This document shows positions 1 through 64,000 of a stretch of 64,000 nucleotides of DNA, piece after piece. Position numbers and translations under genes: made by a program. This stretch comes from Modicisalibacter xianhensis (GTDB lineage Bacteria > Pseudomonadota > Gammaproteobacteria > Pseudomonadales > Halomonadaceae). The stretch covers positions 186,001 through 250,000 of the forward strand of contig NZ_FOPY01000002.1 of assembly GCF_900113605.1 (NCBI RefSeq), written 5' to 3'. Position 1 is the first letter of the stretch. Every line of letters starts with the position of its first letter. Below the pieces are notes generated by a model that had not been told where the DNA came from, did no database searches, and saw nothing but the letters and a program-made list of their open reading frames with translations.

Positions 1-2
1 GC

Positions 3-713
3 GAGATGGTCGAGCAGCGGGTTCCATATACCGAGCGCGGCATCATCAGCTTGGCGACCATCCAGAGCGCACTGGGCAACAGCTTCCGCATCACTGGCCT
101 GGACTCACCCACCGAGGCCGAGGAACTGGCCCTGCTGCTGCGTTCCGGCTCGCTGGCGGCGCCGATCTACTTCGTCGCCGAGCGCACCATCGGCCCGAGC
201 CTGGGCAAGGCCAACATCGAGCAGGGTGTTCTCTCGGTGCAAATCGGCATGCTGCTGGTCGTGCTGTTCATGCTGGTGCGCTACAAGGCGTTCGGCGTGG
301 TGGCCAACCTGGCCCTGGCAACCAACCTGATTTTGTTGATTGCCGCCCTGTCGATGCTGGGCGCCACACTGACGCTGCCGGGCATTGCCGGTATCGTGCT
401 GACGCTGGGCATGGCGGTGGATGCCAACGTGCTGATCTTCGAGCGCATCCGCGAGGAGATACGCGCCAAGATGCCCATCCAGCAGGCCATCCATGCCGGC
501 TATGAACGTGCGTTCACCTCGATCGTCGACGGCAACATCACGACCCTGCTGGTCGCGGTGATCCTGTTCTCGATCGGCACAGGCCCGGTGAAAGGCTTCG
601 CCGTGACGCTGTCGCTGGGCATCCTGACGTCGATGTTCACGGCCATCCTGGTGTCGCGCGCCATCGTCAACCTGTCAGTCGGCGGCAAGCCGGTGAAGAA
701 ACTCTGGATCTGA
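3..713 (+). CDS. secD: Protein translocase subunit SecD, C-terminal part (5' end outside window)
   Basis: This is the C-terminal 236 residues of SecD, the inner-membrane RND-like subunit that with SecF uses the proton-motive force to help pull proteins through SecYEG. The reading frame is open at the left edge, so the ATG at position 6 is internal and the gene is truncated only by the window. It shows the end of the P1 periplasmic domain and then the membrane block. The conserved segment [17 protein letters not shown] lies near residues 138-154 and the last helices end in [17 protein letters not shown]. secF follows after 12 bp, the normal secD-secF arrangement. Confidence 0.97.
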
Positions 714-725
714 AGGGGCAACGCG

Positions 726-1634
726 ATGCGACAGTTCGATTTCATGGGCAAACGCCGCCTGGCCTTCATCGGCTCCGGCGTGCTGCTGCTCGTTTCCCTC
801 ATCACGCTGCTTTTCCAGCAGTTGAACCTGGGTCTGGATTTTACCGGCGGAACGCTGGTGGAAGTCCGCTATGCCACCGCCCCTGCACTGGATGCCGTGC
901 GCCAGGCATTGGAAGGCGCCGGCTTCCAGGATGTCTCGGTACAGACCTTCGGCAGCGCCAGCGAGGTGCTGGTCCGTCTGCAGCAAGCCTTCGATCCTGG
1001 GGTAGGCGAGCAGGTCACGCAAATCCTGCGCCAGACCGGCGAGAGCGTCGACCTGGTGCGCGCCGAGTTCGTCGGCGCCCAGGTCGGTGGCCAGCTGCGT
1101 GACCAGAGCGGCCTGGGCATGCTGGTTGCGCTCGGCGTGGTGATGCTCTATGTGGCGTTCCGCTTCCAGTACAAGTTCGCCTTCGGCGCGCTGCTGGCCC
1201 TGGTCCACGACGTGATCATCGTGCTCGGCGTATTCTCGCTGTTCCAGCTCGACTTCGACCTGACGGTCCTGGCGGCGATCCTGGCGGTCATTGGCTACTC
1301 GCTGAACGACACCATCATCGTCTACGACCGGATTCGCGAGAACATTCGCAAATCCCGCACTGACGACATGGCGGCGATCTTCAATGATGCCATCAACGCC
1401 ACGCTGTCACGCACCCTGGCCACGTCAGGTACCACGCTGCTGGTCCTGCTCGCCCTGCTGCTGCTGGGCGGCGACATGATTCATAACTTCGCTTTGGCCC
1501 TGATCATCGGGGTAGGCATCGGGACATTCTCCTCCGTTTATGTCGCCTCGGCCCTGTTGATCGTGCTCAAGCTGCAGCGCGAGGACCTGATCCCGGCGAA
1601 GAAGGAAAATGCCGAAGAGGAAGAGCTGCCCTGA
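726..1634 (+). CDS. secF: Protein translocase subunit SecF
   Basis: This 302-residue protein has the usual SecF length and layout. A first membrane helix lies near residues 15-33, followed by LGLDFTGGTLVEV (the SecD/SecF signature), a periplasmic P4-like domain to about residue 130, and five further helices. The motif SLNDTIIVYDRIRENIR near residue 197 is the conserved SecF membrane-loop motif. It works with SecD and YajC as the accessory motor of the Sec translocon. It is co-transcribed with secD and its message should end at the hairpin 25 bp downstream. The acidic tail (ENAEEEELP) is unremarkable. Confidence 0.98.
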   Translation: MRQFDFMGKRRLAFIGSGVLLLVSLITLLFQQLNLGLDFTGGTLVEVRYATAPALDAVRQALEGAGFQDVSVQTFGSASEVLVRLQQAFDPGVGEQVTQILRQTGESVDLVRAEFVGAQVGGQLRDQSGLGMLVALGVVMLYVAFRFQYKFAFGALLALVHDVIIVLGVFSLFQLDFDLTVLAAILAVIGYSLNDTIIVYDRIRENIRKSRTDDMAAIFNDAINATLSRTLATSGTTLLVLLALLLLGGDMIHNFALALIIGVGIGTFSSVYVASALLIVLKLQREDLIPAKKENAEEEELP

Positions 1635-1659
1635 GCGGCCAACCCGCCTGCTCGATTTC

Positions 1660-1684
1660 ACCCCGCCTCGGCGGGGTGTTTTCG
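1660..1684 (+). terminator. Intrinsic terminator after secF
   Basis: A perfect 9-bp stem (CACCCCGCC / GGCGGGGTG) with a 2-nt loop is followed directly by TTTT. It lies between secF and the convergent regulator gene and should end the sec transcript. Confidence 0.9.
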
Positions 1685-1695
1685 TTGGAGCCGGC

Positions 1696-3099
1696 TCAAT
1701 CGCGCCCTTCACAGCGCAGCCCATGCTTTCGCAACTTGCGCACCGCACTGGGCTGGCTGATTCCCAGCCGCTGGGCGATCTCGTAGGTACTGCGCGCCGT
1801 CCCGCACAGCGAGGCCAGGATACGGGCCTCGTGGTTGTCCATGGCCTGGCGCAGGGTCTGCCCTTCGGCCAGCAAGGCACTGACTTCTTCGAGGTTTACG
1901 CCGGAAGAGACCGGCAATCCCGCCGGCCCCTCGTCTCCCGGCGCGCCGATGACACCGCCCGGCGCCGCCAGCCAGGCACGCTCCAGCCAGTTCTCGAGTT
2001 CGCGGACATTACCGGGCCAGTCGCGGCCCATCAACTCCGCCCATAGCGAAGGATGCAGTACCTTGGTTTGTTCGTAGCGCTGGTTGAGCCGGTCGAGCTG
2101 CAGTTCGACGAGCGCGGGAATATCCTCGCGGCGCTCGCGCAGCGGAGGCAGCGTGACCGGAATCACGTTGAGCCGGTAATAGAGATCGAGCCGGAACTCA
2201 CCGCTTTCGACGCGGTGTGCCAGGTTCTGGTTGGTGGCCACGACCAGCCGGAAATCCACGCGCCGGGGCTGGGTATCACCCAGGCGTGTCAGGTAGCCAT
2301 CCTGGATGACCTTGAGCAGTTTGGTCTGCATGACCAGCGGCAACTCGGCGACTTCATCGAGAAACAGCGTGCCGCCGTCGGCCATCTCCAGCACCCCCGC
2401 CTTGCCCTGGCGGGCGGCACCGCTGAACGCACCGGGCTGATAGCCGAACATCTCGGATTCGAACAGCGACTCGGGAATCGCTGCACAGTTGACATCGACG
2501 AACGGCCCCTTACCGCGCCGGCTCCAGCGATGCAGTTGCCGGGCGAAGGCCGTCTTGCCGACGCCCGATTCACCCAGCATCAGCACGGTGGCATCGCTGG
2601 GCGCGACGCGCTTGAGCAGCAGCGCAATCTCGCGCATCACCTCGCTGCGCACCTTCAGAGAATCCAGGGACAGCTCATCCCCCAGCGAGGCTTCGGCACC
2701 GCGCTTGAGATGCTCGCTGAAACGCTGCTGCAGCAGCGTGTACTCATCCTGCAGCAGTTGCACGTCAGTCAGGTCCATCGAGCGCGACACCACGCGCACC
2801 AGTTCCCCATCGGCAAACACCGGGTAGGCCTGGGCAATGACCCGGCGGCCGGTACCAGTCTGCTGCATCAATTGTGCCGGCCGATGGGTACGCAGTACCT
2901 CTTCGGTTACCGAGGGGCGCAGCACGCCCTGGGCCACGAGATCATGAACGGTACTGGCCCGGAGTTCCTCGCGACTCAGGCCGTAGACGGCGGCACACCC
3001 CGGGCTTACATCCAAAATCTGGCCATCGGCAGCGGCAATGAACAAGTGATCGTGCGCCGTGTCGACGACGGTTCGGAGAATGGCGGCATTGATGTCCAT
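1696..3099 (-). CDS. Sigma-54-dependent transcriptional activator (PAS - AAA+ - Fis/TyrR-type HTH), likely regulator of the guanidino-compound operon
   Basis: The 467-residue protein starts with a PAS sensor (about residues 10-120). Its central AAA+ domain carries Walker A GESGVGKTAF, Walker B GGTLFLDEVAEL and the R-finger region. A C-terminal helix-turn-helix (TYEIAQRLGISQPSAVRKL) follows. It lacks a receiver domain, so it probably senses a small ligand, like RocR/PhhR-type activators. The sigma-54 contact loop reads GAFSGA rather than GAFTGA. It is divergent from the ureohydrolase operon, whose intergenic region contains a textbook -24/-12 promoter and dyad sites, so control of that operon is a strong inference. 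The exact effector (arginine, 2-ketoarginine or 4-guanidinobutyrate) is unknown. Confidence 0.92.
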   Translation of the reverse strand: MDINAAILRTVVDTAHDHLFIAAADGQILDVSPGCAAVYGLSREELRASTVHDLVAQGVLRPSVTEEVLRTHRPAQLMQQTGTGRRVIAQAYPVFADGELVRVVSRSMDLTDVQLLQDEYTLLQQRFSEHLKRGAEASLGDELSLDSLKVRSEVMREIALLLKRVAPSDATVLMLGESGVGKTAFARQLHRWSRRGKGPFVDVNCAAIPESLFESEMFGYQPGAFSGAARQGKAGVLEMADGGTLFLDEVAELPLVMQTKLLKVIQDGYLTRLGDTQPRRVDFRLVVATNQNLAHRVESGEFRLDLYYRLNVIPVTLPPLRERREDIPALVELQLDRLNQRYEQTKVLHPSLWAELMGRDWPGNVRELENWLERAWLAAPGGVIGAPGDEGPAGLPVSSGVNLEEVSALLAEGQTLRQAMDNHEARILASLCGTARSTYEIAQRLGISQPSAVRKLRKHGLRCEGRD

Positions 3100-3127
3100 G
3101 AGGCAATCCAGCAGCAGGCAAGCGGGC

Positions 3128-3196
3128 GATTCATCATCGTATCACGATTCTTTTTTGAATCATTCACAGACCCAGATTGATTCAATAATGAATCAA
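3128..3196. promoter_or_regulatory. Upstream activator sites (GATTC-N6-GAATC dyads) for the sigma-54 activator
   Basis: Three dyads of the same form lie between the divergent genes. At 3128-3143 is GATTC-N6-GTATC (one arm imperfect), at 3146-3161 is GATTC-N6-GAATC, and at 3179-3194 is GATTC-N6-GAATC, extended to TTGATTCA/TGAATCAA at 3177-3196. The two perfect sites start 33 bp apart, about three helical turns. They sit roughly 45-110 bp upstream of the -24 element, the usual place for enhancer-binding protein sites, and they also overlap the regulator's own 5' region. Binding by the neighbouring activator is inferred. Confidence 0.75.
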
Positions 3197-3235
3197 CGGG
3201 CCGTAAAGCCGGTCCGTTATCAGTGACTTACAAGT

Positions 3236-3250
3236 TGGCATGCTTTCTGC
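3236..3250 (+). promoter_or_regulatory. Sigma-54 (-24/-12) promoter of the guanidinobutyrase operon
   Basis: The sequence TTGGCATGCTTTCTGC has the invariant GG at 3237-3238 and GC at 3249-3250 separated by exactly 10 nt, as required for RpoN holoenzyme. Transcription should begin near 3262, about 35 bp before the ureohydrolase ATG. Confidence 0.85.
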
Positions 3251-3295
3251 TTTGAACAATAAGAAACGGTAGTCATAACAACGTATGGAGTCTCC

Positions 3296-4258
3296 ATGAC
3301 CGACAGTCCCTCTCGCTTCAACCAACCGCTCGGCGGCAACGAGATGCCGCGCTTCGGTGGTCCCGCCACCATGATGCGCCTGCCCACCCAGCCGACGGCA
3401 CAAGGCCTGGACGCGGCCTTCATCGGCGTGCCGCTGGACATCGGCACTTCCAACCGTCCCGGCGCCCGTCTCGGTCCGCGACAGATCCGCGATGAATCGC
3501 GCATGCTGCGTCCCTACAACATGGCGACACGTGCCGCCCCCTTCGACAGCATTCAGGTGGCGGATATCGGCGATGTGCCAATCAACACGTTCAACCTGCA
3601 GAAGAGCGTCGACATCATCGAAGCCTTCTACGACGAGGTACTCTCCCACGGCACACGCCCGCTGACATTGGGAGGCGACCACACCATCGTGCTACCGATC
3701 CTGCGCGCCATGAAGCGCAAGTACGGCAAGGTCGGGCTGATCCACGTCGATGCCCATGCCGACATCAACGAGCACATGTTCGGCGAGGCCATCGCCCATG
3801 GCACGCCGTTCCGTCGTGCTGTCGAGGAGGGCCTGCTAGATGGCGAACGCGTGGCACAGATTGGCCTGCGCGGTACCGGCTACGCCGCTGACGACTTCGA
3901 CTGGAGCCGTGAGCAGGGCTTCCGTGTGGTGACTGCCGAGGAGTGCTGGCACAAGTCGTTGACGCCGCTGATGGAAGAGGTTCGCGCCAAGATCGGTGAC
4001 GGCCCCGTCTACATCAGTTTCGACATCGACGGTCTCGATCCGGCCTATGCCCCGGGCACCGGCACGGCAGAGATTGCCGGACTGACCGTACCCCAGGGGC
4101 TGGAGATCATTCGCGGCGCATGGGGCCTCGACATCGTCGGCGGCGATCTGGTCGAGGTGGCGCCGCCCTACGATACCAGCGGCAATACCGCGCTGGTGGG
4201 CGCCAACCTTCTCTACGAGATGCTGTGCATCCTGCCGGGGGTGCAGCGCCGCTCCTGA
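3296..4258 (+). CDS. gbuA: Ureohydrolase, probable guanidinobutyrase (agmatinase/arginase superfamily)
   Basis: This 320-residue manganese hydrolase carries the family metal-binding motifs GGDHTI, HVDAHADIN and SFDIDGLDPAYAPGTGT. The N-terminal block NQPLGGNEMPRFGG and the segment RPYNMATRAAPFDS resemble, as I recall them, Pseudomonas GbuA/GpuA (guanidinobutyrase/guanidinopropionase) more than classical SpeB agmatinase. It would release urea from 4-guanidinobutyrate to give GABA. It heads an operon with a 2-ketoarginine decarboxylase-like enzyme and an aldehyde dehydrogenase, which supports that substrate. The start is set by GGAG five bases upstream. Agmatinase remains the main alternative. 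Confidence 0.85.
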   Translation: MTDSPSRFNQPLGGNEMPRFGGPATMMRLPTQPTAQGLDAAFIGVPLDIGTSNRPGARLGPRQIRDESRMLRPYNMATRAAPFDSIQVADIGDVPINTFNLQKSVDIIEAFYDEVLSHGTRPLTLGGDHTIVLPILRAMKRKYGKVGLIHVDAHADINEHMFGEAIAHGTPFRRAVEEGLLDGERVAQIGLRGTGYAADDFDWSREQGFRVVTAEECWHKSLTPLMEEVRAKIGDGPVYISFDIDGLDPAYAPGTGTAEIAGLTVPQGLEIIRGAWGLDIVGGDLVEVAPPYDTSGNTALVGANLLYEMLCILPGVQRRS

Positions 4259-4344
4259 GGCTCATCAAGTACCGTATCGCTCGCCGCTCATTGGCCGATC
4301 GGCGGGCGCGTCTTCACTGGATCGACAACAACAATGGGTGTCTT

Positions 4345-5730
4345 ATGTCCTCTTCCCTCGACGCGACCACGGATCGCGCAACCAACGGCGGCAAGCTCAA
4401 TCGCTCCGGTTTGTTCAAGTTTCTGATTCCCTCGCTGATCGGGGTCGGCATGTTCCTGGTGCCGTTCACGGTGGGCGATACCATCAACATCGGTATGGGC
4501 CTGCTGGCCGATGGCCTCAAGGCGCTGCTTGGCGATGCCCTGCCGGCCATTGCCGTCGGCGTGCTGTGCCTGTCAGTGCTGCTCACCGCCTGGGTGAAGT
4601 TCGGCAACCCGCGCTGGGGACAGCAGCGCGCCATGAAGGAGCTGTTCGAGGTCGCGCCGCTATGGTTCGGCATGCGTATCCTGGGCGCGCTGTTTGCCGT
4701 GATGACCTATTTCCAGGTCGGGCCGGCGTTCGTCATCGCCGACTTCACCGGCGGTGTCATGCTCAACGACCTCGCCCCGGTGCTGCTGACGTTCTTCTTC
4801 TTTGCCGCCCTGCTGCTGCCCTTCCTGGTCGACTTCGGTTTCATGGAATTCATCGGCAGCCTGGTGCGCAAGCCGTTTCGCATGATCTTCGGCCTGCCCG
4901 GCCGCAGCGCCATCGATGCCACCGCATCATGGATGGGCTCGGGCACGGTGGGCGTGCTGATCACCACCCAGCAGTACGAGCAGGGCTATTACAATCGCCG
5001 CGAGGCCTCGGTGATCGCCACCAACTTCTCCATCGTGTCGATTGCCTTCGCCCTGCTGGTGACCAGCTTCATCGGCATCAATCACCTGTTCATCCCGTTC
5101 TACCTCACCGTGGTCGTGGCCGGGCTGATCGCCGCAGTGATTGTGCCGCGCCTGCCACCGCTGTCGCGCAAGCCGGACACCTACTATGAACCGGTGGGAT
5201 GCCGGCTCGAGGAGGAGAGCACCGGCAACCAGGGCATCCTGCGCTTCAGCCTCAACCAGGCCATCGCCCGTGCCGAGCAGGCTCCCGGCCCACGCCAGTT
5301 GCTGCGCCATGCCGTACTCAACGTTGCCGATATCTTCCTGGCGCTGCTGCCGCTGGTGATCGCCATTGGTACCGTGGCGCTGATCCTTGCCGAGTTCACA
5401 CCGCTGTTCACCTGGCTCTCGTACCCGATGGTGCCGGTCCTCGAATGGCTGCGCATTCCCGAGGCGTCCGCCGCCGCCCCGGCCACGCTGGTGGGCTTCG
5501 CCGACATGTTCCTGCCCGCCGTGCTGGCGACCAACATCGAGAGCGAGCTGACGCGTTTCGTGATCGCCTGCCTGTCGCTGACCCAGTTGATCTACATGTC
5601 GGAGATCGGTGCACTGCTGCTGAAGTCGCGCATTCCGCTCAAGCTGTGGGAGCTGGTGGTGATCTTCCTGCTGCGTACGGCGATCACCTTGCCGATCATC
5701 GCCTTCATCGCCCACGTCTTCGTGTTCTGA
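4345..5730 (+). CDS. YjiH-family multi-helix membrane protein (nucleoside-recognition/Gate domain), putative transporter
   Basis: A 461-residue polytopic inner-membrane protein with about ten hydrophobic helices. It shows the family features of YjiH proteins: an early helix LIPSLIGVGMFLVPFTVGD and a Gate-like segment with GLPGRSAIDATASWMGSGT. The first in-frame ATG is at 4345; longer versions of the frame overlap gbuA. Family function is not established. Its place between the ureohydrolase and the decarboxylase makes transport of a guanidino compound, GABA or urea plausible, but this is inference only. The next gene begins 7 bp downstream. Confidence 0.8.
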   Translation: MSSSLDATTDRATNGGKLNRSGLFKFLIPSLIGVGMFLVPFTVGDTINIGMGLLADGLKALLGDALPAIAVGVLCLSVLLTAWVKFGNPRWGQQRAMKELFEVAPLWFGMRILGALFAVMTYFQVGPAFVIADFTGGVMLNDLAPVLLTFFFFAALLLPFLVDFGFMEFIGSLVRKPFRMIFGLPGRSAIDATASWMGSGTVGVLITTQQYEQGYYNRREASVIATNFSIVSIAFALLVTSFIGINHLFIPFYLTVVVAGLIAAVIVPRLPPLSRKPDTYYEPVGCRLEEESTGNQGILRFSLNQAIARAEQAPGPRQLLRHAVLNVADIFLALLPLVIAIGTVALILAEFTPLFTWLSYPMVPVLEWLRIPEASAAAPATLVGFADMFLPAVLATNIESELTRFVIACLSLTQLIYMSEIGALLLKSRIPLKLWELVVIFLLRTAITLPIIAFIAHVFVF

Positions 5731-5737
5731 GGCTGCC

Positions 5738-7342
5738 ATGACCTGTGCCGAACTGTTGATACGCCTGCTGCACGAGCGCTACCACGTCGACACCGTATTC
5801 GGGATTCCCGGCGTGCATACCGTGGCGCTCTATCGCGGTCTGGAAGGACAGGCCATCCGTCATGTCACCCCGCGCCACGAGCAGGGCGCGGGCTTCATGG
5901 CCGACGGCTACGCTCGCGCCAGCGGCAAGCCGGGCGTGTGCCTGATCATCACCGGGCCGGGCATGACCAATATCGCCACGGCGATGGGTCAGGCCCTGGC
6001 CGACTCGGTGCCGATGCTGGTGATCTCCAGCGTCAACCGGCGCGACACCCTGGGACGTGGCCAGGGCCGACTGCACGAGCTGCCCAGTCAGCAGCAGACG
6101 CTGGCCGGGGTCTCGCGCTTCAGCCACACCCTGCTCGATCCGGATGCGCTGACGGAAGTGCTGGCCCGGGCCTTTGCGGTGTTCAGCTCGGCGCGGCCGG
6201 GGCCGGTGCACATCGAGATCCCCATCGACCTGTTCGATGCCCCGGCAACGCCGCCCGCGTCCTGGCGGGCTCCGGTACTCTACCGCCCCGCACCCGATCC
6301 CGACGGCATCGCCCAGGCTGCCAGCTGGCTGCGAGAGGCCGAGCGGCCGCTGGTCCTGCTTGGTGGTGGCTGCGTCGATGCACCGGCCATGGCCCGTACG
6401 CTGGTGGAGCGCCTGGACGCACCCTGCGCCACTACCATCAATGCCAAGGGGCTGTTGGGGCGCGATCATCCGCTGGACATCGGCGCGAACACCTCGCTGC
6501 CTGCCGTGCGGCAACTGGCACGCGAGGCGGATGTAATCCTCGCCGTGGGCACCGAGCTCGGCGAGACCGATTACGACGTGGTCTTCGACGACGGTTTCGC
6601 GCTCGACGGTCGTCTGATTCGCATTGACATCGACCCCGAGCAGCTGGCGCGCAACCAGATGACCGCACTGGGCCTGGTTGGCGACGCGGCGCGCGCCCTG
6701 GCCATGCTGCTCGAGCACGTTCCCGACGCGCTGTCCCGCGATGGCGCCCAACGCAGCCGTGCCGTCCGGGATGCCCTGGCACTGGGCAGCGACCCGACAT
6801 TTGTGTCGTTCGTTCCGCTCTATGCCGCGCTGGCAGACCACTTGCCCGACGCCATTCTCGTCGGCGACTCCACCGCCCCGGTCTATGCCGGCAATCACCT
6901 CGTCTCGCAACCCGAGCCCCGGCGTTACTTCAACGCCTCCACCGGCTACGGCACCCTTGGCTACGGCCTGCCGGCGGCGCTCGGCGCCCAGCTTGCCCGC
7001 CCCGAGCTGCCGACAGTGGCACTGGTCGGCGACGGCGGCGTGATGTTCACCCTGAGCGAACTCGCCACCGCCGTGGAAGAACGGCTGCCGGTGGTGATCG
7101 TGCTCTGGCACAACGCCGGATACGAGGAAATCCGCCGCTACATGGACGCTCACGGCGTGGCTCGCCTCGGCGTCGACATTCAGGCACCGGACTTCCAGCA
7201 GCTTGCCGCCGGCTTCGGCTGTGCCTCACAGCGAGTCGCAACGCCTGCCGAACTGGCAGGCGCGCTGGCCTCACGGCCCGACGCGGCGCCCTACCTGATC
7301 GAGATCGATGCGGCAGCCTGGCAGGCTTCGCTCGTTGCTTAG
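5738..7342 (+). CDS. aruI: Thiamine-diphosphate-dependent decarboxylase, probable 5-guanidino-2-oxopentanoate (2-ketoarginine) decarboxylase
   Basis: This 534-residue enzyme has the three-domain acetohydroxyacid synthase/decarboxylase fold. The catalytic glutamate lies in RHEQGAGFMADGYAR (near residue 47), a central Rossmann-like domain follows, and the ThDP/Mg motif is GDGGVMFTLSEL with a distal WHN. It resembles AruI-type enzymes that decarboxylate 2-ketoarginine to 4-guanidinobutyraldehyde. The flanking guanidinobutyrase and aldehyde dehydrogenase genes complete that route. No regulatory subunit gene (ilvH-like) is adjacent, which argues against acetolactate synthase. The transaminase or oxidase making 2-ketoarginine is not in the window. 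Confidence 0.82.
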   Translation: MTCAELLIRLLHERYHVDTVFGIPGVHTVALYRGLEGQAIRHVTPRHEQGAGFMADGYARASGKPGVCLIITGPGMTNIATAMGQALADSVPMLVISSVNRRDTLGRGQGRLHELPSQQQTLAGVSRFSHTLLDPDALTEVLARAFAVFSSARPGPVHIEIPIDLFDAPATPPASWRAPVLYRPAPDPDGIAQAASWLREAERPLVLLGGGCVDAPAMARTLVERLDAPCATTINAKGLLGRDHPLDIGANTSLPAVRQLAREADVILAVGTELGETDYDVVFDDGFALDGRLIRIDIDPEQLARNQMTALGLVGDAARALAMLLEHVPDALSRDGAQRSRAVRDALALGSDPTFVSFVPLYAALADHLPDAILVGDSTAPVYAGNHLVSQPEPRRYFNASTGYGTLGYGLPAALGAQLARPELPTVALVGDGGVMFTLSELATAVEERLPVVIVLWHNAGYEEIRRYMDAHGVARLGVDIQAPDFQQLAAGFGCASQRVATPAELAGALASRPDAAPYLIEIDAAAWQASLVA

Positions 7343-7378
7343 CCCTGAGCCTTTTCCCAACCACAAGGAACAACAAGA

Positions 7379-8701
7379 ATGAACACTGCCAAGACATCGT
7401 CGGCCTTCGGTCAGGATACGCTGGACGCCGTCTCTCATGAACGCAGCCTGGGACTACCTGGTACCTTCGCGTTGTGGCTGGGCGCCAATGTGGTGGTCAC
7501 GACGATCCTTACCGGAATGTTCCTGTCACCGGACCTGGCCTTCCTGCATGCCATGACTCTGGTCTTTCTCGGCTCGGCCATCGGCATCGTGCCCCTGGTC
7601 CTGATCGGTGTAATGGGCCAGCAGACCGGCATGACGACCATGGTCCTGGCGCGTGGCACCTTTGGTCGAATGGGAGCCGTGTTCCCGGCTTGGGTCAACC
7701 TGCTGGCACTGGTGGCGTGGAGCTGGATCCAGGCCCTGCTGGCCGGGATGAGCCTTGACTATGCCGTGCAGAGCCTGACCGGCTACTCCAACGTGGCCCT
7801 GTTCACGGTGATCTGCGAGGGCCTGGTCGTGCTGATCACGCTGCGCGGTCACCTGGGTATCGAGACTGCCGAGAAGATCGCTGCCGTGCTGATGCTGCTG
7901 CTGGCCGGCGTGGTGGTCTACGCCCTGGCCACCAACTACGACCTGCCGAGCATCGTCGAGATGCAGGCCCGCGGCGGGCTGGGTGCCGGCGTGGCATTCG
8001 ATATCGTCATCGCCACCGCCTTCTCGTGGATTCCGCTGGCGGCGGACTACAATCGCCACTGCAAGAGCCTGCGTGCCGCCGTGGCCGGCACCTGGGGTGG
8101 CTACGTCACCGCCACCCTGGTCGCCATGGGCCTGGGTGCCAGCGTCTCGGCGCTGTCGGTGGCCATCGGCTTTCCGCAGACCTACGATCCGACCCAGTTG
8201 CTGAGCGGCTTCGGCTTCGGCCTGCCGGCGGCGCTGGTGATCTTTTTCTCGGTGCTGACCACCAATGTGATGTGCGTCTACAGCGCCACGCTCTCCTACA
8301 TGAGCACCGCGCCGCGCACACCATTCTGGAAACCGGCGCTGGTGATCGGCGTAATCTCGGTCGTGGGCTCCCTGATTCCCGGCATCCTCGATCAGTTCCA
8401 GACCTTCCTGCTGATCATCGGCAGCGTGTTCATCCCCGCCTTTGCGCTGATGATCGTCGACTACTTCCTGCTCGGCCGCGAGCGCTACAGTGCCGATCAG
8501 TTGCTCGGCCATACCGGTACCCTGCCCGCGATCAATCCGGTCGCTTTCGTCAGCTACGGGGTCGGCGCCGCCCTGGCCTACTACTGGAACTGGGTGGCGC
8601 CGCTGGATTTCGGCGCTTCGCTGCCGGTCTTCGTGATCACCGGCGCGCTCTACTTCGTGGCCAGCCGTCTCACCCGTCGTTCAGGCAGGGCCGTGGCATG
8701 A
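7379..8701 (+). CDS. NCS1-family (purine-cytosine permease-like) transporter
   Basis: A 440-residue inner-membrane protein with about 12 helices. It has the CodB/NCS1 pattern: an N-terminal segment with SLGLPGTFALWLGANVVVTT and GQQTGMTTMVLARGTFG, and a central FSWIPLAADYNR loop typical of substrate-binding helices. It is preceded by an AAGGA ribosome-binding site. Members import nucleobases, allantoin, hydantoin or thiamine precursors. Here the operon suggests a guanidino compound or a related nitrogen source as substrate, which is not proven. The stop codon overlaps the next start by 4 bp (ATGA). Confidence 0.87.
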   Translation: MNTAKTSSAFGQDTLDAVSHERSLGLPGTFALWLGANVVVTTILTGMFLSPDLAFLHAMTLVFLGSAIGIVPLVLIGVMGQQTGMTTMVLARGTFGRMGAVFPAWVNLLALVAWSWIQALLAGMSLDYAVQSLTGYSNVALFTVICEGLVVLITLRGHLGIETAEKIAAVLMLLLAGVVVYALATNYDLPSIVEMQARGGLGAGVAFDIVIATAFSWIPLAADYNRHCKSLRAAVAGTWGGYVTATLVAMGLGASVSALSVAIGFPQTYDPTQLLSGFGFGLPAALVIFFSVLTTNVMCVYSATLSYMSTAPRTPFWKPALVIGVISVVGSLIPGILDQFQTFLLIIGSVFIPAFALMIVDYFLLGRERYSADQLLGHTGTLPAINPVAFVSYGVGAALAYYWNWVAPLDFGASLPVFVITGALYFVASRLTRRSGRAVA

Positions 8702-9432
8702 GCCTGCTGCGCATCGCTGCCGACCAGTGGTATCGCACCACGCCACTAGCGGATGGTGTCACACGGATCGACGAGCCGTGGATCCGCCCGTTCTATCGCT
8801 GCAACATGTGGTACGTGCGAGGGCGTGAGCGGGATTTGCTGGTCGATTTCGGCCTGGGCGCCGTGCCCCTGCGCCGTCATGTGTCGCTGGTCGCCGAGCG
8901 TGACCTGATAGCCGTGGCCAGCCACACGCATTTCGATCACATCGGCGCGGCCTGCGAGTTCGACATCTGTCACGTGCATGCCGAAGAAGAAGATATCCTG
9001 GCCTCGCCTGACCGGGAACGCACCCTGGCCGAAGGGTTTCTCGACGATGCCATGTTCGAGGCGCTGCCGCCGGCGCCGTTCGAGTACCACACCTACCGCA
9101 TCGAGCCGCCACGCCGGATCGTCACGCTCGAGGATGGCGAGACGATCGATTTGGGCGACCGGCAATTCATGGTCGTACATACGCCGGGGCACTCCCCCGG
9201 CGGTATCGCCCTATGGGAGGCTGCCACCGGCACACTCATCTCGGGTGACGTGATCTACGACGGACCGCTCATCGAGGATACCTGGCACAGCAATCTGACC
9301 GATTACGCCGCCAGCCTGCGCCGGCTGCGGCAATTGCCGGTACGCGTCGTGCATGGCGGTCACTTTCCGAGTTTCTCGGGCGAGCGACTGCAAACGATGA
9401 TCGATGCGTGGCTACGCACCCATGACGCTTGA
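8698..9432 (+). CDS. Metallo-beta-lactamase-fold hydrolase
   Basis: A 244-residue protein with the MBL-fold zinc motif THFDHIG (HxHxDH-like), a second metal ligand block VVHTPGHSPGG, the aspartate in LISGDVIYDG, and a late histidine in VVHGGHFPSF. It starts within the stop of the permease, so translation is probably coupled. The family covers glyoxalase II-like, lactonase and other hydrolases, and the substrate cannot be read from sequence. In this operon it might remove a cyclised or thioester side product of the guanidinobutyraldehyde step, which is a guess. Confidence 0.85.
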   Translation: MSLLRIAADQWYRTTPLADGVTRIDEPWIRPFYRCNMWYVRGRERDLLVDFGLGAVPLRRHVSLVAERDLIAVASHTHFDHIGAACEFDICHVHAEEEDILASPDRERTLAEGFLDDAMFEALPPAPFEYHTYRIEPPRRIVTLEDGETIDLGDRQFMVVHTPGHSPGGIALWEAATGTLISGDVIYDGPLIEDTWHSNLTDYAASLRRLRQLPVRVVHGGHFPSFSGERLQTMIDAWLRTHDA

Positions 9433-9442
9433 AGGAATGCCC

Positions 9443-10891
9443 ATGCAACGTCTCGACAAGCAATTCATCGACAACCAGTGGGTCGCTTCTCAGGCGACCC
9501 GGACCTTGCCGGTCACCAATCCTTACAGCGCAGCGGTGATCGCCGAGGTCACGGCCGGCGACAGCGCCGACGTGGAGGCTGCGGTCGCCGCGGCACGTCG
9601 TGCCCTGCCTGCCTGGCGCGCCCTGTCGGGTACCGAGCGGGCCGTATATCTGGATGGCTTTGCCGATGCGCTGAGCGCGCGCCGCGATGAACTGGTCCGA
9701 CTGTCCGCGACCAACAACGGCAAGGTGCTGGCCGAGGCCGGCATCGACCTCGACGATGCCATCGCCTGCTATCGCTACTATGCCGGGCAGGCCCGCCAGC
9801 TCGATTCGCGACAGGGCCAGCCGGTGGCGCTGGAAATGGAGGGCGTCGAGGCGCGTTGTTATTTCGATCCGGTCGGTGTGGTCGGGCTGATAACGCCCTG
9901 GAACTTTCCGCTGGTGACCAGCGCCTGGAAACTCGCGCCCGCCCTGGCTGCCGGCTGTACAGTGGTGTTCAAGCCTTCCGAAGTCACGCCGCTACCCGAG
10001 CAGGCGCTGGCCGAGATCGCGCTCGAACTTGACCTTCCCGCTGGCGTGTTCAACCTGGTGCATGGCGATGGTCAGGGCATCGGCGAACCGCTGACCCGGC
10101 ATCGCCACATCGACAAGGTCTCCTTCACTGGCAGCAACCGGGTTGGCGAAGCGGTAATGCGGGCCGTGGCCGACGGCAGCCGGAACATTTCGCTGGAGCT
10201 GGGCGGCAAGTCGCCGATCCTGGTGATGGAGGACGCTGACATCGAACGGGCCGCCGATCAGGTGATGGCTGGCCTCTACTTCAATGCGGGCCAGATCTGC
10301 TCGGCCACGTCGCGCCTGATCGTTCACACGTCGATTGCCGATGCCCTCTATGCTGCACTGGGCCGGCGCATCGATGCGCTGGTGCTGGGCAATCCTCTGG
10401 AGGAAACCACGACCATGGGTCCGCTGACTCATGCACGCCAGAAGGACAGCGTGGAAAACTACCTGGCGGTGGCCGCCGAGGAGGGCTTGAGCGCCGTTCG
10501 CGATTCGCGTGATTGCTCCCTGCCTGAGCAGGGCTTCTTCGTCGCGCCGACTCTCTATCGGGATGTCCCCACGACCAGCCGCCTATGGTGCGAGGAAATC
10601 TTCGGGCCGGTGCTGTGCGGGCGCAGCGTTGCCAGCGAACAGGAAGCCATCGAACTGGCCAACGACAGCGACTTTGGCCTCGCCGCCACGGTGATCAGCG
10701 GCGACCCGGCACGCGCCAGGCGCATCGGCCGCCAGCTGCAGGCGGGCAGTATCTGGTACAACAGTGAGCAATTGGTCTTGCCGCAAACGGCCTGGGGTGG
10801 CTTCAAGCGCAGCGGTATTGGCCGCGAACTCGGCCCTTGGGGACTAGCAAGTTATCAGGAGGTCAAGCACGTCATCGGGCCCGCCGACTAG
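9443..10891 (+). CDS. NAD(P)-dependent aldehyde dehydrogenase, probable 4-guanidinobutyraldehyde dehydrogenase
   Basis: A 482-residue ALDH-superfamily enzyme. The catalytic glutamate is in LELGGKSP, the catalytic cysteine in FNAGQICSATSRL, the oxyanion asparagine in TPWNFPL, and the cofactor motif is FTGSNRVGEAV. The region round the cysteine is like betaine/aminobutyraldehyde dehydrogenases. The start at 9443 is chosen because GAAGGA lies six bases upstream; 9422 and 9437 are in-frame alternatives. As the last gene of the operon it would oxidise 4-guanidinobutyraldehyde, made by the decarboxylase, to 4-guanidinobutyrate for GbuA. Betaine aldehyde dehydrogenase is less likely given the neighbours. 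Confidence 0.85.
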   Translation: MQRLDKQFIDNQWVASQATRTLPVTNPYSAAVIAEVTAGDSADVEAAVAAARRALPAWRALSGTERAVYLDGFADALSARRDELVRLSATNNGKVLAEAGIDLDDAIACYRYYAGQARQLDSRQGQPVALEMEGVEARCYFDPVGVVGLITPWNFPLVTSAWKLAPALAAGCTVVFKPSEVTPLPEQALAEIALELDLPAGVFNLVHGDGQGIGEPLTRHRHIDKVSFTGSNRVGEAVMRAVADGSRNISLELGGKSPILVMEDADIERAADQVMAGLYFNAGQICSATSRLIVHTSIADALYAALGRRIDALVLGNPLEETTTMGPLTHARQKDSVENYLAVAAEEGLSAVRDSRDCSLPEQGFFVAPTLYRDVPTTSRLWCEEIFGPVLCGRSVASEQEAIELANDSDFGLAATVISGDPARARRIGRQLQAGSIWYNSEQLVLPQTAWGGFKRSGIGRELGPWGLASYQEVKHVIGPAD

Positions 10892-10906
10892 ATCCCTCAC
10901 GAGCCA

Positions 10907-10937
10907 CAAAAAAACCCCGCTGCAATACAGCGGGGTT
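10907..10937 (-). terminator. Terminator between the aldehyde dehydrogenase and suhB
   Basis: A perfect 8-bp stem (CCCCGCTG / CAGCGGGG, 10915-10935) is flanked on the left by a run of A. This gives a U-tract when read on the minus strand, so it mainly ends the suhB transcript. It may also work weakly for the plus-strand operon. Confidence 0.85.
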
Positions 10938-10955
10938 CTGGTATGGGCTGGAATA

Positions 10956-11756
10956 TCAGACCGATACGTGCGGCTTGAGCCGCTGCACCATCGCCTTGAA
11001 CAGGCGTGGGCCGGCAGCCATGAGATCGCTCTCGGGGCCGACGCTGGGGGTACCGTCGGGACCGCCGATCAGCGCGCCGGCTTCCTTGAGCAGCAGCGAG
11101 CCGATCAGACTGTCCTGCTCCTCGAGACCCAGCACCAGCACGGCATCGGCACGGCCGGCAGCCATTTCGGCGATATCCAGCAATGGGCAGCCCGTGGCTA
11201 TCACGGTCTCGACCTGGGGACCGAGTTGCTGCAGCACGCGCAGGTAGGTCGGGAAATGGCGGGCACGCAGCCAGCTTTCGGGCAGGCCCATGGCCAGACG
11301 AATGCCGGTGACGTTGGTCGCCTTGCTCACGCGGATACGCTTGCCGTTGTGCTGGGCGCCGCGACCGCGGCTGGCCAGGTATTCGTCGTCACTGAACGGG
11401 CAGATCACCACGGCATGTTCGGGGCGTCCCTTGACCAGGCACACCAGTGAAATGGCACAGCCGTTGCCTGCGACACCCAGGTTGGAATAGCCATGGAAGG
11501 GTTCGATCTTCCAGACGATGTCACGGCCTTCGCCCTCGCCGTCGCGGTGCGGCGTGAAGCGGCCGGAGACGCCATGCTGCGGATAGCCACGCGCGAGCTG
11601 ACGCACGATCAGCGTCTCGGCGTTACGCGCGGCATCTTCCAGCAGGCCTTCGAGATTGCGGTCTTCATGAGCTGTCTCGATGCGCTCACGAATGCGCACG
11701 AACTGTTCGGCGGCGCTGCGCGCGGCGCGCAGCGCAAATTGGACCATCGGATGCAT
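10956..11756 (-). CDS. suhB: SuhB-family protein with degenerate inositol-monophosphatase active site
   Basis: A 266-residue member of the inositol monophosphatase family, placed as in pseudomonads directly divergent from trmJ-cysE-iscR. The opening MHPMVQFALRAARSA is typical SuhB. However, the signature D-P-[LI]-D-G-[TS] is EPFHGY at residues 85-90. The GEES glutamate motif is replaced by VSGRF (63-67), and the WD motif is QD (214-215). Three of the four acidic metal ligands are therefore altered, so phosphatase activity is doubtful. E. coli SuhB has a second role in the Nus rRNA antitermination complex that does not need catalysis, and that role may be what is kept here. The start is the first ATG matching the family. 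Confidence 0.9.
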   Translation of the reverse strand: MHPMVQFALRAARSAAEQFVRIRERIETAHEDRNLEGLLEDAARNAETLIVRQLARGYPQHGVSGRFTPHRDGEGEGRDIVWKIEPFHGYSNLGVAGNGCAISLVCLVKGRPEHAVVICPFSDDEYLASRGRGAQHNGKRIRVSKATNVTGIRLAMGLPESWLRARHFPTYLRVLQQLGPQVETVIATGCPLLDIAEMAAGRADAVLVLGLEEQDSLIGSLLLKEAGALIGGPDGTPSVGPESDLMAAGPRLFKAMVQRLKPHVSV

Positions 11757-11913
11757 GATCGGGGCCTTGAGGAGTCGGTCACTGTTAAAGAACGCCGGGC
11801 ATGCTAGCAAAAAGTCGCATCGTGGGCCACGAAAATCGCCCTGTCCCGCCGCCACGTCATGTCACATGGTAGACTGTCGGGTTCATCGTCAACGACTCGG
11901 ATTGTTTCCTGAC

Positions 11914-12693
11914 ATGCCCGCTTCTGCCTTTTCCCTCGACCGCCTGCGCATCGTGCTTGTCGGCACCAGTCACCCCGGCAACATCGGCGGTGTCGCCCGC
12001 GCCATGAAGAACATGGGCCTTAGCGACCTGGCCCTGGTGGCACCGCGTTGCGAGGTACATTGCAGCGAGTCGATCTCGCGGGCGTCGGGAGCGGATGAGA
12101 TTCTCGCCAAGGCCCAGGTTCATGACACGCTCGACGCGGCGCTCGGCGATACCACCCTGGCCGTGGGCGCCAGTGCTCGCTCGCGCACCCTGCCCTGGCC
12201 AATGCTCACGCCCCGCCAGGTGGGCGATAGTCTGAGTACGGAAATGGCTCACGACGCAGCCCGCGTCGCCCTGGTCTTCGGCCGCGAGGACACCGGACTT
12301 ACCAATGCGGAACTGCAGCGCTGTCACCGTCACGTGCACATTCCCACCAACCCCGAGTTCAGTTCATTGAATCTGGCTGCCGCAGTTCAAGTGCTGGCCT
12401 ACGAATGCCGACAGGCGTGGCTAGCGGCACCGGGCACCGAGAACGTTCACGAGGACGATGCCCCCTTCGGTGTCGAGTGGGACAGCCCGCTGGCCGACCA
12501 TGCGGATCTGGAGCGCTTCTTCGAGCATCTGGAACGCACCCTGGTCGCCATCGAATTCCATGATCCCGACAATCCCCGGCAATTGATGGCCCGGCTGCGC
12601 CGTCTCTACCTGCGTGTGCGCCCCGACCGCATGGAGATCAACATCCTGCGCGGCATTCTCACTGCCATGGAAAAGCGCGCCCGCGGGCATTGA
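11914..12693 (+). CDS. trmJ: tRNA (cytidine/uridine-2'-O-)-methyltransferase TrmJ
   Basis: A 259-residue SPOUT methyltransferase that modifies the ribose of nucleotide 32 in tRNAs. The knot motifs are visible: [14 protein letters not shown] near the N-terminus, [13 protein letters not shown] in the middle, and [18 protein letters not shown] forming the SAM-binding knot. A C-terminal helical extension (about 170-259) matches TrmJ rather than TrmL. The ATG at 11914 begins the conserved domain; longer frames run into the divergent suhB. Synteny with suhB and cysE agrees. Confidence 0.94.
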
Positions 12694-12818
12694 CGAACTC
12701 GCTGAAACGTCGGTCCCGCACATACCTTGCAGGGCCGGGGCCGCGCCCCAATAATATTTGCCCCCACGATTCATCGCTGCGGTCGACTATCGGCCTGGCC
12801 CGTGACAAGGATCGCTTC

Positions 12819-13712
12819 ATGTTCAGCCGTCTGCGTGAAGACATAAACAGTGTATTCGCCCGGGACCCTGCGGCCCGCAACTTCCTCGAAGTCCTGACCA
12901 ACTATCCGGGCCTGCATGCCCTGCTCGCCCATCGCCTGAGCCATTGGCTGTGGGCGCACAACCTGAAGTGGCTGGCGCGCAGCATATCGACGCTGTTTCG
13001 TTGGCTGACGGGCATCGAGATTCACCCCGGGGCACGCATCGGTCGGCGCTTCTTCATCGATCATGGCATGGGCGTGGTGATCGGCGAGACCGCCGAGGTC
13101 GGCGACGATGTCACGCTCTATCAGGGCGTGACGCTGGGCGGCACCAGCTGGAACAAGGGCAAGCGGCATCCCACGCTGGAAGACGGCGTCATCGTCGGGG
13201 CCGGCGCCAAGATCCTCGGCCCGTTCACGGTCGGGGCCGGTGCCAAGATCGGCTCCAACGCGGTGATCACCAAGGCGGTGCCGGCCGGCGCCACGGTGGT
13301 CGGGATTCCGGGCAAGATCGTCAAGCGCGCCGACCCCGATGTGGAGGAAGTCCCGGCATTCGACCCGGAGCGGCGCGAGGCGATCCGCCAGAAGTTCGGC
13401 TTCGATGCCTATGGGGTCAGCCAGGACATGCCCGACCCGGTCGCGCGTTCCATGCAGGCGATGCTCGACCACATGCATGCCGTTGACCAGCGCATGGATA
13501 TGATGTGCGAGACACTGCGCAAGCTCGATGCCGGCTATCGTGCGGGGCACTGGCCAGAGTTGCGCGACGAGGATTTCGCCGAGATCCTCGCCGATGTCGA
13601 GAGTTGCTGCTCGCTCCCCGAGGACGAGCCGGCAACGAAAGGCGATGACGGGAGCCAGGAGGCGTCTCCGGCGTCCCCGCTGCCTCGCAAGCGCTCCGGA
13701 GGGGAGCGCTGA
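12819..13712 (+). CDS. cysE: Serine O-acetyltransferase
   Basis: A 297-residue left-handed beta-helix acetyltransferase that makes O-acetylserine for cysteine synthesis. The N-terminal helical part ([21 protein letters not shown]) is followed by hexapeptide repeats ([38 protein letters not shown]). A long C-terminal extension beyond residue 210, rich in charged residues and ending in low-complexity sequence, resembles the extended CysE of pseudomonads. AAGGA lies about eight bases before the ATG. Its position just upstream of iscR-iscS links cysteine supply to cysteine desulfuration. Confidence 0.95.
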
Positions 13713-13725
13713 GGCGATATGCAGA

Positions 13726-13758
13726 ATAGTTGACCGTTCTAGTCGGTTTTTCCATAAT
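13726..13758 (+). promoter_or_regulatory. Sigma-70 promoter and Type 1 IscR operator upstream of iscR
   Basis: TTGACC (13730-13735) and CATAAT (13753-13758) are separated by exactly 17 bp. The 25-bp stretch 13726-13750 matches the published Type 1 IscR consensus at about 21 of 25 positions by eye, including ATAG, TTGAC and TAGTCGG. It covers the -35 element and spacer, so [2Fe-2S]-IscR would repress its own operon as in E. coli. Confidence 0.82.
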
Positions 13759-13835
13759 GGCCGTTGTTCACCGGAGCGCCATCGGCGTTCCGGTATCGTT
13801 TCGGTCACTTGACAAGCCCGTGCGACTGACACTCT

Positions 13836-14306
13836 ATGCGCCTGACCACCAAGGGACGCTACGCCGTCACCGCCATGCTCGACCTGGCCCTGCATGCCGA
13901 CCAGACGCCCATTTGCCTGGCCGATATCTCGCGTCGCCAGGAAATTTCCCTGTCGTACCTCGAGCAGCTTTTCGCCAAGCTACGGCGGGCCAAGCTGGTC
14001 AAGAGCGTACGCGGGCCCGGCGGTGGTTATCTTCTGGCGGTGTCACCGGCGGCCGTGTCGGTGGCCCGCGTGATCGATGCCGTCAACGAGTCGGTGGACG
14101 CCACCCGGTGCCAGGGCTTGTCTGACTGCCAGCAGGGCAGCACCTGCCTGACTCATCACTTGTGGTGCGAACTGACTCACGAAATTCATGCATTTCTCGA
14201 CGGTGTGACCTTGGCTGACCTGGTCGAGCGTCATGAGGTGCGCAACATTGCCGCTCGCCAGCGACAGCGTGTCGATGGCGACACCATTGCCGTGGACTCG
14301 CCCTGA
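13836..14306 (+). CDS. iscR: Fe-S cluster-sensing transcriptional regulator IscR
   Basis: A 156-residue Rrf2-family regulator. The winged helix-turn-helix ([20 protein letters not shown] through [20 protein letters not shown]) is followed by the three cluster-ligating cysteines in the spacing [13 protein letters not shown], with the nearby histidine LTHHLW. These define IscR rather than NsrR or CymR. It should bind a [2Fe-2S] cluster and repress the isc operon when clusters are sufficient. A matching Type 1 site lies upstream. The gene is followed by iscS after 36 bp. Confidence 0.96.
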
Positions 14307-14342
14307 CCGGGCCCGATTTCACTTAACGGTGGACAACACGTC

Positions 14343-15491
14343 ATGAACGGACCCGTTTATCTCGATTACGCCGCGACTACCCCGGTCGACCCCCGTGTCG
14401 CCGAGGTCATGAGCCGGCACCTGACGCTGGACGGCATCTATGCCAACCCGGCGTCGCGCAGCCACATGCCCGGCTGGCAGGCCGAACAGACCGTCGAGAA
14501 CGCCCGCCGCCAAGTGGCCGACCTGATCGGTGCCGACCCGCGCGAGATCGTCTGGACCTCCGGCGCCACCGAAGCCGACAACCTGGCTCTGATCGGCTTC
14601 ATGCGCGCCAACCGCGCACGTGGACGTCACCTGATCACTTCTACCATCGAACACAAGGCGGTAGTGGATACCGCCACCGCCCTGGAGGCGGAGGGCTTCG
14701 AGGTGACCTGGCTGTCGCCGGGCCCCGATGGCCGCGTCTCGCCCACACAGCTGGCCGAGGCCATGCGCGACGATACCCTCCTGGTGTCGCTGATGGCGGT
14801 GAACAACGAACTCGGCGCGATCCACGACCTGGCGGCGCTCTCCGAAGTCACCCACGCGCACGGCGCCGTGCTGCATGTCGATGCCGCCCAGGCCTCGGGC
14901 CGCATCCCGCTGGACGTCAACCAGTTGGGAATCGATCTGATGTCGCTGTCGGCTCACAAGGTCTACGGTCCCAAGGGGGTCGGTGCGCTCTACGTTCGCC
15001 GCAGCCCCGACATTCGGGTCGAGGCACTGATTCACGGGGGCGGCCATGAACGCGGCATGCGTTCGGGCACGCTACCCACCCACCAGATCGCCGGCATGGG
15101 CGAGGCCTTTGCGCTCGCCGAACGCGAAGGCCAGCAAGACCAGGAGCGCATTGCTGGCTTGTCGCAGCGCTTTCTCGACGGCTTGAGCGACCTGCCCGGC
15201 GTGCACCGCAACACGGTGGCTGAGGTATCGGTACCCAATATCGTCAACCTGGCCTTCGACGGGGTGGATGGCGAGTCGCTGTTGATGGCGTTGCGCGGCA
15301 TTGCGGTATCCACCGGCTCGGCCTGCAACTCGGCGAGCGTCGAGCCGTCCTACGTGCTCAAGGGTATTGGCGTGCCTCGCGCGCGTGCACTGACGTCATT
15401 GCGCTTCAGCTTTGGCCGCTTCACCACCGAGGAAGACATCGATACTGCCATTGCCGAACTACGGCATGCCGTGACTACACTGCACCCATGA
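14343..15491 (+). CDS. iscS: Cysteine desulfurase IscS lacking the C-terminal IscU-docking tail
   Basis: A 382-residue PLP enzyme that mobilises sulfur from cysteine. Visible features are the N-terminal VYLDYAATTPVDPRV, the PLP lysine in SAHKVYGPKG, and the catalytic-loop cysteine in STGSACNSASVEPSYVL. It ends at FGRFTTEEDIDTAIAELRHAV plus a few residues, about 20 residues short of E. coli IscS, whose tail contacts the scaffold IscU. No iscU follows; iscA begins 29 bp downstream. The enzyme presumably serves tRNA thiolation and other sulfur acceptors, and perhaps a non-Isc scaffold. Confidence 0.94.
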   Translation: MNGPVYLDYAATTPVDPRVAEVMSRHLTLDGIYANPASRSHMPGWQAEQTVENARRQVADLIGADPREIVWTSGATEADNLALIGFMRANRARGRHLITSTIEHKAVVDTATALEAEGFEVTWLSPGPDGRVSPTQLAEAMRDDTLLVSLMAVNNELGAIHDLAALSEVTHAHGAVLHVDAAQASGRIPLDVNQLGIDLMSLSAHKVYGPKGVGALYVRRSPDIRVEALIHGGGHERGMRSGTLPTHQIAGMGEAFALAEREGQQDQERIAGLSQRFLDGLSDLPGVHRNTVAEVSVPNIVNLAFDGVDGESLLMALRGIAVSTGSACNSASVEPSYVLKGIGVPRARALTSLRFSFGRFTTEEDIDTAIAELRHAVTTLHP

Positions 15492-15520
15492 CACGCCGCT
15501 TCATCATCGAGGAGTAAACA

Positions 15521-15847
15521 ATGGCTCAACTCAAGATCACCCCTGCAGCCGCCAGTCAGATCCGCCAGGTCCTCGACGAGCGCGGCCACGGCCTGGGCCT
15601 GCGGGTGAGCGTCAAGCCCAGTGGCTGCTCCGGTTACAGCTACGTGCTCGACTTTGCCGACGAGGCCGCCAATGAAGATATCGCCTTCGAGGAGCACGGC
15701 GCCAAGGTCTACGTGGCCCCCGACGCCTTGGCGATGCTCGACGGCAGCGAGGTGGACTATGTGTCTGAAGGTCTCAATCGCTTCTTCCGCTTCAACAATC
15801 CCAACGTCAAGGATCAGTGTGGCTGCGGCGAAAGCTTCAGCGTCTGA
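15521..15847 (+). CDS. iscA: A-type iron-sulfur carrier protein IscA
   Basis: A 108-residue HesB/IscA-family protein with the three invariant cysteines in SGCSGYSY and the C-terminal QCGCGESF. It delivers or holds Fe-S clusters or iron. It follows iscS directly where iscU would normally lie, so the locus goes iscR-iscS-iscA and then to ndk. The A/G-rich GAGGAG... region upstream supports the ATG at 15521. Assignment to IscA rather than ErpA rests on the isc context, and the motifs alone do not separate them. Confidence 0.9.
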   Translation: MAQLKITPAAASQIRQVLDERGHGLGLRVSVKPSGCSGYSYVLDFADEAANEDIAFEEHGAKVYVAPDALAMLDGSEVDYVSEGLNRFFRFNNPNVKDQCGCGESFSV

Positions 15848-15906
15848 TTCTCGGCAAGGCCTGCCCCGCTCGCGTGTCGCAGGATGCGTAACCGTGGTCG
15901 AGCCGC

Positions 15907-15912
15907 TATAAT
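15907..15912 (+). promoter_or_regulatory. -10 element (TATAAT) upstream of ndk
   Basis: A consensus TATAAT lies 124 bp before the ndk ATG in the iscA-ndk gap. No good -35 is visible at 17 bp, so only the -10 is called. It suggests ndk is transcribed separately from iscRSA. Confidence 0.5.
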
Positions 15913-16035
15913 GTCGCGATTTTCGGTACCGTCCAACCCGGTTTGCCGAAACGCATTCTGCGCGTCGCTCCCAGCGGCGCGCAGCCGTCTTTATATCCAT
16001 GACATCTCGATAGTCGAACCCAACGGAGTCTTTGC

Positions 16036-16461
16036 ATGGCCAATCAGCGCACCCTTTCCATCATCAAGCCCGACGCCGTCGCCAAGAACGTCATCGGCGA
16101 AATCTACAGCCGCTTCGAGCAGGCCGGCCTGAAGGTCGTTGCCGCCAAGATGCTGCACCTTTCCAAGGAACAGGCCGAAGGTTTCTACGCCGAGCACAAG
16201 GAACGCGGTTTCTTCGGCGAGCTGGTCGGCTTCATGACCTCCGGCCCGGTGATGGTCCAGGTACTCGAAGGCGATGACGCCATTGCCAAGAACCGTGAAC
16301 TGATGGGTGCCACCAACCCCAAGGAAGCCGCGCCCGGCACCATCCGCGCCGACTTTGCCCAGTCCATCGACGCCAACGCCGTGCATGGCTCCGACTCGCC
16401 GGAATCCGCCGAGCGTGAAGTCGCCTATTTCTTCAGCAGCGACGAGATCTGCCCGCGCTGA
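16036..16461 (+). CDS. ndk: Nucleoside diphosphate kinase
   Basis: A 141-residue enzyme that transfers the gamma-phosphate among nucleoside triphosphates through a phosphohistidine. The family signature [12 protein letters not shown] contains the catalytic histidine, and the start [15 protein letters not shown] is typical. Length is normal. In pseudomonads ndk sits between the isc operon and rlmN, the same flanks seen here even though most isc genes are missing. A G-rich hairpin (16471-16493) follows the stop and could be a weak terminator. Confidence 0.98.
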
Positions 16462-16544
16462 TTCGTCGACGGTGGGGGGGCTACCTCCCCACCTGACGCC
16501 TCCGCTCCGAGCTCGTCCTGCTCCGTGCCCTACCGATAGCGATT

Positions 16545-17672
16545 ATGACTGCCACCACCCAATCCTCGCGTACCAACCTGCTTGGCCTGTCTCGTGACGA
16601 GATGGAGGCCTTCTTCGTTTCCATCGGCGAGAAGAAATTTCGTGCCGCCCAGGTCATGAAGTGGATCCACCATGAAGGCTGCGACGACTTCGAGGCCATG
16701 ACCAACCTCTCCAAGGCGCTGCGCGCGCGACTGGCCGAGGTTGCCGAAATCCGTGGCCCCGGCGTTGTCTACGAAGGCACGTCCAGCGACGGCACCCGCA
16801 AATGGGTCCTAGAGGTCGAGGACGGCAGTTATGTGGAAACGGTACTGATACCCTCGGACAACGGCACCCGTCGCACCCTGTGCGTGTCATCCCAGGTCGG
16901 CTGTTCGCTGGACTGCAGCTTCTGCTCAACCGGCAAGCAAGGCTTTCAGCGCAACCTGACCGCCGCTGAGATCATCGGTCAGGTGTGGGTCGCCCAACGC
17001 AGTGTGGGTCCGCGCCGCGACACCGCCAACCGCCCCGTCACCAACGTAGTGATGATGGGCATGGGCGAGCCGCTGCTCAACTACGACAACGTCGTGCCGG
17101 CGATGAAGCTGATGCTCGACGACAACGGCTACGGCCTCTCCAAGCGTCGCGTCACCCTTTCCACCTCGGGCGTCGTGCCGATGATCGACCGACTCGGCGA
17201 CGAGATCGACGTGAGCCTGGCCATTTCGCTGCATGCCGCCAACGATGAGTTGCGCAACGAACTGGTGCCGCTCAATCGCAAGTACAACATCCGCACCTTG
17301 CTCGACGCCTGCCAGCGCTATCTGGCGAAGTGCGACGACACGCGGATGATCACCATCGAGTACACGCTGATCAAGGACGTCAACGATCAGCGCGAGCATG
17401 CCGAGCAACTGGCGGCCCTGCTCAAGGAACTGCCCTGCAAGATCAACCTGATCCCGTTCAACCCGTTCCCTCACTCGGGCTACGAAAAGCCATCACGCAA
17501 CCAGACGATGCGCTTTCAGCAGTGGCTCTACGAGTTGGGCTATACCGCCCCGATCCGTACCACGCGCGGTGATGACATCGACGCCGCCTGCGGCCAGCTC
17601 GTCGGTCGGGTGAAGGACAGGACCCGGCGCCACGAGCGCTACATTCAATCGATTCAGCTCGATGCCGACTGA
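16545..17672 (+). CDS. rlmN: Dual-specificity 23S rRNA/tRNA adenine-C2 methyltransferase RlmN
   Basis: A 375-residue radical-SAM enzyme that methylates C2 of A2503 in 23S rRNA and A37 in some tRNAs. The cluster motif [15 protein letters not shown] (CxxxCxxC) lies near residue 120 and the SAM-binding segment [13 protein letters not shown] near 183. The N-terminal accessory domain ([13 protein letters not shown]) and the late catalytic cysteine region DIDAACGQL are present. It begins the housekeeping series rlmN-pilF-rodZ-ispG-hisS-yfgM-bamB-der. Confidence 0.97.
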
Positions 17673-17792
17673 ATGAAGTGCCGACCTTGACTTCAACTGG
17701 GCACGGCGCTTTGATGAGTACGCTTCATAGTTTACTGCGGTCACCTTGGCCTGACGCTGTGGCCTAACCGTAAGATTTCACTCGAGGAGTGC

Positions 17793-18542
17793 ATGATCCG
17801 ACGCTGTCGTTCGTCATCGCTGACCAGACTATGTGCCGTCACGCTCGGCGTGCTCTGGCTATCCGGCTGCACGACCACGACGCTGGAACAGCCGACCCGT
17901 ACGGCGGATCTGGATCAGGCACTCAAGCTCAATGTCACCATGGGTATCGAGTACATGGAGCAGGGCAACCTGCGCCGTGCCCAGGACAAGCTCGACCGGG
18001 CGCTGGAAATCGCTCCCGACGACCCCGGGGCGCTCCAGGCCCAGGCCCTGCTTTATCAACGCCAGGGCGAGACGACGCACGCCGACCGGTTTTTCCAGCG
18101 CGCCCTGGCGGAAGCACCCGACTTCACTCGTGCCCGTAACAACTATGCGGCCTTCTTGTTTGCCCAAGGCCGCATCGAGGCCTCCTGCGAGCAACTCGAA
18201 CGTGCCACGCAGGATCTCAAGTACGATAACCGTGCCCAGCTCTATACCAACCTGGGCATTTGCCAGCGCGAGCTGGGCGACCTTCAGGCGGCCCGCGCCA
18301 GCCTGGAGCGTGCGCAGGCCATCGACCCGCGCAACGCCCGGACGTACCTGACGCTGGCCCAGATCAATCATGCACAGGGCAATGACGAGCGCGCCTGGGA
18401 ACAGCTGCAAACGTTCATCCGGCTGGCCGGCATGAACCCCGAAGGACTGCGTCTGGCGCAACGAATCGCCAGCGCTCGCGGGGATGCCGTAACTGCCGCT
18501 TTCTATTCACGCCAGCTCGACGAATACGAAGGCGCCCCCTGA
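17793..18542 (+). CDS. pilW: Type IV pilus biogenesis/stability lipoprotein PilF/PilW (TPR)
   Basis: A 249-residue protein with a lipoprotein signal peptide (lipobox LSGC at about residues 22-25) and about five tetratricopeptide repeats, such as GIEYMEQGNLRRAQDKLDRA and NLGICQRELGDLQAARASLERA. PilF/PilW is the outer-membrane pilotin that assembles the secretin PilQ. The locus between rlmN and rodZ is its standard place. GAGGAG upstream sets the start. In organisms without type IV pili the gene is sometimes kept; no pil genes are seen here. Confidence 0.92.
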   Translation: MIRRCRSSSLTRLCAVTLGVLWLSGCTTTTLEQPTRTADLDQALKLNVTMGIEYMEQGNLRRAQDKLDRALEIAPDDPGALQAQALLYQRQGETTHADRFFQRALAEAPDFTRARNNYAAFLFAQGRIEASCEQLERATQDLKYDNRAQLYTNLGICQRELGDLQAARASLERAQAIDPRNARTYLTLAQINHAQGNDERAWEQLQTFIRLAGMNPEGLRLAQRIASARGDAVTAAFYSRQLDEYEGAP

Positions 18543-18570
18543 CCATACGCATCAAGAGGATTGCTCAGTC

Positions 18571-19653
18571 ATGAGCGAAGCACAAGAACGACAGGAAGCC
18601 AGCTTCGACCCCGCCGGTCACACCTCACCCGGTCAGCAGCTCAGACGTGAGCGTGAACGCCAGGGGCTCGGGCTCGAGGAAGTGGCGGTTCAGCTCAACC
18701 TGCGCCCGGCCGTGGTGGCCGGCCTGGAAGAGGACCGCTACGACGAGGTTCCCATTCCGGCCTACCGCCGCGGCTACCTGCGCGCCTACGCTCGCCTGAT
18801 GGGCCTCGACGAACGTCAGATCGTCGAGGCTTACAATAACCTGAATGGCCGGGGCGACCTCGACCGCAAGGTCACGCCCGTTAACGTCACCAAGCCACCA
18901 TCCCGGGTCGGTGCCTGGGTCTTCAAGCTGGTCACGCTGCTGGTCATTCTTGGCCTGATCGGCCTGACCCTGCTCTGGTGGCAAAGCCGCAACGGCAACG
19001 AGCTGATGGAAGGCCTGGGCCTGAGCGATTCCGTCGAGGTCAGCCCGATGGACGAACAAGCGGCAAATGATACTGCGGCCCAGCCCGACGAGACCGAGAG
19101 CGAGGTCTTGCCGCCGCTGCCCGAGGAAAACAGCGAACTCGGTCTTGTCGAGGACGATAGCGCCACCGCTGGCGAGACGCCCCCGCCCTCCGCGGATGAG
19201 GCCGACACGAGTGCCCCCGACTCCACAACCACGCCGGGCGAGGCTGCCGATGCGACCGCAACGGCAGCAGCCAATGACGTAGCGAACACCGACGACACGG
19301 CACCCGTAGAGGCAACGCCCGACGAGACCGGCGCCGCGCCCGAAGATTCGGCGGCGGCCGAAGGCGGCGAAGCCGAGGCGACTACGCAGGCCGAGACGCC
19401 GGCCGTCGACAATCGCCGCATGCAATTCACCTTCAACGAACAGTCATGGACCGAGGTCTACGATGCCAATGGCCAGCGCATCTTCGTCGGTCTGCAATCG
19501 CCCGGCACCGAGGCGACCGTGGAGGGCGAGCCTCCGTTCCGCCTGACCGTGGGTAATGCCAGCGGTGTCGAACTACGTTATCGCGGCGAGCCGGTCGACC
19601 TCCGTGCTCGTGCCGGCGGCAACAATGTCGCCCGCTTTACCATGGGAGAATGA
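18571..19653 (+). CDS. rodZ: Cytoskeletal protein RodZ
   Basis: A 360-residue membrane protein that links MreB to the cell-wall elongation machinery. It has an N-terminal Xre-type helix-turn-helix domain (about residues 20-85, [19 protein letters not shown]), one transmembrane helix near 114-134, a long acidic Asp/Glu/Thr/Pro/Ala-rich periplasmic linker (about 150-280), and the C-terminal RodZ beta domain ([20 protein letters not shown]). The strongly acidic linker suits a halophile's periplasm. The stop overlaps the next start as ATGA. Confidence 0.94.
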
Positions 19654-20774
19654 TTCAGGCTATGCACGCTCAGTCTCCGATCCAACGGCGCAAGTCTCGC
19701 CAGATCCATGTCGGCTCGGTGGCGGTAGGTGGCGACGCTCCCATCTCCGTCCAGAGCATGACCAACACCGACACGCTCGATGTCGAGGCCACGGTGGCGC
19801 AGATCCAGCGCCTGGAAGCCGCCGGCGCCGATATCGTGCGCGTTTCGGTCCCGACCATGGATGCCGCCGAGGCCTTCGGTCGCATCAAGCGTCAGGTTCA
19901 GGTGCCCCTGGTCGCCGACATCCACTTCGACTACAAGATTGCCCTGCGCGTCGCCGAGCTCGGTGTCGACTGCCTGCGCATCAATCCCGGCAACATCGGC
20001 CGAGAGGACCGGGTGCGCGCCGTGGTCGAGGCCGCCCGCGACAACGGCATCCCGATCCGCATCGGCGTCAATGCCGGCTCGCTGGAGAAGGACCTGCAGA
20101 AAAAGTACGGCGAGCCCACCCCCGCTGCGCTGGTCGAGTCGGCCATGCGCCACATCGATCATCTCGACAAGCTCGACTTTCCCGACTTCAAGGTCAGCGT
20201 CAAGGCCTCGGACGTGTTCATGGCGGTCGCTGCCTATCGGGATCTGGCGACTCGCATCGAGCAGCCCCTGCACTTGGGGATCACCGAGGCCGGCGGATTG
20301 CGTTCGGGGACCGTCAAGTCGTCGATCGGGCTGGGCATGCTGCTGATGGATGGCATCGGCGATACCATCCGCGTGTCGCTGGCGGCCGACCCCGTCGAGG
20401 AGGTCAAGGTCGGCTACGACATGCTCAAGAGCCTGCGCCTGCGCGCCAAGGGCATCAATTTCGTCGCCTGCCCGAGCTGCTCGCGCCAGAACTTCGACGT
20501 GATCGGTACCATGAACGCACTCGAGGAGCGTCTCGAGGACATCATGACGCCACTCGACGTCTCGGTGATCGGCTGTGTGGTCAATGGCCCCGGTGAAGCC
20601 AAGGAAAGTGACATCGGTCTGACTGGCGGCAGTCCTGCCAACCTCGTCTACATCGATGGCAAACCGGCAACCAAGCTGCGCAACGACCACCTCGTCGACG
20701 ACCTGGAGCGCTTGATCCGCGAGAAGGTCCGTGAAAAACAAGCCGCCGAGCAGGACATGATCGCTCGCAGCTGA
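19650..20774 (+). CDS. ispG: 4-hydroxy-3-methylbut-2-en-1-yl diphosphate synthase (flavodoxin)
   Basis: A 374-residue [4Fe-4S] enzyme of the non-mevalonate isoprenoid pathway (MEcPP to HMBPP). The cluster cysteines lie in [12 protein letters not shown] and [11 protein letters not shown], and the N-terminal TIM-barrel opens with [16 protein letters not shown]. The ATG at 19650 overlaps the rodZ stop by 4 bp. A second ATG at 19662 ([10 protein letters not shown]) matches the usual family start better, and neither has a strong ribosome-binding site. Confidence 0.97.
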
Positions 20775-20836
20775 GGTTTCTTTTCGGCCGGGTGCGGGCC
20801 ATGCCAGCCCGTGACTCGGCATCCCAGGAGTTACCC

Positions 20837-22117
<1,281 letters not shown>

Positions 22118-22187
22118 CGCCTCGCCGCGTCAAGGCGCCTCGGACAAGGCACGCCCTCGTTTCAGACAGACGTTAAGGAGACCGCCT

Positions 22188-22847
22188 GTGGCGGAACTGC
22201 AAACCGAAGAAGAACAGCTTGAGGCCATCAAGCGCTGGTGGAAGGCCAATGGCACATCCCTGATCGCCGGTGTGGTGATTGCCGCCGCCGGTGTCTTCGG
22301 CTGGAAGGCCTGGCAAAGCTATCAGGCCAATCAGGCCGAGGCGGCCTCCATGCGCTACCAGCAACTGCTGTCGCTGGCTGGCCAGGATGAGCTCGAGGCC
22401 GATGCGATGGCCCAGGCCCAGCAACTGATCGGCGAAATCCAGGATGAGCACGGCGGCACGCTGTATGCCGACCTGTCCGCCCTGCTCCAGGCACGCCTGG
22501 CCATTGCCGATGGCAACCATGCAGCAGCGATGGACGCCCTGCAGGGTCTGATCGAGCGTACCGAGCGTCCTTATCTTCAGGGCCTGGCACGCCTGCGCCT
22601 GGCGCGCGTACAGCTGGCCGACGGCAATCCCGACAAGGCACTGGCCACACTCGAGGCCGGTGTTCCTGACGCCCTGAGTGCCCAGCAGGCCAACACCCGT
22701 GGCGACATTCTCGTTGCCCTGGGTCGCGAGGACGAGGCCCGCGACGCCTACCGCAACGCCCTGCGCCTGGTGCAGGAAGGCGGCCAACCGGTGCCCGGCG
22801 TTCAGCTCAAGCTCGACAATCTCGGCGCAGAGGATGCCACGCTATGA
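22188..22847 (+). CDS. yfgM: YfgM-family ancillary SecYEG translocon subunit / TPR membrane protein
   Basis: A 219-residue protein with a short cytoplasmic N-terminus, one membrane helix near residues 24-44 (SLIAGVVIAAAGVFGWKAW) and a periplasmic TPR-like domain (Tetratricopeptide repeat-like, TPR_21). YfgM associates with SecYEG and PpiD and hands substrates to periplasmic chaperones. The start is GTG at 22188, with AAGGAG seven bases upstream; no suitable ATG exists. It lies between hisS and bamB as in E. coli and overlaps bamB by 4 bp. Confidence 0.93.
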   Translation: MAELQTEEEQLEAIKRWWKANGTSLIAGVVIAAAGVFGWKAWQSYQANQAEAASMRYQQLLSLAGQDELEADAMAQAQQLIGEIQDEHGGTLYADLSALLQARLAIADGNHAAAMDALQGLIERTERPYLQGLARLRLARVQLADGNPDKALATLEAGVPDALSAQQANTRGDILVALGREDEARDAYRNALRLVQEGGQPVPGVQLKLDNLGAEDATL

Positions 22848-23998
22848 AGACGTCTACGCTTTTCCTTCCCGCAGTTCTGGTTGCCCTGCTGGCCGGCTGT
22901 GCCGGCTCCGTCGAGCCTGAATACGAACCACGTGAACTGACCGATATCAATCCACAGGTCGAACTCGACCGTGACTGGAGCCAGGGCATCGGTGAAGGGC
23001 TGGGCGTGGCCCGCTACCCCATCACCCCGGCGCTCGATGATGGCGTCCTGTACGCTGCCGACCAGTCCGGGCTGGTGCGTGCCATCGATGCCGCCACAGG
23101 GGAGCGCCAGTGGCAGGTCGAACTCGGCACGCCCATCTCCAGCGGCCTGCGCGCCGTGGCCGGTCGCGTCTACCTGGGTACGCGTAATGGTGAGGTCGTG
23201 GCACTGGATCAATCCAGCGGCGAGGAGCAGTGGCGCGCCCGGGTTTCCAGCGAGGTACTTGCACCGCCCCAGGCCAATAACCGATTGCTGATCGTACAGA
23301 GCGTGGATGGAGCCGTCACCGCCCTGGACCGTACCACCGGCGAGGAGCAGTGGGTCTACAACAGCAGCGAGCCGGCGCTGACCCTGCGCGGCACCGGCAC
23401 ACCGCAGGTCATCGACCAGGTCACCTTCGCCGGCTTCGCCAACGGTCGCCTGGTCACTCTGGACAACCGCAGCGGACAGGCACTGTGGGACATGCGTGTC
23501 GCCGTGCCTCAAGGCCGCAGCGAAGTCGAACGTCTGGTCGACCTCGACGGCCAGCCGCTGCTGACCCGTGACGGTCGCCTTTATGTCACCAGCTACAACG
23601 GCCGCCTGCTGGCGCTGGAAGCCACCAGCGGCGAAGTGCTCTGGGAGCGTGAATCATCGAGCTACCTGAGCCCCATGCTGGTCGGCGATACGCTGTACAC
23701 GGTCAACGAGGCCAGTCACGTCCTGGCGCTGGATGCTCTGTCCGGTCGCGTCATCTGGGAGTCCGATGCGCTGGAAGGCCGCTGGCTGACCTCGCCGACT
23801 TTCGTCGACGGCCGCATCGTGGTAGGCGACTATGAAGGTTACATCCATCTGCTCGACGCCCGAAGTGGCGATTTGGTGGGTCGGCGCAATGTCGGTGATA
23901 GCATCAGCCTCGAGCCCATCGGCAATGGACAGCGCCTCTATGTGATGACCAACGACGGTGAACTTAGCGCCTTCGACGTATCTGCCACCGGCAACTGA
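22844..23998 (+). CDS. bamB: Outer-membrane assembly lipoprotein BamB
   Basis: A 384-residue lipoprotein of the BAM complex that folds outer-membrane beta-barrels. The signal peptide ends in the lipobox LLAGC (cysteine near residue 19). The rest is an eight-bladed PQQ-type beta-propeller, with repeats such as LYAADQSGLVRAIDAATGERQW and VVALDQSSGEEQWRARV. Length and position between yfgM and der are standard. Confidence 0.97.
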   Translation: MKTSTLFLPAVLVALLAGCAGSVEPEYEPRELTDINPQVELDRDWSQGIGEGLGVARYPITPALDDGVLYAADQSGLVRAIDAATGERQWQVELGTPISSGLRAVAGRVYLGTRNGEVVALDQSSGEEQWRARVSSEVLAPPQANNRLLIVQSVDGAVTALDRTTGEEQWVYNSSEPALTLRGTGTPQVIDQVTFAGFANGRLVTLDNRSGQALWDMRVAVPQGRSEVERLVDLDGQPLLTRDGRLYVTSYNGRLLALEATSGEVLWERESSSYLSPMLVGDTLYTVNEASHVLALDALSGRVIWESDALEGRWLTSPTFVDGRIVVGDYEGYIHLLDARSGDLVGRRNVGDSISLEPIGNGQRLYVMTNDGELSAFDVSATGN

Positions 23999-24077
23999 TC
24001 CCTGACGTGCAGGCACATCCGCCTGCACGGTTCCCATAGACTGCTTTCGCGGATGGGCGCACCCTGGCAAGCAATGC

Positions 24078-24118
24078 TAGAATCGCGCCCAATCCAACAG
24101 AAACCCTACCGGTTTCTG
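24078..24118 (+). promoter_or_regulatory. Possible promoter and leader hairpin upstream of der
   Basis: A TAGAAT -10-like element at 24078-24083 is followed by a perfect 8-bp hairpin (CAGAAACC / GGTTTCTG, 24098-24118) ending 28 bp before the der ATG. The hairpin has no U-tract, so it may be a bamB terminator remnant or a leader structure. Confidence 0.4.
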
Positions 24119-24146
24119 CCGACTCCTGACTCGATTCCCGAATGCC

Positions 24147-25550
24147 ATGAATCCCGTGATCGCCCTGGTCGGCCGACCCAATGTCGGCAAGTCGACCCTT
24201 TTCAATCGCCTCACCCGCACGCGTGATGCCCTGGTCGCCGATTTCCCCGGCCTGACCCGGGATCGCAAGTACGGCAATGGCCAGCTCGGTGGCAAGACCT
24301 ACACCGTCATCGACACAGGCGGTATCAGCGGCGATGAGGAAGGCATCGATGCGGCCATGGCCGAGCAGTCGCTGCTGGCCATCGATGAGGCCGATATCGT
24401 GCTGTTCCTGGTCGATGCACGTACCGGCCTGCACGTGGCCGACGAGGCCATCGCCAACCATCTGCGCGTCAACCAGAAGAAGACCTGGCTGGTCGTCAAC
24501 AAGACCGATGGCCTGGAAGAGCACTCGGCCATGGCCGACTTCTGGGCCCTTGGCCTGGGCGACCCACGCCCCATCGCCGCCGCGCATGGACGCAACGTCA
24601 CAGCACTGATCGACGAGGTACTGGCGCCCTTCCCCGAGCGTGAGGAAAACGCGCCGCCCCCCGCCACCGAGCAGGGTATTCGCATCGGCGTGATCGGTCG
24701 GCCCAATGTCGGAAAGTCGACGCTGGTCAACCGATTGCTCGGCGAGGAGCGCGTGGTGGTCTTCGACGAGGCCGGCACCACGCGAGATGCCATCGAGATT
24801 CCCTTCGAGCGCCGTGGCAGACCCTACGTGCTGGTGGATACCGCCGGGGTACGGCGACGCAAGAACGTCAGCCTGGCCGCCGAAAAGTTCTCGATCATCA
24901 AGACGCTGGAAGCGATCAAGGAGTGCCATGTCGCGATCATGGTACTCGATGCACGCAGCGGCCTGGTGGAACAGGACCTGCACCTGCTCGACTACGTGCT
25001 CAGCACGGGCCGTGCCCTGGTTCTGGCGGTCAACAAGTGGGATGGTCTGGAAAGCGAGCAGCGCGAGAAGATGCGCGCCGACATCAAGCGTCGCCTGGGG
25101 TTTGCCGATTATGCCGACCTGCACTTCATCTCGGCATTGCATGGCACGGCAGTGGGCGATCTCTACCCATCCGTCGAGCGCGCCTTCAAGGCAGCGACCG
25201 CGCACTGGTCGACCAACCGCCTCACCAATATCCTCCAAGATGCGGTCAGCGAACACCAGCCGCCACTGGTGCATGGGCGTCGCATCAAGTTGCGCATGGC
25301 GCACCAGGGCGGCAGCAATCCGCCGATCATCGTCGTTCACGGCAATCAGACAGAAGCCTTGCCGGAAGCCTACAAGCGCTACCTGACCAATACGTTCCGC
25401 AAGGTGCTCAAGGTGCGCGGCACGCCGATGCGCTTCGAGTTCCGTTCCGGCAAGAACCCCTACGACAGCAACGCCGATGCCAGCGATCGCGAAAAGGCTC
25501 GCGCCCGCCAGCTGGCCCGCACCAAGGAGGCTCGCCGCAACCGCCGTTGA
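24147..25550 (+). CDS. der: Ribosome biogenesis GTPase Der (EngA)
   Basis: A 467-residue protein with two tandem GTPase domains, needed for 50S subunit maturation. Domain 1 has [14 protein letters not shown] and the DTGG G3 motif. Domain 2 (from about residue 178) has [23 protein letters not shown] and NKWD. A C-terminal KH-like domain follows, and the tail is basic ([17 protein letters not shown]). This matches the family in length and order. Confidence 0.98.
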
Positions 25551-25615
25551 CACGGCGACGGCCGGCGCTGCTCGAATTCGCTTGTCGCCCTTTCGTGGGT
25601 AGTCCTAGAATGCGC

Positions 25616-25640
25616 GCGCCTGGCAGTAACCGCCAGGCGC
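25616..25640 (+). terminator. Hairpin downstream of der
   Basis: A perfect 9-bp stem (GCGCCTGGC / GCCAGGCGC) with a 7-nt loop lies 66 bp after der and 31 bp before the next gene. It has no U-tract beyond TT, so it is only a possible terminator or leader structure. Confidence 0.45.
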
Positions 25641-25670
25641 TTATCCCATCCCTGTTGTCCGGAGCGCTGC

Positions 25671-26300
25671 ATGCCCTCTTTCCGTTCCGACCGTCGCCAC
25701 CTGTGGCGCGGACTGCGTGTTCTTCCCTTTTGCATCGCGCTACTGCTCGCGGGCTGCCTGGCATTGCCTCAGACCGGCCTGTTCGCGATGCGCCTGACGC
25801 TCACTTCGCTGGGTGTCGAGAAGGTGCGAATCGGGCCATATGACGTTAGTGCCGGCCTGGACACCAGCGACCTGACCTCATTGCTCGCCTCCAGCCTGGG
25901 TACTGGCAGCCTGCCGATCCAGGCTACGCTGGCGCTGGGGCTGGGATTGCCCAGCGGGCTGCCACCGGTGCAGCTCGACGGCTTCGGCTGGAAACTGGAC
26001 GTGCCCGGTGCCGAGCCAGTCAGTGGCCACTATGCCGAGAGTGTCGCACTCACCCCGGGTGACGCTGCCGATGTGCGCCTGCCGGTACGCTTCGACCTGC
26101 TCGGTGACAGCCAGAAGTTGATGCCCATGGTGCAGTTGGCCAGACAACTGGCCAGCCAGGGTGAGTTGCCGGAAGGCAGCGAGCTGAGCATCGACCCGGG
26201 CGATGTGCGCGGGCTGGGCATGAAGCTGCCGACCGGAGCGTGGATGCCAACCCTGCGATTCACCGTCGGCCCGGAGGGCAACCTGCAGCCCCAGCAGTAG
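25671..26300 (+). CDS. Lipoprotein of unknown function
   Basis: I do not recognise this 209-residue protein with certainty. The N-terminus is a signal peptide with a lipobox LLAGC (cysteine near residue 29). The mature part is predominantly beta-type sequence, with LTLTSLGVEKVRIGPYDVSAGLD and VQLDGFGWKLDVPG. The alternating hydrophobic pattern and late FTV strand are vaguely like LEA type 2 (water-stress) domains, a weak impression only. It stands alone after der and convergent with the ATPase gene, whose stop lies 4 bp away. Confidence 0.75.
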   Translation: MPSFRSDRRHLWRGLRVLPFCIALLLAGCLALPQTGLFAMRLTLTSLGVEKVRIGPYDVSAGLDTSDLTSLLASSLGTGSLPIQATLALGLGLPSGLPPVQLDGFGWKLDVPGAEPVSGHYAESVALTPGDAADVRLPVRFDLLGDSQKLMPMVQLARQLASQGELPEGSELSIDPGDVRGLGMKLPTGAWMPTLRFTVGPEGNLQPQQ

Positions 26301-26304
26301 CTCG

Positions 26305-27168
26305 TCAGCGCTCGAGTCCCTGCCGCCCGACCCAGTGGCAGGCGAATTGCCAGGCGGCCCGTCCGCTGCGTCCGCCACGTAGCGTGGCGAAGCGGACGGC
26401 CTCCTCGCGGGCTTCCTCGCTCCAATCCAGCCCAGCGCCGAGTTGGCCAACCCAATGGCGGCAGGCTTCGAGATAGGTGTCCTGGTTGAAGGGGTGGAAA
26501 GCCAGCCACAGGCCGAAGCGATCCGACAACGAGATCTTCTCCTCGACGGCATCGCCATGGTGAAGCTCATCCCCCACCAGCCGGGTCTCGGCATTGTCGC
26601 TCAGCGATTCGGGCAGCAGATGACGGCGGTTGGAGGTGGCGTAGAGCAGGACGTTTTCGGGAGGCCCGGTCAACGTCCCGTCAAGCACGCTCTTGAGCGC
26701 CTTGTAGGCATCGTCGTTGCCTTCGAAAGACAAATCGTCGCAATACACCACGAAACGCTGCGGCCGGTCGCGCAGCTGCTGGACCAGGGCGGGCAGCCCC
26801 ACCAGGTCGTGCCGGTCCACCTGAATCAGGCGCAGCCCCTCCTTCGCCAAGGTGTTCAGCAAGGCCCGAACCAGCGAGGACTTGCCACTGCCGCGCGCGC
26901 CCCACAGCAGTGCGTGGTTGGCTGGCAGGCCGCGAAGAAAAGCCCGGGTATTGTCGAGCAGCGCCCGCTTCTGGCGCTCCACGCCAAGCAGATCGTCCAA
27001 CGTCACGGCGTCACGTACCTGTACCGGCAAAAGCTGGCCGCCCAGGGCATGGCGTTGCCACAGGGCGGCAACGTCCTGCGACCAATCCAGCCGGGGCGGC
27101 TCTTCGGGTAGCCAGGCTTCGACACGGTCGAGCAGGCGGGAAAGACGCTGGGACAGCTCGGCATCCAT
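26305..27168 (-). CDS. DUF815-family AAA ATPase
   Basis: A 287-residue P-loop ATPase. Walker A is GARGSGKSSLVRAL, Walker B is FVVYCDDLSFEG, and a sensor-like segment is LLYATSNRRHLLPE. The opening motif VTLDDLLGVERQKRALLDNT fits the DUF815 group of predicted AAA proteins, whose function is not established. It is divergent from the M48 peptidase lipoprotein. No partner gene is evident in the same transcript. Confidence 0.87.
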   Translation of the reverse strand: MDAELSQRLSRLLDRVEAWLPEEPPRLDWSQDVAALWQRHALGGQLLPVQVRDAVTLDDLLGVERQKRALLDNTRAFLRGLPANHALLWGARGSGKSSLVRALLNTLAKEGLRLIQVDRHDLVGLPALVQQLRDRPQRFVVYCDDLSFEGNDDAYKALKSVLDGTLTGPPENVLLYATSNRRHLLPESLSDNAETRLVGDELHHGDAVEEKISLSDRFGLWLAFHPFNQDTYLEACRHWVGQLGAGLDWSEEAREEAVRFATLRGGRSGRAAWQFACHWVGRQGLER

Positions 27169-27275
27169 CGTTTTAGACTCCTAAGTCGGCAATGGTTGAC
27201 CCTGCAGGGCATCCGGGTATCTTGAAGCCCAATACGATCACGGTCCAGACGGACAGGACGCCAGGAGACACACCC

Positions 27276-28070
27276 ATGAAGTGGATGAAGCGCAGCGCCA
27301 TTGGCGCCTTGATGATCACCCTTGCCGCCTGCAGCCAGTCGCCGACCGGCCGCTCGCAGTTGACCCTGTTCTCGCAGGAACAGCTCAGTGAAATGGGCGA
27401 GCAGAGTTTCGCCCAGTACGAACAGCAACTGCCGGTGGTTGGTGGCCAGGTGAACAGTTACGTGCAGTGCGTGGCGTCAGCCATCACCAGCCAACTGAAT
27501 TCGGGCGGTGCGTGGGAGGTCAAGGTCTTCCAGGACGAGTCGGCCAACGCCTTCGCCCTGCCCGGTGGCTACATTGGCGTCAATACCGGCCTGCTCGATG
27601 TGGCGACCAACCAGGACCAGCTGGCCGCCGTCATCGGTCACGAGATCGCCCACGTCATGGCGGACCATGCCAATGAACGTGTCTCCCAGCAGGCCGCCAC
27701 CCAGACCGGCCTTTCGGTGTTGCAGGCTGCGGCCGGCCTGGAAGGCGCCGGCGGCCAACAGCTCATGGGGCTGCTCGGCGCGGGTGCGCAGTACGGCATT
27801 CTCATGCCGTTCTCGCGCAAGCAGGAAAGCGAGGCTGACGTGGTAGGGCTGAACCTGATGGCCAGGGCGGGGTTCGACCCTCGCGAGAGCGTCGATCTGT
27901 GGCAGAACATGTCAGCCAATAGCCAAGGACAGCCACCGGTGTGGATGTCGACTCACCCCAGCCATGGCCAGCGTATCGGCGGTCTTCAGGAACAGATGGA
28001 CGACGCGCTGGCACTGTACCAGCAGGCGCAAGCCTCGGGCCAGACGCCCAATTGCCGTCGACCGGGCTAA
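27276..28070 (+). CDS. M48-family zinc metalloprotease lipoprotein (LoiP/BepA-like)
   Basis: A 264-residue predicted outer-membrane lipoprotein protease. A short signal peptide ends in LAAC. The zinc motif is GHEIAHVMADH (HExxH), with the third ligand glutamate in KQESEADVVGLNLMARAG. It should take part in envelope protein quality control, like YggG/LoiP in E. coli, but it has no TPR domain and is therefore not BepA. The ATG at 27276 starts the signal peptide and follows CCAGGAG. Confidence 0.9.
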   Translation: MKWMKRSAIGALMITLAACSQSPTGRSQLTLFSQEQLSEMGEQSFAQYEQQLPVVGGQVNSYVQCVASAITSQLNSGGAWEVKVFQDESANAFALPGGYIGVNTGLLDVATNQDQLAAVIGHEIAHVMADHANERVSQQAATQTGLSVLQAAAGLEGAGGQQLMGLLGAGAQYGILMPFSRKQESEADVVGLNLMARAGFDPRESVDLWQNMSANSQGQPPVWMSTHPSHGQRIGGLQEQMDDALALYQQAQASGQTPNCRRPG

Positions 28071-28094
28071 TAAGCCAGCCTCGGCATCCTGATG

Positions 28095-28119
28095 CGTCAC
28101 CCGGCAAGGCCGGGTGACG
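28095..28119. terminator. Hairpin between convergent M48 protease and aroE
   Basis: A perfect 11-bp stem (CGTCACCCGGC / GCCGGGTGACG) with a 3-nt loop lies between the two stop codons. It lacks a clear U-tract on either side, but its position suggests a shared terminator. Confidence 0.7.
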
Positions 28120-28125
28120 TTCAGC

Positions 28126-28938
28126 TCATATCTCGCTGCGCAGCAGCTCTCTGACCGGGCCAGTCTCGGGCCGCCGGTTGCGCCACAGGAAGTAGGATTC
28201 CGCTGCTTGCTCGATCAGCATGCCCAGGCCATCCACAGTGCGAGCGCCATGCTCGGCGGCCCAGCGCAGGAAGACCGTCGGCTCGGCACCATACATCATG
28301 TCATAGGCCAGCGCCGCGTCAGCAAACAGGTCGTCGGGCAAAGGGGGCAGCTCACCGCCCAGGCTGGCACTGGTGCCATTGACGACCAGATCGAACGTCC
28401 CCACGATTTCGTCGAAGCCACCACCGGTAGTTTCGCCCAGGTCGGCGAAATCGTCGGCGAGTTGGCGTGCCTTGTCAGCGGTACGGTTGGCGATCATCAG
28501 TACCGCGGGCCGGGCCGCCAGCAGCGGCTCGAGCACGCCACGCACAGCCCCCCCGGCACCCAGCACCAGAATTCGTGCGCCTTCCAGCGGTGCGGCATGC
28601 GCCTGCAGGTCACGCACCAGACCGATGCCATCCGTGGTATCGCCGTAGGTGTCGCCCTGCTTGCCGAGCACCAGCGTGTTCACTGCGCCGGCACGTCGGG
28701 CACGTGGACTCAGCACGTCAGCCAGTCGGTAGGCATCTTCCTTGAAAGGCACGGTGACATTGCCCCCCTTGCCGCCATGGTTGACGAAGTCCCGCCAGGC
28801 GCCCGCGAAACCATCGAGCGGTGCCTCGATGGCCTCGTAGGCGATCTCGGCACCAAACTGCTCGGCAAAGGCCTTGTGGATGCGGGGCGACCTCGAGTGA
28901 CCGACCGGATGGCCGAACACGCAATAACGATCTGTCAT
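28126..28938 (-). CDS. aroE: Shikimate dehydrogenase (NADP+)
   Basis: A 270-residue enzyme of the aromatic amino acid pathway. The substrate-binding start is [20 protein letters not shown], the catalytic lysine lies in [15 protein letters not shown], and the NADP-binding motif is [13 protein letters not shown] with NRTADKA. It is the last gene of the minus-strand lysM-dprA-tsaC-hemF-aroE block. The ATG at 28938 is preferred to 28986 because the family begins at MTDRYCVFG. Confidence 0.97.
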
Positions 28939-28963
28939 CTCTCGACTCCTGTTCGATCGGCGC

Positions 28964-30504
<1,541 letters not shown>

Positions 30505-30565
30505 CGTTTGCGACTCGACTGAAAGACTGGGGCGAGATTCTAGCACGCCCGGCAGCGGCCAACAG

Positions 30566-31669
30566 CTACCCGGGCAGCCGGACCCAGCCACCCGGCGCCT
30601 GAGTCACGCGCCCCTCGAGCTCGAGCTCCAGCAGTCGCTGCTGACAGTGGCCGAAGCCTTGACCGGACAGGTCGATCAACAGATCGAGTGGCGTTGGTGC
30701 ATCGCTGAGTAGCGCCAGCAGCGGATCCTCCGGCGCCGACTTGGCCTGCGAAACGGCAGCGCCACCCGGCGGGCTCGTCGCCAGTGCTGGCAGCGACCAA
30801 TGCGTCAATTCGGCAAGAATGTCTTCGACACTCGTGACCAAGGCCGCGCCCTGGCGCAGCAGCGTGAGACAGCCTCTGGCCTGGGGGTTGTTGATCGAGC
30901 CCGGCAGGGTGAAGACATCGCGATTCTGTTCCATGGCCAGACGTGCACTGATCAGCGAGCCGCTTTTCTCTGCCGCCTCGACGACCAGCACTCCCAAAGA
31001 CATCCCGGTAATGATGCGATTGCGGCGCGGAAAGAACGCCGGGTTGGCACGCACTCCCGGCGCGTGCTCGCTGACCAGCAGCCCGCCGCGCTCCAGCATC
31101 TGCCGATAGAGCCCGGTGTGACGTGCGGGATAGACCACGTCGATGCCGCACCCCAGCACGCCGATGCTGGTTCCGCCAGCCTCCAGCGCCGCATGGTGGG
31201 CCTGGCCATCGACGCCCAGGGCCATGCCGCTGATCACTGCCAGCCCGGCCCTGGCCAGGTCACCGGCGAAGCGCGCGGTATTGCCCAGCCCTTCACGGGT
31301 GGGACGGCGTGTCCCGACAATGGCCAGCCCCGGCACATCCAGTGCCTCCAGGCTACCCTGCGCCCAGAGCAGCGGTGGCGGATCGGGAAGCTCATCAAGC
31401 AGAGCCGGCCAGGCGGGATGTGATGGCGTCAGCAGATGGTGTGCGGCATCACGAGACGCCCAGCCGAGGGCCCGTTCGATCTCCGCCTGGAGCGGACTTC
31501 GCGAGGGATGTTCCAGCCAGAGTCGCAAGGCATCGCGGGCCGGTCCGGGCAACAGCGCCAGCCAGCCATCGGGCCATTCGGGTTGGCGCGCCTTCAAGCT
31601 GGTGATGCGTCGAGCACCGAGTCCCGGGAGTCGTGACAACACCAGCCATTCCTTGGCAGTCATGGCCAT
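30566..31669 (-). CDS. dprA: DNA-processing protein DprA
   Basis: A 367-residue protein that protects incoming single-stranded DNA and loads RecA during natural transformation. The Rossmann-fold core shows GTRRPTREGLGNTARF, ISGMALGVDGQAHHAAL, FFPRRNRIITGMSLGVLVVEA and GSINNPQARGCLTLL. An N-terminal helical domain and a C-terminal winged-helix domain (PTPLDLLIDLSGQGFGHCQQRLLELELEG) flank it. It starts 3 bp after the LysM gene, so the two are in one transcript. Confidence 0.95.
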   Translation of the reverse strand: MAMTAKEWLVLSRLPGLGARRITSLKARQPEWPDGWLALLPGPARDALRLWLEHPSRSPLQAEIERALGWASRDAAHHLLTPSHPAWPALLDELPDPPPLLWAQGSLEALDVPGLAIVGTRRPTREGLGNTARFAGDLARAGLAVISGMALGVDGQAHHAALEAGGTSIGVLGCGIDVVYPARHTGLYRQMLERGGLLVSEHAPGVRANPAFFPRRNRIITGMSLGVLVVEAAEKSGSLISARLAMEQNRDVFTLPGSINNPQARGCLTLLRQGAALVTSVEDILAELTHWSLPALATSPPGGAAVSQAKSAPEDPLLALLSDAPTPLDLLIDLSGQGFGHCQQRLLELELEGRVTQAPGGWVRLPG

Positions 31670-31672
31670 GCG

Positions 31673-32770
31673 TCACACGCCCCCGTCATTGATCAGCCTG
31701 TCCACGCCTTGCGGCGAATGGACCCGGTCGCCCACTGCCAGACTGCGTGTGGCATGCATGACCAGTGCATAGCTGATCCGGTCGTAGACGCGAAACACCA
31801 TCAACCAGCCGGCATCCTCGCCGGGCAGGCGAATCAGTTCCTGGGTAACGGGATCGGTGACCAGTTCGCCCCGCTGCTCCACGGCCAGGACGTGCCCGGG
31901 CTCGAGGCCATCGCGTTCGCCAAGGTCGAGCGCCACCACGTCCAGCCTGCCGATGAACTGGACGCCCCCGGGTACCGCCAGGATATGGCCCTCGCTCGGC
32001 CGGTCAGGCGCGCGCGGTTGAAATTCGGGTGTGACCGGCAACGATTCGAGAGGCAACACCAGGTCAGCATCGCGAATCTCCTGTCGCGAGGATACCACCT
32101 CGAGCATGGCAATGTCGCCCTGCTGGCGGATGAAGCGCGCCTCTCCCAGTGTTTCGAGCTCCACACCGAGAAACTCGCCGGTGTCGGGATCCTCGTAGCG
32201 CTGTCCCGGGCGATAGAGACCGAAGCGCTGCATGGACGGCAACGTACCGCGCACATAAAGCCGATCGCCGGCCCCGCTGATGATGCGCCGGTCGTTGCCG
32301 GCAACCACATACGGCACCGCCTCGGTCATGCCTGGCTCGACGATGCGGTTGCCTTCGAGGAAGCTTTCGACGGTGTCCAGAGGCAGGGGAGGAATGGCTT
32401 CGCGTCGCGGCACCTGGCGCACCTCGGGCGACAGCCGGACCACACTCCCCTGGCCGCGCTCTAGCCCCAGGCGGGGCTGACCGTTCTCGTAGTAGAGATA
32501 AACGCTGTCACCGGGATAGATCAGATGGGGATTGCGAATCTGGGGGTTGACGTCCCAGACCTCGGGCCACTGCCAAGGGTGCTGCAGGAAACGCCCCGAG
32601 ATATCCCACAACGTATCGCCCTTGACCACGGTATAGCGAGCCGGCGCGTCCTGACGCAACTCGCTCGTGAGTGCCACGGCAGGCGTCGCCAGCAGGGCAC
32701 CGGCCAAAGCCCCGGCCACCCAGCCGAACAGGTGCGGGCGGCGCACCTCCCCGTCTAACCTCTTTATCAT
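31673..32770 (-). CDS. LysM peptidoglycan-binding domain protein
   Basis: A 365-residue exported protein. A signal peptide (LFGWVAGALAGALLATPAVA, about residues 12-31) is followed by one LysM domain (YTVVKGDTLWDISGRFLQHPWQWPEVW ... YPGDSVYLYY). A long beta-rich C-terminal region of unknown fold follows. Proteins of this type sit upstream of dprA and divergent from def across gammaproteobacteria, and are thought to act in cell-wall maintenance. The ATG at 32770 starts the signal peptide; the longer frame reaches into the promoter region. Confidence 0.9.
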   Translation of the reverse strand: MIKRLDGEVRRPHLFGWVAGALAGALLATPAVALTSELRQDAPARYTVVKGDTLWDISGRFLQHPWQWPEVWDVNPQIRNPHLIYPGDSVYLYYENGQPRLGLERGQGSVVRLSPEVRQVPRREAIPPLPLDTVESFLEGNRIVEPGMTEAVPYVVAGNDRRIISGAGDRLYVRGTLPSMQRFGLYRPGQRYEDPDTGEFLGVELETLGEARFIRQQGDIAMLEVVSSRQEIRDADLVLPLESLPVTPEFQPRAPDRPSEGHILAVPGGVQFIGRLDVVALDLGERDGLEPGHVLAVEQRGELVTDPVTQELIRLPGEDAGWLMVFRVYDRISYALVMHATRSLAVGDRVHSPQGVDRLINDGGV

Positions 32771-32969
32771 CCCCTGTTCCCTATCGAGGCCGGCCCTGGC
32801 GGGAAACCGGCTTTTTTCTTTTGCTGACGTGACCGCGCCGAACCCCCGCGCGGTCATCCTGTCAAAGTGAATACCCACCCGGATGCCGCCAAAGGTTCCG
32901 TTACCCGGCGGCGCGCACTACAATATGCCTAATGTTCTCGTAACTTTGCACAACGGTAATTTAAACGCC

Positions 32970-33482
32970 ATGGCCAAGCTAGACATCCTCGAATTCCCCG
33001 ACGAGCGCCTGCGCACCAAGGCGGCGCCGGTCGACGTCGTCGACGATGAGGTACGCACCCTGGTCGACGACATGCTCGAAACCATGTACGACGCCCGTGG
33101 TATTGGCCTGGCGGCGACACAGGTCGACGTGCACCGCCGGGTCATCGTGATCGACGTGAGCGACGATCGTTCGCAGCCACTGGTGCTGATCAATCCGCAA
33201 TACACGCCGCTCGGCGACGAGCGCGAGCCGATGCAGGAAGGCTGCCTGTCGATTCCCGAATACTATGCCGAAGTGCCGCGTGCCCTGCGCGTCCACCTCA
33301 AGGCACTCGGCCGTGACGGCCAGCCCTACGAACTGGAAGCCGACGGCTTGCTCGCGCATTGCATCCAACATGAGCATGACCATCTCGAAGGCGTGCTGTT
33401 CGTGGATTACCTCTCGCCGCTCAAGCGCGACCGCGTACGCAAGAAGATGGAGAAGCGCCACAAGCAGATGCAGGGCGCCTGA
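32970..33482 (+). CDS. def: Peptide deformylase
   Basis: A 170-residue metalloenzyme that removes the formyl group from nascent proteins. The three motifs are present: [10 protein letters not shown] (motif I), [13 protein letters not shown] (motif II, metal cysteine) and [15 protein letters not shown] (motif III, HExxH-type). The ATG at 32970 begins [15 protein letters not shown]. It is divergent from the LysM gene, and a strong hairpin separates it from fmt. Confidence 0.98.
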
Positions 33483-33514
33483 CTTCCACGTCACTCAGTC
33501 AAAAGACTGACACA

Positions 33515-33550
33515 GCCAGGACCGGACTCCCGTCCGGTCCTGGCGTTTCT
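33515..33550 (+). terminator. Intrinsic terminator between def and fmt
   Basis: A perfect 13-bp stem (33515-33527 with 33532-33544, GCCAGGACCGGAC and its complement) with a 4-nt loop is followed by GTTTCT. It separates two genes often co-transcribed, so fmt probably has its own promoter or depends on readthrough. Confidence 0.85.
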
Positions 33551-33622
33551 GGTAGCGACGTTTTGACTTCCGCTCCCCTTCGCTATCATGCCTCTCATGC
33601 TTCTCTACCATGGATGCCCTTC

Positions 33623-34606
33623 ATGTCCCGACCCTTGCGTGTGGTGTTCGCCGGCACCCCGGTGTTTGCCGCCGACAGCCTCAAGGCGTTGCTTGCCAGT
33701 CAGCACGATGTCATCGCCGTCTACACCCAGCCGGACCGCCCCGCCGGACGCGGGCGCAAGCTGACCCCGAGCCCGGTCAAGGCGCTTGCCCAGCAGCACG
33801 GCATCAAGGTCTTTCAGCCCGAGTCTCTCAAGAATGCCGAGGCCCAGCAGACGCTGGCGTCACTCGGTGCCGACGTCATGGTCGTCGTGGCCTACGGCCT
33901 GCTGCTGCCACAGGCCGTACTCGACACGCCGCGCCTGGGCTGCATCAACGTTCACGCCTCGCTGCTGCCACGCTGGCGTGGCGCCGCCCCGATCCAGCGC
34001 GCCATCGAGGCCGGCGACAGCGAGACGGGCATCACCATCATGCAGATGGATGCCGGTCTCGATACCGGTGACATGCTGCTGACACGTCGTCTTCCCATCG
34101 ACACGGCGACGATCGGTGGCGCACTGCACGACCAACTGGCTCACCTCGGCGGCAAGGCGATTGTCGAGGCTCTCGACGCACTGGCTTCCGGTGAATTGTC
34201 GGCCACGCCACAGCCAAGCGAGGGCGTTACCTATGCCGCCAAGCTCTCCAAGGCCGAGGCCGAACTCGACTTCAATCGCCCGGCCTCGGAACTGGCCGCT
34301 CGTATCCGTGCCTTCAACCCCTGGCCGGTCGCCTGGACCCTGCTCGACGGGCAGCCTCTGCGCCTCTGGCTGGCCGAGTCCGAACCCGCAACCGGTTCCG
34401 CCACGCTTCCAGGCACCCTGCTCGAGCCGGCCGGCGATGCCCTGCGCATCGCCTGCGGCCCGGACGGTACCCAGGTGCTGAGAATTACCCAGGCCCAGTT
34501 GCCCGGGGGCAAGCCCCTGACGGCGCGTGATCTGCTCAACTCCCGCGCCGAACGCTTTGCACCAGGCACTTGCCTCGGCCATTCCCGTCAGGAGGACACG
34601 GCATGA
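33623..34606 (+). CDS. fmt: Methionyl-tRNA formyltransferase
   Basis: A 327-residue enzyme that formylates initiator Met-tRNA. The N-terminal Rossmann domain begins [20 protein letters not shown], and the folate/catalytic motif is [20 protein letters not shown] with the aspartate in [19 protein letters not shown]-terminal OB domain follows. The ATG at 33623 gives the usual family start MSRPLRVV; 33614 is an alternative. The stop overlaps the rsmB start. Confidence 0.97.
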
Positions 34607-35922
34607 ATGACACATCCAGCGGTCAGGGCGTCCGGGTTGCCGCTGCGCGTGCCCTGGTACCGGTATTGACCGGCAAGGGCTCGCTGGCCACGCTCGATGA
34701 TAGCGTCGTGCCAGCACGCGATCGCGCCTTCCTGCGTGCGCTCTGCTATGGAGTGTGCCGGACGTTACCGCGTCTCGAGGCGCTTGCTGCCGAGTTGTTG
34801 CGAAGCCCGTTCAAGGCGCGCGACACCGACGTCAAGGCATTGCTGCTGCTGGGCATTCACCAGTTACTTTATCTGCGGGTCCCCCCGCATGCCGCCGTCG
34901 GCGAAACCGCCGGCGCGGCCCGCCTGCTCAACAAGGAGTGGGCCACCAAGGTGATCAATGGCTGCCTGCGGCGCCTGCAGCGCGAGTCGGAGACGCTGCA
35001 GGCCCGGGTCGATAGTGATACTCATGTCGCCCTGCTGCATCCCGTATGGCTGATGCGTTCGCTGCGCCAGGCCTGGCCCGACGACTGGCAGGCGATTGCC
35101 GAGGCTAACAATCGTCCCGGCCCGATGACGCTGCGCGTCAATCGCCGCCTGACCACCCGAGATGCCTACCTGCAGCGACTCGAGCAGGCCGGCAAGCCGG
35201 CCACGCCCTGCACCTATTCCGCGGACGGTCTGACCCTGGAAACGCCCTGCGATATCAGCGAGCTACCCGGCTTTGCAGACGGCGAGGCCAGCGTCCAGGA
35301 CGAGGCTGCGCAACTCGCTGCGTCGTTGCTGGCACCAGCGTTGCAGCAGCGATCCGGCGCGCGCGTGCTGGATGCCTGCTGCGCCCCGGGCGGCAAGGCC
35401 GCCCACCTGCTCGAAGCCTACGATGTCGCCCTGACAGCTATCGACAATGACGCCAGTCGCCTCGCGCGCGTCGCTGCGACCCTGGGCCGCCTCAACCAGA
35501 CCGCACACCTGAAGCATGCCGACGCCAGCGAACTCGACTGGTGGGACGGCGAACCTTACGATGCGATTCTGCTGGATGCACCGTGTTCGGGTACCGGGGT
35601 CATCCGACGCCACCCCGACATCAAGCAACTGAGACGCCCCAGCGACATACGCGATCTCGCCTCGCTGCAGGCGCGCCTGCTGGATAACCTTTGGCAAACC
35701 CTGGCCCCCGGCGGCACCCTGCTCTACGCCACCTGCTCGGTGATGCAGGAAGAGAACGCCAACGCCATCGAGGCGTTCCTGTCCCGCACGCCGGATGCCC
35801 GGGCCTCGACACCGACAGATGTGGCCTGGGGCCGTGCCGCTGGCGCTGGACGCCAACTGCTGCCGCGCATCGACGGACACGATGGGTTCTTCTACGCGCG
35901 CCTGGAGAAGTCGGCCAGTTAG
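34603..35922 (+). CDS. rsmB: 16S rRNA (cytosine-967-C5)-methyltransferase RsmB
   Basis: A 439-residue enzyme with an N-terminal NusB-like RNA-binding domain (about 1-140) and a C-terminal Rossmann methyltransferase domain. The SAM motif is [17 protein letters not shown], catalytic cysteines lie in [16 protein letters not shown] and [14 protein letters not shown]. The ATG at 34603 overlaps the fmt stop (ATGA) and is preceded by GGAGGA. Confidence 0.97.
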
Positions 35923-36012
35923 ACAGCGGGCCGGACACTGCACCTATACTGGCGAGGGAATTCGGCACTGCTCGTCAGTGCCGGTCATTACTCACCGGTT
36001 AGGAGGACTGGC

Positions 36013-36219
36013 ATGTCCAATCATGTCTACAAGCACATCGAAGTCACCGGCTCCTCGCCCAAGGGGATCGAGGACGCCGTCGAGCAGGCCATCGCCAAGG
36101 CCAACGAGTCGTTGCACGACATGCGCTGGTTCGAGGTCGTGGATACCCGTGGCCACATCGAACACGGGCGTATCGCGCACTGGCAGGTCACTGTCAAGAT
36201 CGGCTTCACGCTGAACTGA
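36013..36219 (+). CDS. Dodecin family flavin-binding protein
   Basis: A 68-residue protein with the dodecin fold pattern: [30 protein letters not shown]..., a central helix and two strands with the flavin-stacking tryptophan in [12 protein letters not shown]. Dodecins form hollow dodecamers that store riboflavin or FMN and protect against flavin photochemistry; they are common in halophiles. It has a good AGGAGG ribosome-binding site and stands alone between rsmB and trkA. Confidence 0.93.
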
Positions 36220-36331
36220 GCCACCTGGCGCCAGCGCTCGGGCCCGTTTGGTCGGGCCCTGTCCCCGGCGCCCCTGTCTGGTTTATGCTAGCGCGTCACA
36301 ACGGACCACCCCGTATGCGGAACCCCCATCG

Positions 36332-37705
36332 ATGAAGATCATCATTCTGGGCGCCGGTCAGGTCGGCGGTACGCTAGCCGAACACCTGGCCCATGAAGAA
36401 AACGATATCACCGTGGTCGATACCGACACGGGACGCTTGCGTGAACTGCACAACCGGCTGGATATCCGCACCGTGACCGGTCCGGCATCCTACCCCATGG
36501 TGCTGCGCCAGGCCGGTGGCGAGGATGCCGACATGCTGATCGCCGTGACCAACTCCGACGAGGTCAACATGGTGGCCTGTCAGGTGGCGCATACCCTGTT
36601 CCGCACCCCGACCAAGATCGCCCGCGTGCGGGCCGCCGCCTACCTGACCCGCAAAGGGCTGTTTTCCAACGAGGCCGTGCCGATCGACGTACTGATCAGC
36701 CCGGAGCAGGTGGTCACCGACCACATCCGCCGCCTGATCGTTTACCCGGGTGCCCTGCAGGTGCTCGAATTTGCCGGTGGCCAGGCCCAGCTGGTTGCGG
36801 TCAAGGCCTACTACGGCGGTCCGCTGGTGGGCCAGGAGTTGGGATTCCTGCGCCGACACATGCCTAATGTCGATACTCGTGTCGCCGCCATCTATCGGCG
36901 TAATCGACCGATCATTCCACGCGGAGATACCGTCATAGAAGCCGACGACGAAGTCTTCTTCATCGCCGCACGCAAGGATATCCGCGCGGTAATGAGCGAG
37001 CTGCGCAAGGTGGAGCGCGACTTTCGCCGCGTGATCATCGCCGGGGGCGGCAACATCGGTCAGCGCCTGGCCGAACAGCTCGAGCACAGCCATCAGGTCA
37101 AGATCATCGAGCACGACCTGGATCGCTGCACGGTGCTCTCCGAACGGCTCGACCGTACCGTGGTCCTGCATGGCAGCGCCACCAGCAAGCGCCTGCTGAT
37201 CGAAGAGAATATCGAGGACTGCGATATCTTCTGCGCGCTGACCAACGACGACGAGGTCAACATCATGTCGTCGATGCTGGCCAAGCGCCTGGGCGCCAAG
37301 AAGGTCCTGACCCTGATCAACAATGCCGCCTACGTCGACCTGGTCCAGGGCGGCGAGATCGACATCGCGATCTCGCCCCAGCAGGCCACCATCGGCGGCT
37401 TGTTGACTCACGTGCGCCGCGGCGACATCGTCAACGTCCACTCGCTGCGTCGAGGTGCCGCCGAGGCAATCGAGGCCATCGCCCACGGCGATTCGCGTTC
37501 GTCCAAGGTCGTCGGCCGCACCATCGACGAGATCGCCCTGCCGGCCGGCACCACCATCGGAGCCATCGTACGCGGTCAGGAAGTGCTCATCGCCCATGAC
37601 GACGTGGTAGTCGAATCAGGCGATCACGTCATCCTGTTCGTGGTCGACAAGCGGCGTATCCGTGATGTCGAGCGGCTGTTCCAGGTAGGCCTGACTTTCT
37701 TCTGA
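36332..37705 (+). CDS. trkA: Trk potassium uptake system peripheral protein TrkA
   Basis: A 457-residue cytoplasmic regulatory subunit of the Trk K+ uptake system. It has two RCK repeats, each with a nucleotide-binding glycine motif: [15 protein letters not shown] at the N-terminus and [15 protein letters not shown] near residue 235. Each has a TrkA-C domain. It gates TrkH in response to NAD(H) or ATP. The adjacent trkH and the halophile-like context fit potassium-based osmoadaptation. The ATG at 36332 begins the conserved sequence MKIIILGAG. Confidence 0.97.
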
Positions 37706-37756
37706 TACACCGGACACAATAACGACTCACATGCCTAACGCGGGAAACACCACGCC

Positions 37757-39205
37757 ATGAGCCCACGCGTGACACTACGCATTCTCGGGCTACTGCTGAT
37801 GCTGTTCAGCCTGACCCTGGTGCCACCAATCGCGATTTCCTGGCTGCTCGTCGATGGCGTGTGGGACGCCTTCGCCATTGCCATGGCGATCACGGCCGTG
37901 ACCGGCGCCGTGCTCTACATCCCCAACCGGCAGGCCCGCAAGGAGTTGCGTACTCGGGACGGTTTCCTGATCACGGTGCTGTTCTGGAGCGTGCTGGGGC
38001 TGTTCGGGTCGCTGCCGCTGATGCTCGCCAGCGACCCGGCGCTATCGTGGACTGATGCCGTCTTCGAGTCGTTTTCGGGGCTGACTACCACAGGCGCCAC
38101 GGTGATTACGGGGATCGACCTGCTGCCCGACTCCATTCGTTACTACCGGCAGCAACTGCAGTGGCTGGGCGGCATGGGAATCGTGGTACTGGCGGTAGCC
38201 ATCCTGCCCACCCTGGGTATCGGCGGCATGCAGCTCTATCGCACCGAGATTCCCGGTCCGCTCAAGGATTCCAAGCTGACTCCGCGCATCACCGAGACCG
38301 CCAAGGCGCTGTGGTACATCTATGCCGCACTAACACTGGCCTGCTTTGCTGCCTTCTGGGCGGCCGGCATGAACTGGTTCGATGCCCTCGGTCATAGTTT
38401 CTCGACCGTGGCCATCGGCGGCTTTTCCACCTATGACGCCAGTATTGGCTACTTCGACAGCGCCACCATCGAGACGATCTGCATCGTGTTCATGATCCTG
38501 TCCTCGATCAGCTTCGGACTGCACTTCGCGGCCTGGCGCGAAAAGCGACTGGGCCAGTACATGCGTGACCCCGAGTTTCGCTTCTTCATCCTGTTCCTGA
38601 TGTTGCTCAGCGCCATCAGTGTCCTGGTGCTGCTGGTCAGCGACACCTACAACGACATGACCGGGGTCCGCCACGGTATTTTCGAGGCTGTCTCGGTGGC
38701 GACCACCTCCGGCTTCGGTGTGGCCGACTTCTCGGCCTGGCCCGGCGCCCTGCCGTTCATGCTGTTCGTCGCGGCGTTCGTGGGCGCCTGCTCCGGGTCG
38801 GCCGGCGGCGGCATGAAGGTCATCCGTATCCTGCTGATCCTCAAGCAGGGCGGGCGCGAGGTGCTGCGCCTGATCCACCCCAACGCGGTAATCGCCGTCA
38901 AGGTCGGGCGTACCAGCGTGCCGGACAGCGTCTCACAGGCGGTATGGGGCTTCTTCTCGGTCTACGTGATGCTGTTCTTCCTGATGCTGATCGGCATGCT
39001 AGCCACCGGGCTGGACCAGGTCACCGCCTGGTCGGCGGTCGGCTCGGCACTCAACAACCTCGGCCCGGGACTCGGCGGGGTGGCCAACCACTATGGTGAC
39101 ATCCCCTCTGCGGCGAAATGGATCCTGGTAGTGGCCATGGTGCTGGGGCGCCTGGAGATCTTCACCGTTCTGGTCCTGTTCACCCCTGCCTTCTGGCGCC
39201 GTTGA
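37757..39205 (+). CDS. trkH: Trk potassium uptake system transmembrane protein TrkH
   Basis: A 482-residue K+ channel-like membrane subunit with four M1-P-M2 repeats. Selectivity-filter-like loops are visible in SFSGLTTTGATVITGID, GHSFSTVAIGGFSTYDAS, ATTSGFGVADFSAW and NNLGPGLGGVANHYG. It pairs with TrkA, 51 bp upstream. Length is normal for TrkH/TrkI; whether it is the high- or low-affinity paralogue cannot be told from this window. Confidence 0.96.
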   Translation: MSPRVTLRILGLLLMLFSLTLVPPIAISWLLVDGVWDAFAIAMAITAVTGAVLYIPNRQARKELRTRDGFLITVLFWSVLGLFGSLPLMLASDPALSWTDAVFESFSGLTTTGATVITGIDLLPDSIRYYRQQLQWLGGMGIVVLAVAILPTLGIGGMQLYRTEIPGPLKDSKLTPRITETAKALWYIYAALTLACFAAFWAAGMNWFDALGHSFSTVAIGGFSTYDASIGYFDSATIETICIVFMILSSISFGLHFAAWREKRLGQYMRDPEFRFFILFLMLLSAISVLVLLVSDTYNDMTGVRHGIFEAVSVATTSGFGVADFSAWPGALPFMLFVAAFVGACSGSAGGGMKVIRILLILKQGGREVLRLIHPNAVIAVKVGRTSVPDSVSQAVWGFFSVYVMLFFLMLIGMLATGLDQVTAWSAVGSALNNLGPGLGGVANHYGDIPSAAKWILVVAMVLGRLEIFTVLVLFTPAFWRR

Positions 39206-39272
39206 GCGGGTTTGGCCTGCCCCCGACACTCGTGGATAATCGGTTGCTCGATTCCACAGCAAGCGAGCGTCC

Positions 39273-40493
39273 ATGATCGAAACTCAGGACACCCCCCGCG
39301 AAGACATTCAGGACGGTCCCCGCCGGGTCATCGAGTGCGGCGATACCCGCTACACCCTGCTGGGTACCGCCCACGTCTCCCGTGCCAGCGCCGATGAGGT
39401 TCGCGAACTGATTCGCTCCGGCGAGTACGATGCCGTGGCCATCGAACTCTGCGAATCGCGCTACAAGAGCCTCACCGAGCCGGATAGCCTGGCCAATCAG
39501 GACCTGTTCGAGGTGTTCCGCCAGGGCAAGGCCGGGATGGTCGCCGCCAGCCTGGCGCTGGGCGCCTTTCAGCAGCGTGTCGCCGAACAATCGGGTATCG
39601 AACCCGGAGCGGAGATGCGCGCAGCGGTCAAGGAAAGTCAGCGGGCCACCCTGCCGCTGGTGCTGGTCGACCGGGACGTCGGCGTGACGCTCAAGCGCAT
39701 CTATGGCAACGTGCCCTGGTGGCAGCGTGCCGGCCTTATCAGCGGCCTGTTCGGCAGCCTGCTGTCGCGCCAGAAAGTGTCCAGCGAGGAGATCGAGCGC
39801 CTCAAGCAGGGCGACGTGCTGGAGTCCACCTTTCGCGAATTCGCCGAACAGTCGGAAGCCCTCTACACGCCCCTGATCGCCGAACGCGACCGTTACATGG
39901 CACTGCGCCTGGCCGAAGAGAGCCCGCCCGGACGTTACCGCAATGTGCTGGTGGTGATCGGGGCCGGGCACCTCAAGGGGCTGGCCGAGCATCTGTCGCA
40001 GCCGCTGCCCGACGACCCGGCCATCGAACGCCGCGATCTGGACGAGACACCTACCCGGGCTCGCTGGTGGAAAGCCATACCCTGGGCGATCACCGCCCTG
40101 GTGCTGGCCGGCTTCGTCATCGGTTTTTCCCGCGACACCCAACTCGGCTGGCAACTGGTCGGCGAGTGGTTTCTGATCAATGGCGTCCTGTCAGGCCTCG
40201 GCGCCGCTATTGCCCTGGCGCACCCACTGACGGTGATCGCCACTTTCTTTGCCGCCCCGCTGACCTCGCTCAATCCCACCATCGGGGCCGGCTTCGTGGC
40301 CGCTGGCGTGGAGCTCTCCCTGCGCCGCCCCAAGGTGCGCGACTTTTCGCGCCTGCGCCATGACGTGTCATCGCTCAAGGGCTGGTGGCGCAATCGTGTT
40401 TCGCGCACCCTGCTGGTGTTCCTGCTGGCGACCGTCGGCTCGGCAGCCGGCACCTGGATTGCCGGGCTGCGCATCGCCGGCCAGTTACTCTGA
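39273..40493 (+). CDS. TraB/GumN-family membrane protein
   Basis: A 406-residue protein. The N-terminal TraB domain (about 1-240) has the conserved YTLLGTAHVSRASADEV and AIELCESRYKSL, and a second block VVIGAGHLKGLAEHL. Three or more transmembrane helices follow from about residue 270. The family includes the enterococcal pheromone-shutdown protein TraB and human TRABD, with a predicted metal-dependent protease-like fold. No bacterial function is clear here. Its last 9 bp overlap the convergent DTW gene. Confidence 0.87.
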   Translation: MIETQDTPREDIQDGPRRVIECGDTRYTLLGTAHVSRASADEVRELIRSGEYDAVAIELCESRYKSLTEPDSLANQDLFEVFRQGKAGMVAASLALGAFQQRVAEQSGIEPGAEMRAAVKESQRATLPLVLVDRDVGVTLKRIYGNVPWWQRAGLISGLFGSLLSRQKVSSEEIERLKQGDVLESTFREFAEQSEALYTPLIAERDRYMALRLAEESPPGRYRNVLVVIGAGHLKGLAEHLSQPLPDDPAIERRDLDETPTRARWWKAIPWAITALVLAGFVIGFSRDTQLGWQLVGEWFLINGVLSGLGAAIALAHPLTVIATFFAAPLTSLNPTIGAGFVAAGVELSLRRPKVRDFSRLRHDVSSLKGWWRNRVSRTLLVFLLATVGSAAGTWIAGLRIAGQLL

Positions 40494-41294
40494 GCCCTGC
40501 TCCCGCAGGCGGCGCATTGCCGGGGTCGGGGCGTCCAGCTTGTGATGCCTGCGACTGGCCGCGTAACTGTCGTTGAAGGCGTCGAAGTAGTCGTCGAGGA
40601 TGGCCGAAGCCTGGGTGTTCCCGCTCTGACGCAGCAACTCGGCGGCGACTTCGGCGGTACACAGATGCGCGGCCGAGGCTGGTTTGCGCAGGTGATAGCG
40701 GGTCAGCCGCTCGCTGTGCAGCGGCAGCACCGGCAGACAATCCAGATAGGGGCTCTTGCGAAACATCCGTCGCGCCTGACGCCATGTGCCATCGAGGATG
40801 ATGAACACCGGAATGCGACCGGCATTCGACACCTCGTCGACTGCCTCGATGCCGACCACGCGATCGGCATAGTCCGGCTGGTCGTCGGGAAAGATAATGA
40901 AGGGCGCGAATCGCGCATCCTCGAGGTGCGCCAGCAATGTCGCATCAGGCGCCGTACGGTACCAGGTGAAGACTTCGGTGGTATCCAGGATGTCGCCGAT
41001 GAGCCGCCCGGTGTTGGTGGGCTTGTTGTGTTCCAGCGGGTGCGTCAGCAGCCAGAAGCGCGCCTGGCTGTGGGCGCTTACCCGATACGGGCACAGGCAA
41101 TTAAGCGTGGGCAGCCGACACCCCTCGCAGCGCTCGACGAAACTACCCCGCGCCTTGAATGGCCGACGCGGCGGACGGGGCCGGCCAGTCGCCGGGTCAC
41201 GTTCCCAGAGGCTATCGCCGGAAAAATGCTGGTCGGCCAGAGGGGCCTCGGTGCAGGTCGCCGTGTCCGCGTCGTCGCGAGTGTCGCTCGTCAT
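40485..41294 (-). CDS. DTW-domain tRNA-uridine aminocarboxypropyltransferase (TapT-like)
   Basis: A 269-residue protein with the defining D-x-T-W segment ILDGTWRQARRM. An N-terminal zinc-type cysteine cluster is present (ERCEGCRLPTLNCLCP), as is HPLEHNKPTNTGRL. DTW proteins such as TapT (YfiP) install acp3U at tRNA position 47 using SAM. The N-terminal 60 residues are an acidic, unconserved extension. The ATG at 41294 is the best of two in-frame starts. Confidence 0.87.
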   Translation of the reverse strand: MTSDTRDDADTATCTEAPLADQHFSGDSLWERDPATGRPRPPRRPFKARGSFVERCEGCRLPTLNCLCPYRVSAHSQARFWLLTHPLEHNKPTNTGRLIGDILDTTEVFTWYRTAPDATLLAHLEDARFAPFIIFPDDQPDYADRVVGIEAVDEVSNAGRIPVFIILDGTWRQARRMFRKSPYLDCLPVLPLHSERLTRYHLRKPASAAHLCTAEVAAELLRQSGNTQASAILDDYFDAFNDSYAASRRHHKLDAPTPAMRRLREQGSE

Positions 41295-41340
41295 GGGATT
41301 GCCGGAATCGATATGAAAAGGGGCTAAAAAGGGACTAATA

Positions 41341-41372
41341 AAAGGGCCGGGCATTCTAGCATGCCCGGCCCT
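41341..41372 (-). terminator. Terminator of the BASS transporter gene
   Basis: A perfect 11-bp stem (GGGCCGGGCAT / ATGCCCGGCCC, 41344-41371) with a 6-nt loop is followed, on the minus strand, by TTTTATT. It separates the transporter from the downstream DTW gene. Confidence 0.87.
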
Positions 41373-41393
41373 GTTTGCCGTGTCCCCGCGAGG

Positions 41394-42344
41394 TCAATCG
41401 GCGATCGGGCGTGCCCCGCCCTCGGCATCCGTTACCGGCCGACGCTTCCAGTAGCCAGCGAGCAGCGATCCCGACACGTTGTGCCAGACCGAGAACAGCG
41501 CACCCGGCAGGGCTGCCGAGGCGCTGAAGAACTGATTGGCCAGTGCCACGGCCAGCCCCGAGTTCTGCATGCCGACCTCGATGGCGATGGTACGCGCGAC
41601 ACGCTGATCGAACCCCAGCAGCCGGCCCACACCGTAACCGCCAGCCAGACCGATGGCGTTATGCAGGATGACCGCCACGGCGACCAGCGGCCCGAGGGTC
41701 GCCAGTCGGCCGGCATTGAGCCCAACCACGATGGCGATGATCAGCACAATGGCCGCCATGGCGACAGTCGCCAGCAGAGGCTCGACACGACGGATCTGTT
41801 GCCCGAGGAAATGGTGGACAACGACGCCCAGGGCAATCGGGGCAATGACAAGCTGGGCGATGCTCATGAACATCCCTGCCACCGGTACCTCGACGCTCTG
41901 GCCGACCAGCAGCCAGGTCAGCAAGGGGGTGGCGACTACCGAGATCAGGGTGGAAACCAGGGTCATCGACACCGACAGGGCGACGTGGCCACCGGCCAGC
42001 CAGGTCATGACGTTGGACGCAGTGCCGCCGGCCGTGGCCCCGACCAGCACCATGCCGGTCGTCAGCGCCGCATCCAGGCCCAACGCCCAGGATACCGCCA
42101 GGGCGGCTACCGGCATCACCGTGAACTGCAGAACCACGCCCACTGCCACCGGCAGCGGCGCACGCAGCACGCCGAGAAAATCATGACGCGACAGGGTCAG
42201 GCCCATGGCGAACATGATGATGGCCAGCAGCAGCTTGATCTGCCCGGCCAGGCTGGTGAACCAGCCGGGTTGCCAGGCGGCCAGGATGGCAAAGAGGATC
42301 GCCCAGACGGGGAACAGGCGATTGAGGCGTTCGAAAATCGACAT
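41394..42344 (-). CDS. Bile acid:sodium symporter (BASS) family transporter
   Basis: A 316-residue membrane protein with nine to ten helices and the BASS pattern: an early IKLLLAIIMFAMGLTLSRHDF, GATAGGTASNVMTWLAGG in the middle (discontinuous crossover helix), and IAIEVGMQNSGLAVALA in the second repeat. Bacterial members carry pantoate, pyruvate, methionine-derived keto acids or bile acids with Na+, and the substrate is not evident here. It is a single-gene transcript ending in a strong terminator. Confidence 0.9.
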   Translation of the reverse strand: MSIFERLNRLFPVWAILFAILAAWQPGWFTSLAGQIKLLLAIIMFAMGLTLSRHDFLGVLRAPLPVAVGVVLQFTVMPVAALAVSWALGLDAALTTGMVLVGATAGGTASNVMTWLAGGHVALSVSMTLVSTLISVVATPLLTWLLVGQSVEVPVAGMFMSIAQLVIAPIALGVVVHHFLGQQIRRVEPLLATVAMAAIVLIIAIVVGLNAGRLATLGPLVAVAVILHNAIGLAGGYGVGRLLGFDQRVARTIAIEVGMQNSGLAVALANQFFSASAALPGALFSVWHNVSGSLLAGYWKRRPVTDAEGGARPIAD

Positions 42345-42480
42345 GACGTGTCCTGATAGCGTTGCTGATATCGGCCGCTCTATGCGGCGCTTATGGTTGC
42401 CGGCCAGGCAGGCCGGGAGCGCTATCTTGCCCCATCTGGCGCGTCCGGTGAAGACAGCCGCCCTTCATGCCTTCATGACA

Positions 42481-43206
42481 TTACAACCACTCCGGCACCC
42501 AGAGCCGGTTCTCCCGTTTCCAGTGCTCGGCCAGGGTCGGCAGCCCCTCGCTGGCCGGTCTATCGAGCGCCTTGACCCACCTGGGCGACAAATGCGATGC
42601 CTTGGGGTCGACGAGAATGCACGGACATTCCACCGGCGCCTGATCGACCAGCATCGCTGCCGGCATGACGCTCAGCGAGGTGCCGACCACCAGCAGCAGG
42701 TCTGCCTCGGCGACGATGTCGCAGGCGTGCGGATAGGTGGGTACTGCCTCGCCGAACCACACCACATGCGGCCTGAGCTGGCTGCCCTTGTCACACAGGT
42801 CGCCCAGCTTGATGCCGCCACGCGGCAGCGGATAGAGCAGCCGCGGGTCGATGCTCGAGCGCGCCTTGAGGATCTCGCCATGCAGGTGCAGTACATCGCG
42901 CGAACCGGCACGCTCATGCAGGTCGTCGATATTCTGGGTGACGATGCGCACATCGAAACCGGCCTGCTCCAGCTCGGCCAGGGCATGATGGGCCGGGTTG
43001 GGCTTGGCCCGACGTACCTGGGTGCGTCGCTCGTCATAGAAGCGCAGCACCAGTTCGGGATCGCGAACCCAGGCCTCGGGCGTGGCCACATCCTCGATGG
43101 CGTGGTTCTCCCACAGACCATCGCCGTCGCGGAAGGTCTTCAAGCCGCTTTCTGCGCTGATGCCGGCGCCGGTGAGTACCACCAGGCGCGGTTGGGAATC
43201 GGTCAT
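42481..43206 (-). CDS. Sir2-family NAD-dependent protein deacylase lacking the zinc-ribbon cysteines
   Basis: A 241-residue sirtuin. The NAD motifs are VLTGAGISAESGLKTFR and TQNIDDLHERAG, the catalytic histidine is in LHLHGEI, and FYDERR has the Y-x-x-R pattern linked with desuccinylase/demalonylase activity. The region that normally carries four zinc cysteines (after HGEI) has just one, in LCDKG, so the structural zinc site is lost. The ATG at 43206 starts the conserved domain. It is divergent from truC. Confidence 0.92.
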   Translation of the reverse strand: MTDSQPRLVVLTGAGISAESGLKTFRDGDGLWENHAIEDVATPEAWVRDPELVLRFYDERRTQVRRAKPNPAHHALAELEQAGFDVRIVTQNIDDLHERAGSRDVLHLHGEILKARSSIDPRLLYPLPRGGIKLGDLCDKGSQLRPHVVWFGEAVPTYPHACDIVAEADLLLVVGTSLSVMPAAMLVDQAPVECPCILVDPKASHLSPRWVKALDRPASEGLPTLAEHWKRENRLWVPEWL

Positions 43207-43321
43207 GTCACACTGCCTGCTGAGAAAATACGCACCACAGGATAGCCGACACCACTTCAAAGATGACACAGCGCGATACGATGGCGACAATAGCGACCCA
43301 TTCACGAATTGCAGAACGCCC

Positions 43322-44077
43322 ATGAGCCAGGTCCTGCCCATCGTCTATCAGGACGAGTCGCTCGTCGCCGTCCGCAAGCCGTCAGGACTGCTCGTGCATC
43401 GCACGGCGCTGGCGCGCGGCGAGTCGCGCTTCGCCTTGCAGATAGTGCGCGACCAGTTGGATCGTCACGTCTATCCGGTGCATCGCCTGGACCGGCCTAC
43501 CTCAGGACTGTTGCTTTTCGCCCTGTCACCATCGATAGCCAACGCTATCAGCGAGGCATTCACCGCCCAGCAGGTGCGCAAGCGTTACCTGGCAGTAGTC
43601 CGCGGTGTCGGCCCCGAGCATGAATGGCTCGACAACCCGCTGCGCGAAGAGGACGGCACTCGTCCCAAGGCAGAGATGCCAGCTCAGCCTGCCTGCACGC
43701 AAATACGTCGACTCGACAGCGTCGAGTTGCCGGTACAGGTGGACCGCTATCCCCAGGCGCGCTATTCACTGATGGAGGCGCGCCCAACCACCGGTCGTCG
43801 TCACCAGATTCGTCGCCATCTCTCCCTGCGCGGCTATCCAATCATTGGCGACGCCAAGCACGGCAAGGGGCGCCACAACCGCTTTTTTCGCGACCAGCTG
43901 GGCTGCAGTCGCCTGCTGCTTGCCGCCGTGGGGCTGGGCTTTCGTCACCCGGCACGTGATGCCGTACTGCACTTGTCCGCCGCACTCGATGGCGACATGC
44001 AACGCCTGTTCGAGTCCTTCGGCTGGGCCGGGCACCTGCCGCATGACGGGATTCACTGGGATGAAGCGTTGACATGA
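43322..44077 (+). CDS. truC: tRNA pseudouridine(65) synthase TruC
   Basis: A 251-residue RluA-family pseudouridine synthase with the catalytic aspartate in HRLDRPTSGLLLFAL and the RNA-binding block EARPTTGRRHQIRRHLSLRGYPIIGD. It has no N-terminal S4 domain, which separates TruC from RluC/RluD. GRHNRFFRDQ is also typical of TruC. The ATG at 43322 gives MSQVLPIVYQDE. Its stop overlaps tcdA by 4 bp. Confidence 0.92.
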   Translation: MSQVLPIVYQDESLVAVRKPSGLLVHRTALARGESRFALQIVRDQLDRHVYPVHRLDRPTSGLLLFALSPSIANAISEAFTAQQVRKRYLAVVRGVGPEHEWLDNPLREEDGTRPKAEMPAQPACTQIRRLDSVELPVQVDRYPQARYSLMEARPTTGRRHQIRRHLSLRGYPIIGDAKHGKGRHNRFFRDQLGCSRLLLAAVGLGFRHPARDAVLHLSAALDGDMQRLFESFGWAGHLPHDGIHWDEALT

Positions 44078-44928
44078 ACCTCTCTGAAACGGATGCCATG
44101 ACTGACGACTACGAGTTTCGCTTCGGCGGGATCCGCCGCTTGTATGGCGCTCGTGCCGCTCGCCATTTTCGCCAGGCCCATGTGGTCGTGGTCGGTGTCG
44201 GCGGTGTGGGCAGTTGGGCAGTCGAGGCCTTGGCGCGCGCCGGTATCGGCAAGCTGACCCTGATCGACCTGGACGACGTCTGTGTCTCCAACGTCAACCG
44301 TCAGCTGCATGCTCTCGACGGTACCATTGGCCGCCCCAAGGTCGACGTACTGGCCGAGCGCTGCCGAGCGATTCACCCCGGCATCGATATCGTCGCCGAC
44401 ACGGCCTTCGTCACGCCGAGCAACCTTGCCGAGCGCATTCCAGAAGACGCCGACCACGTTATTGATGCCATCGACAGCGTGGTCGCCAAGGCCGCACTGA
44501 TCGCCTGGTGCAAGCGCCGCAAGCTGGGCCTGACGGTCACCGGTGCCGCCGGTGGTCAGACCGACCCCACCCGCATCAAGGTCGCCGACCTGACGCGGAC
44601 CGAGCATGACCCGTTGCTGGCCAAGGTGCGCTCACGCCTGCGCCGCGATTTCGGCTTTTCGCGTAACCCCAAGCGCCGCTATAGCGTGGAATGCGTCTAT
44701 TCTGACGAGCAATTGGTCTATCCCGGCAGCGACGGCGAAGTCTGCCTGCAGAAACCCGGTCAGGGCGAAGCCACCCGCCTCGACTGCGCCAGCGGCTTTG
44801 GCGCCGCGACGTTCGTCACCGGCAGCTTCGGCTTCGTTGCCGCGTCTCGGACACTTGCGCGCCTGGCGCGCGAGGCGACCCGACGCGCCCAGCCCGACGT
44901 TATCGAGGAGCCCCATGATGTCACATGA
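44074..44928 (+). CDS. tcdA: tRNA threonylcarbamoyladenosine dehydratase TcdA (CsdL)
   Basis: A 284-residue E1-like enzyme that cyclises t6A37 to ct6A in tRNA with ATP. The adenylation motif is VVVVGVGGVGSWAVEALARAG, with IDLDDVCVSNVNRQ typical of ThiF/E1 folds. TGAAGGQTDPTRIKV and KRRYSVECVYSDEQ are TcdA features. Two in-frame ATGs (44074 and 44098) exist; the first overlaps truC. The E. coli partner csdAE is not nearby. Confidence 0.93.
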   Translation: MNLSETDAMTDDYEFRFGGIRRLYGARAARHFRQAHVVVVGVGGVGSWAVEALARAGIGKLTLIDLDDVCVSNVNRQLHALDGTIGRPKVDVLAERCRAIHPGIDIVADTAFVTPSNLAERIPEDADHVIDAIDSVVAKAALIAWCKRRKLGLTVTGAAGGQTDPTRIKVADLTRTEHDPLLAKVRSRLRRDFGFSRNPKRRYSVECVYSDEQLVYPGSDGEVCLQKPGQGEATRLDCASGFGAATFVTGSFGFVAASRTLARLAREATRRAQPDVIEEPHDVT

Positions 44929-45151
44929 CCACCCTCGCCCCGTGCCCGGCATCTACCGGCACTACAAGGGCCAGACCTACGAGGTACTCGGCGTGGCGCA
45001 CCACAGCGAAACCGAAGAGCCTCTGGTTGTCTACCGCGCCTTGTACGGGGACTACGGTCTCTGGGTACGCCCGCTAGACATGTTCACCGAGACCGTCGAG
45101 GTACAGGGCGAGCCGGTACGGCGTTTCGAACTGGAAACCCCTTTCCGGTGA
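44918..45151 (+). CDS. DUF1653-family small protein
   Basis: A 77-residue protein with the compact DUF1653 core PGIYRHYKGQTYEVLGVAHHSETEEPLVVYRAL and the closing WVRPLDMFTETV. Function is unknown; the domain often stands alone or is fused to other small domains. GAGGAG is seven bases before the ATG at 44918 (44915 is also possible). It overlaps tcdA by 11 bp, so it is translated in the same message. Confidence 0.85.
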   Translation: MSHDHPRPVPGIYRHYKGQTYEVLGVAHHSETEEPLVVYRALYGDYGLWVRPLDMFTETVEVQGEPVRRFELETPFR

Positions 45152-45277
45152 ACCCCGGAAGCGACGGGCATGCCAGCCCCAGCCGGGAATGGTATACTCC
45201 GGCGCTTCTTTTGAGCGGGGGCACCCCCGGGCCTGTGCAAGGCCAGCCATCGGCGTAGTGAATCGAGCGGAGGAAGC

Positions 45278-45784
45278 ATGAGCGCACGGGTAGGCGTCAT
45301 CATGGGATCAAAGTCGGACTGGGCGACCATGTGTCATACGGCCGAGACCCTGGAGCAGCTGGGCATCGCCCATGAAGTCAAGGTCGTCTCGGCCCACCGC
45401 ACGCCCGATCTGCTGTTCGAGTATGCCGAGACGGCAGCCGGACGCGGGCTGGAAGTGATCATCGCCGGGGCCGGTGGCGCCGCTCACCTGCCAGGCATGG
45501 CAGCAGCCAAGACCTGCCTGCCGGTACTGGGCGTACCGGTTCAGTCGAGCATGCTCAGCGGCGTCGACTCGTTGCTGTCGATCGTGCAAATGCCGGCCGG
45601 CATTCCCACCGGCACCCTGGCCATCGGCCGTGCCGGTGCCATCAATGCCGCCCTGCTGGCTGCCGCTATGCTCGGTAACAAGTACCCCGAGGTTCGTCAA
45701 GCCCTGGAGCGCTATCGCGCCGAACAGACGCGCAAGGTCCTCGACCAGCCCGACCCCGGCCAGCCCGACAATCAGGAGGCCTGA
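45278..45784 (+). CDS. purE: 5-(carboxyamino)imidazole ribonucleotide mutase
   Basis: A 168-residue class I PurE of purine synthesis. Signature segments are [29 protein letters not shown] and [18 protein letters not shown]. It is followed 3 bp later by purK, the usual ATP-grasp partner. A TATACT element about 80 bp upstream could be its -10 box. Confidence 0.98.
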
Positions 45785-45787
45785 ACC

Positions 45788-46879
45788 ATGCGTATCGGTG
45801 TGATCGGTGGCGGCCAGCTTGGTCGCATGCTCGCCGAAGCCGGCGCCGGCTTCGACGCCCGCTTTACCTTTCTCGACCCTTCGGAATCCGCATGTGCCGC
45901 CGTGCATGGCCGACATATCCAGGCCGACTGGAACGACACCGCCGCACTCGAGCAACTGCTTGCTGCCAGCGACGCGATCACCTTCGAGTTCGAGAACGTC
46001 TCGTCCGACGTAGTCGCCATGCTCGCCGAGCAACGCCCCGCCTATCCACCGGCCCGTGCACTGGCGACAGCACGTGACCGCTGGTCGGAAAAGAGCCTGT
46101 TCCGGTCGCTGGACATCCCCCTGCCGCCGGTAGCGAAAATCGATAGCCAGGCCGACCTCGACGCCGCCGTTGCGGACATCGGTCTGCCGGCAGTGCTCAA
46201 GACACGCACGCTGGGCTATGACGGCAAGGGCCAGAAGGTGCTGCGCCAGGCCGGCGACGTCACCGACGCCTTTGCCGAACTGGGCAACGTGCCGCTGGTG
46301 CTCGAGGGTTTCATCGATTTCGACCATGAAGTCTCGGTTGTCGCGGTACGTGGCCGTGACGGCGAGACCCGGGTCTGGCCGCTGGTGCGCAACGAACACC
46401 GCCAGGGCATGCTGCACTGCTCGGTGCCACAGATTGACCATCCGTTGCAGGCCCAGGCCGAGGATTACGCCAATCGCGTGCTGGCCGAACTCGACTATGT
46501 CGGCGTGATGGCCTTCGAGTTCTTCGTCCAGGGCGAAACCTTGCTCGCCAACGAGATCGCCCCGCGTGTCCACAATTCTGGTCACTGGACGATCGAAGGG
46601 GCCGAAACCAGCCAGTTCGAGAATCACCTGCGTGCCGTGTGCGGCCTGCCGCTGGGTTCGACGGCACGTCTGGCACCTTGCGCCATGCTCAATGTCATTG
46701 GCGCCCTGCCCGAACGCGATGCCGTGCTGGCCGTTCCCGGCACCCGTTGGCACGACTACGGCAAGGCCCCGCGCCCCGGACGCAAGATCGGTCATATCAC
46801 CGTGCTGGCGTCCAGCGATGCGCAATTGCAGGAGCGCCTGAATGCCGTGGAGCAGTTGCTGACCAACGACCTGGGCTGA
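45788..46879 (+). CDS. purK: 5-(carboxyamino)imidazole ribonucleotide synthase
   Basis: A 363-residue ATP-grasp enzyme that carboxylates AIR to N5-CAIR. The N-terminal GVIGGGQLGRMLAEAGAGF, the ATP-grasp segment LKTRTLGYDGKGQKVL, and the late NEIAPRVHNSGHWTIEGA are characteristic. It forms an operon with purE and ends at a strong hairpin. Confidence 0.97.
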   Translation: MRIGVIGGGQLGRMLAEAGAGFDARFTFLDPSESACAAVHGRHIQADWNDTAALEQLLAASDAITFEFENVSSDVVAMLAEQRPAYPPARALATARDRWSEKSLFRSLDIPLPPVAKIDSQADLDAAVADIGLPAVLKTRTLGYDGKGQKVLRQAGDVTDAFAELGNVPLVLEGFIDFDHEVSVVAVRGRDGETRVWPLVRNEHRQGMLHCSVPQIDHPLQAQAEDYANRVLAELDYVGVMAFEFFVQGETLLANEIAPRVHNSGHWTIEGAETSQFENHLRAVCGLPLGSTARLAPCAMLNVIGALPERDAVLAVPGTRWHDYGKAPRPGRKIGHITVLASSDAQLQERLNAVEQLLTNDLG

Positions 46880-46903
46880 GCAATCTTCCATGCCTCACGC
46901 ATA

Positions 46904-46938
46904 AACACCAAGGGCGCCCGATGGGCGCCCTTGGTGTT
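46904..46938. terminator. Bidirectional terminator between purK and bfr
   Basis: A perfect 16-bp inverted repeat (46904-46919 with 46923-46938) has the core AAGGGCGCCC / GGGCGCCCTT and a 3-nt loop. It lies between two convergent genes and could end both transcripts. Confidence 0.85.
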
Positions 46939-46969
46939 GTAGCAATCGCTGTAGTCACGAAGACGATGA

Positions 46970-47449
46970 TCAATCTTCGGCGGCGTGCATCTGCTTCTGC
47001 AGGTAGTTCTCGATCCCCACCTTGTCGATCAGGCTGAGTTCGGTTTCCAGCGCGTCGATATGCTCTTCCTCGTCATCGAGGATTTCACGGAACAGATCGC
47101 GGCTGACGTAATCGCGTACCTGCTCGCAGTAGGTGATGGCCTCGATCAAGTCGTTACGCCCCTTGTGCTCTGCCGCCAGGTCGGCCTCGAGCATTTCGCG
47201 GGTGTTCTCGCCGATGTGGAGCTTGCCGAGATCCTGCAGGTTGGGAATCCCTTCCAGGAAGAGAATACGCTCGATCAGCTTGTCGGCATGGTTCATCTCG
47301 TCGATGGACTCATCGTATTCCCACTTGGCCAGTTTCATCAGGCCCCAGTCCTTGTACATCTTGGCATGCAAAAAGTACTGGTTGATTGCGACAAGCTCAT
47401 TGCCGAGCGTGATGTTGAGATGTTCGATGACCTTGGCGTCGCCTTTCAT
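46970..47449 (-). CDS. bfr: Bacterioferritin
   Basis: A 159-residue ferritin-fold iron-storage protein with haem. Ferroxidase ligands lie in [28 protein letters not shown] and [14 protein letters not shown]. The methionine that binds haem between subunits is in DEMNHAD, and [16 protein letters not shown] is the classic Bfr segment. The bfd gene for its ferredoxin lies upstream on the same strand, so iron storage and release are encoded together. Confidence 0.97.
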
Positions 47450-47553
47450 GGTGATCTCCTCACAGGTGCCTTTGTCGGGGAGCAGCAGGGAGTCACGCCC
47501 GCTCGCTCAGGTGCAGGAAAGTATCACCCATGAAAAAGAAAAAGTCTAATTGC

Positions 47554-47605
47554 GCCAATGAGTTAAAAAACTTACTCGCATTTGGCAAACGTTGACGAAT
47601 GCCAA
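47554..47605. repeat. Cluster of TTGGC/GCCAA inverted repeats between bfd and bfr
   Basis: GCCAATGAGT (47554-47563) pairs imperfectly with ACTCGCATTTGGC (ending 47586) across an A/T-rich loop. TTGGCA (47582-47587) also pairs with TGCCAA (47600-47605). The alternating arms could form mutually exclusive hairpins or a dimer operator in the bfr leader. Confidence 0.4.
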
Positions 47606-47637
47606 TTAAAGTACGCCTCGACGCGATTCGCGCGGTG

Positions 47638-47841
47638 TCAGACGGCGTAGGCGAGATCCGCGCCGGGAACGAGTTCGCGTGCTATGGCATCGCGGGTGAT
47701 GGTCTTGCCGACACAGGCGCACTTGCCGCATTGCGTGCCACAGCCGGTCTGCTCACGGACTTCGCGCCAGCTACGCGCCCCCTCTTCCACGGCCTGACGG
47801 ATTGCCTTGTCGGATACGCCTTTGCATAAACACACGTACAT
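47638..47841 (-). CDS. bfd: Bacterioferritin-associated ferredoxin
   Basis: A 67-residue [2Fe-2S] protein of the BFD family. The four cluster cysteines match C4, C6, C38 and C41 (MYVCLCKGVSD and GTQCGKCAC). It donates electrons to bacterioferritin to release stored iron under iron limitation. A Fur-box-like site lies just upstream, as expected for iron-repressed expression. bfr follows 188 bp downstream on the same strand. Confidence 0.95.
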   Translation of the reverse strand: MYVCLCKGVSDKAIRQAVEEGARSWREVREQTGCGTQCGKCACVGKTITRDAIARELVPGADLAYAV

Positions 47842-47873
47842 TGCATCACCCCGCTTGGTATCGCGAAGTCAAA

Positions 47874-47888
47874 TGTAAATGATTCGCA
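47874..47888 (-). promoter_or_regulatory. Candidate Fur box upstream of bfd
   Basis: Read on the minus strand, TGCGAATCATTTACA fits the 7-1-7 inverted-repeat form of Fur sites (5 of 7 arm positions pair) and resembles the AATGCGAATCATT core often seen. It lies about 33 bp from the bfd start codon. Confidence 0.6.
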
Positions 47889-47967
47889 TAGGGCCCTGCA
47901 AGCGGAATTATGTAACGCTATTGATTCAATAGCTAAATACAACCAGCAAGGCGGAACCCTGAAGACG

Positions 47968-48435
47968 CTAGGTCGGGGTACGCTTGCCCCGTTCAGGTTT
48001 GGGCAGGACGACGACCCGCGACCGGGAGACAATATCGGGCCAGCTGCGTTTCTCGCTATCGAAAAGAATCCACCAGTAACCCAGCCCGAAGGCTGCCAAC
48101 GAGACGATGGCGACCAAGAAGCGGATCAGGCTTTGCTGCAACGAGACGGACCGGCCGTCCAGGTCCTGCACGCGCAGGCGCCAGGCCTGCATGCCCAGTG
48201 TCATGCCGGCACGCATCCAGAAATAGGCAAAGAAGGCGAATGTCACCACGAACAGGGTGCTATGGAATAAAGGCGACTCGTTCGCCTCGCCCCCGTTGAG
48301 CGCCACGGCAACGAAACCGACCAGCATCCACACCGCCAGCAATACCAGGGCATCGTAGACCATGGCCATCAGGCGGCGTAGCAGCCCGGCGGGCCAGACA
48401 TTATCGAGATCGGAAAAATAGCGCATGGTCATCAT
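47968..48435 (-). CDS. RDD-family membrane protein
   Basis: A 155-residue protein with three predicted helices and the RDD motif pattern: arginine near the N-terminus (LLRRLMAMVYDALVLLAVW), then aspartate positions, then WRLRVQDLDGRSVSLQQSLIRFLV. RDD proteins are membrane proteins of unclear role, some proposed as Na+/H+ or compatible-solute transporters. It lies 34 bp downstream of lptG on the same strand, probably co-transcribed. Three close ATGs (48435, 48432, 48426) are possible starts. Confidence 0.88.
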   Translation of the reverse strand: MMTMRYFSDLDNVWPAGLLRRLMAMVYDALVLLAVWMLVGFVAVALNGGEANESPLFHSTLFVVTFAFFAYFWMRAGMTLGMQAWRLRVQDLDGRSVSLQQSLIRFLVAIVSLAAFGLGYWWILFDSEKRSWPDIVSRSRVVVLPKPERGKRTPT

Positions 48436-48469
48436 CCATCATCCGAGGCGAGCGGCTCCCGGGCAGGCT

Positions 48470-49534
48470 CTAGCCGCTACGCCGTAAAAGGTACAACCCC
48501 AGCAGCACACAGCCCAGTGTCGGCGCCAGCACCGCCCACGCCGGCGAGAAGCCGAACACGGTCGAGGCCGGCGCCAGCAGGTCCTGCAGGTACTTGAACG
48601 AGAGCCCCACGATCACGCCGTAGAAGACCCGCGTACCCGCCGCCACGCTGCGTAGCGGACCGAACACGAACGAGGCGGCGACCAGCACCAGCGATGCCAT
48701 GGTCAGCGGCATCAAGACCTTCTGCCAGAAATACAGCAACGGTTGGGTAGCGGCTTGTCCCTGCTCGCGCAGATAGATGGCATAGGCCCACAACTCGCTG
48801 GGTGCCTGGCTGTCGACGTCGCGCAGCAGGCGATTAAGCTGCGCCGGTGTCAGTTGCGTCTCCCAGGTCATGCGATCGCGATGCTCTGCCTCGGTGCGCT
48901 GCGCGAAGAAACGCGTCACATCGGCATCCTCGAGCACCCACCGATCCTCACTCCAGACGGCACGCGCCGCATGCGTGGCTTCGACCAGCCGTTGGCCGTC
49001 GAACTGGTAGCGAGTCAGATCGATGACGGTGTCATCGGCACGAATCGCCCCGAAACGGTAGAAGGTATCACCTTCGCGCTGCCAGCCGCCGCGCTGGGTC
49101 AGCACCGCTCCCTCTCCGGCCATCTGCTCCAGTCGCCAGGCCTCGGCGAACTGCTCGGTACGCGGACTGACGAATTCGGCAATCAGCAAGACGGCCACGA
49201 TCACCAGGCCGATGGGCTTCATCACACCCCACAGGATGCGCGTCAGGGAACGGCCCGCAGCGCGCATCACGGTAAGCTCGTTGCTTGAGGCCATGGCGCC
49301 CAGGCCAATCAGTGCCCCGATCAGCACCGCCACCGGCGCATACTGGTAGAAACGCCAGGGCAGTCGCATCCCCAGGTAGAGCAGTACATCGAACGCACCG
49401 TAGTTGCCTTCGACGTCCTTGAGATCGTTGATGAAGGCAATGACCAGGTCGAGCCCCAACAACACCAGTTGCACCACCACGATGGCAGCCAGCACGTTAC
49501 GGGCAATATAGCGGTCGAGACGATCGATCAACAT
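48470..49534 (-). CDS. lptG: LPS export ABC transporter permease LptG
   Basis: A 354-residue permease of the LptB2FG complex that extracts lipopolysaccharide from the inner membrane. It has three N-terminal helices (LDRYIARNVLAAIVVVQLVLLGLDLV), a periplasmic beta-jellyroll domain (about 130-270), and three C-terminal helices. SSNELTVMRAAGRSL is the conserved coupling segment. It overlaps the lptF stop by 1 bp. Confidence 0.96.
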   Translation of the reverse strand: MLIDRLDRYIARNVLAAIVVVQLVLLGLDLVIAFINDLKDVEGNYGAFDVLLYLGMRLPWRFYQYAPVAVLIGALIGLGAMASSNELTVMRAAGRSLTRILWGVMKPIGLVIVAVLLIAEFVSPRTEQFAEAWRLEQMAGEGAVLTQRGGWQREGDTFYRFGAIRADDTVIDLTRYQFDGQRLVEATHAARAVWSEDRWVLEDADVTRFFAQRTEAEHRDRMTWETQLTPAQLNRLLRDVDSQAPSELWAYAIYLREQGQAATQPLLYFWQKVLMPLTMASLVLVAASFVFGPLRSVAAGTRVFYGVIVGLSFKYLQDLLAPASTVFGFSPAWAVLAPTLGCVLLGLYLLRRSG

Positions 49535-50613
49535 CAGCGTACGCCTCCCAGTTGTGCCCGGCGGGTCATCCAAAGTCCCAGCAACAGATAGCCCACATGG
49601 ATCGGCCACATGCCGACCGTTGCCGGTAGCGCCCCGCTGCCGATCGCGTCCAGCCCGGCCAGCAGCAGGCTGAGGTAGCTGATGTGCAGGAAGATGGCCG
49701 GCAGCAGCTTGGCAAAGCGACCCTGGCGAGGGTTGACCTGGGACAGGGGCAGGGCCAGCAGGGTCAGGATCGGGACCATCAGCGGCAGGCTGATCCGCCA
49801 CTGCAATTGTGCCAAGGCTTCCGGTGTTCCTGACTCGAACAGCGTCGGTGTCGACGCGTACTCGGGATCGTCGAGCTCGCTACTCTCGGCAGCCCGTGAC
49901 AGGCGCACCGCATAGGTGTCGAACTCCAGACGCTCGGCCACGGCGCGCCCGGGGTCGACGCTGTAGCGTTCGCCGTCGGCCAGCACCAGAAAGCGACTGC
50001 CGGTCTCTTCATCGACGGTCTGGTAGCCGCTAGTGGCGCGCGTCACCACCGTTTGTGGCGTGCCATCGTCGCGCCGCTGGCGTTCGCTGATGAACACACC
50101 CTGCATGCGGCTCTGATCGTCGTTGAGGCCTTCGGTGTAGGCCGTGCGTCCGCTGCCGATATCCTGGAAACGCCCCGGCGCGAGTGCCGAGAAATCCAAT
50201 CGGCTCTGCTGCTCCTCGAGCAGGACCTCGTTGTGAAGCGCCCCGGCCGGCGTCAGCCATAGGCTGCACAGTGCCACCAGAATCGCCACCAGCACGGCCG
50301 GCAGCATCGTCACCTGCAAGAGCCGGTTGGGGCTGGTGCCGCAGGCAATGAGCACCGTGATCTCGCTGTTGAGGTAGAGCTGGCCGTAGGCCAGCAGGAT
50401 ACCGAGAAAGAATGCCAGCGGCAGGATCAACTCCAGGAAGCCCGGCAGGTGATAGAGCATCAGGGTGCCGAGGATGCTGGCCGGAATATCGCCTTCGGCG
50501 GCGTTGGAAAAATAGCGGATGAAGCGACTTCCCATGATCACCAGCAACAGCACGCCGGCAACGGCGGCCATGGTGACCAGGATTTCGCGTGTCAGGTAAC
50601 GAAAGATGAGCAA
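49534..50613 (-). CDS. lptF: LPS export ABC transporter permease LptF
   Basis: A 359-residue partner of LptG with the same six-helix plus jellyroll layout. The opening IFRYLTREILVTMAAVAGVLLL and coupling segment NSEITVLIACGTSPNRLL are typical. I place the start at TTG 50613 (MLIFRYLTREIL) because GGGAGAC lies just upstream and the family begins here. The ATG at 50649 would add 12 unconserved residues. It is divergent from pepA, the standard arrangement. Confidence 0.94.
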   Translation of the reverse strand: MLIFRYLTREILVTMAAVAGVLLLVIMGSRFIRYFSNAAEGDIPASILGTLMLYHLPGFLELILPLAFFLGILLAYGQLYLNSEITVLIACGTSPNRLLQVTMLPAVLVAILVALCSLWLTPAGALHNEVLLEEQQSRLDFSALAPGRFQDIGSGRTAYTEGLNDDQSRMQGVFISERQRRDDGTPQTVVTRATSGYQTVDEETGSRFLVLADGERYSVDPGRAVAERLEFDTYAVRLSRAAESSELDDPEYASTPTLFESGTPEALAQLQWRISLPLMVPILTLLALPLSQVNPRQGRFAKLLPAIFLHISYLSLLLAGLDAIGSGALPATVGMWPIHVGYLLLGLWMTRRAQLGGVR

Positions 50614-50788
50614 AGCGGTCTCCCGATGTGGCTGGCTCACGCATCGCACTTCGACAATGCCCGTTGCCGAAGCGGTATGCCCTTCCTTGAACGTGCCAGG
50701 TGCCGGTCATGGCCCATGCAATGGCGCGCGCCTTTGCGTACACTGGGGAAAGTTCGGCCTTGTGCCGGCATTATCCAGATTCCCCAGA

Positions 50789-50848
50789 CCCTTGTCTCGT
50801 CAAGAGACCCCTGTCCTGTGGAGAAGACCTTTGTCCAGTGGAGACGAC
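50789..50848 (+). repeat. Three tandem imperfect 20-bp repeats abutting the pepA start codon
   Basis: Units 50789-50808, 50809-50828 and 50829-50848 are contiguous and each exactly 20 bp. They share TGTC near the left, GT in the middle and AGA.GAC at the right end, so each has a GTC...GAC mini-dyad. The last unit contains the pepA ribosome-binding site (GGAG) and ends at the base before ATG. Confidence 0.75.
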
Positions 50849-52363
50849 ATGGAATTTCCTGTTCTCACCGTCAATCCGGCCAAGGTCGAGACGGCCTGCT
50901 TCGTGGTCCCGGTGTTCAAGGAGGGTGACCTGCTACCGGCAGCGGCCAAGCTCGACGACGCCAGTGAACGATTGATCGGTCAACTGATCGAGCGTGGCGA
51001 TTTCGACCCGGCTCTCGGTAACGTGCAGTTGATTCCCTTTGCCCCGGGGCTCGCTGCCGAGCGCCTGCTACTGGTCGGGCTTGGCGATCGCGCGAAGTGC
51101 AACGAAGGAAATTTCCGCAAGGCGCTCGACGCCACCTTCCCGGTACTGGCCCGGCTGCCGGTGGACGAGGCCGTGGTCGCCTTCGGCGACGTGCCGGTGC
51201 CCGAACGCGACGCAGCCTGGAAGGCTCGCATGATTGCCGAAGCCACCCTGCGCGCCATGTATCGTTTCGATACCTTCAAGTCCGAGCCAGCCCCTACCCC
51301 GCGTCTGGAGCGTCTCGGCCTGCTGGTCAGTGATAACGCCGAGTCCCCGACCAGCGAGCAGGGAGCGCGCATCGGCAATGCGCTCGGTCATGGCATCAAC
51401 TACGCTCGCACCCTCGGTAACCTGCCCGGCAATGTCTGCACCCCCCGCTACCTGGCCGATCAGGCCGTGCAACTGGGCCGCGATTCCGAAGGCAGCCTGT
51501 CCGTGGACATTCTCGACGAGGAAGCGCTCGAAGCGCTGGGTGCGCGCACGCTACTTTCGGTCGGCCGCGGTAGCGCCGAGCCCTCGCGCCTGATCGTCAT
51601 GCACTACCGGGGCGCCGAAAGCGACGACGAGGCGCCCCATGTGCTGGTCGGCAAGGGCATTACCTTCGACACCGGCGGCATCTCGCTCAAGCCCGGCGCC
51701 GACATGGACGAAATGAAGTTCGACATGTGCGGCGCGGCCAGCGTGTTCGGCACCATGAAGGCCGTGCTGGATATCAAGCCCAAGCTCAACGTGATCGGTA
51801 TCGTTGCCGCTGCCGAGAACATGCCTGATGGGCACGCCACCAAGCCCGGCGACATCATCAAGACTCTCAAGGGCCTGACGGTCGAGGTACTCAACACCGA
51901 TGCCGAAGGCCGCCTGGCACTGTGCGACGCCCTGACCTACGCCGAGCGCTTCGAGCCGGCCAGTGTGGTCGATATCGCCACCCTGACCGGCGCCTGTGTG
52001 ATCGCCCTCGGCGCACACGCTACCGGCCTGTTCTCCAATGACGACGACTTGGCATTGAGCTTGCTGGATGCGGGTGAGACGGCTTGGGACCGCGCCTGGC
52101 ACATGCCGCTGTGGGACGAGTATCAGAGCCAGCTGGATTCCAATTTCGCCGACATGGCCAATATCGGCGGCCGCCCTGCGGGGTCGATCACGGCGGCGTG
52201 CTATTTGTCACGCTTCGCCGACACGTACCCCTGGGCACACCTCGATATCGCCGGCACAGCCTGGCTCTCCGGCAAGCAAAAAGGTGCCAGCGGCCGCCCG
52301 GTAGGCCTGCTGACCCAGTATCTGCTGGATCGCGAGGAGGATGCCCGGGACATCGCCGAGTAA
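50849..52363 (+). CDS. pepA: Leucyl aminopeptidase (M17)
   Basis: A 504-residue di-zinc aminopeptidase. Metal and catalytic motifs include GKGITFDTGGISLKPGADMDEMKFDM, NTDAEGRLALCDAL and the N-terminal macro-like domain. PepA also binds DNA in some bacteria (Xer recombination, carAB control). The start at 50849 has GGAG five bases upstream; longer frames overlap the divergent lptF. holC and valS follow in the usual order. Confidence 0.97.
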   Translation: MEFPVLTVNPAKVETACFVVPVFKEGDLLPAAAKLDDASERLIGQLIERGDFDPALGNVQLIPFAPGLAAERLLLVGLGDRAKCNEGNFRKALDATFPVLARLPVDEAVVAFGDVPVPERDAAWKARMIAEATLRAMYRFDTFKSEPAPTPRLERLGLLVSDNAESPTSEQGARIGNALGHGINYARTLGNLPGNVCTPRYLADQAVQLGRDSEGSLSVDILDEEALEALGARTLLSVGRGSAEPSRLIVMHYRGAESDDEAPHVLVGKGITFDTGGISLKPGADMDEMKFDMCGAASVFGTMKAVLDIKPKLNVIGIVAAAENMPDGHATKPGDIIKTLKGLTVEVLNTDAEGRLALCDALTYAERFEPASVVDIATLTGACVIALGAHATGLFSNDDDLALSLLDAGETAWDRAWHMPLWDEYQSQLDSNFADMANIGGRPAGSITAACYLSRFADTYPWAHLDIAGTAWLSGKQKGASGRPVGLLTQYLLDREEDARDIAE

Positions 52364-52399
52364 CTCGGCTCGTGATTGACTGCGCTTGATACCGGCGTT

Positions 52400-52457
52400 G
52401 AAATCCGCCATGGAGCGTCCATTGCTACCCGGCAACGACGTTCCATCGGCGGATTTC
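52400..52457. repeat. Long stem-loop in the pepA-holC gap
   Basis: GAAATCCGCC (52400-52409) pairs perfectly with GGCGGATTTC (52448-52457). The stem continues inward as ATGGA/TCCAT and CGTC/GACG with single-base interruptions, so about 19 pairs close a loop of 17 nt. No U-tract follows. It may be a terminator variant, an mRNA-stabilising element or a small dispersed repeat. Confidence 0.6.
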
Positions 52458-52533
52458 GTCTTGCAAGCCAAGGGCTTCAAACTGCCTTGGCACACTGCCT
52501 GGCCAAGTGCAGCGAGTCTTCGGATAGTGCTTC

Positions 52534-52959
52534 ATGACCCAGATTGATTTCTATATCCTGCCTGACACCTCGCTCGAGGCACGGCTCGATTTCGCCTGCC
52601 GCCTGACCGAGACCATCTTTCGCAAGGGCTACCGCCTCCATGTCCACGTGGCCGACGAGGCACTGGCCAGGCAGTTCGACGACCAGTTGTGGCGTTTTCG
52701 TCCTGACAGCTACGTGCCGCACGCCATCGTGGGCGACGAGCACACCCCCGTCCCGGTCACCATCGACTGGCGTGAGCCGCCCGAGCCCGGCATCGAGGCG
52801 ATGCTCAACCTGCATCCCGAGATTCCCGAGTGGTTTTCCCGCTTCGAGCGCGTTGCGGAAATCATCAACCAGAATCAGGACGTGCTGACCGCCAAGCGCG
52901 AATGCTGGCAGACCTACAAGCGCCGCGGCTATCCGGTCAAGGCCCACAATATCGGCTGA
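52534..52959 (+). CDS. holC: DNA polymerase III subunit chi
   Basis: A 141-residue clamp-loader accessory protein that binds SSB. Family features are the N-terminal MTQIDFYIL, the segment [23 protein letters not shown], the basic/aromatic stretch [14 protein letters not shown], and the C-terminal [12 protein letters not shown]. It lies between pepA and valS as in most gammaproteobacteria, 170 bp after pepA, with a long stem-loop in the gap. Confidence 0.95.
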
Positions 52960-53014
52960 GCCGCCTACCCCCGGAGTGCATCCGCGGCTTCATGACGCTG
53001 GCGTTCCTCGGCGG

Positions 53015-53020
53015 TATAAT
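53015..53020 (+). promoter_or_regulatory. -10 element (TATAAT) for valS
   Basis: A consensus TATAAT lies 100 bp before the valS ATG. A weak -35 (ATGACG, 52992-52997) is 17 bp upstream. The implied leader is about 94 nt. Confidence 0.55.
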
Positions 53021-53120
53021 CGACGCCATTTTCAACGCGTTTGCACTCGTCTTGCCGTTGCACGCAACCTGGCGAAAGACCTGCGCAAACTCGCCATCCC
53101 GCTTGCAGAGCCTCGAGTCC

Positions 53121-55970
53121 ATGGAAAAGACCTACCAACCCGAACAGATCGAAACCCGCTGGTACCAGCGCTGGGAAGCGGACAATCGCTTCGCACCTTC
53201 CGGCCAGGGCGAGCCCTTCTCGATCATGATTCCGCCGCCCAATGTCACCGGCAGCCTGCACATGGGGCATGCGTTCCAGGACACCATCATGGATACGCTG
53301 ATCCGCTGGCGGCGCATGCAGCAGCGCAACACGCTGTGGCAGGTGGGCACCGACCATGCGGGGATCGCCACGCAGATGCTGGTCGAGCGCAAGCTGGCCG
53401 CCGAGACCGGCCAATCGCGTCATGACCTGGGCCGTGAGGCGTTCATCGACAAGGTCTGGGAGTGGAAAGCCGAGTCCGGCGGCCACATCACCCGCCAGCT
53501 TCGCCGCATGGGTGCCAGCGTCGACTGGAGCCGCGAACGCTTCACCATGGACGACGGATTCTACAAGGCGGTGCAGGAAGTCTTCGTGCGCCTGTTCGAT
53601 GAAGGCCTGATCTACCGCGGCAAGCGCCTGGTCAACTGGGACCCCACCCTGCATACCGCCATTTCCGACCTGGAGGTGGAGAACCGCGAGCAGCAGGGCC
53701 AGTTCTGGCATTTCCGCTACCCGCTGGCCGACGGCGTCACCACCGACGACGGCAAGGACTATCTGGTGGTCGCCACCACCCGCCCCGAGACCCTGCTCGG
53801 CGATACCGGCGTGGCAGTCAATCCCGAGGATCCGCGCTACGCCTCGCTGATCGGCAAGTTCATCGAACTGCCGCTGGTCGGCCGGCGCATTCCGGTCGTC
53901 GCCGACGAGCACGCCGACATGGACAAGGGCTCGGGTTGCGTGAAGATCACCCCGGCTCACGACTTCAACGACTACGAGGTCGGCAAGCGTCAGGGGCATG
54001 TACTGATCAACGTCTTCTCGCGTGATGCCCAGATTCTCGAGCGTGCCGAGATCTTCGACCTGCAGGGCCGGCCGCTCCCCGACGAGGACGACAGCCTGCC
54101 GGCAGCCTATGCGGGGCTGGACCGTTTTGCCGCGCGCGACAAGATCGTCGCCGACATGGACGCCCTGGGCCTGCTCGAGACGGTCGAGACCGTCAACAAC
54201 ACCCTGCCCTATGGCGACCGCTCCGGCGATGTCATCGAGCCGCTGCTCACTGATCAGTGGTTCGTCGCCGTGGAGAGCCTGGCCAAGCCGGCCATTGCCG
54301 CCGTGGAAAACGGCGACATCCAGTTCGTGCCCAAGAACTACGAGAACATGTACTTCGCCTGGATGCGTGACCTGCAGGACTGGTGCATCTCGCGCCAGCT
54401 GTGGTGGGGGCACCGCATCCCGGCGTGGTACGACCCGCAGGGCAACGTCTACGTCGCGCGCAGCGAGGCCGAGGCCCGCGAGAAATACGCGCTCAAGCCG
54501 GATACCGTGCTGACCCAGGACGAGGACGTGCTCGATACCTGGTTCAGCTCCGGGCTGTGGACCTTCGGCACCCTGGGCTGGCCCCAAGAGACGCCGGAAC
54601 TCGAGACGTTCCACCCGTCGAGCGTGCTGGTCACCGGCTTCGACATCATCTTCTTCTGGGTCGCGCGCATGATCATGATGACCCTGAAGTTCACTGGCGA
54701 GGTGCCGTTCAAGACCGTCTACGTTCATGGCCTGGTTCGCGATGGGCAGGGCCAGAAGATGTCCAAGTCCAAGGGCAACGTGCTCGACCCCATCGACCTG
54801 ATCGACGGGATCGACCTGGAAACGCTGGTCGACAAGCGCACCGGCAACATGATGCAGCCGCAGAAGGCCAAGGCCATCGCCAAGGCCACGCGCAGTGAAT
54901 TCCCCGAAGGCATCGAGCCGCACGGTACCGACGCGCTGCGCTACACCTTCCTGTCGCTGGCCTCGACCGGGCGCGACGTCAAGTTCGACATGGGCCGCCT
55001 CGACGGCTTCCGCAACTTCTGCAACAAGCTGTGGAACGCCTCGCGCTATGTGCTGATGAATACCGAGGGCGAGGACGTCGGCGTGGATAACGGCGACGTC
55101 GAGCTGTCACTGGCCGATCGCTGGATCGTCTCGCGACTGCAGCAGACCGAGACCCAGGTGAGCAAGGCGCTCGAGGAGTATCGCTTCGACCATGCCTCGC
55201 AGGCGCTCTACGAGTTCGTGTGGAACGAGTATTGCGATTGGTACCTGGAGCTCTCCAAGCCGGTGCTATGGGACGACAACGCCTCGCCGGTCGCCAAGCG
55301 CGGCACACGCCGCACACTGGTGCGCGTGCTCGAGGCGATCCTGCGCCTGGCGCACCCGATGATACCCTACATCACTGAGGAGATCTGGCAGCGCGCGGCC
55401 CCGCTGGCCGGCAAGGCGCGTGGCGATGGCAGCGCGTCGATCATGAACCAGCCCTGGCCGCAGCCAGAATCCGGCAAGATCGACGAGCAGGCCGAGCGCG
55501 ACATCGAGTGGCTCAAGGGGGTGATCGTCGCCGTGCGCAACGTGCGCGCCGAAATGAACATCGCCCCCGGCAAGCCCCTCGACGTGCTGCTGACCAAGGG
55601 CAGCGACGCCGATCGCCAGCGCCTGGAGAAGAACCGGCCCTTCCTCGCCAAGCTGGCCAAGCTGTCCAGCGCCGAGTGGCTCACCGATCCCGCCGAAGCC
55701 CCGCTGTCCGCCACCCAACTGGTCGGCGAGATGGAAGTGCTGGTACCGATGGCCGACCTGATCGACAAGGACGCCGAACTGGCTCGCCTGGCCAAGGAAC
55801 TTGACAAGCAGGACAAGTTCATTGCCGGTATCGAGCGCAAGCTCGGCAATGACGGCTTCGTCGCCAAGGCCCCGGCCGAAGTGGTCGAGAAGGAACGTGC
55901 CAAGCTGGCCGACGCCCAGGCCAGTCGAGCCGTGCTTGCCGAGCAGCGCGAAAAGATTGCTGCCCTGTAA
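53121..55970 (+). CDS. valS: Valine-tRNA ligase
   Basis: A 949-residue class I synthetase, close to the E. coli length. The HIGH-type motif is [15 protein letters not shown] near residue 41 and the KMSKS motif is [14 protein letters not shown] near 552. The editing (CP1) domain contains [20 protein letters not shown]-terminal coiled coil ([19 protein letters not shown]...) is typical of ValRS. The ATG at 53121 opens [18 protein letters not shown]; longer frames overlap holC. Confidence 0.98.
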
Positions 55971-56001
55971 TTGGTTTCGCGCTTGGCAGTGCATTGACGA
56001 C

Positions 56002-56034
56002 AAGGGCCGGACATCGACTGTCCGGCCCTTCTTC
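56002..56034 (+). terminator. Intrinsic terminator after valS
   Basis: A perfect 12-bp stem (AAGGGCCGGACA / TGTCCGGCCCTT, 56002-56030) with a 5-nt loop is followed by CTTCTT. It lies between valS and the convergent GGDEF gene. Confidence 0.88.
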
Positions 56035-56087
56035 TGGCGTTCTTGTGACGCGCCTCGCTCGGCCTTGGCTATCGCGGGGCAGTGGGC

Positions 56088-57254
56088 TCAGCCAAAGCGC
56101 GACACCCCCTGCATCCGTACCGGCAACGGGTTCTCCGGTAACGGATCCTCCTTGTTGGGCGATACCACCGGGCGATCCTTGGCCACGATACGATCGCGCC
56201 CCGTGCGTTTGGCCCGGTAGAGGCGCTGATCGGCCAGGACAATCAAACCGTTGAGATCCTCGGCCTGGCTCGAGACGGCCACGCCGACGCTGACGCTCAT
56301 GGACAGGGTCAGGCCGTTCGCGGCGGCATAGGGATTCTCGCGCACCAGTGCCGCAAGACGTTCAGCCACGCCCACGGCATCGTTCAGTGTCATGCTGTTG
56401 AGCACCACCATGAACTCCTCGCCACCGTAACGCCCCAGGACGTCCTCTTCACGCAATCCCAGGCGCAGACATTCGGACAGATGGCACAGGGCGCGGTCGC
56501 CCACGTCGTGGCCATACTCGTCATTGATGCGCTTGAAGTAGTCGATATCGATCATCAGCATGGCGAAAGTACGATCGCCCTGCGCCATCTGCTCCGCCGC
56601 CTTGAGGACAGCACGCCGATTGTAGACGCCAGTCAGTGCGTCATGGGTCGCTTCCCGGCGATAGCTACGCTCCAGGCGCTCGGTCACGCCCTCCAGGCCG
56701 GTCAGGATGACGGCGAACAGCACACTGACCAGCAGCAGGTTGGCCATCAGCACCAGATCGGGCACCAGCGATCCGTGATGCCAGTCGTTGGTACGATCGC
56801 CGAGTTCGATGACCTGCAGCGCCGTCAGGGTCAGGATCGACAGACTGATGCCGAGCTTGGCCACCGGCGACATGGCGCTGATATAGATGATCAGCAGAAT
56901 GACCGAAAAGTAGAGTTCGAAGCCGACACCGGCACCATAGGCATCGAGGGACTCGAGCATGTGCCAGGTCATGCCCGCCAATACCAGGCTCACCCCCGCG
57001 GTCATGTATCCGCGTCGATGCAGCTCCCGCGCCATCAGTACACTGCCCAGGCCAATCAGGGTAATGGCCAGCAAGTGCACGTTGCCCAGTAACCAGAACA
57101 TGGGCAACAACGCCAGCACATAGGTCACCGTGGCGATGACATACAGTCGGGACAGGGTATGGAAATAACGCTGCTGTTCGGGAGGTAGAGGACAAGCGGG
57201 GAACATGAACGAACGCCACTTGTCCGGTATCTTTCGAGAGTTGCAAGCAACCAT
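56088..57254 (-). CDS. Membrane-bound diguanylate cyclase (GGDEF)
   Basis: A 388-residue protein. Six predicted helices span about residues 35-195 and a C-terminal GGDEF domain spans about 205-370. The active-site motif is RYGGEEF and an RxxD inhibitory site (REED) lies five residues before it, so the enzyme should make c-di-GMP under product control. The sensor region is not a domain I can name. GGAGAAAGGG upstream supports the ATG at 57254. A second protein of the same architecture lies 0.65 kb upstream on the same strand. Confidence 0.92.
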   Translation of the reverse strand: MVACNSRKIPDKWRSFMFPACPLPPEQQRYFHTLSRLYVIATVTYVLALLPMFWLLGNVHLLAITLIGLGSVLMARELHRRGYMTAGVSLVLAGMTWHMLESLDAYGAGVGFELYFSVILLIIYISAMSPVAKLGISLSILTLTALQVIELGDRTNDWHHGSLVPDLVLMANLLLVSVLFAVILTGLEGVTERLERSYRREATHDALTGVYNRRAVLKAAEQMAQGDRTFAMLMIDIDYFKRINDEYGHDVGDRALCHLSECLRLGLREEDVLGRYGGEEFMVVLNSMTLNDAVGVAERLAALVRENPYAAANGLTLSMSVSVGVAVSSQAEDLNGLIVLADQRLYRAKRTGRDRIVAKDRPVVSPNKEDPLPENPLPVRMQGVSRFG

Positions 57255-57405
57255 GAATTCCCTTTCTCCTTCCGCCGCCAGGCTGGCAGCGAAACGTTCT
57301 TATCGACGGCGTTGGCGACACTTCACCACCCCACCAACCCGACCCATGGATTGATCCAGTTCCAAGGTGCCTTGCTTCGATAATATCGCTGTTGCGGTTT
57401 ACGCC

Positions 57406-57879
57406 TTATCCTTGGCGCTTGAAACCACCCAACACGTGACCGTCGCGACCCATCAGGACCAGACGATCATGATCGAGAAGATAACGATAGGCTTGCGACA
57501 GCATATCGGCGACCTGGGACGACTGAGGTAGGCCGGGGCAGGCCATGCGGGTCGTCGCCAAATCCGAGATCGCTATTCGTCTTCCATCGCCTAGCGTAGC
57601 CTCTCCTCTCAAAGTATTACAGCCGTCACTACCAGCAAGCTGCAATATTTTACCTTTTGGTAACAAAGAGAAATGCGCCTTGCGCTCGCCTTGCCACCAT
57701 ACATCGGTCCCTAGCAGGACCAGCTCCCAGCGCGCGCCTACCAGGGGAGATTCGGCAATATCGGCATTAGATGACACATCCAGCGTGGGGGCTGAAGTCG
57801 CACATCCCCCCATCAGCAACATCATGCCTGCCACCAACCAGTAAGGTCCGATGACCCGACGAATCTCCAGTAATTTCAT
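57406..57879 (-). CDS. META-domain (HslJ-like) lipoprotein
   Basis: A 157-residue protein with a lipoprotein signal peptide (lipobox LMGGC, cysteine near 26). The META domain has LVGARWELVLLG, GSDGCNTLRGEATL and TTRMACP, the usual cysteine-containing core of HslJ/META proteins. It is an envelope protein of unclear role; E. coli HslJ is linked with novobiocin resistance. The coding sequence is visibly richer in A/T than its neighbours. It lies 27 bp downstream of the second GGDEF gene, likely in its transcript. Confidence 0.88.
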   Translation of the reverse strand: MKLLEIRRVIGPYWLVAGMMLLMGGCATSAPTLDVSSNADIAESPLVGARWELVLLGTDVWWQGERKAHFSLLPKGKILQLAGSDGCNTLRGEATLGDGRRIAISDLATTRMACPGLPQSSQVADMLSQAYRYLLDHDRLVLMGRDGHVLGGFKRQG

Positions 57880-57906
57880 AGCCGCCTTCGATACTCCATG
57901 CCAGTT

Positions 57907-59052
57907 TCAGGCATTGTCCTTCGTAGGCACTCCCTGGAGCAAGCGCGCCGTAACCCCCTCCCCGACCTGTTCCCCCTGGTTCTCCCCCCCTTGCGCCAGG
58001 AGCCGGTCGCGCCCGGACGACTTCGCCAGATAGAGACGCCGGTCGGCCAGATCGATGACATCACGCAGCTTGTCGCCCTCGTTCGACAACGCCAGTCCCA
58101 TGGACAGGGTCACCGACAGCGCGAGCGACTCCAGGCGACACGGACAGCTGGCCAACTCGTTGCGCAGACGTCCCGCCACGCTCAACGCCTCATCCATCGA
58201 AGCCTCGGGCAACAGCACGAGGAATTCCTCGCCGCCAACGCGGCCAATGAAATCGTCCTCACGCAGCGTCCTGCCTAACAGTTGCGCCAGGTGCCGCAGG
58301 ACTTCGTCACCGGCACTATGCCCATGATTGTCATTGATGCTCTTGAAATGGTCTGCATCCAGCAGCAGCAAGGCAAACGGTTGCGCCGCCTGCCAGCAGC
58401 CCTCGGCTTTCTCGAAGATGGCGCGTCGATTCAACACGCCGGTCAGCGAATCATGGGTGGCATCGGTGCGAAAGCGTCGCTCGGTGACCTCGGTGATGGT
58501 ATAGACCTGCAACACGATGAACATGAACAGCACGAAAGTGGCCACGACGTTCAGGGAGAACAACAGCTCCCGGCTCAATTCACTGTAGGGCCAGCTACCC
58601 AGCGAACCGAACAGGAGGTGTTCCGAAGCCAGGATGAGGCTGATCACCAATCCACCGAAAAGCAGTTTTAGACGATGCGCCAGATCGCTGATCAGCACCT
58701 CGAAGAGAATCACGAAAAAGAAATATTCGCAGCCCGTCTCCCCGCCGAGCAGCATGCCGGACAGCACGACCAATGCACTGACCATCCCTAGCTTGATGAA
58801 CAGGGCCGCCGTACGCTGGCCTTGGCGATGCAGGACGATCGCCAGGACGTTGGCCGCAATGCAGGTCAGGTTGAGCAACATCAACGCCACGACATCGAGC
58901 GCGACGAAAACCGGAATGAACGCCAGGTGAGTCGCGATGGCGAACAGGTAGACATGGATAAAGATCTGATAGCTGCGTCGTCGCTCGGGAGCGAGGCCGA
59001 CGGGAGGCCGCGTCAAGCGTACCCAACGCGCCCGGAACACACCACTGGACAT
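57907..59052 (-). CDS. Membrane-bound diguanylate cyclase (GGDEF)
   Basis: A 381-residue protein with about six membrane helices (about residues 30-190) and a GGDEF domain (about 200-365). Its active site is RVGGEEF and an RxxD site (REDD) sits five residues before it. The architecture is like the GGDEF protein at 56.1-57.3 kb, but the membrane part differs, so they are diverged paralogues or independent arrivals. The ATG at 59052 has GGGG eight bases upstream; the longer start at 59085 has no ribosome-binding site. Confidence 0.9.
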   Translation of the reverse strand: MSSGVFRARWVRLTRPPVGLAPERRRSYQIFIHVYLFAIATHLAFIPVFVALDVVALMLLNLTCIAANVLAIVLHRQGQRTAALFIKLGMVSALVVLSGMLLGGETGCEYFFFVILFEVLISDLAHRLKLLFGGLVISLILASEHLLFGSLGSWPYSELSRELLFSLNVVATFVLFMFIVLQVYTITEVTERRFRTDATHDSLTGVLNRRAIFEKAEGCWQAAQPFALLLLDADHFKSINDNHGHSAGDEVLRHLAQLLGRTLREDDFIGRVGGEEFLVLLPEASMDEALSVAGRLRNELASCPCRLESLALSVTLSMGLALSNEGDKLRDVIDLADRRLYLAKSSGRDRLLAQGGENQGEQVGEGVTARLLQGVPTKDNA

Positions 59053-59423
59053 AGTACTACCCCTGTATGCGGTCGCCTTGCGCATTTTTCTGATTGAGGC
59101 GACAGGCAGCCCAAGAGGCGGTTCAAGCCCTCACGGTCTGCTCCCTGCGTCGGTCCACCTCCCGCACGAGGCTGGCGCGCGTGCATGGGTGAACTCTTAA
59201 CCTGCTTTTCGTGGCGTCACCTGGCATGCCGATCTGCACATCCAGATACAGTCATGGCATCCTAGCCAATGCCGATCATACCGCGTTGCTACGTTGGTAG
59301 GCATTCGCCTGGATCAACCTATCCGTCCCGGCCGGCATGGTATCGTGAGCGCCCATCAACGCGTCTGGCTGCCATGTGCCATGGCATGACATCGGCCAAC
59401 GATTGTCAGGAAGAGGACTCTGC
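59053..59423. other. Intergenic region between the GGDEF gene and doxX
   Basis: About 370 bp between divergent genes. I see no convincing coding sequence, RNA gene or consensus promoter. Small palindromes such as TGCCATGGCA near the right end are the only structure noticed. Confidence 0.5.
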
Positions 59424-59828
59424 ATGCTACAAGCACTGCACAACGATGCCGTCGGCAAACTCATCGTCCGATTGAGTGTCGGCGTATTGATGCTGTTGCA
59501 CGGTATCGCCAAGCTGCTCAACCCAGGCAGCCTGAGCTGGATTGGCGACCAGGTCGCCAGCCATGGACTGCCGGTGTTCCTGGCCTATGGCGTACTGATC
59601 GGCGAGGTCGTGGCCCCGCTCATGGCAATTGTCGGTTGGCAGACACGCATCGCCGGGTTGCTCATGGTGGGCAACATGGTCGTGGCCATATTCCTGGCAC
59701 ATACCGGCGAATTGTTCGCGCTCGGCCGTAGCGGTGGCTGGGCACTGGAACTGCAGGGCATGTTCCTGTTCGGCGCCCTGGCCCTGATATTTCTTGGCAG
59801 CGGAAGGCTGGCCGCTCGCCCCGATTAG
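59424..59828 (+). CDS. DoxX-family membrane protein
   Basis: A 134-residue protein with four helices and the DoxX pattern (LIVRLSVGVLMLLHGIAKLLNPG, LAYGVLIGEVVAPLMAIVG, GRSGGWALELQGMFLFGALALI). Bacterial DoxX proteins are small quinone/thiol-related membrane proteins linked to oxidative stress and sulfur chemistry; the role here is not known. AGGAAGAGGA lies just before the ATG at 59424. It stands alone and converges with the CocE-type gene. Confidence 0.9.
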   Translation: MLQALHNDAVGKLIVRLSVGVLMLLHGIAKLLNPGSLSWIGDQVASHGLPVFLAYGVLIGEVVAPLMAIVGWQTRIAGLLMVGNMVVAIFLAHTGELFALGRSGGWALELQGMFLFGALALIFLGSGRLAARPD

Positions 59829-59902
59829 GGACTATGCGAACTTTTCCACGCGGGCGCCTGCGATGACCATCTTGTGTGCTTGCACAGCTTCCAGTCTCGC
59901 TA

Positions 59903-61945
59903 TCAGACGAAATCACGCGGGACCTCTTCATCCCAACTCTTGGCAAAGACCCGACTATCACCTTCAAAGGCGTCCAGCGTCGCACGCAAGCGAAAGTGCT
60001 CGGCATTAGACGTCATCAAGGTACGGGTTACACTACGCACATTCCAGTCGCCACGCCGAAAGCTACGCTCCCACTCGGTCCAGCCGCTTAGGCTGTCGTA
60101 GTTGCCATAGGCGTAGGTGTAGCGCTCAATCACGCGTGACGAGAGCTCGAGGTCGATGTCATCGATACGAAAGGTGCCTTGATCATTAATGACTTCGAGA
60201 GTGGTCTGGTCATTGGCCAGATCCCGTATCACGCGCCACGCTTCTTGGCTTGGCTGTATCAGGGTCACCGCTAGCGGCGGAGCGGCCTCCGGCTGGCCAA
60301 ATTGAGGCAGCGCGGCTTCTTCCTGCGGCTGGGGCTCGCGATATGGCAGGGTCAGTCGGCTGCCCGCTGGGTAAACTGTTAGCTTAACAGGAGCGGGCGA
60401 CGGCCAGGCCAGGGGCCAATAGCTAGTCGAGAGCGAGAGCCGGATGGCGTTGCCCGTAGGAAAGTTCTGCGCGATGTGCTTAAGGGGCACGCGCACGTGA
60501 TAACGCTTGCCGGGCTCCAGTGGCTGGGGAAACTCGTCACTGTCACGGTGGGTCAGGTTGAGCAGGCCATAGGAGATCCGGGTCGCCTTGTCGTCTGGTG
60601 CAATATCGCTAAGCCGTAACGCGACCATCGCCACCGGCTGATCGGCTTCGAGTTCAAGCTCGACAACGGGCTGCCCGCAAATCTCGATATCCTGGTCGAG
60701 TCGTGCCGTCTGGAAAATCAGCGAACCGCCATCCTCGTCGCGTTGATCGTGAGGCAGGTCCGGCGGAGCATTGTAGGAGCACCACTTGCCGGCATATAGC
60801 CCGACCGACAGCGGCGATCGCACGGCGAGGGGAATATCGTCGTCCGCTACGTGAACCTCCGGGTCCTGCGGAGTAGGCACCAGGCCATGGCCGCTGGTAA
60901 GCCGGAAGGGCTTCGACTCGATCCGCGGCGATGGCCAGCTCGGTTCGGCAGCCCAGCGTCCCGGGCGCATGTCATAGCGGGCCGAGGGCGGCACCGACTC
61001 CTGTATCCATACGCGCAACATCGGCTCATCCATGATGCCGGTGTCCTTGCCCTTCAACCAATGGTCCCACCAGCGCAGTGACTCCTGCATGAAACCGATG
61101 GCCGGGCCCGGAACGCCAAGGTGGGGATACTTGTGCGCCCAAGGGCCGACCAGGCCCTTGCGTGGCACGTCGAGTCCCGCGAGCAACCGGAACACGGCGT
61201 TACAGTAACCGTCAGCCCAACCACTAACGGCGTAGACGGGGCAACGAATGCGCGAGAAGTCCTCGCAGACCGAGCCATGCTTCCAGTAGTCATCGCGGCG
61301 CTGATGCTGGAGCCAGGTCGCCAGCCAGAGCCCACTACCCTCAAGGCGTTCCTGCCACATCTCCCGCCAGCGCTCACCGACCAGCAACGGGTCGGGTGGG
61401 CAGGTATTGGTATCGAACATGGTCGAGGCCCAGGACAGGTTGTCACCAAGCAGGCAGCCACCCATGTGGTGGACATCATCGGAATAGCGATCGTCGGTCG
61501 AGCATAGCGTGATCACGGCTTTCAGCTCGGGCGGTTGCAGTGCCGCGATCTGCAAGCCGTTGAACCCGCCCCAGGAGATACCGATCATGCCCACATCGCC
61601 AGTACACCAAGGTTGCTGGCCAAGCCAGTGCAGGATCTCGACGCCATCGTCGAGTTCCTGTTGCAGGTATTCATCGGTTAGCACGCCATCCGACTCGCCG
61701 CTGCCCCGGATGTCCACGCGCACCCCGGCGTAGCCGTGACCGGCCCAGTAAGCATGCGTTTGCACGTCACGCATCGCTGTCATGTCACGCTTGCGGTAAG
61801 GCAGGTATTCGAGAATTGCCGGTACCGGATCGCTCTCGGCATCCACCGGGCGCCAGATACGTATTCCCAGCCGGCAGCCATCAGCCAGCGTGATAAAGCC
61901 TTCTTCCTCCTGAACGTCGCGGGGGAAATCGCTGACGATATGCAT
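59903..61945 (-). CDS. CocE/NonD-family serine hydrolase (X-Pro dipeptidyl-peptidase-like)
   Basis: A 680-residue hydrolase. The N-terminal alpha/beta domain has the nucleophile Ser124 in GISWGG, the acid in VSGWADGY and the histidine in GPWAHKYPH. The C-terminal jelly-roll domain (about 330-560) and a further 100-residue tail follow. CocE/NonD enzymes cleave amide or ester bonds, including cocaine, acylated antibiotics and X-Pro peptides. It lies 65 bp after the ATP-grasp gene, presumably the same transcript, and both are divergent from a cyanophycinase. No signal peptide is visible, so it is cytoplasmic. The substrate is unknown. Confidence 0.9.
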   Translation of the reverse strand: MHIVSDFPRDVQEEEGFITLADGCRLGIRIWRPVDAESDPVPAILEYLPYRKRDMTAMRDVQTHAYWAGHGYAGVRVDIRGSGESDGVLTDEYLQQELDDGVEILHWLGQQPWCTGDVGMIGISWGGFNGLQIAALQPPELKAVITLCSTDDRYSDDVHHMGGCLLGDNLSWASTMFDTNTCPPDPLLVGERWREMWQERLEGSGLWLATWLQHQRRDDYWKHGSVCEDFSRIRCPVYAVSGWADGYCNAVFRLLAGLDVPRKGLVGPWAHKYPHLGVPGPAIGFMQESLRWWDHWLKGKDTGIMDEPMLRVWIQESVPPSARYDMRPGRWAAEPSWPSPRIESKPFRLTSGHGLVPTPQDPEVHVADDDIPLAVRSPLSVGLYAGKWCSYNAPPDLPHDQRDEDGGSLIFQTARLDQDIEICGQPVVELELEADQPVAMVALRLSDIAPDDKATRISYGLLNLTHRDSDEFPQPLEPGKRYHVRVPLKHIAQNFPTGNAIRLSLSTSYWPLAWPSPAPVKLTVYPAGSRLTLPYREPQPQEEAALPQFGQPEAAPPLAVTLIQPSQEAWRVIRDLANDQTTLEVINDQGTFRIDDIDLELSSRVIERYTYAYGNYDSLSGWTEWERSFRRGDWNVRSVTRTLMTSNAEHFRLRATLDAFEGDSRVFAKSWDEEVPRDFV

Positions 61946-62010
61946 GGTCTGATCCCTGTAGGGTTGCCTGTACCTGTTTACCTTACGCTCACGTCAGTGA
62001 AGAAAGGTCG

Positions 62011-63312
62011 TTAGCCAACGATATCCTCGAACTCGAAATGCAACTGTTCAGCAAGCCGCGCATAATTTTCTTCCAGCGCGGCGTCATCGTCTGCCCCCAT
62101 CCAGGCGTAAGCCAGGGCATAGCTGTAGCTGTCCTGCTCAGGAAGGGACGACAGGCGCGTACCGACCTCCACTTGCACCGAGATCCGGGCGCCGGGATAC
62201 GCTTGCTGCAATGCTTCAATTTCCTCGGCGCTTGGTACCCGGCTGACCGTGGCGTCGACGAAGAACACCCGATAGAAGAACGTACCCGCGACCTTGAAGC
62301 GTCCTTGACGGCTAGGCATGTCAGGCACCTGCCCTAGCGCCAGGTCGACGGTCACTTGCTGATGACTGACCCCGTCGACCTTGTCGAACAGATCGCAATG
62401 CGATTGGGCGATGCGGGTGTTGATCTCCAGCAGCCAGATGTGGTCTTGCACTTCATCCCAGAAGTATTCGATGTTGAAGGCGGCATTATCATAGCCGATA
62501 TGGGCCATGATCTGGCGGGTGAGCTGCTGCAGCTTGTCCTGGATGGCAGAAGGAAGACGGGATGGGTAGCGATAACAGAAAAAGCTCAGGACTTGCGGAT
62601 AGCGAATCGAATCGACGATGCCATACGGGACGACGTCGCCTTCGAATACGTAACCTTCAACCGTGCATTGCCAGCCACCGATAATCTCTTCCGCCATGCA
62701 ATGCCCGCCATCGACTGCGCGTACGTTATCAGGAAGATTGGCGTGTTCCAGCACAAAGTTGAAAGGCTCTGAGATGGTCCCGATGCCTTCACAGAGTCGC
62801 GCTGTGGCATAGGCAAAGTCTTCGGGGCTATCGATGCGAAATCCCAGTCGTGAGCCTGACGATTTGATGGGCTTGACGAAGAAGGGAAAATACAGCCCCG
62901 CCTCGCCAATATGCTGCAGTGCCTGGGCATCAAAGGGGTCGAAGGCGGTAAAGCGAGGAATGTAGTCACCGATTACCTCACGTTGTACGAGCCGGCTCCA
63001 GTACTTGTGCTCGCACTTGAGCAAGCTTTCGAGGCTGGTGGAACGCGTACCAAAGCGTTTGCAGAGCAGCGGCAGCATGGTCGAGACGGGAAAGTCCATG
63101 TAACCAATGATGGCATCGACAGGCTCATTGAACTCCCTTAACCGGGCCTCGGCGCTGGCCAGCATGTCTTCGATCGGAAAGATTTCCGTATCGTAGACTT
63201 CAGCCGGTTCGATCACACCATGGAAGCGGTAATCTTCAGCCCCACGCAAATTCTCGAGCCGTTCTCGGTTGATGGAATCCAGCCCGACAACAAACACGTT
63301 CCGAACACTCAT
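62011..63312 (-). CDS. ATP-grasp domain protein (amino acid/peptide ligase-like)
   Basis: A 433-residue protein with a Rossmann-like N-terminus (VFVVGLDSINRERLENL) and an ATP-grasp core. The ATP-binding lysine lies in PFFVKPIKSSGSRLGF and the metal/catalytic segment is LLEINTRIAQSHCDL (EIN-x-R). The C-terminal third is acidic. It is not purK, carB or ddl by motif. The family usually ligates a carboxylate to an amine, so a dipeptide- or amide-forming role is likely. It heads a minus-strand pair with the CocE-type hydrolase, with GGAGGCAATTATG as start region. Composition is less GC-rich than the window average. Confidence 0.85.
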   Translation of the reverse strand: MSVRNVFVVGLDSINRERLENLRGAEDYRFHGVIEPAEVYDTEIFPIEDMLASAEARLREFNEPVDAIIGYMDFPVSTMLPLLCKRFGTRSTSLESLLKCEHKYWSRLVQREVIGDYIPRFTAFDPFDAQALQHIGEAGLYFPFFVKPIKSSGSRLGFRIDSPEDFAYATARLCEGIGTISEPFNFVLEHANLPDNVRAVDGGHCMAEEIIGGWQCTVEGYVFEGDVVPYGIVDSIRYPQVLSFFCYRYPSRLPSAIQDKLQQLTRQIMAHIGYDNAAFNIEYFWDEVQDHIWLLEINTRIAQSHCDLFDKVDGVSHQQVTVDLALGQVPDMPSRQGRFKVAGTFFYRVFFVDATVSRVPSAEEIEALQQAYPGARISVQVEVGTRLSSLPEQDSYSYALAYAWMGADDDAALEENYARLAEQLHFEFEDIVG

Positions 63313-63665
63313 AATTGCCTCCTGGCACGAGCTCGGCTGTTGCAGTCCTTGCCACTGAGACGCAATGGATTGCAGACAGGGTACGGTGCTTGCCCATTCC
63401 GGGCTCCAGGCCAGGCATGGGTATTACCGATTATCGAAGCATAGCGGTTTATCGTTGCAGCGCCGGGGCAATACGCGAGAGCGCGGAAATCTCACTATTC
63501 CACAGGAGCGGTGTGGTCAGGCCAGGGGCCGTTAATAATCTGGCTAGGGTGATTGCCGGCTGTTATAAGTGAGGTGGTAGGCTAACGCATCATGCGATAC
63601 GACATTACCGGTAGCGGTAATGATTCAGCGTTTCCTCAAAAGCGTCGCTGGGCGGCGAATGGAAT
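63313..63665. promoter_or_regulatory. Divergent control region with ATTACCG operator candidates
   Basis: This 353-bp gap separates the ATP-grasp gene from the cyanophycinase gene. It holds a perfect 8-bp dyad CATTACCG-gtag-CGGTAATG at 63603-63622 and a further ATTACCG copy at 63423-63429. An imperfect hairpin with CCCAT/ATGGG arms lies at about 63393-63421. TTATAA at about 63563 may be part of a plus-strand -10. No ORF of note lies inside. Confidence 0.5.
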
Positions 63666-64000
63666 ATGGTTTCACACCCCCCGACCGTTTCCGGCCACAT
63701 CGTGGCCATTGGCGGTGCCGAGGACAAGACCTCCGAACTCGCTATCCTTCGACGGGTTTTCGAGCTTGCCCCTCAAGACAGTGACGAAGTGGCCGTTATC
63801 GCCACGGCCAGCAGTATTCCTGAACAACTTTTGCCCTGCTACGAAGCGGCTTTCTCTCGCCTGGGGGCGAGCCAGGTCCATGCGCTAAATATCCAGGATC
63901 GCAAGCAAGCCGCCGATGCCGACAACGTGCAGTTGATCCAGCGAAGTGGCGTGATTTTCTTCACCGGAGGCGATCAGCTTCGCCTGACCAATGTGCTAGG
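63666..64000 (+). CDS. cphB: Cyanophycinase-like peptidase (S51), 5' part
   Basis: The reading frame is open to the right edge, giving 111 residues. It has the cyanophycinase/S51 N-terminal marks: GHIVAIGGAEDKTSEL at residues 10-25, VAVIATASSIPEQL, and VIFFTGGDQLRLTNVL near 98-111, the GGD-Q segment just before the substrate region. The catalytic GxSAGA serine lies beyond the window. Cyanophycinase cuts the aspartate-arginine polymer cyanophycin to beta-Asp-Arg dipeptides. A cyanophycin synthetase gene could follow outside the window. It is divergent from the ATP-grasp/CocE pair. Confidence 0.88.
   Translation, partial: MVSHPPTVSGHIVAIGGAEDKTSELAILRRVFELAPQDSDEVAVIATASSIPEQLLPCYEAAFSRLGASQVHALNIQDRKQAADADNVQLIQRSGVIFFTGGDQLRLTNVL

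Follow-up and report, generated by a model that had tools for sequence, protein, structure and literature searches.

The suhB locus of Modicisalibacter xianhensis raises the question of what a SuhB protein does when most of the residues of its metal site are gone. Within the window, i.e., the whole stretch of 64,000 nucleotides that was analyzed, suhB (10956..11756, minus strand) encodes a protein with an inositol monophosphatase (IMPase) fold and a degenerate active site. An initial annotation, made from the sequence alone, had proposed a natural separation-of-function SuhB, in which this lineage kept a structural or RNA polymerase role and gave up inositol phosphate hydrolysis.

The suhB locus and the lost metal ligands

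Translation of the frame (11756-10956, minus strand) gave 266 amino acids followed by a stop, with zero internal stops, and the protein begins MHPMVQFALRAARSA. The divergent neighbor of suhB is trmJ (plus strand, in the scanned stretch 11920..12693), beyond which lie cysE (12816..13712, plus strand), iscR (13836..14306, plus strand), and iscS-like and iscA-like genes. As trmJ was found inside the fetched flank at all 37 suhB loci of the same family, and trmJ and iscR are placed likewise at the E. coli suhB locus, the gene was rightly described as SuhB at its conserved locus. Positions 14343-15847 of the window hold the iscS-like gene, 29 bases, the iscA-like gene and then ndk. The iscU gene, which lies between iscS and iscA in E. 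coli, has no counterpart between the two genes of the window, and the IscS scores of the iscS-like gene were under the equivalog cut-offs.

In E. coli SuhB, residues E67, D84, D87, and D212 form the acidic two-metal set that we take to be the metal ligands of the IMPase family. Alignment of the window protein with E. coli SuhB showed that three of these four are gone. E67 is replaced by R66 (11559..11561, minus strand), and D84 and D87 by E85 and H88 within E85-P-F-H88-G-Y90, which stands in place of DPLDGT (11487..11504, minus strand). Q214-D215 (11112..11117, minus strand) takes the place of W211-D212, leaving D215 as the sole remaining ligand. Further altered positions are E68 (F67), T89 (Y90), W211 (Q214), R184 (A187; 11196..11198, minus strand), K34, D44, and E205. 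The motifs had been read exactly in the initial annotation: EPFHGY occupies residues 85-90 (codons 11504-11487), VSGRF stands at the GEES site and QD at the WD site, and only the last aspartate is left. Since the phmmer alignment to Pseudomonas aeruginosa SuhB ran without gaps through the three motifs, with no shifted acidic substitutes seen, we rejected the idea that displaced residues stand in for the lost ligands. The protein matched Pfam PF00459 with 88.5 bits (cut-off 27). On the NCBIfam SuhB equivalog model it (P0001) scored 138 bits, under the cut-off of 332 bits, which an intact SuhB of the same order, L042, also failed to reach with 320 bits.

Degenerate SuhB proteins in related families

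The families of our samples are coded f1-f45, with f1 being the family of the window. A search of related genomes gave matches in 57 of 58, and SuhB was degenerate in 37 of 37 same-family genomes, that of the window included, which makes chance or a sequencing error very unlikely. The stops flagged in some of the in-family matches are the C-terminal ends of proteins of 262-264 amino acids. We also searched 155 genomes sampled evenly across the order; a SuhB match at E <= 1e-12 was obtained in 144 of them and none in the other 11. SuhB genes were read in 105 of the 144; 40 were degenerate and 65 had all four ligands. The degenerate genes came from eight families (f1, f6, f7, f20, f26, f36, f37, and f43), so that a purely local oddity was rejected as well. 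The loss ascribed to "this lineage" is thus real, but its limitation to this lineage does not hold.

Among the best 80 of 574 named relatives, 69 loci were degenerate (68 readable and one with a broken frame), belonging to Halomonas, Billgrantia, Vreelandella, Chromohalobacter, Salinicola, Kushneria, Modicisalibacter, Halovibrio, and Oceanospirillum; the 11 intact loci belonged to Pseudomonas and kin. The closest named relative among the matches listed was a gene of Halomonas sp. McH1-25 (95%). The broken frame, L297 of Halomonas olivaria TYRC17, ends after 92 codons with only the first ligand readable and may be an assembly error. Four f36 proteins (L105, L128, L146, and L147) are half-way, with D87 kept and D84 and other pocket residues lost. 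Their genomes lack a close second IMPase, and they possibly represent the least degenerate branch. No SuhB match at E 1e-12 was obtained in G050, G088, G115, G139, G162, and G182 (f15) or in G129 and G174 (f38), whose completeness is 96-99%; SuhB may be absent or more diverged there.

A gene tree was calculated without the active-site columns from 47 selected rows, of which 27 were degenerate SuhBs and 20 intact ones. It split the two kinds at one branch with 100/99 support and requires a single change. The degenerate proteins formed one group joined to the intact SuhBs, apart from the second IMPases described below. A species tree based on NusA and InfB (65 rows, i.e., 64 genomes plus E. coli) set the degenerate lineages apart from one another, requiring three changes in the quick and four in the careful version; a single degenerate clade on this tree was not rejected (p-AU 0.0885). 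One old loss of the SuhB ligands is the likeliest course of events, though it is not proven.

Conservation of the altered pocket

A possible, though on balance doubtful, explanation is that the pocket was rebuilt, with R66, E85, H88, and D215 forming a metal-free charge network. Such a network could hold the loop or the dimer in place or accommodate a new ligand, and arginine would then stand in place of the Mg2+ ions. We analyzed a Halomonas-group set of 93 distinct proteins, consisting of f1 and the listed named loci minus Oceanospirillum-like rows. Among these matches, R66, H88, and G89 were invariant and E85 was present in 91 of 93. Eleven hand-picked pocket positions were more conserved than random columns, a fraction of 0.002 of 20,000 sets being as low, and for the four ligand positions 0.012 of the random column sets were as low. 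With the invariance of R66, H88, and G89, this argues that the Halomonas-group pocket is not drifting, although conservation would be expected of buried positions in any case. Arginine replaces E67 in most of f1, in the genes read from f26, f37, and f43, and in one f36 gene out of five. R184, invariant across the intact SuhB set, is alanine in 77 of the 93 listed Halomonas-group proteins; for the E. coli R184A variant, a stabilized dimer has been suggested (PMC6614801). On the other hand, the pocket varies by family, reading RDQE in f26, mostly LFLD in f20, and mostly RCDS in f37. Because the residues differ in this way, no single new site is common to the families. The replacement of the metals by arginine in a salt-bridge lock is a suggestion from the sequences.

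The pocket also bears on the proposal that SuhB still hydrolyzes a phosphate ester through a different arrangement of metal ligands. The retained D215 and, in the family of the window, the acidic E85 favor it, but the change of E67 to arginine places a positive charge inside the metal site, D87, D44, K34, E205, and T89 are altered too, and other families have lost different ligands. We regard this proposal as very unlikely.

The NusA contact and the boxA leader of suhB

To our knowledge, K251 and L254 are the only residues of the NusA interface of E. coli SuhB that were tested by mutation. The first is kept in the window protein as K254 (10995..10997, minus strand), and the second is V257, a conservative change. 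Across the degenerate genes, the weighted frequencies at the position of K251 were 0.82 for K and 0.16 for R, and those at the position of L254 were 0.44 for V and 0.37 for L, the rest being I or M. According to PMC6614801, replacement of K251 and L254 in E. coli SuhB lowers the affinity for the AR2 domain of NusA more than 1000-fold. The AR2 domain itself was 0.57 identical to that of E. coli in 33 degenerate genomes and 0.58 in 30 others. Conservation of the surface that meets NusA, which had been named as a point to check, was thus found for the tested contact lysine.

The suhB leader contains a boxA, CGTTCTTTAACA (11783..11794, minus strand), 26 nt ahead of the start codon and identical in all 12 bases to the boxA of the E. 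coli suhB leader. Baniulyte et al. (2017; PMC5725501) demonstrated repression of suhB by the Nus complex via a boxA in the 5′ UTR and reported GYTCTTTAANA as the boxA consensus. The 4.36 Mb genome holds six perfect boxA sites and twelve matches to the reversed consensus. A lone match therefore means little, and the count alone is no evidence; what gives the boxA weight is that it precedes suhB and is conserved there. Two of the six sites lie 152 nt ahead of a 16S start motif. A third is identical to these two in sequence, but its contig ends, and the fourth is the suhB leader. For the remaining two, no 16S or 23S start motif was found downstream in the stretch taken.

A perfect boxA within 150 nt was present before 36 of 38 distinct degenerate in-family genes (0.00 expected from simple shuffles) and at 69 of 69 degenerate named loci among the best 80 of 574 relatives. 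Outside f1, perfect sites preceded the degenerate genes of f26 (6/6) and f37 (1/4) and were found in none of the remaining families. With one mismatch allowed, the numbers were 5/6 in f6, 2/2 in f7, 3/5 in f36, 2/4 in f37, 1/5 in f43, and 0/6 in f20. Of the intact genes, E. coli included, 3/65 had a perfect boxA and 17/65 one with at most one mismatch. A boxA is hence not universal among the degenerate families, which counts against the reading of SuhB as a dedicated Nus factor.

A second IMPase with intact motifs

Four IMPase-family genes are present in the genome: suhB, CysQ (283 bits, cut-off 229), a HisN-like gene that is under its own NCBIfam cut-off, and P0002 (L001; G000:C41:233213-234031). 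The last of these has intact motifs and is under every NCBIfam equivalog cut-off; it answers the earlier suggestion to look for a second, intact IMPase elsewhere in the genome. The view that inositol phosphate hydrolysis was given up agrees with the ligand loss of SuhB and does not carry over to the organism, which, with this gene present, is not obviously rid of the chemistry.

Orthologs of P0002 (E below 1e-60) were found only in families with degenerate SuhB, and the 19 placed in a tree formed a single clade. They were present in 32 of the 40 degenerate-SuhB genomes and in none of the 115 other genomes of the order sample, i.e., 0/104 with a SuhB match (39 of them not read letter by letter) and 0/11 without. 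Since both traits follow the phylogeny, this co-occurrence is not independent evidence: with kinship taken into account, two independent pairs remained on well supported branches, and the sign test was not significant. The eight degenerate-SuhB genomes that lack a close second IMPase count against the explanation that we favor.

We compared 72 distinct degenerate SuhBs and 65 distinct intact ones, that of E. coli among them, with 19 second IMPases position by position, using thresholds of our own choosing. Seventeen positions, among them K251, R139, and the M-x-P start, were common to degenerate and intact SuhB and not to the second IMPase. Another nineteen, including K34, D44, E67, E68, D84, D87, T89, E205, and W211, were found in intact SuhB as well as in the second IMPase but have been lost from degenerate SuhB. 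In the opposite direction, and counting against our reading, three positions (A225, G228, and P234) joined degenerate SuhB and the second IMPase to the exclusion of intact SuhB. This double dissociation is the strongest single argument that the enzymatic role was probably dropped and the SuhB-specific role kept.

One might instead assume that P0002 took over the Nus role and that the protein at the suhB locus does something else, as P0002 scores higher than P0001 on the E. coli SuhB model (165 versus 138 bits, cut-off 332). However, the K251 contact (K 0.14, weighted) and the positions specific to SuhB are for the most part missing from P0002 and the 18 related proteins compared, and no boxA-like leader was found before P0002 or the nine in-family orthologs examined. 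Its orthologs also form a separate clade and are missing from the same 8 of 40 genomes. With no boxA leader, a separate clade, and the SuhB-specific positions mostly missing, such a takeover is very improbable and was rejected.

Selection and predicted structure

The median dN/dS of suhB (Nei-Gojobori, pairs with dS >= 2 excluded) was 0.043 in the genus of the window; five other degenerate groups gave 0.051-0.136, and an intact Pseudomonas group gave 0.108. For trmJ, medians of 0.031-0.136 were obtained in the degenerate groups, the lowest value coming from one pair. The proposed dN/dS check thus gave values far below 1 in all six degenerate groups (0.043-0.136), and with the open frame of 266 codons it bears out the earlier statement that suhB is not a decaying pseudogene. 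The idea of such a pseudogene or an assembly error, toward which the broken frame of L297 points, was rejected as having practically no chance of being right: dN/dS is low, and the frame is full-length in all 37 same-family genomes and at the 79 other named loci among the best 80 of 574 relatives. Overall, the degenerate SuhBs were more variable than the intact ones (mean entropy 2.20 versus 1.42), which counts against our reading.

The predicted structure of the window protein had a mean pLDDT of 94. Its top Foldseek match was P. aeruginosa SuhB (8wip; E 2.4e-30, TM 0.91), and the first 11 matches included SuhB of the NusA-AR2 complex and of the rrn antitermination complex. As modeled, the protein is of IMPase-like fold, with SuhB structures closest.

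Discussion

We consider it very likely that the gene at the suhB locus is a SuhB ortholog that has lost Mg2+-dependent inositol monophosphatase activity and acts as a dedicated Nus factor; our best reading is a natural, clade-wide enzyme-dead SuhB specialized for rRNA antitermination. The proposal of a separation-of-function SuhB therefore stands, supported by the alignment, the trees, the second gene, dN/dS, and the contact lysine, and is amended in its breadth and in what it implies for the chemistry of the organism. The mapping of the ligand loss on trees, likewise suggested at the outset, gave one change on the gene tree and three or four on the NusA-InfB tree, and the alignment upheld the loss itself.

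For a dedicated Nus factor, the following mechanism can be envisaged. SuhB would fold as an IMPase-like scaffold, probably a dimer, bind the AR2 domain of NusA with its C-terminal part (K254), and join the NusB/NusE-boxA complex on nascent rRNA. The resulting SuhB-Nus complex would resist Rho and aid rRNA folding in the manner established for E. coli SuhB, and the boxA of the suhB mRNA would let the Nus complex limit the supply of SuhB by autoregulation. The window protein would thus bind NusA and RNA polymerase without being a catalyst. Its chemistry would have been dropped in a lineage that also had another gene of the IMPase family, one whose active site is intact, and the product of that gene may cover the lost activity. 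A more specific scenario, which we find rather unlikely in its entirety, is an old clade-wide divorce of the two jobs of SuhB: enzyme activity would be left to the second IMPase, and the Halomonas-group site would be a metal-free Arg-Glu-His-Asp lock that permanently fixes the form binding the antitermination complex, independently of Mg2+.

E. coli SuhB shares with the window protein the trmJ locus, fold, length, the N-terminal M-x-P-M, an ALRAAR-like block, K251, and the leader boxA. It differs in its full active site and its demonstrated IMPase activity (PMC4807359), the window protein lacking three of four ligands. P. aeruginosa SuhB (8wip, 8wdq) is the best match in structure and sequence (37% identity, E 7e-47) but has intact motifs, and 8wdq was, according to its title, crystallized with inositol-1-phosphate. 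In E. coli, the growth defect caused by loss of suhB is described as not tied to the loss of IMPase activity (Wang, 2007, cited in PMC4807359), and the citing study leaves open the link between the rRNA function of SuhB and its phosphatase activity (Singh et al., 2016). IMPase-defective E. coli SuhB variants are laboratory mutants, whereas the Halomonas-type loss is natural and extends across several families. In the open-licence literature we found no report of a natural SuhB without its ligands.

Across several families, SuhB has kept its locus, strong purifying selection, and the NusA-contact lysine after the loss of its metal site; Halomonas-group genes have kept the boxA as well. This provides natural evidence that the two roles are separable. 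The degenerate proteins offer ready-made enzyme-dead orthologs for structural work, and the second IMPase makes this a candidate case of one job split between paralogs. Annotating the degenerate SuhBs of these organisms as inositol monophosphatases is probably incorrect.
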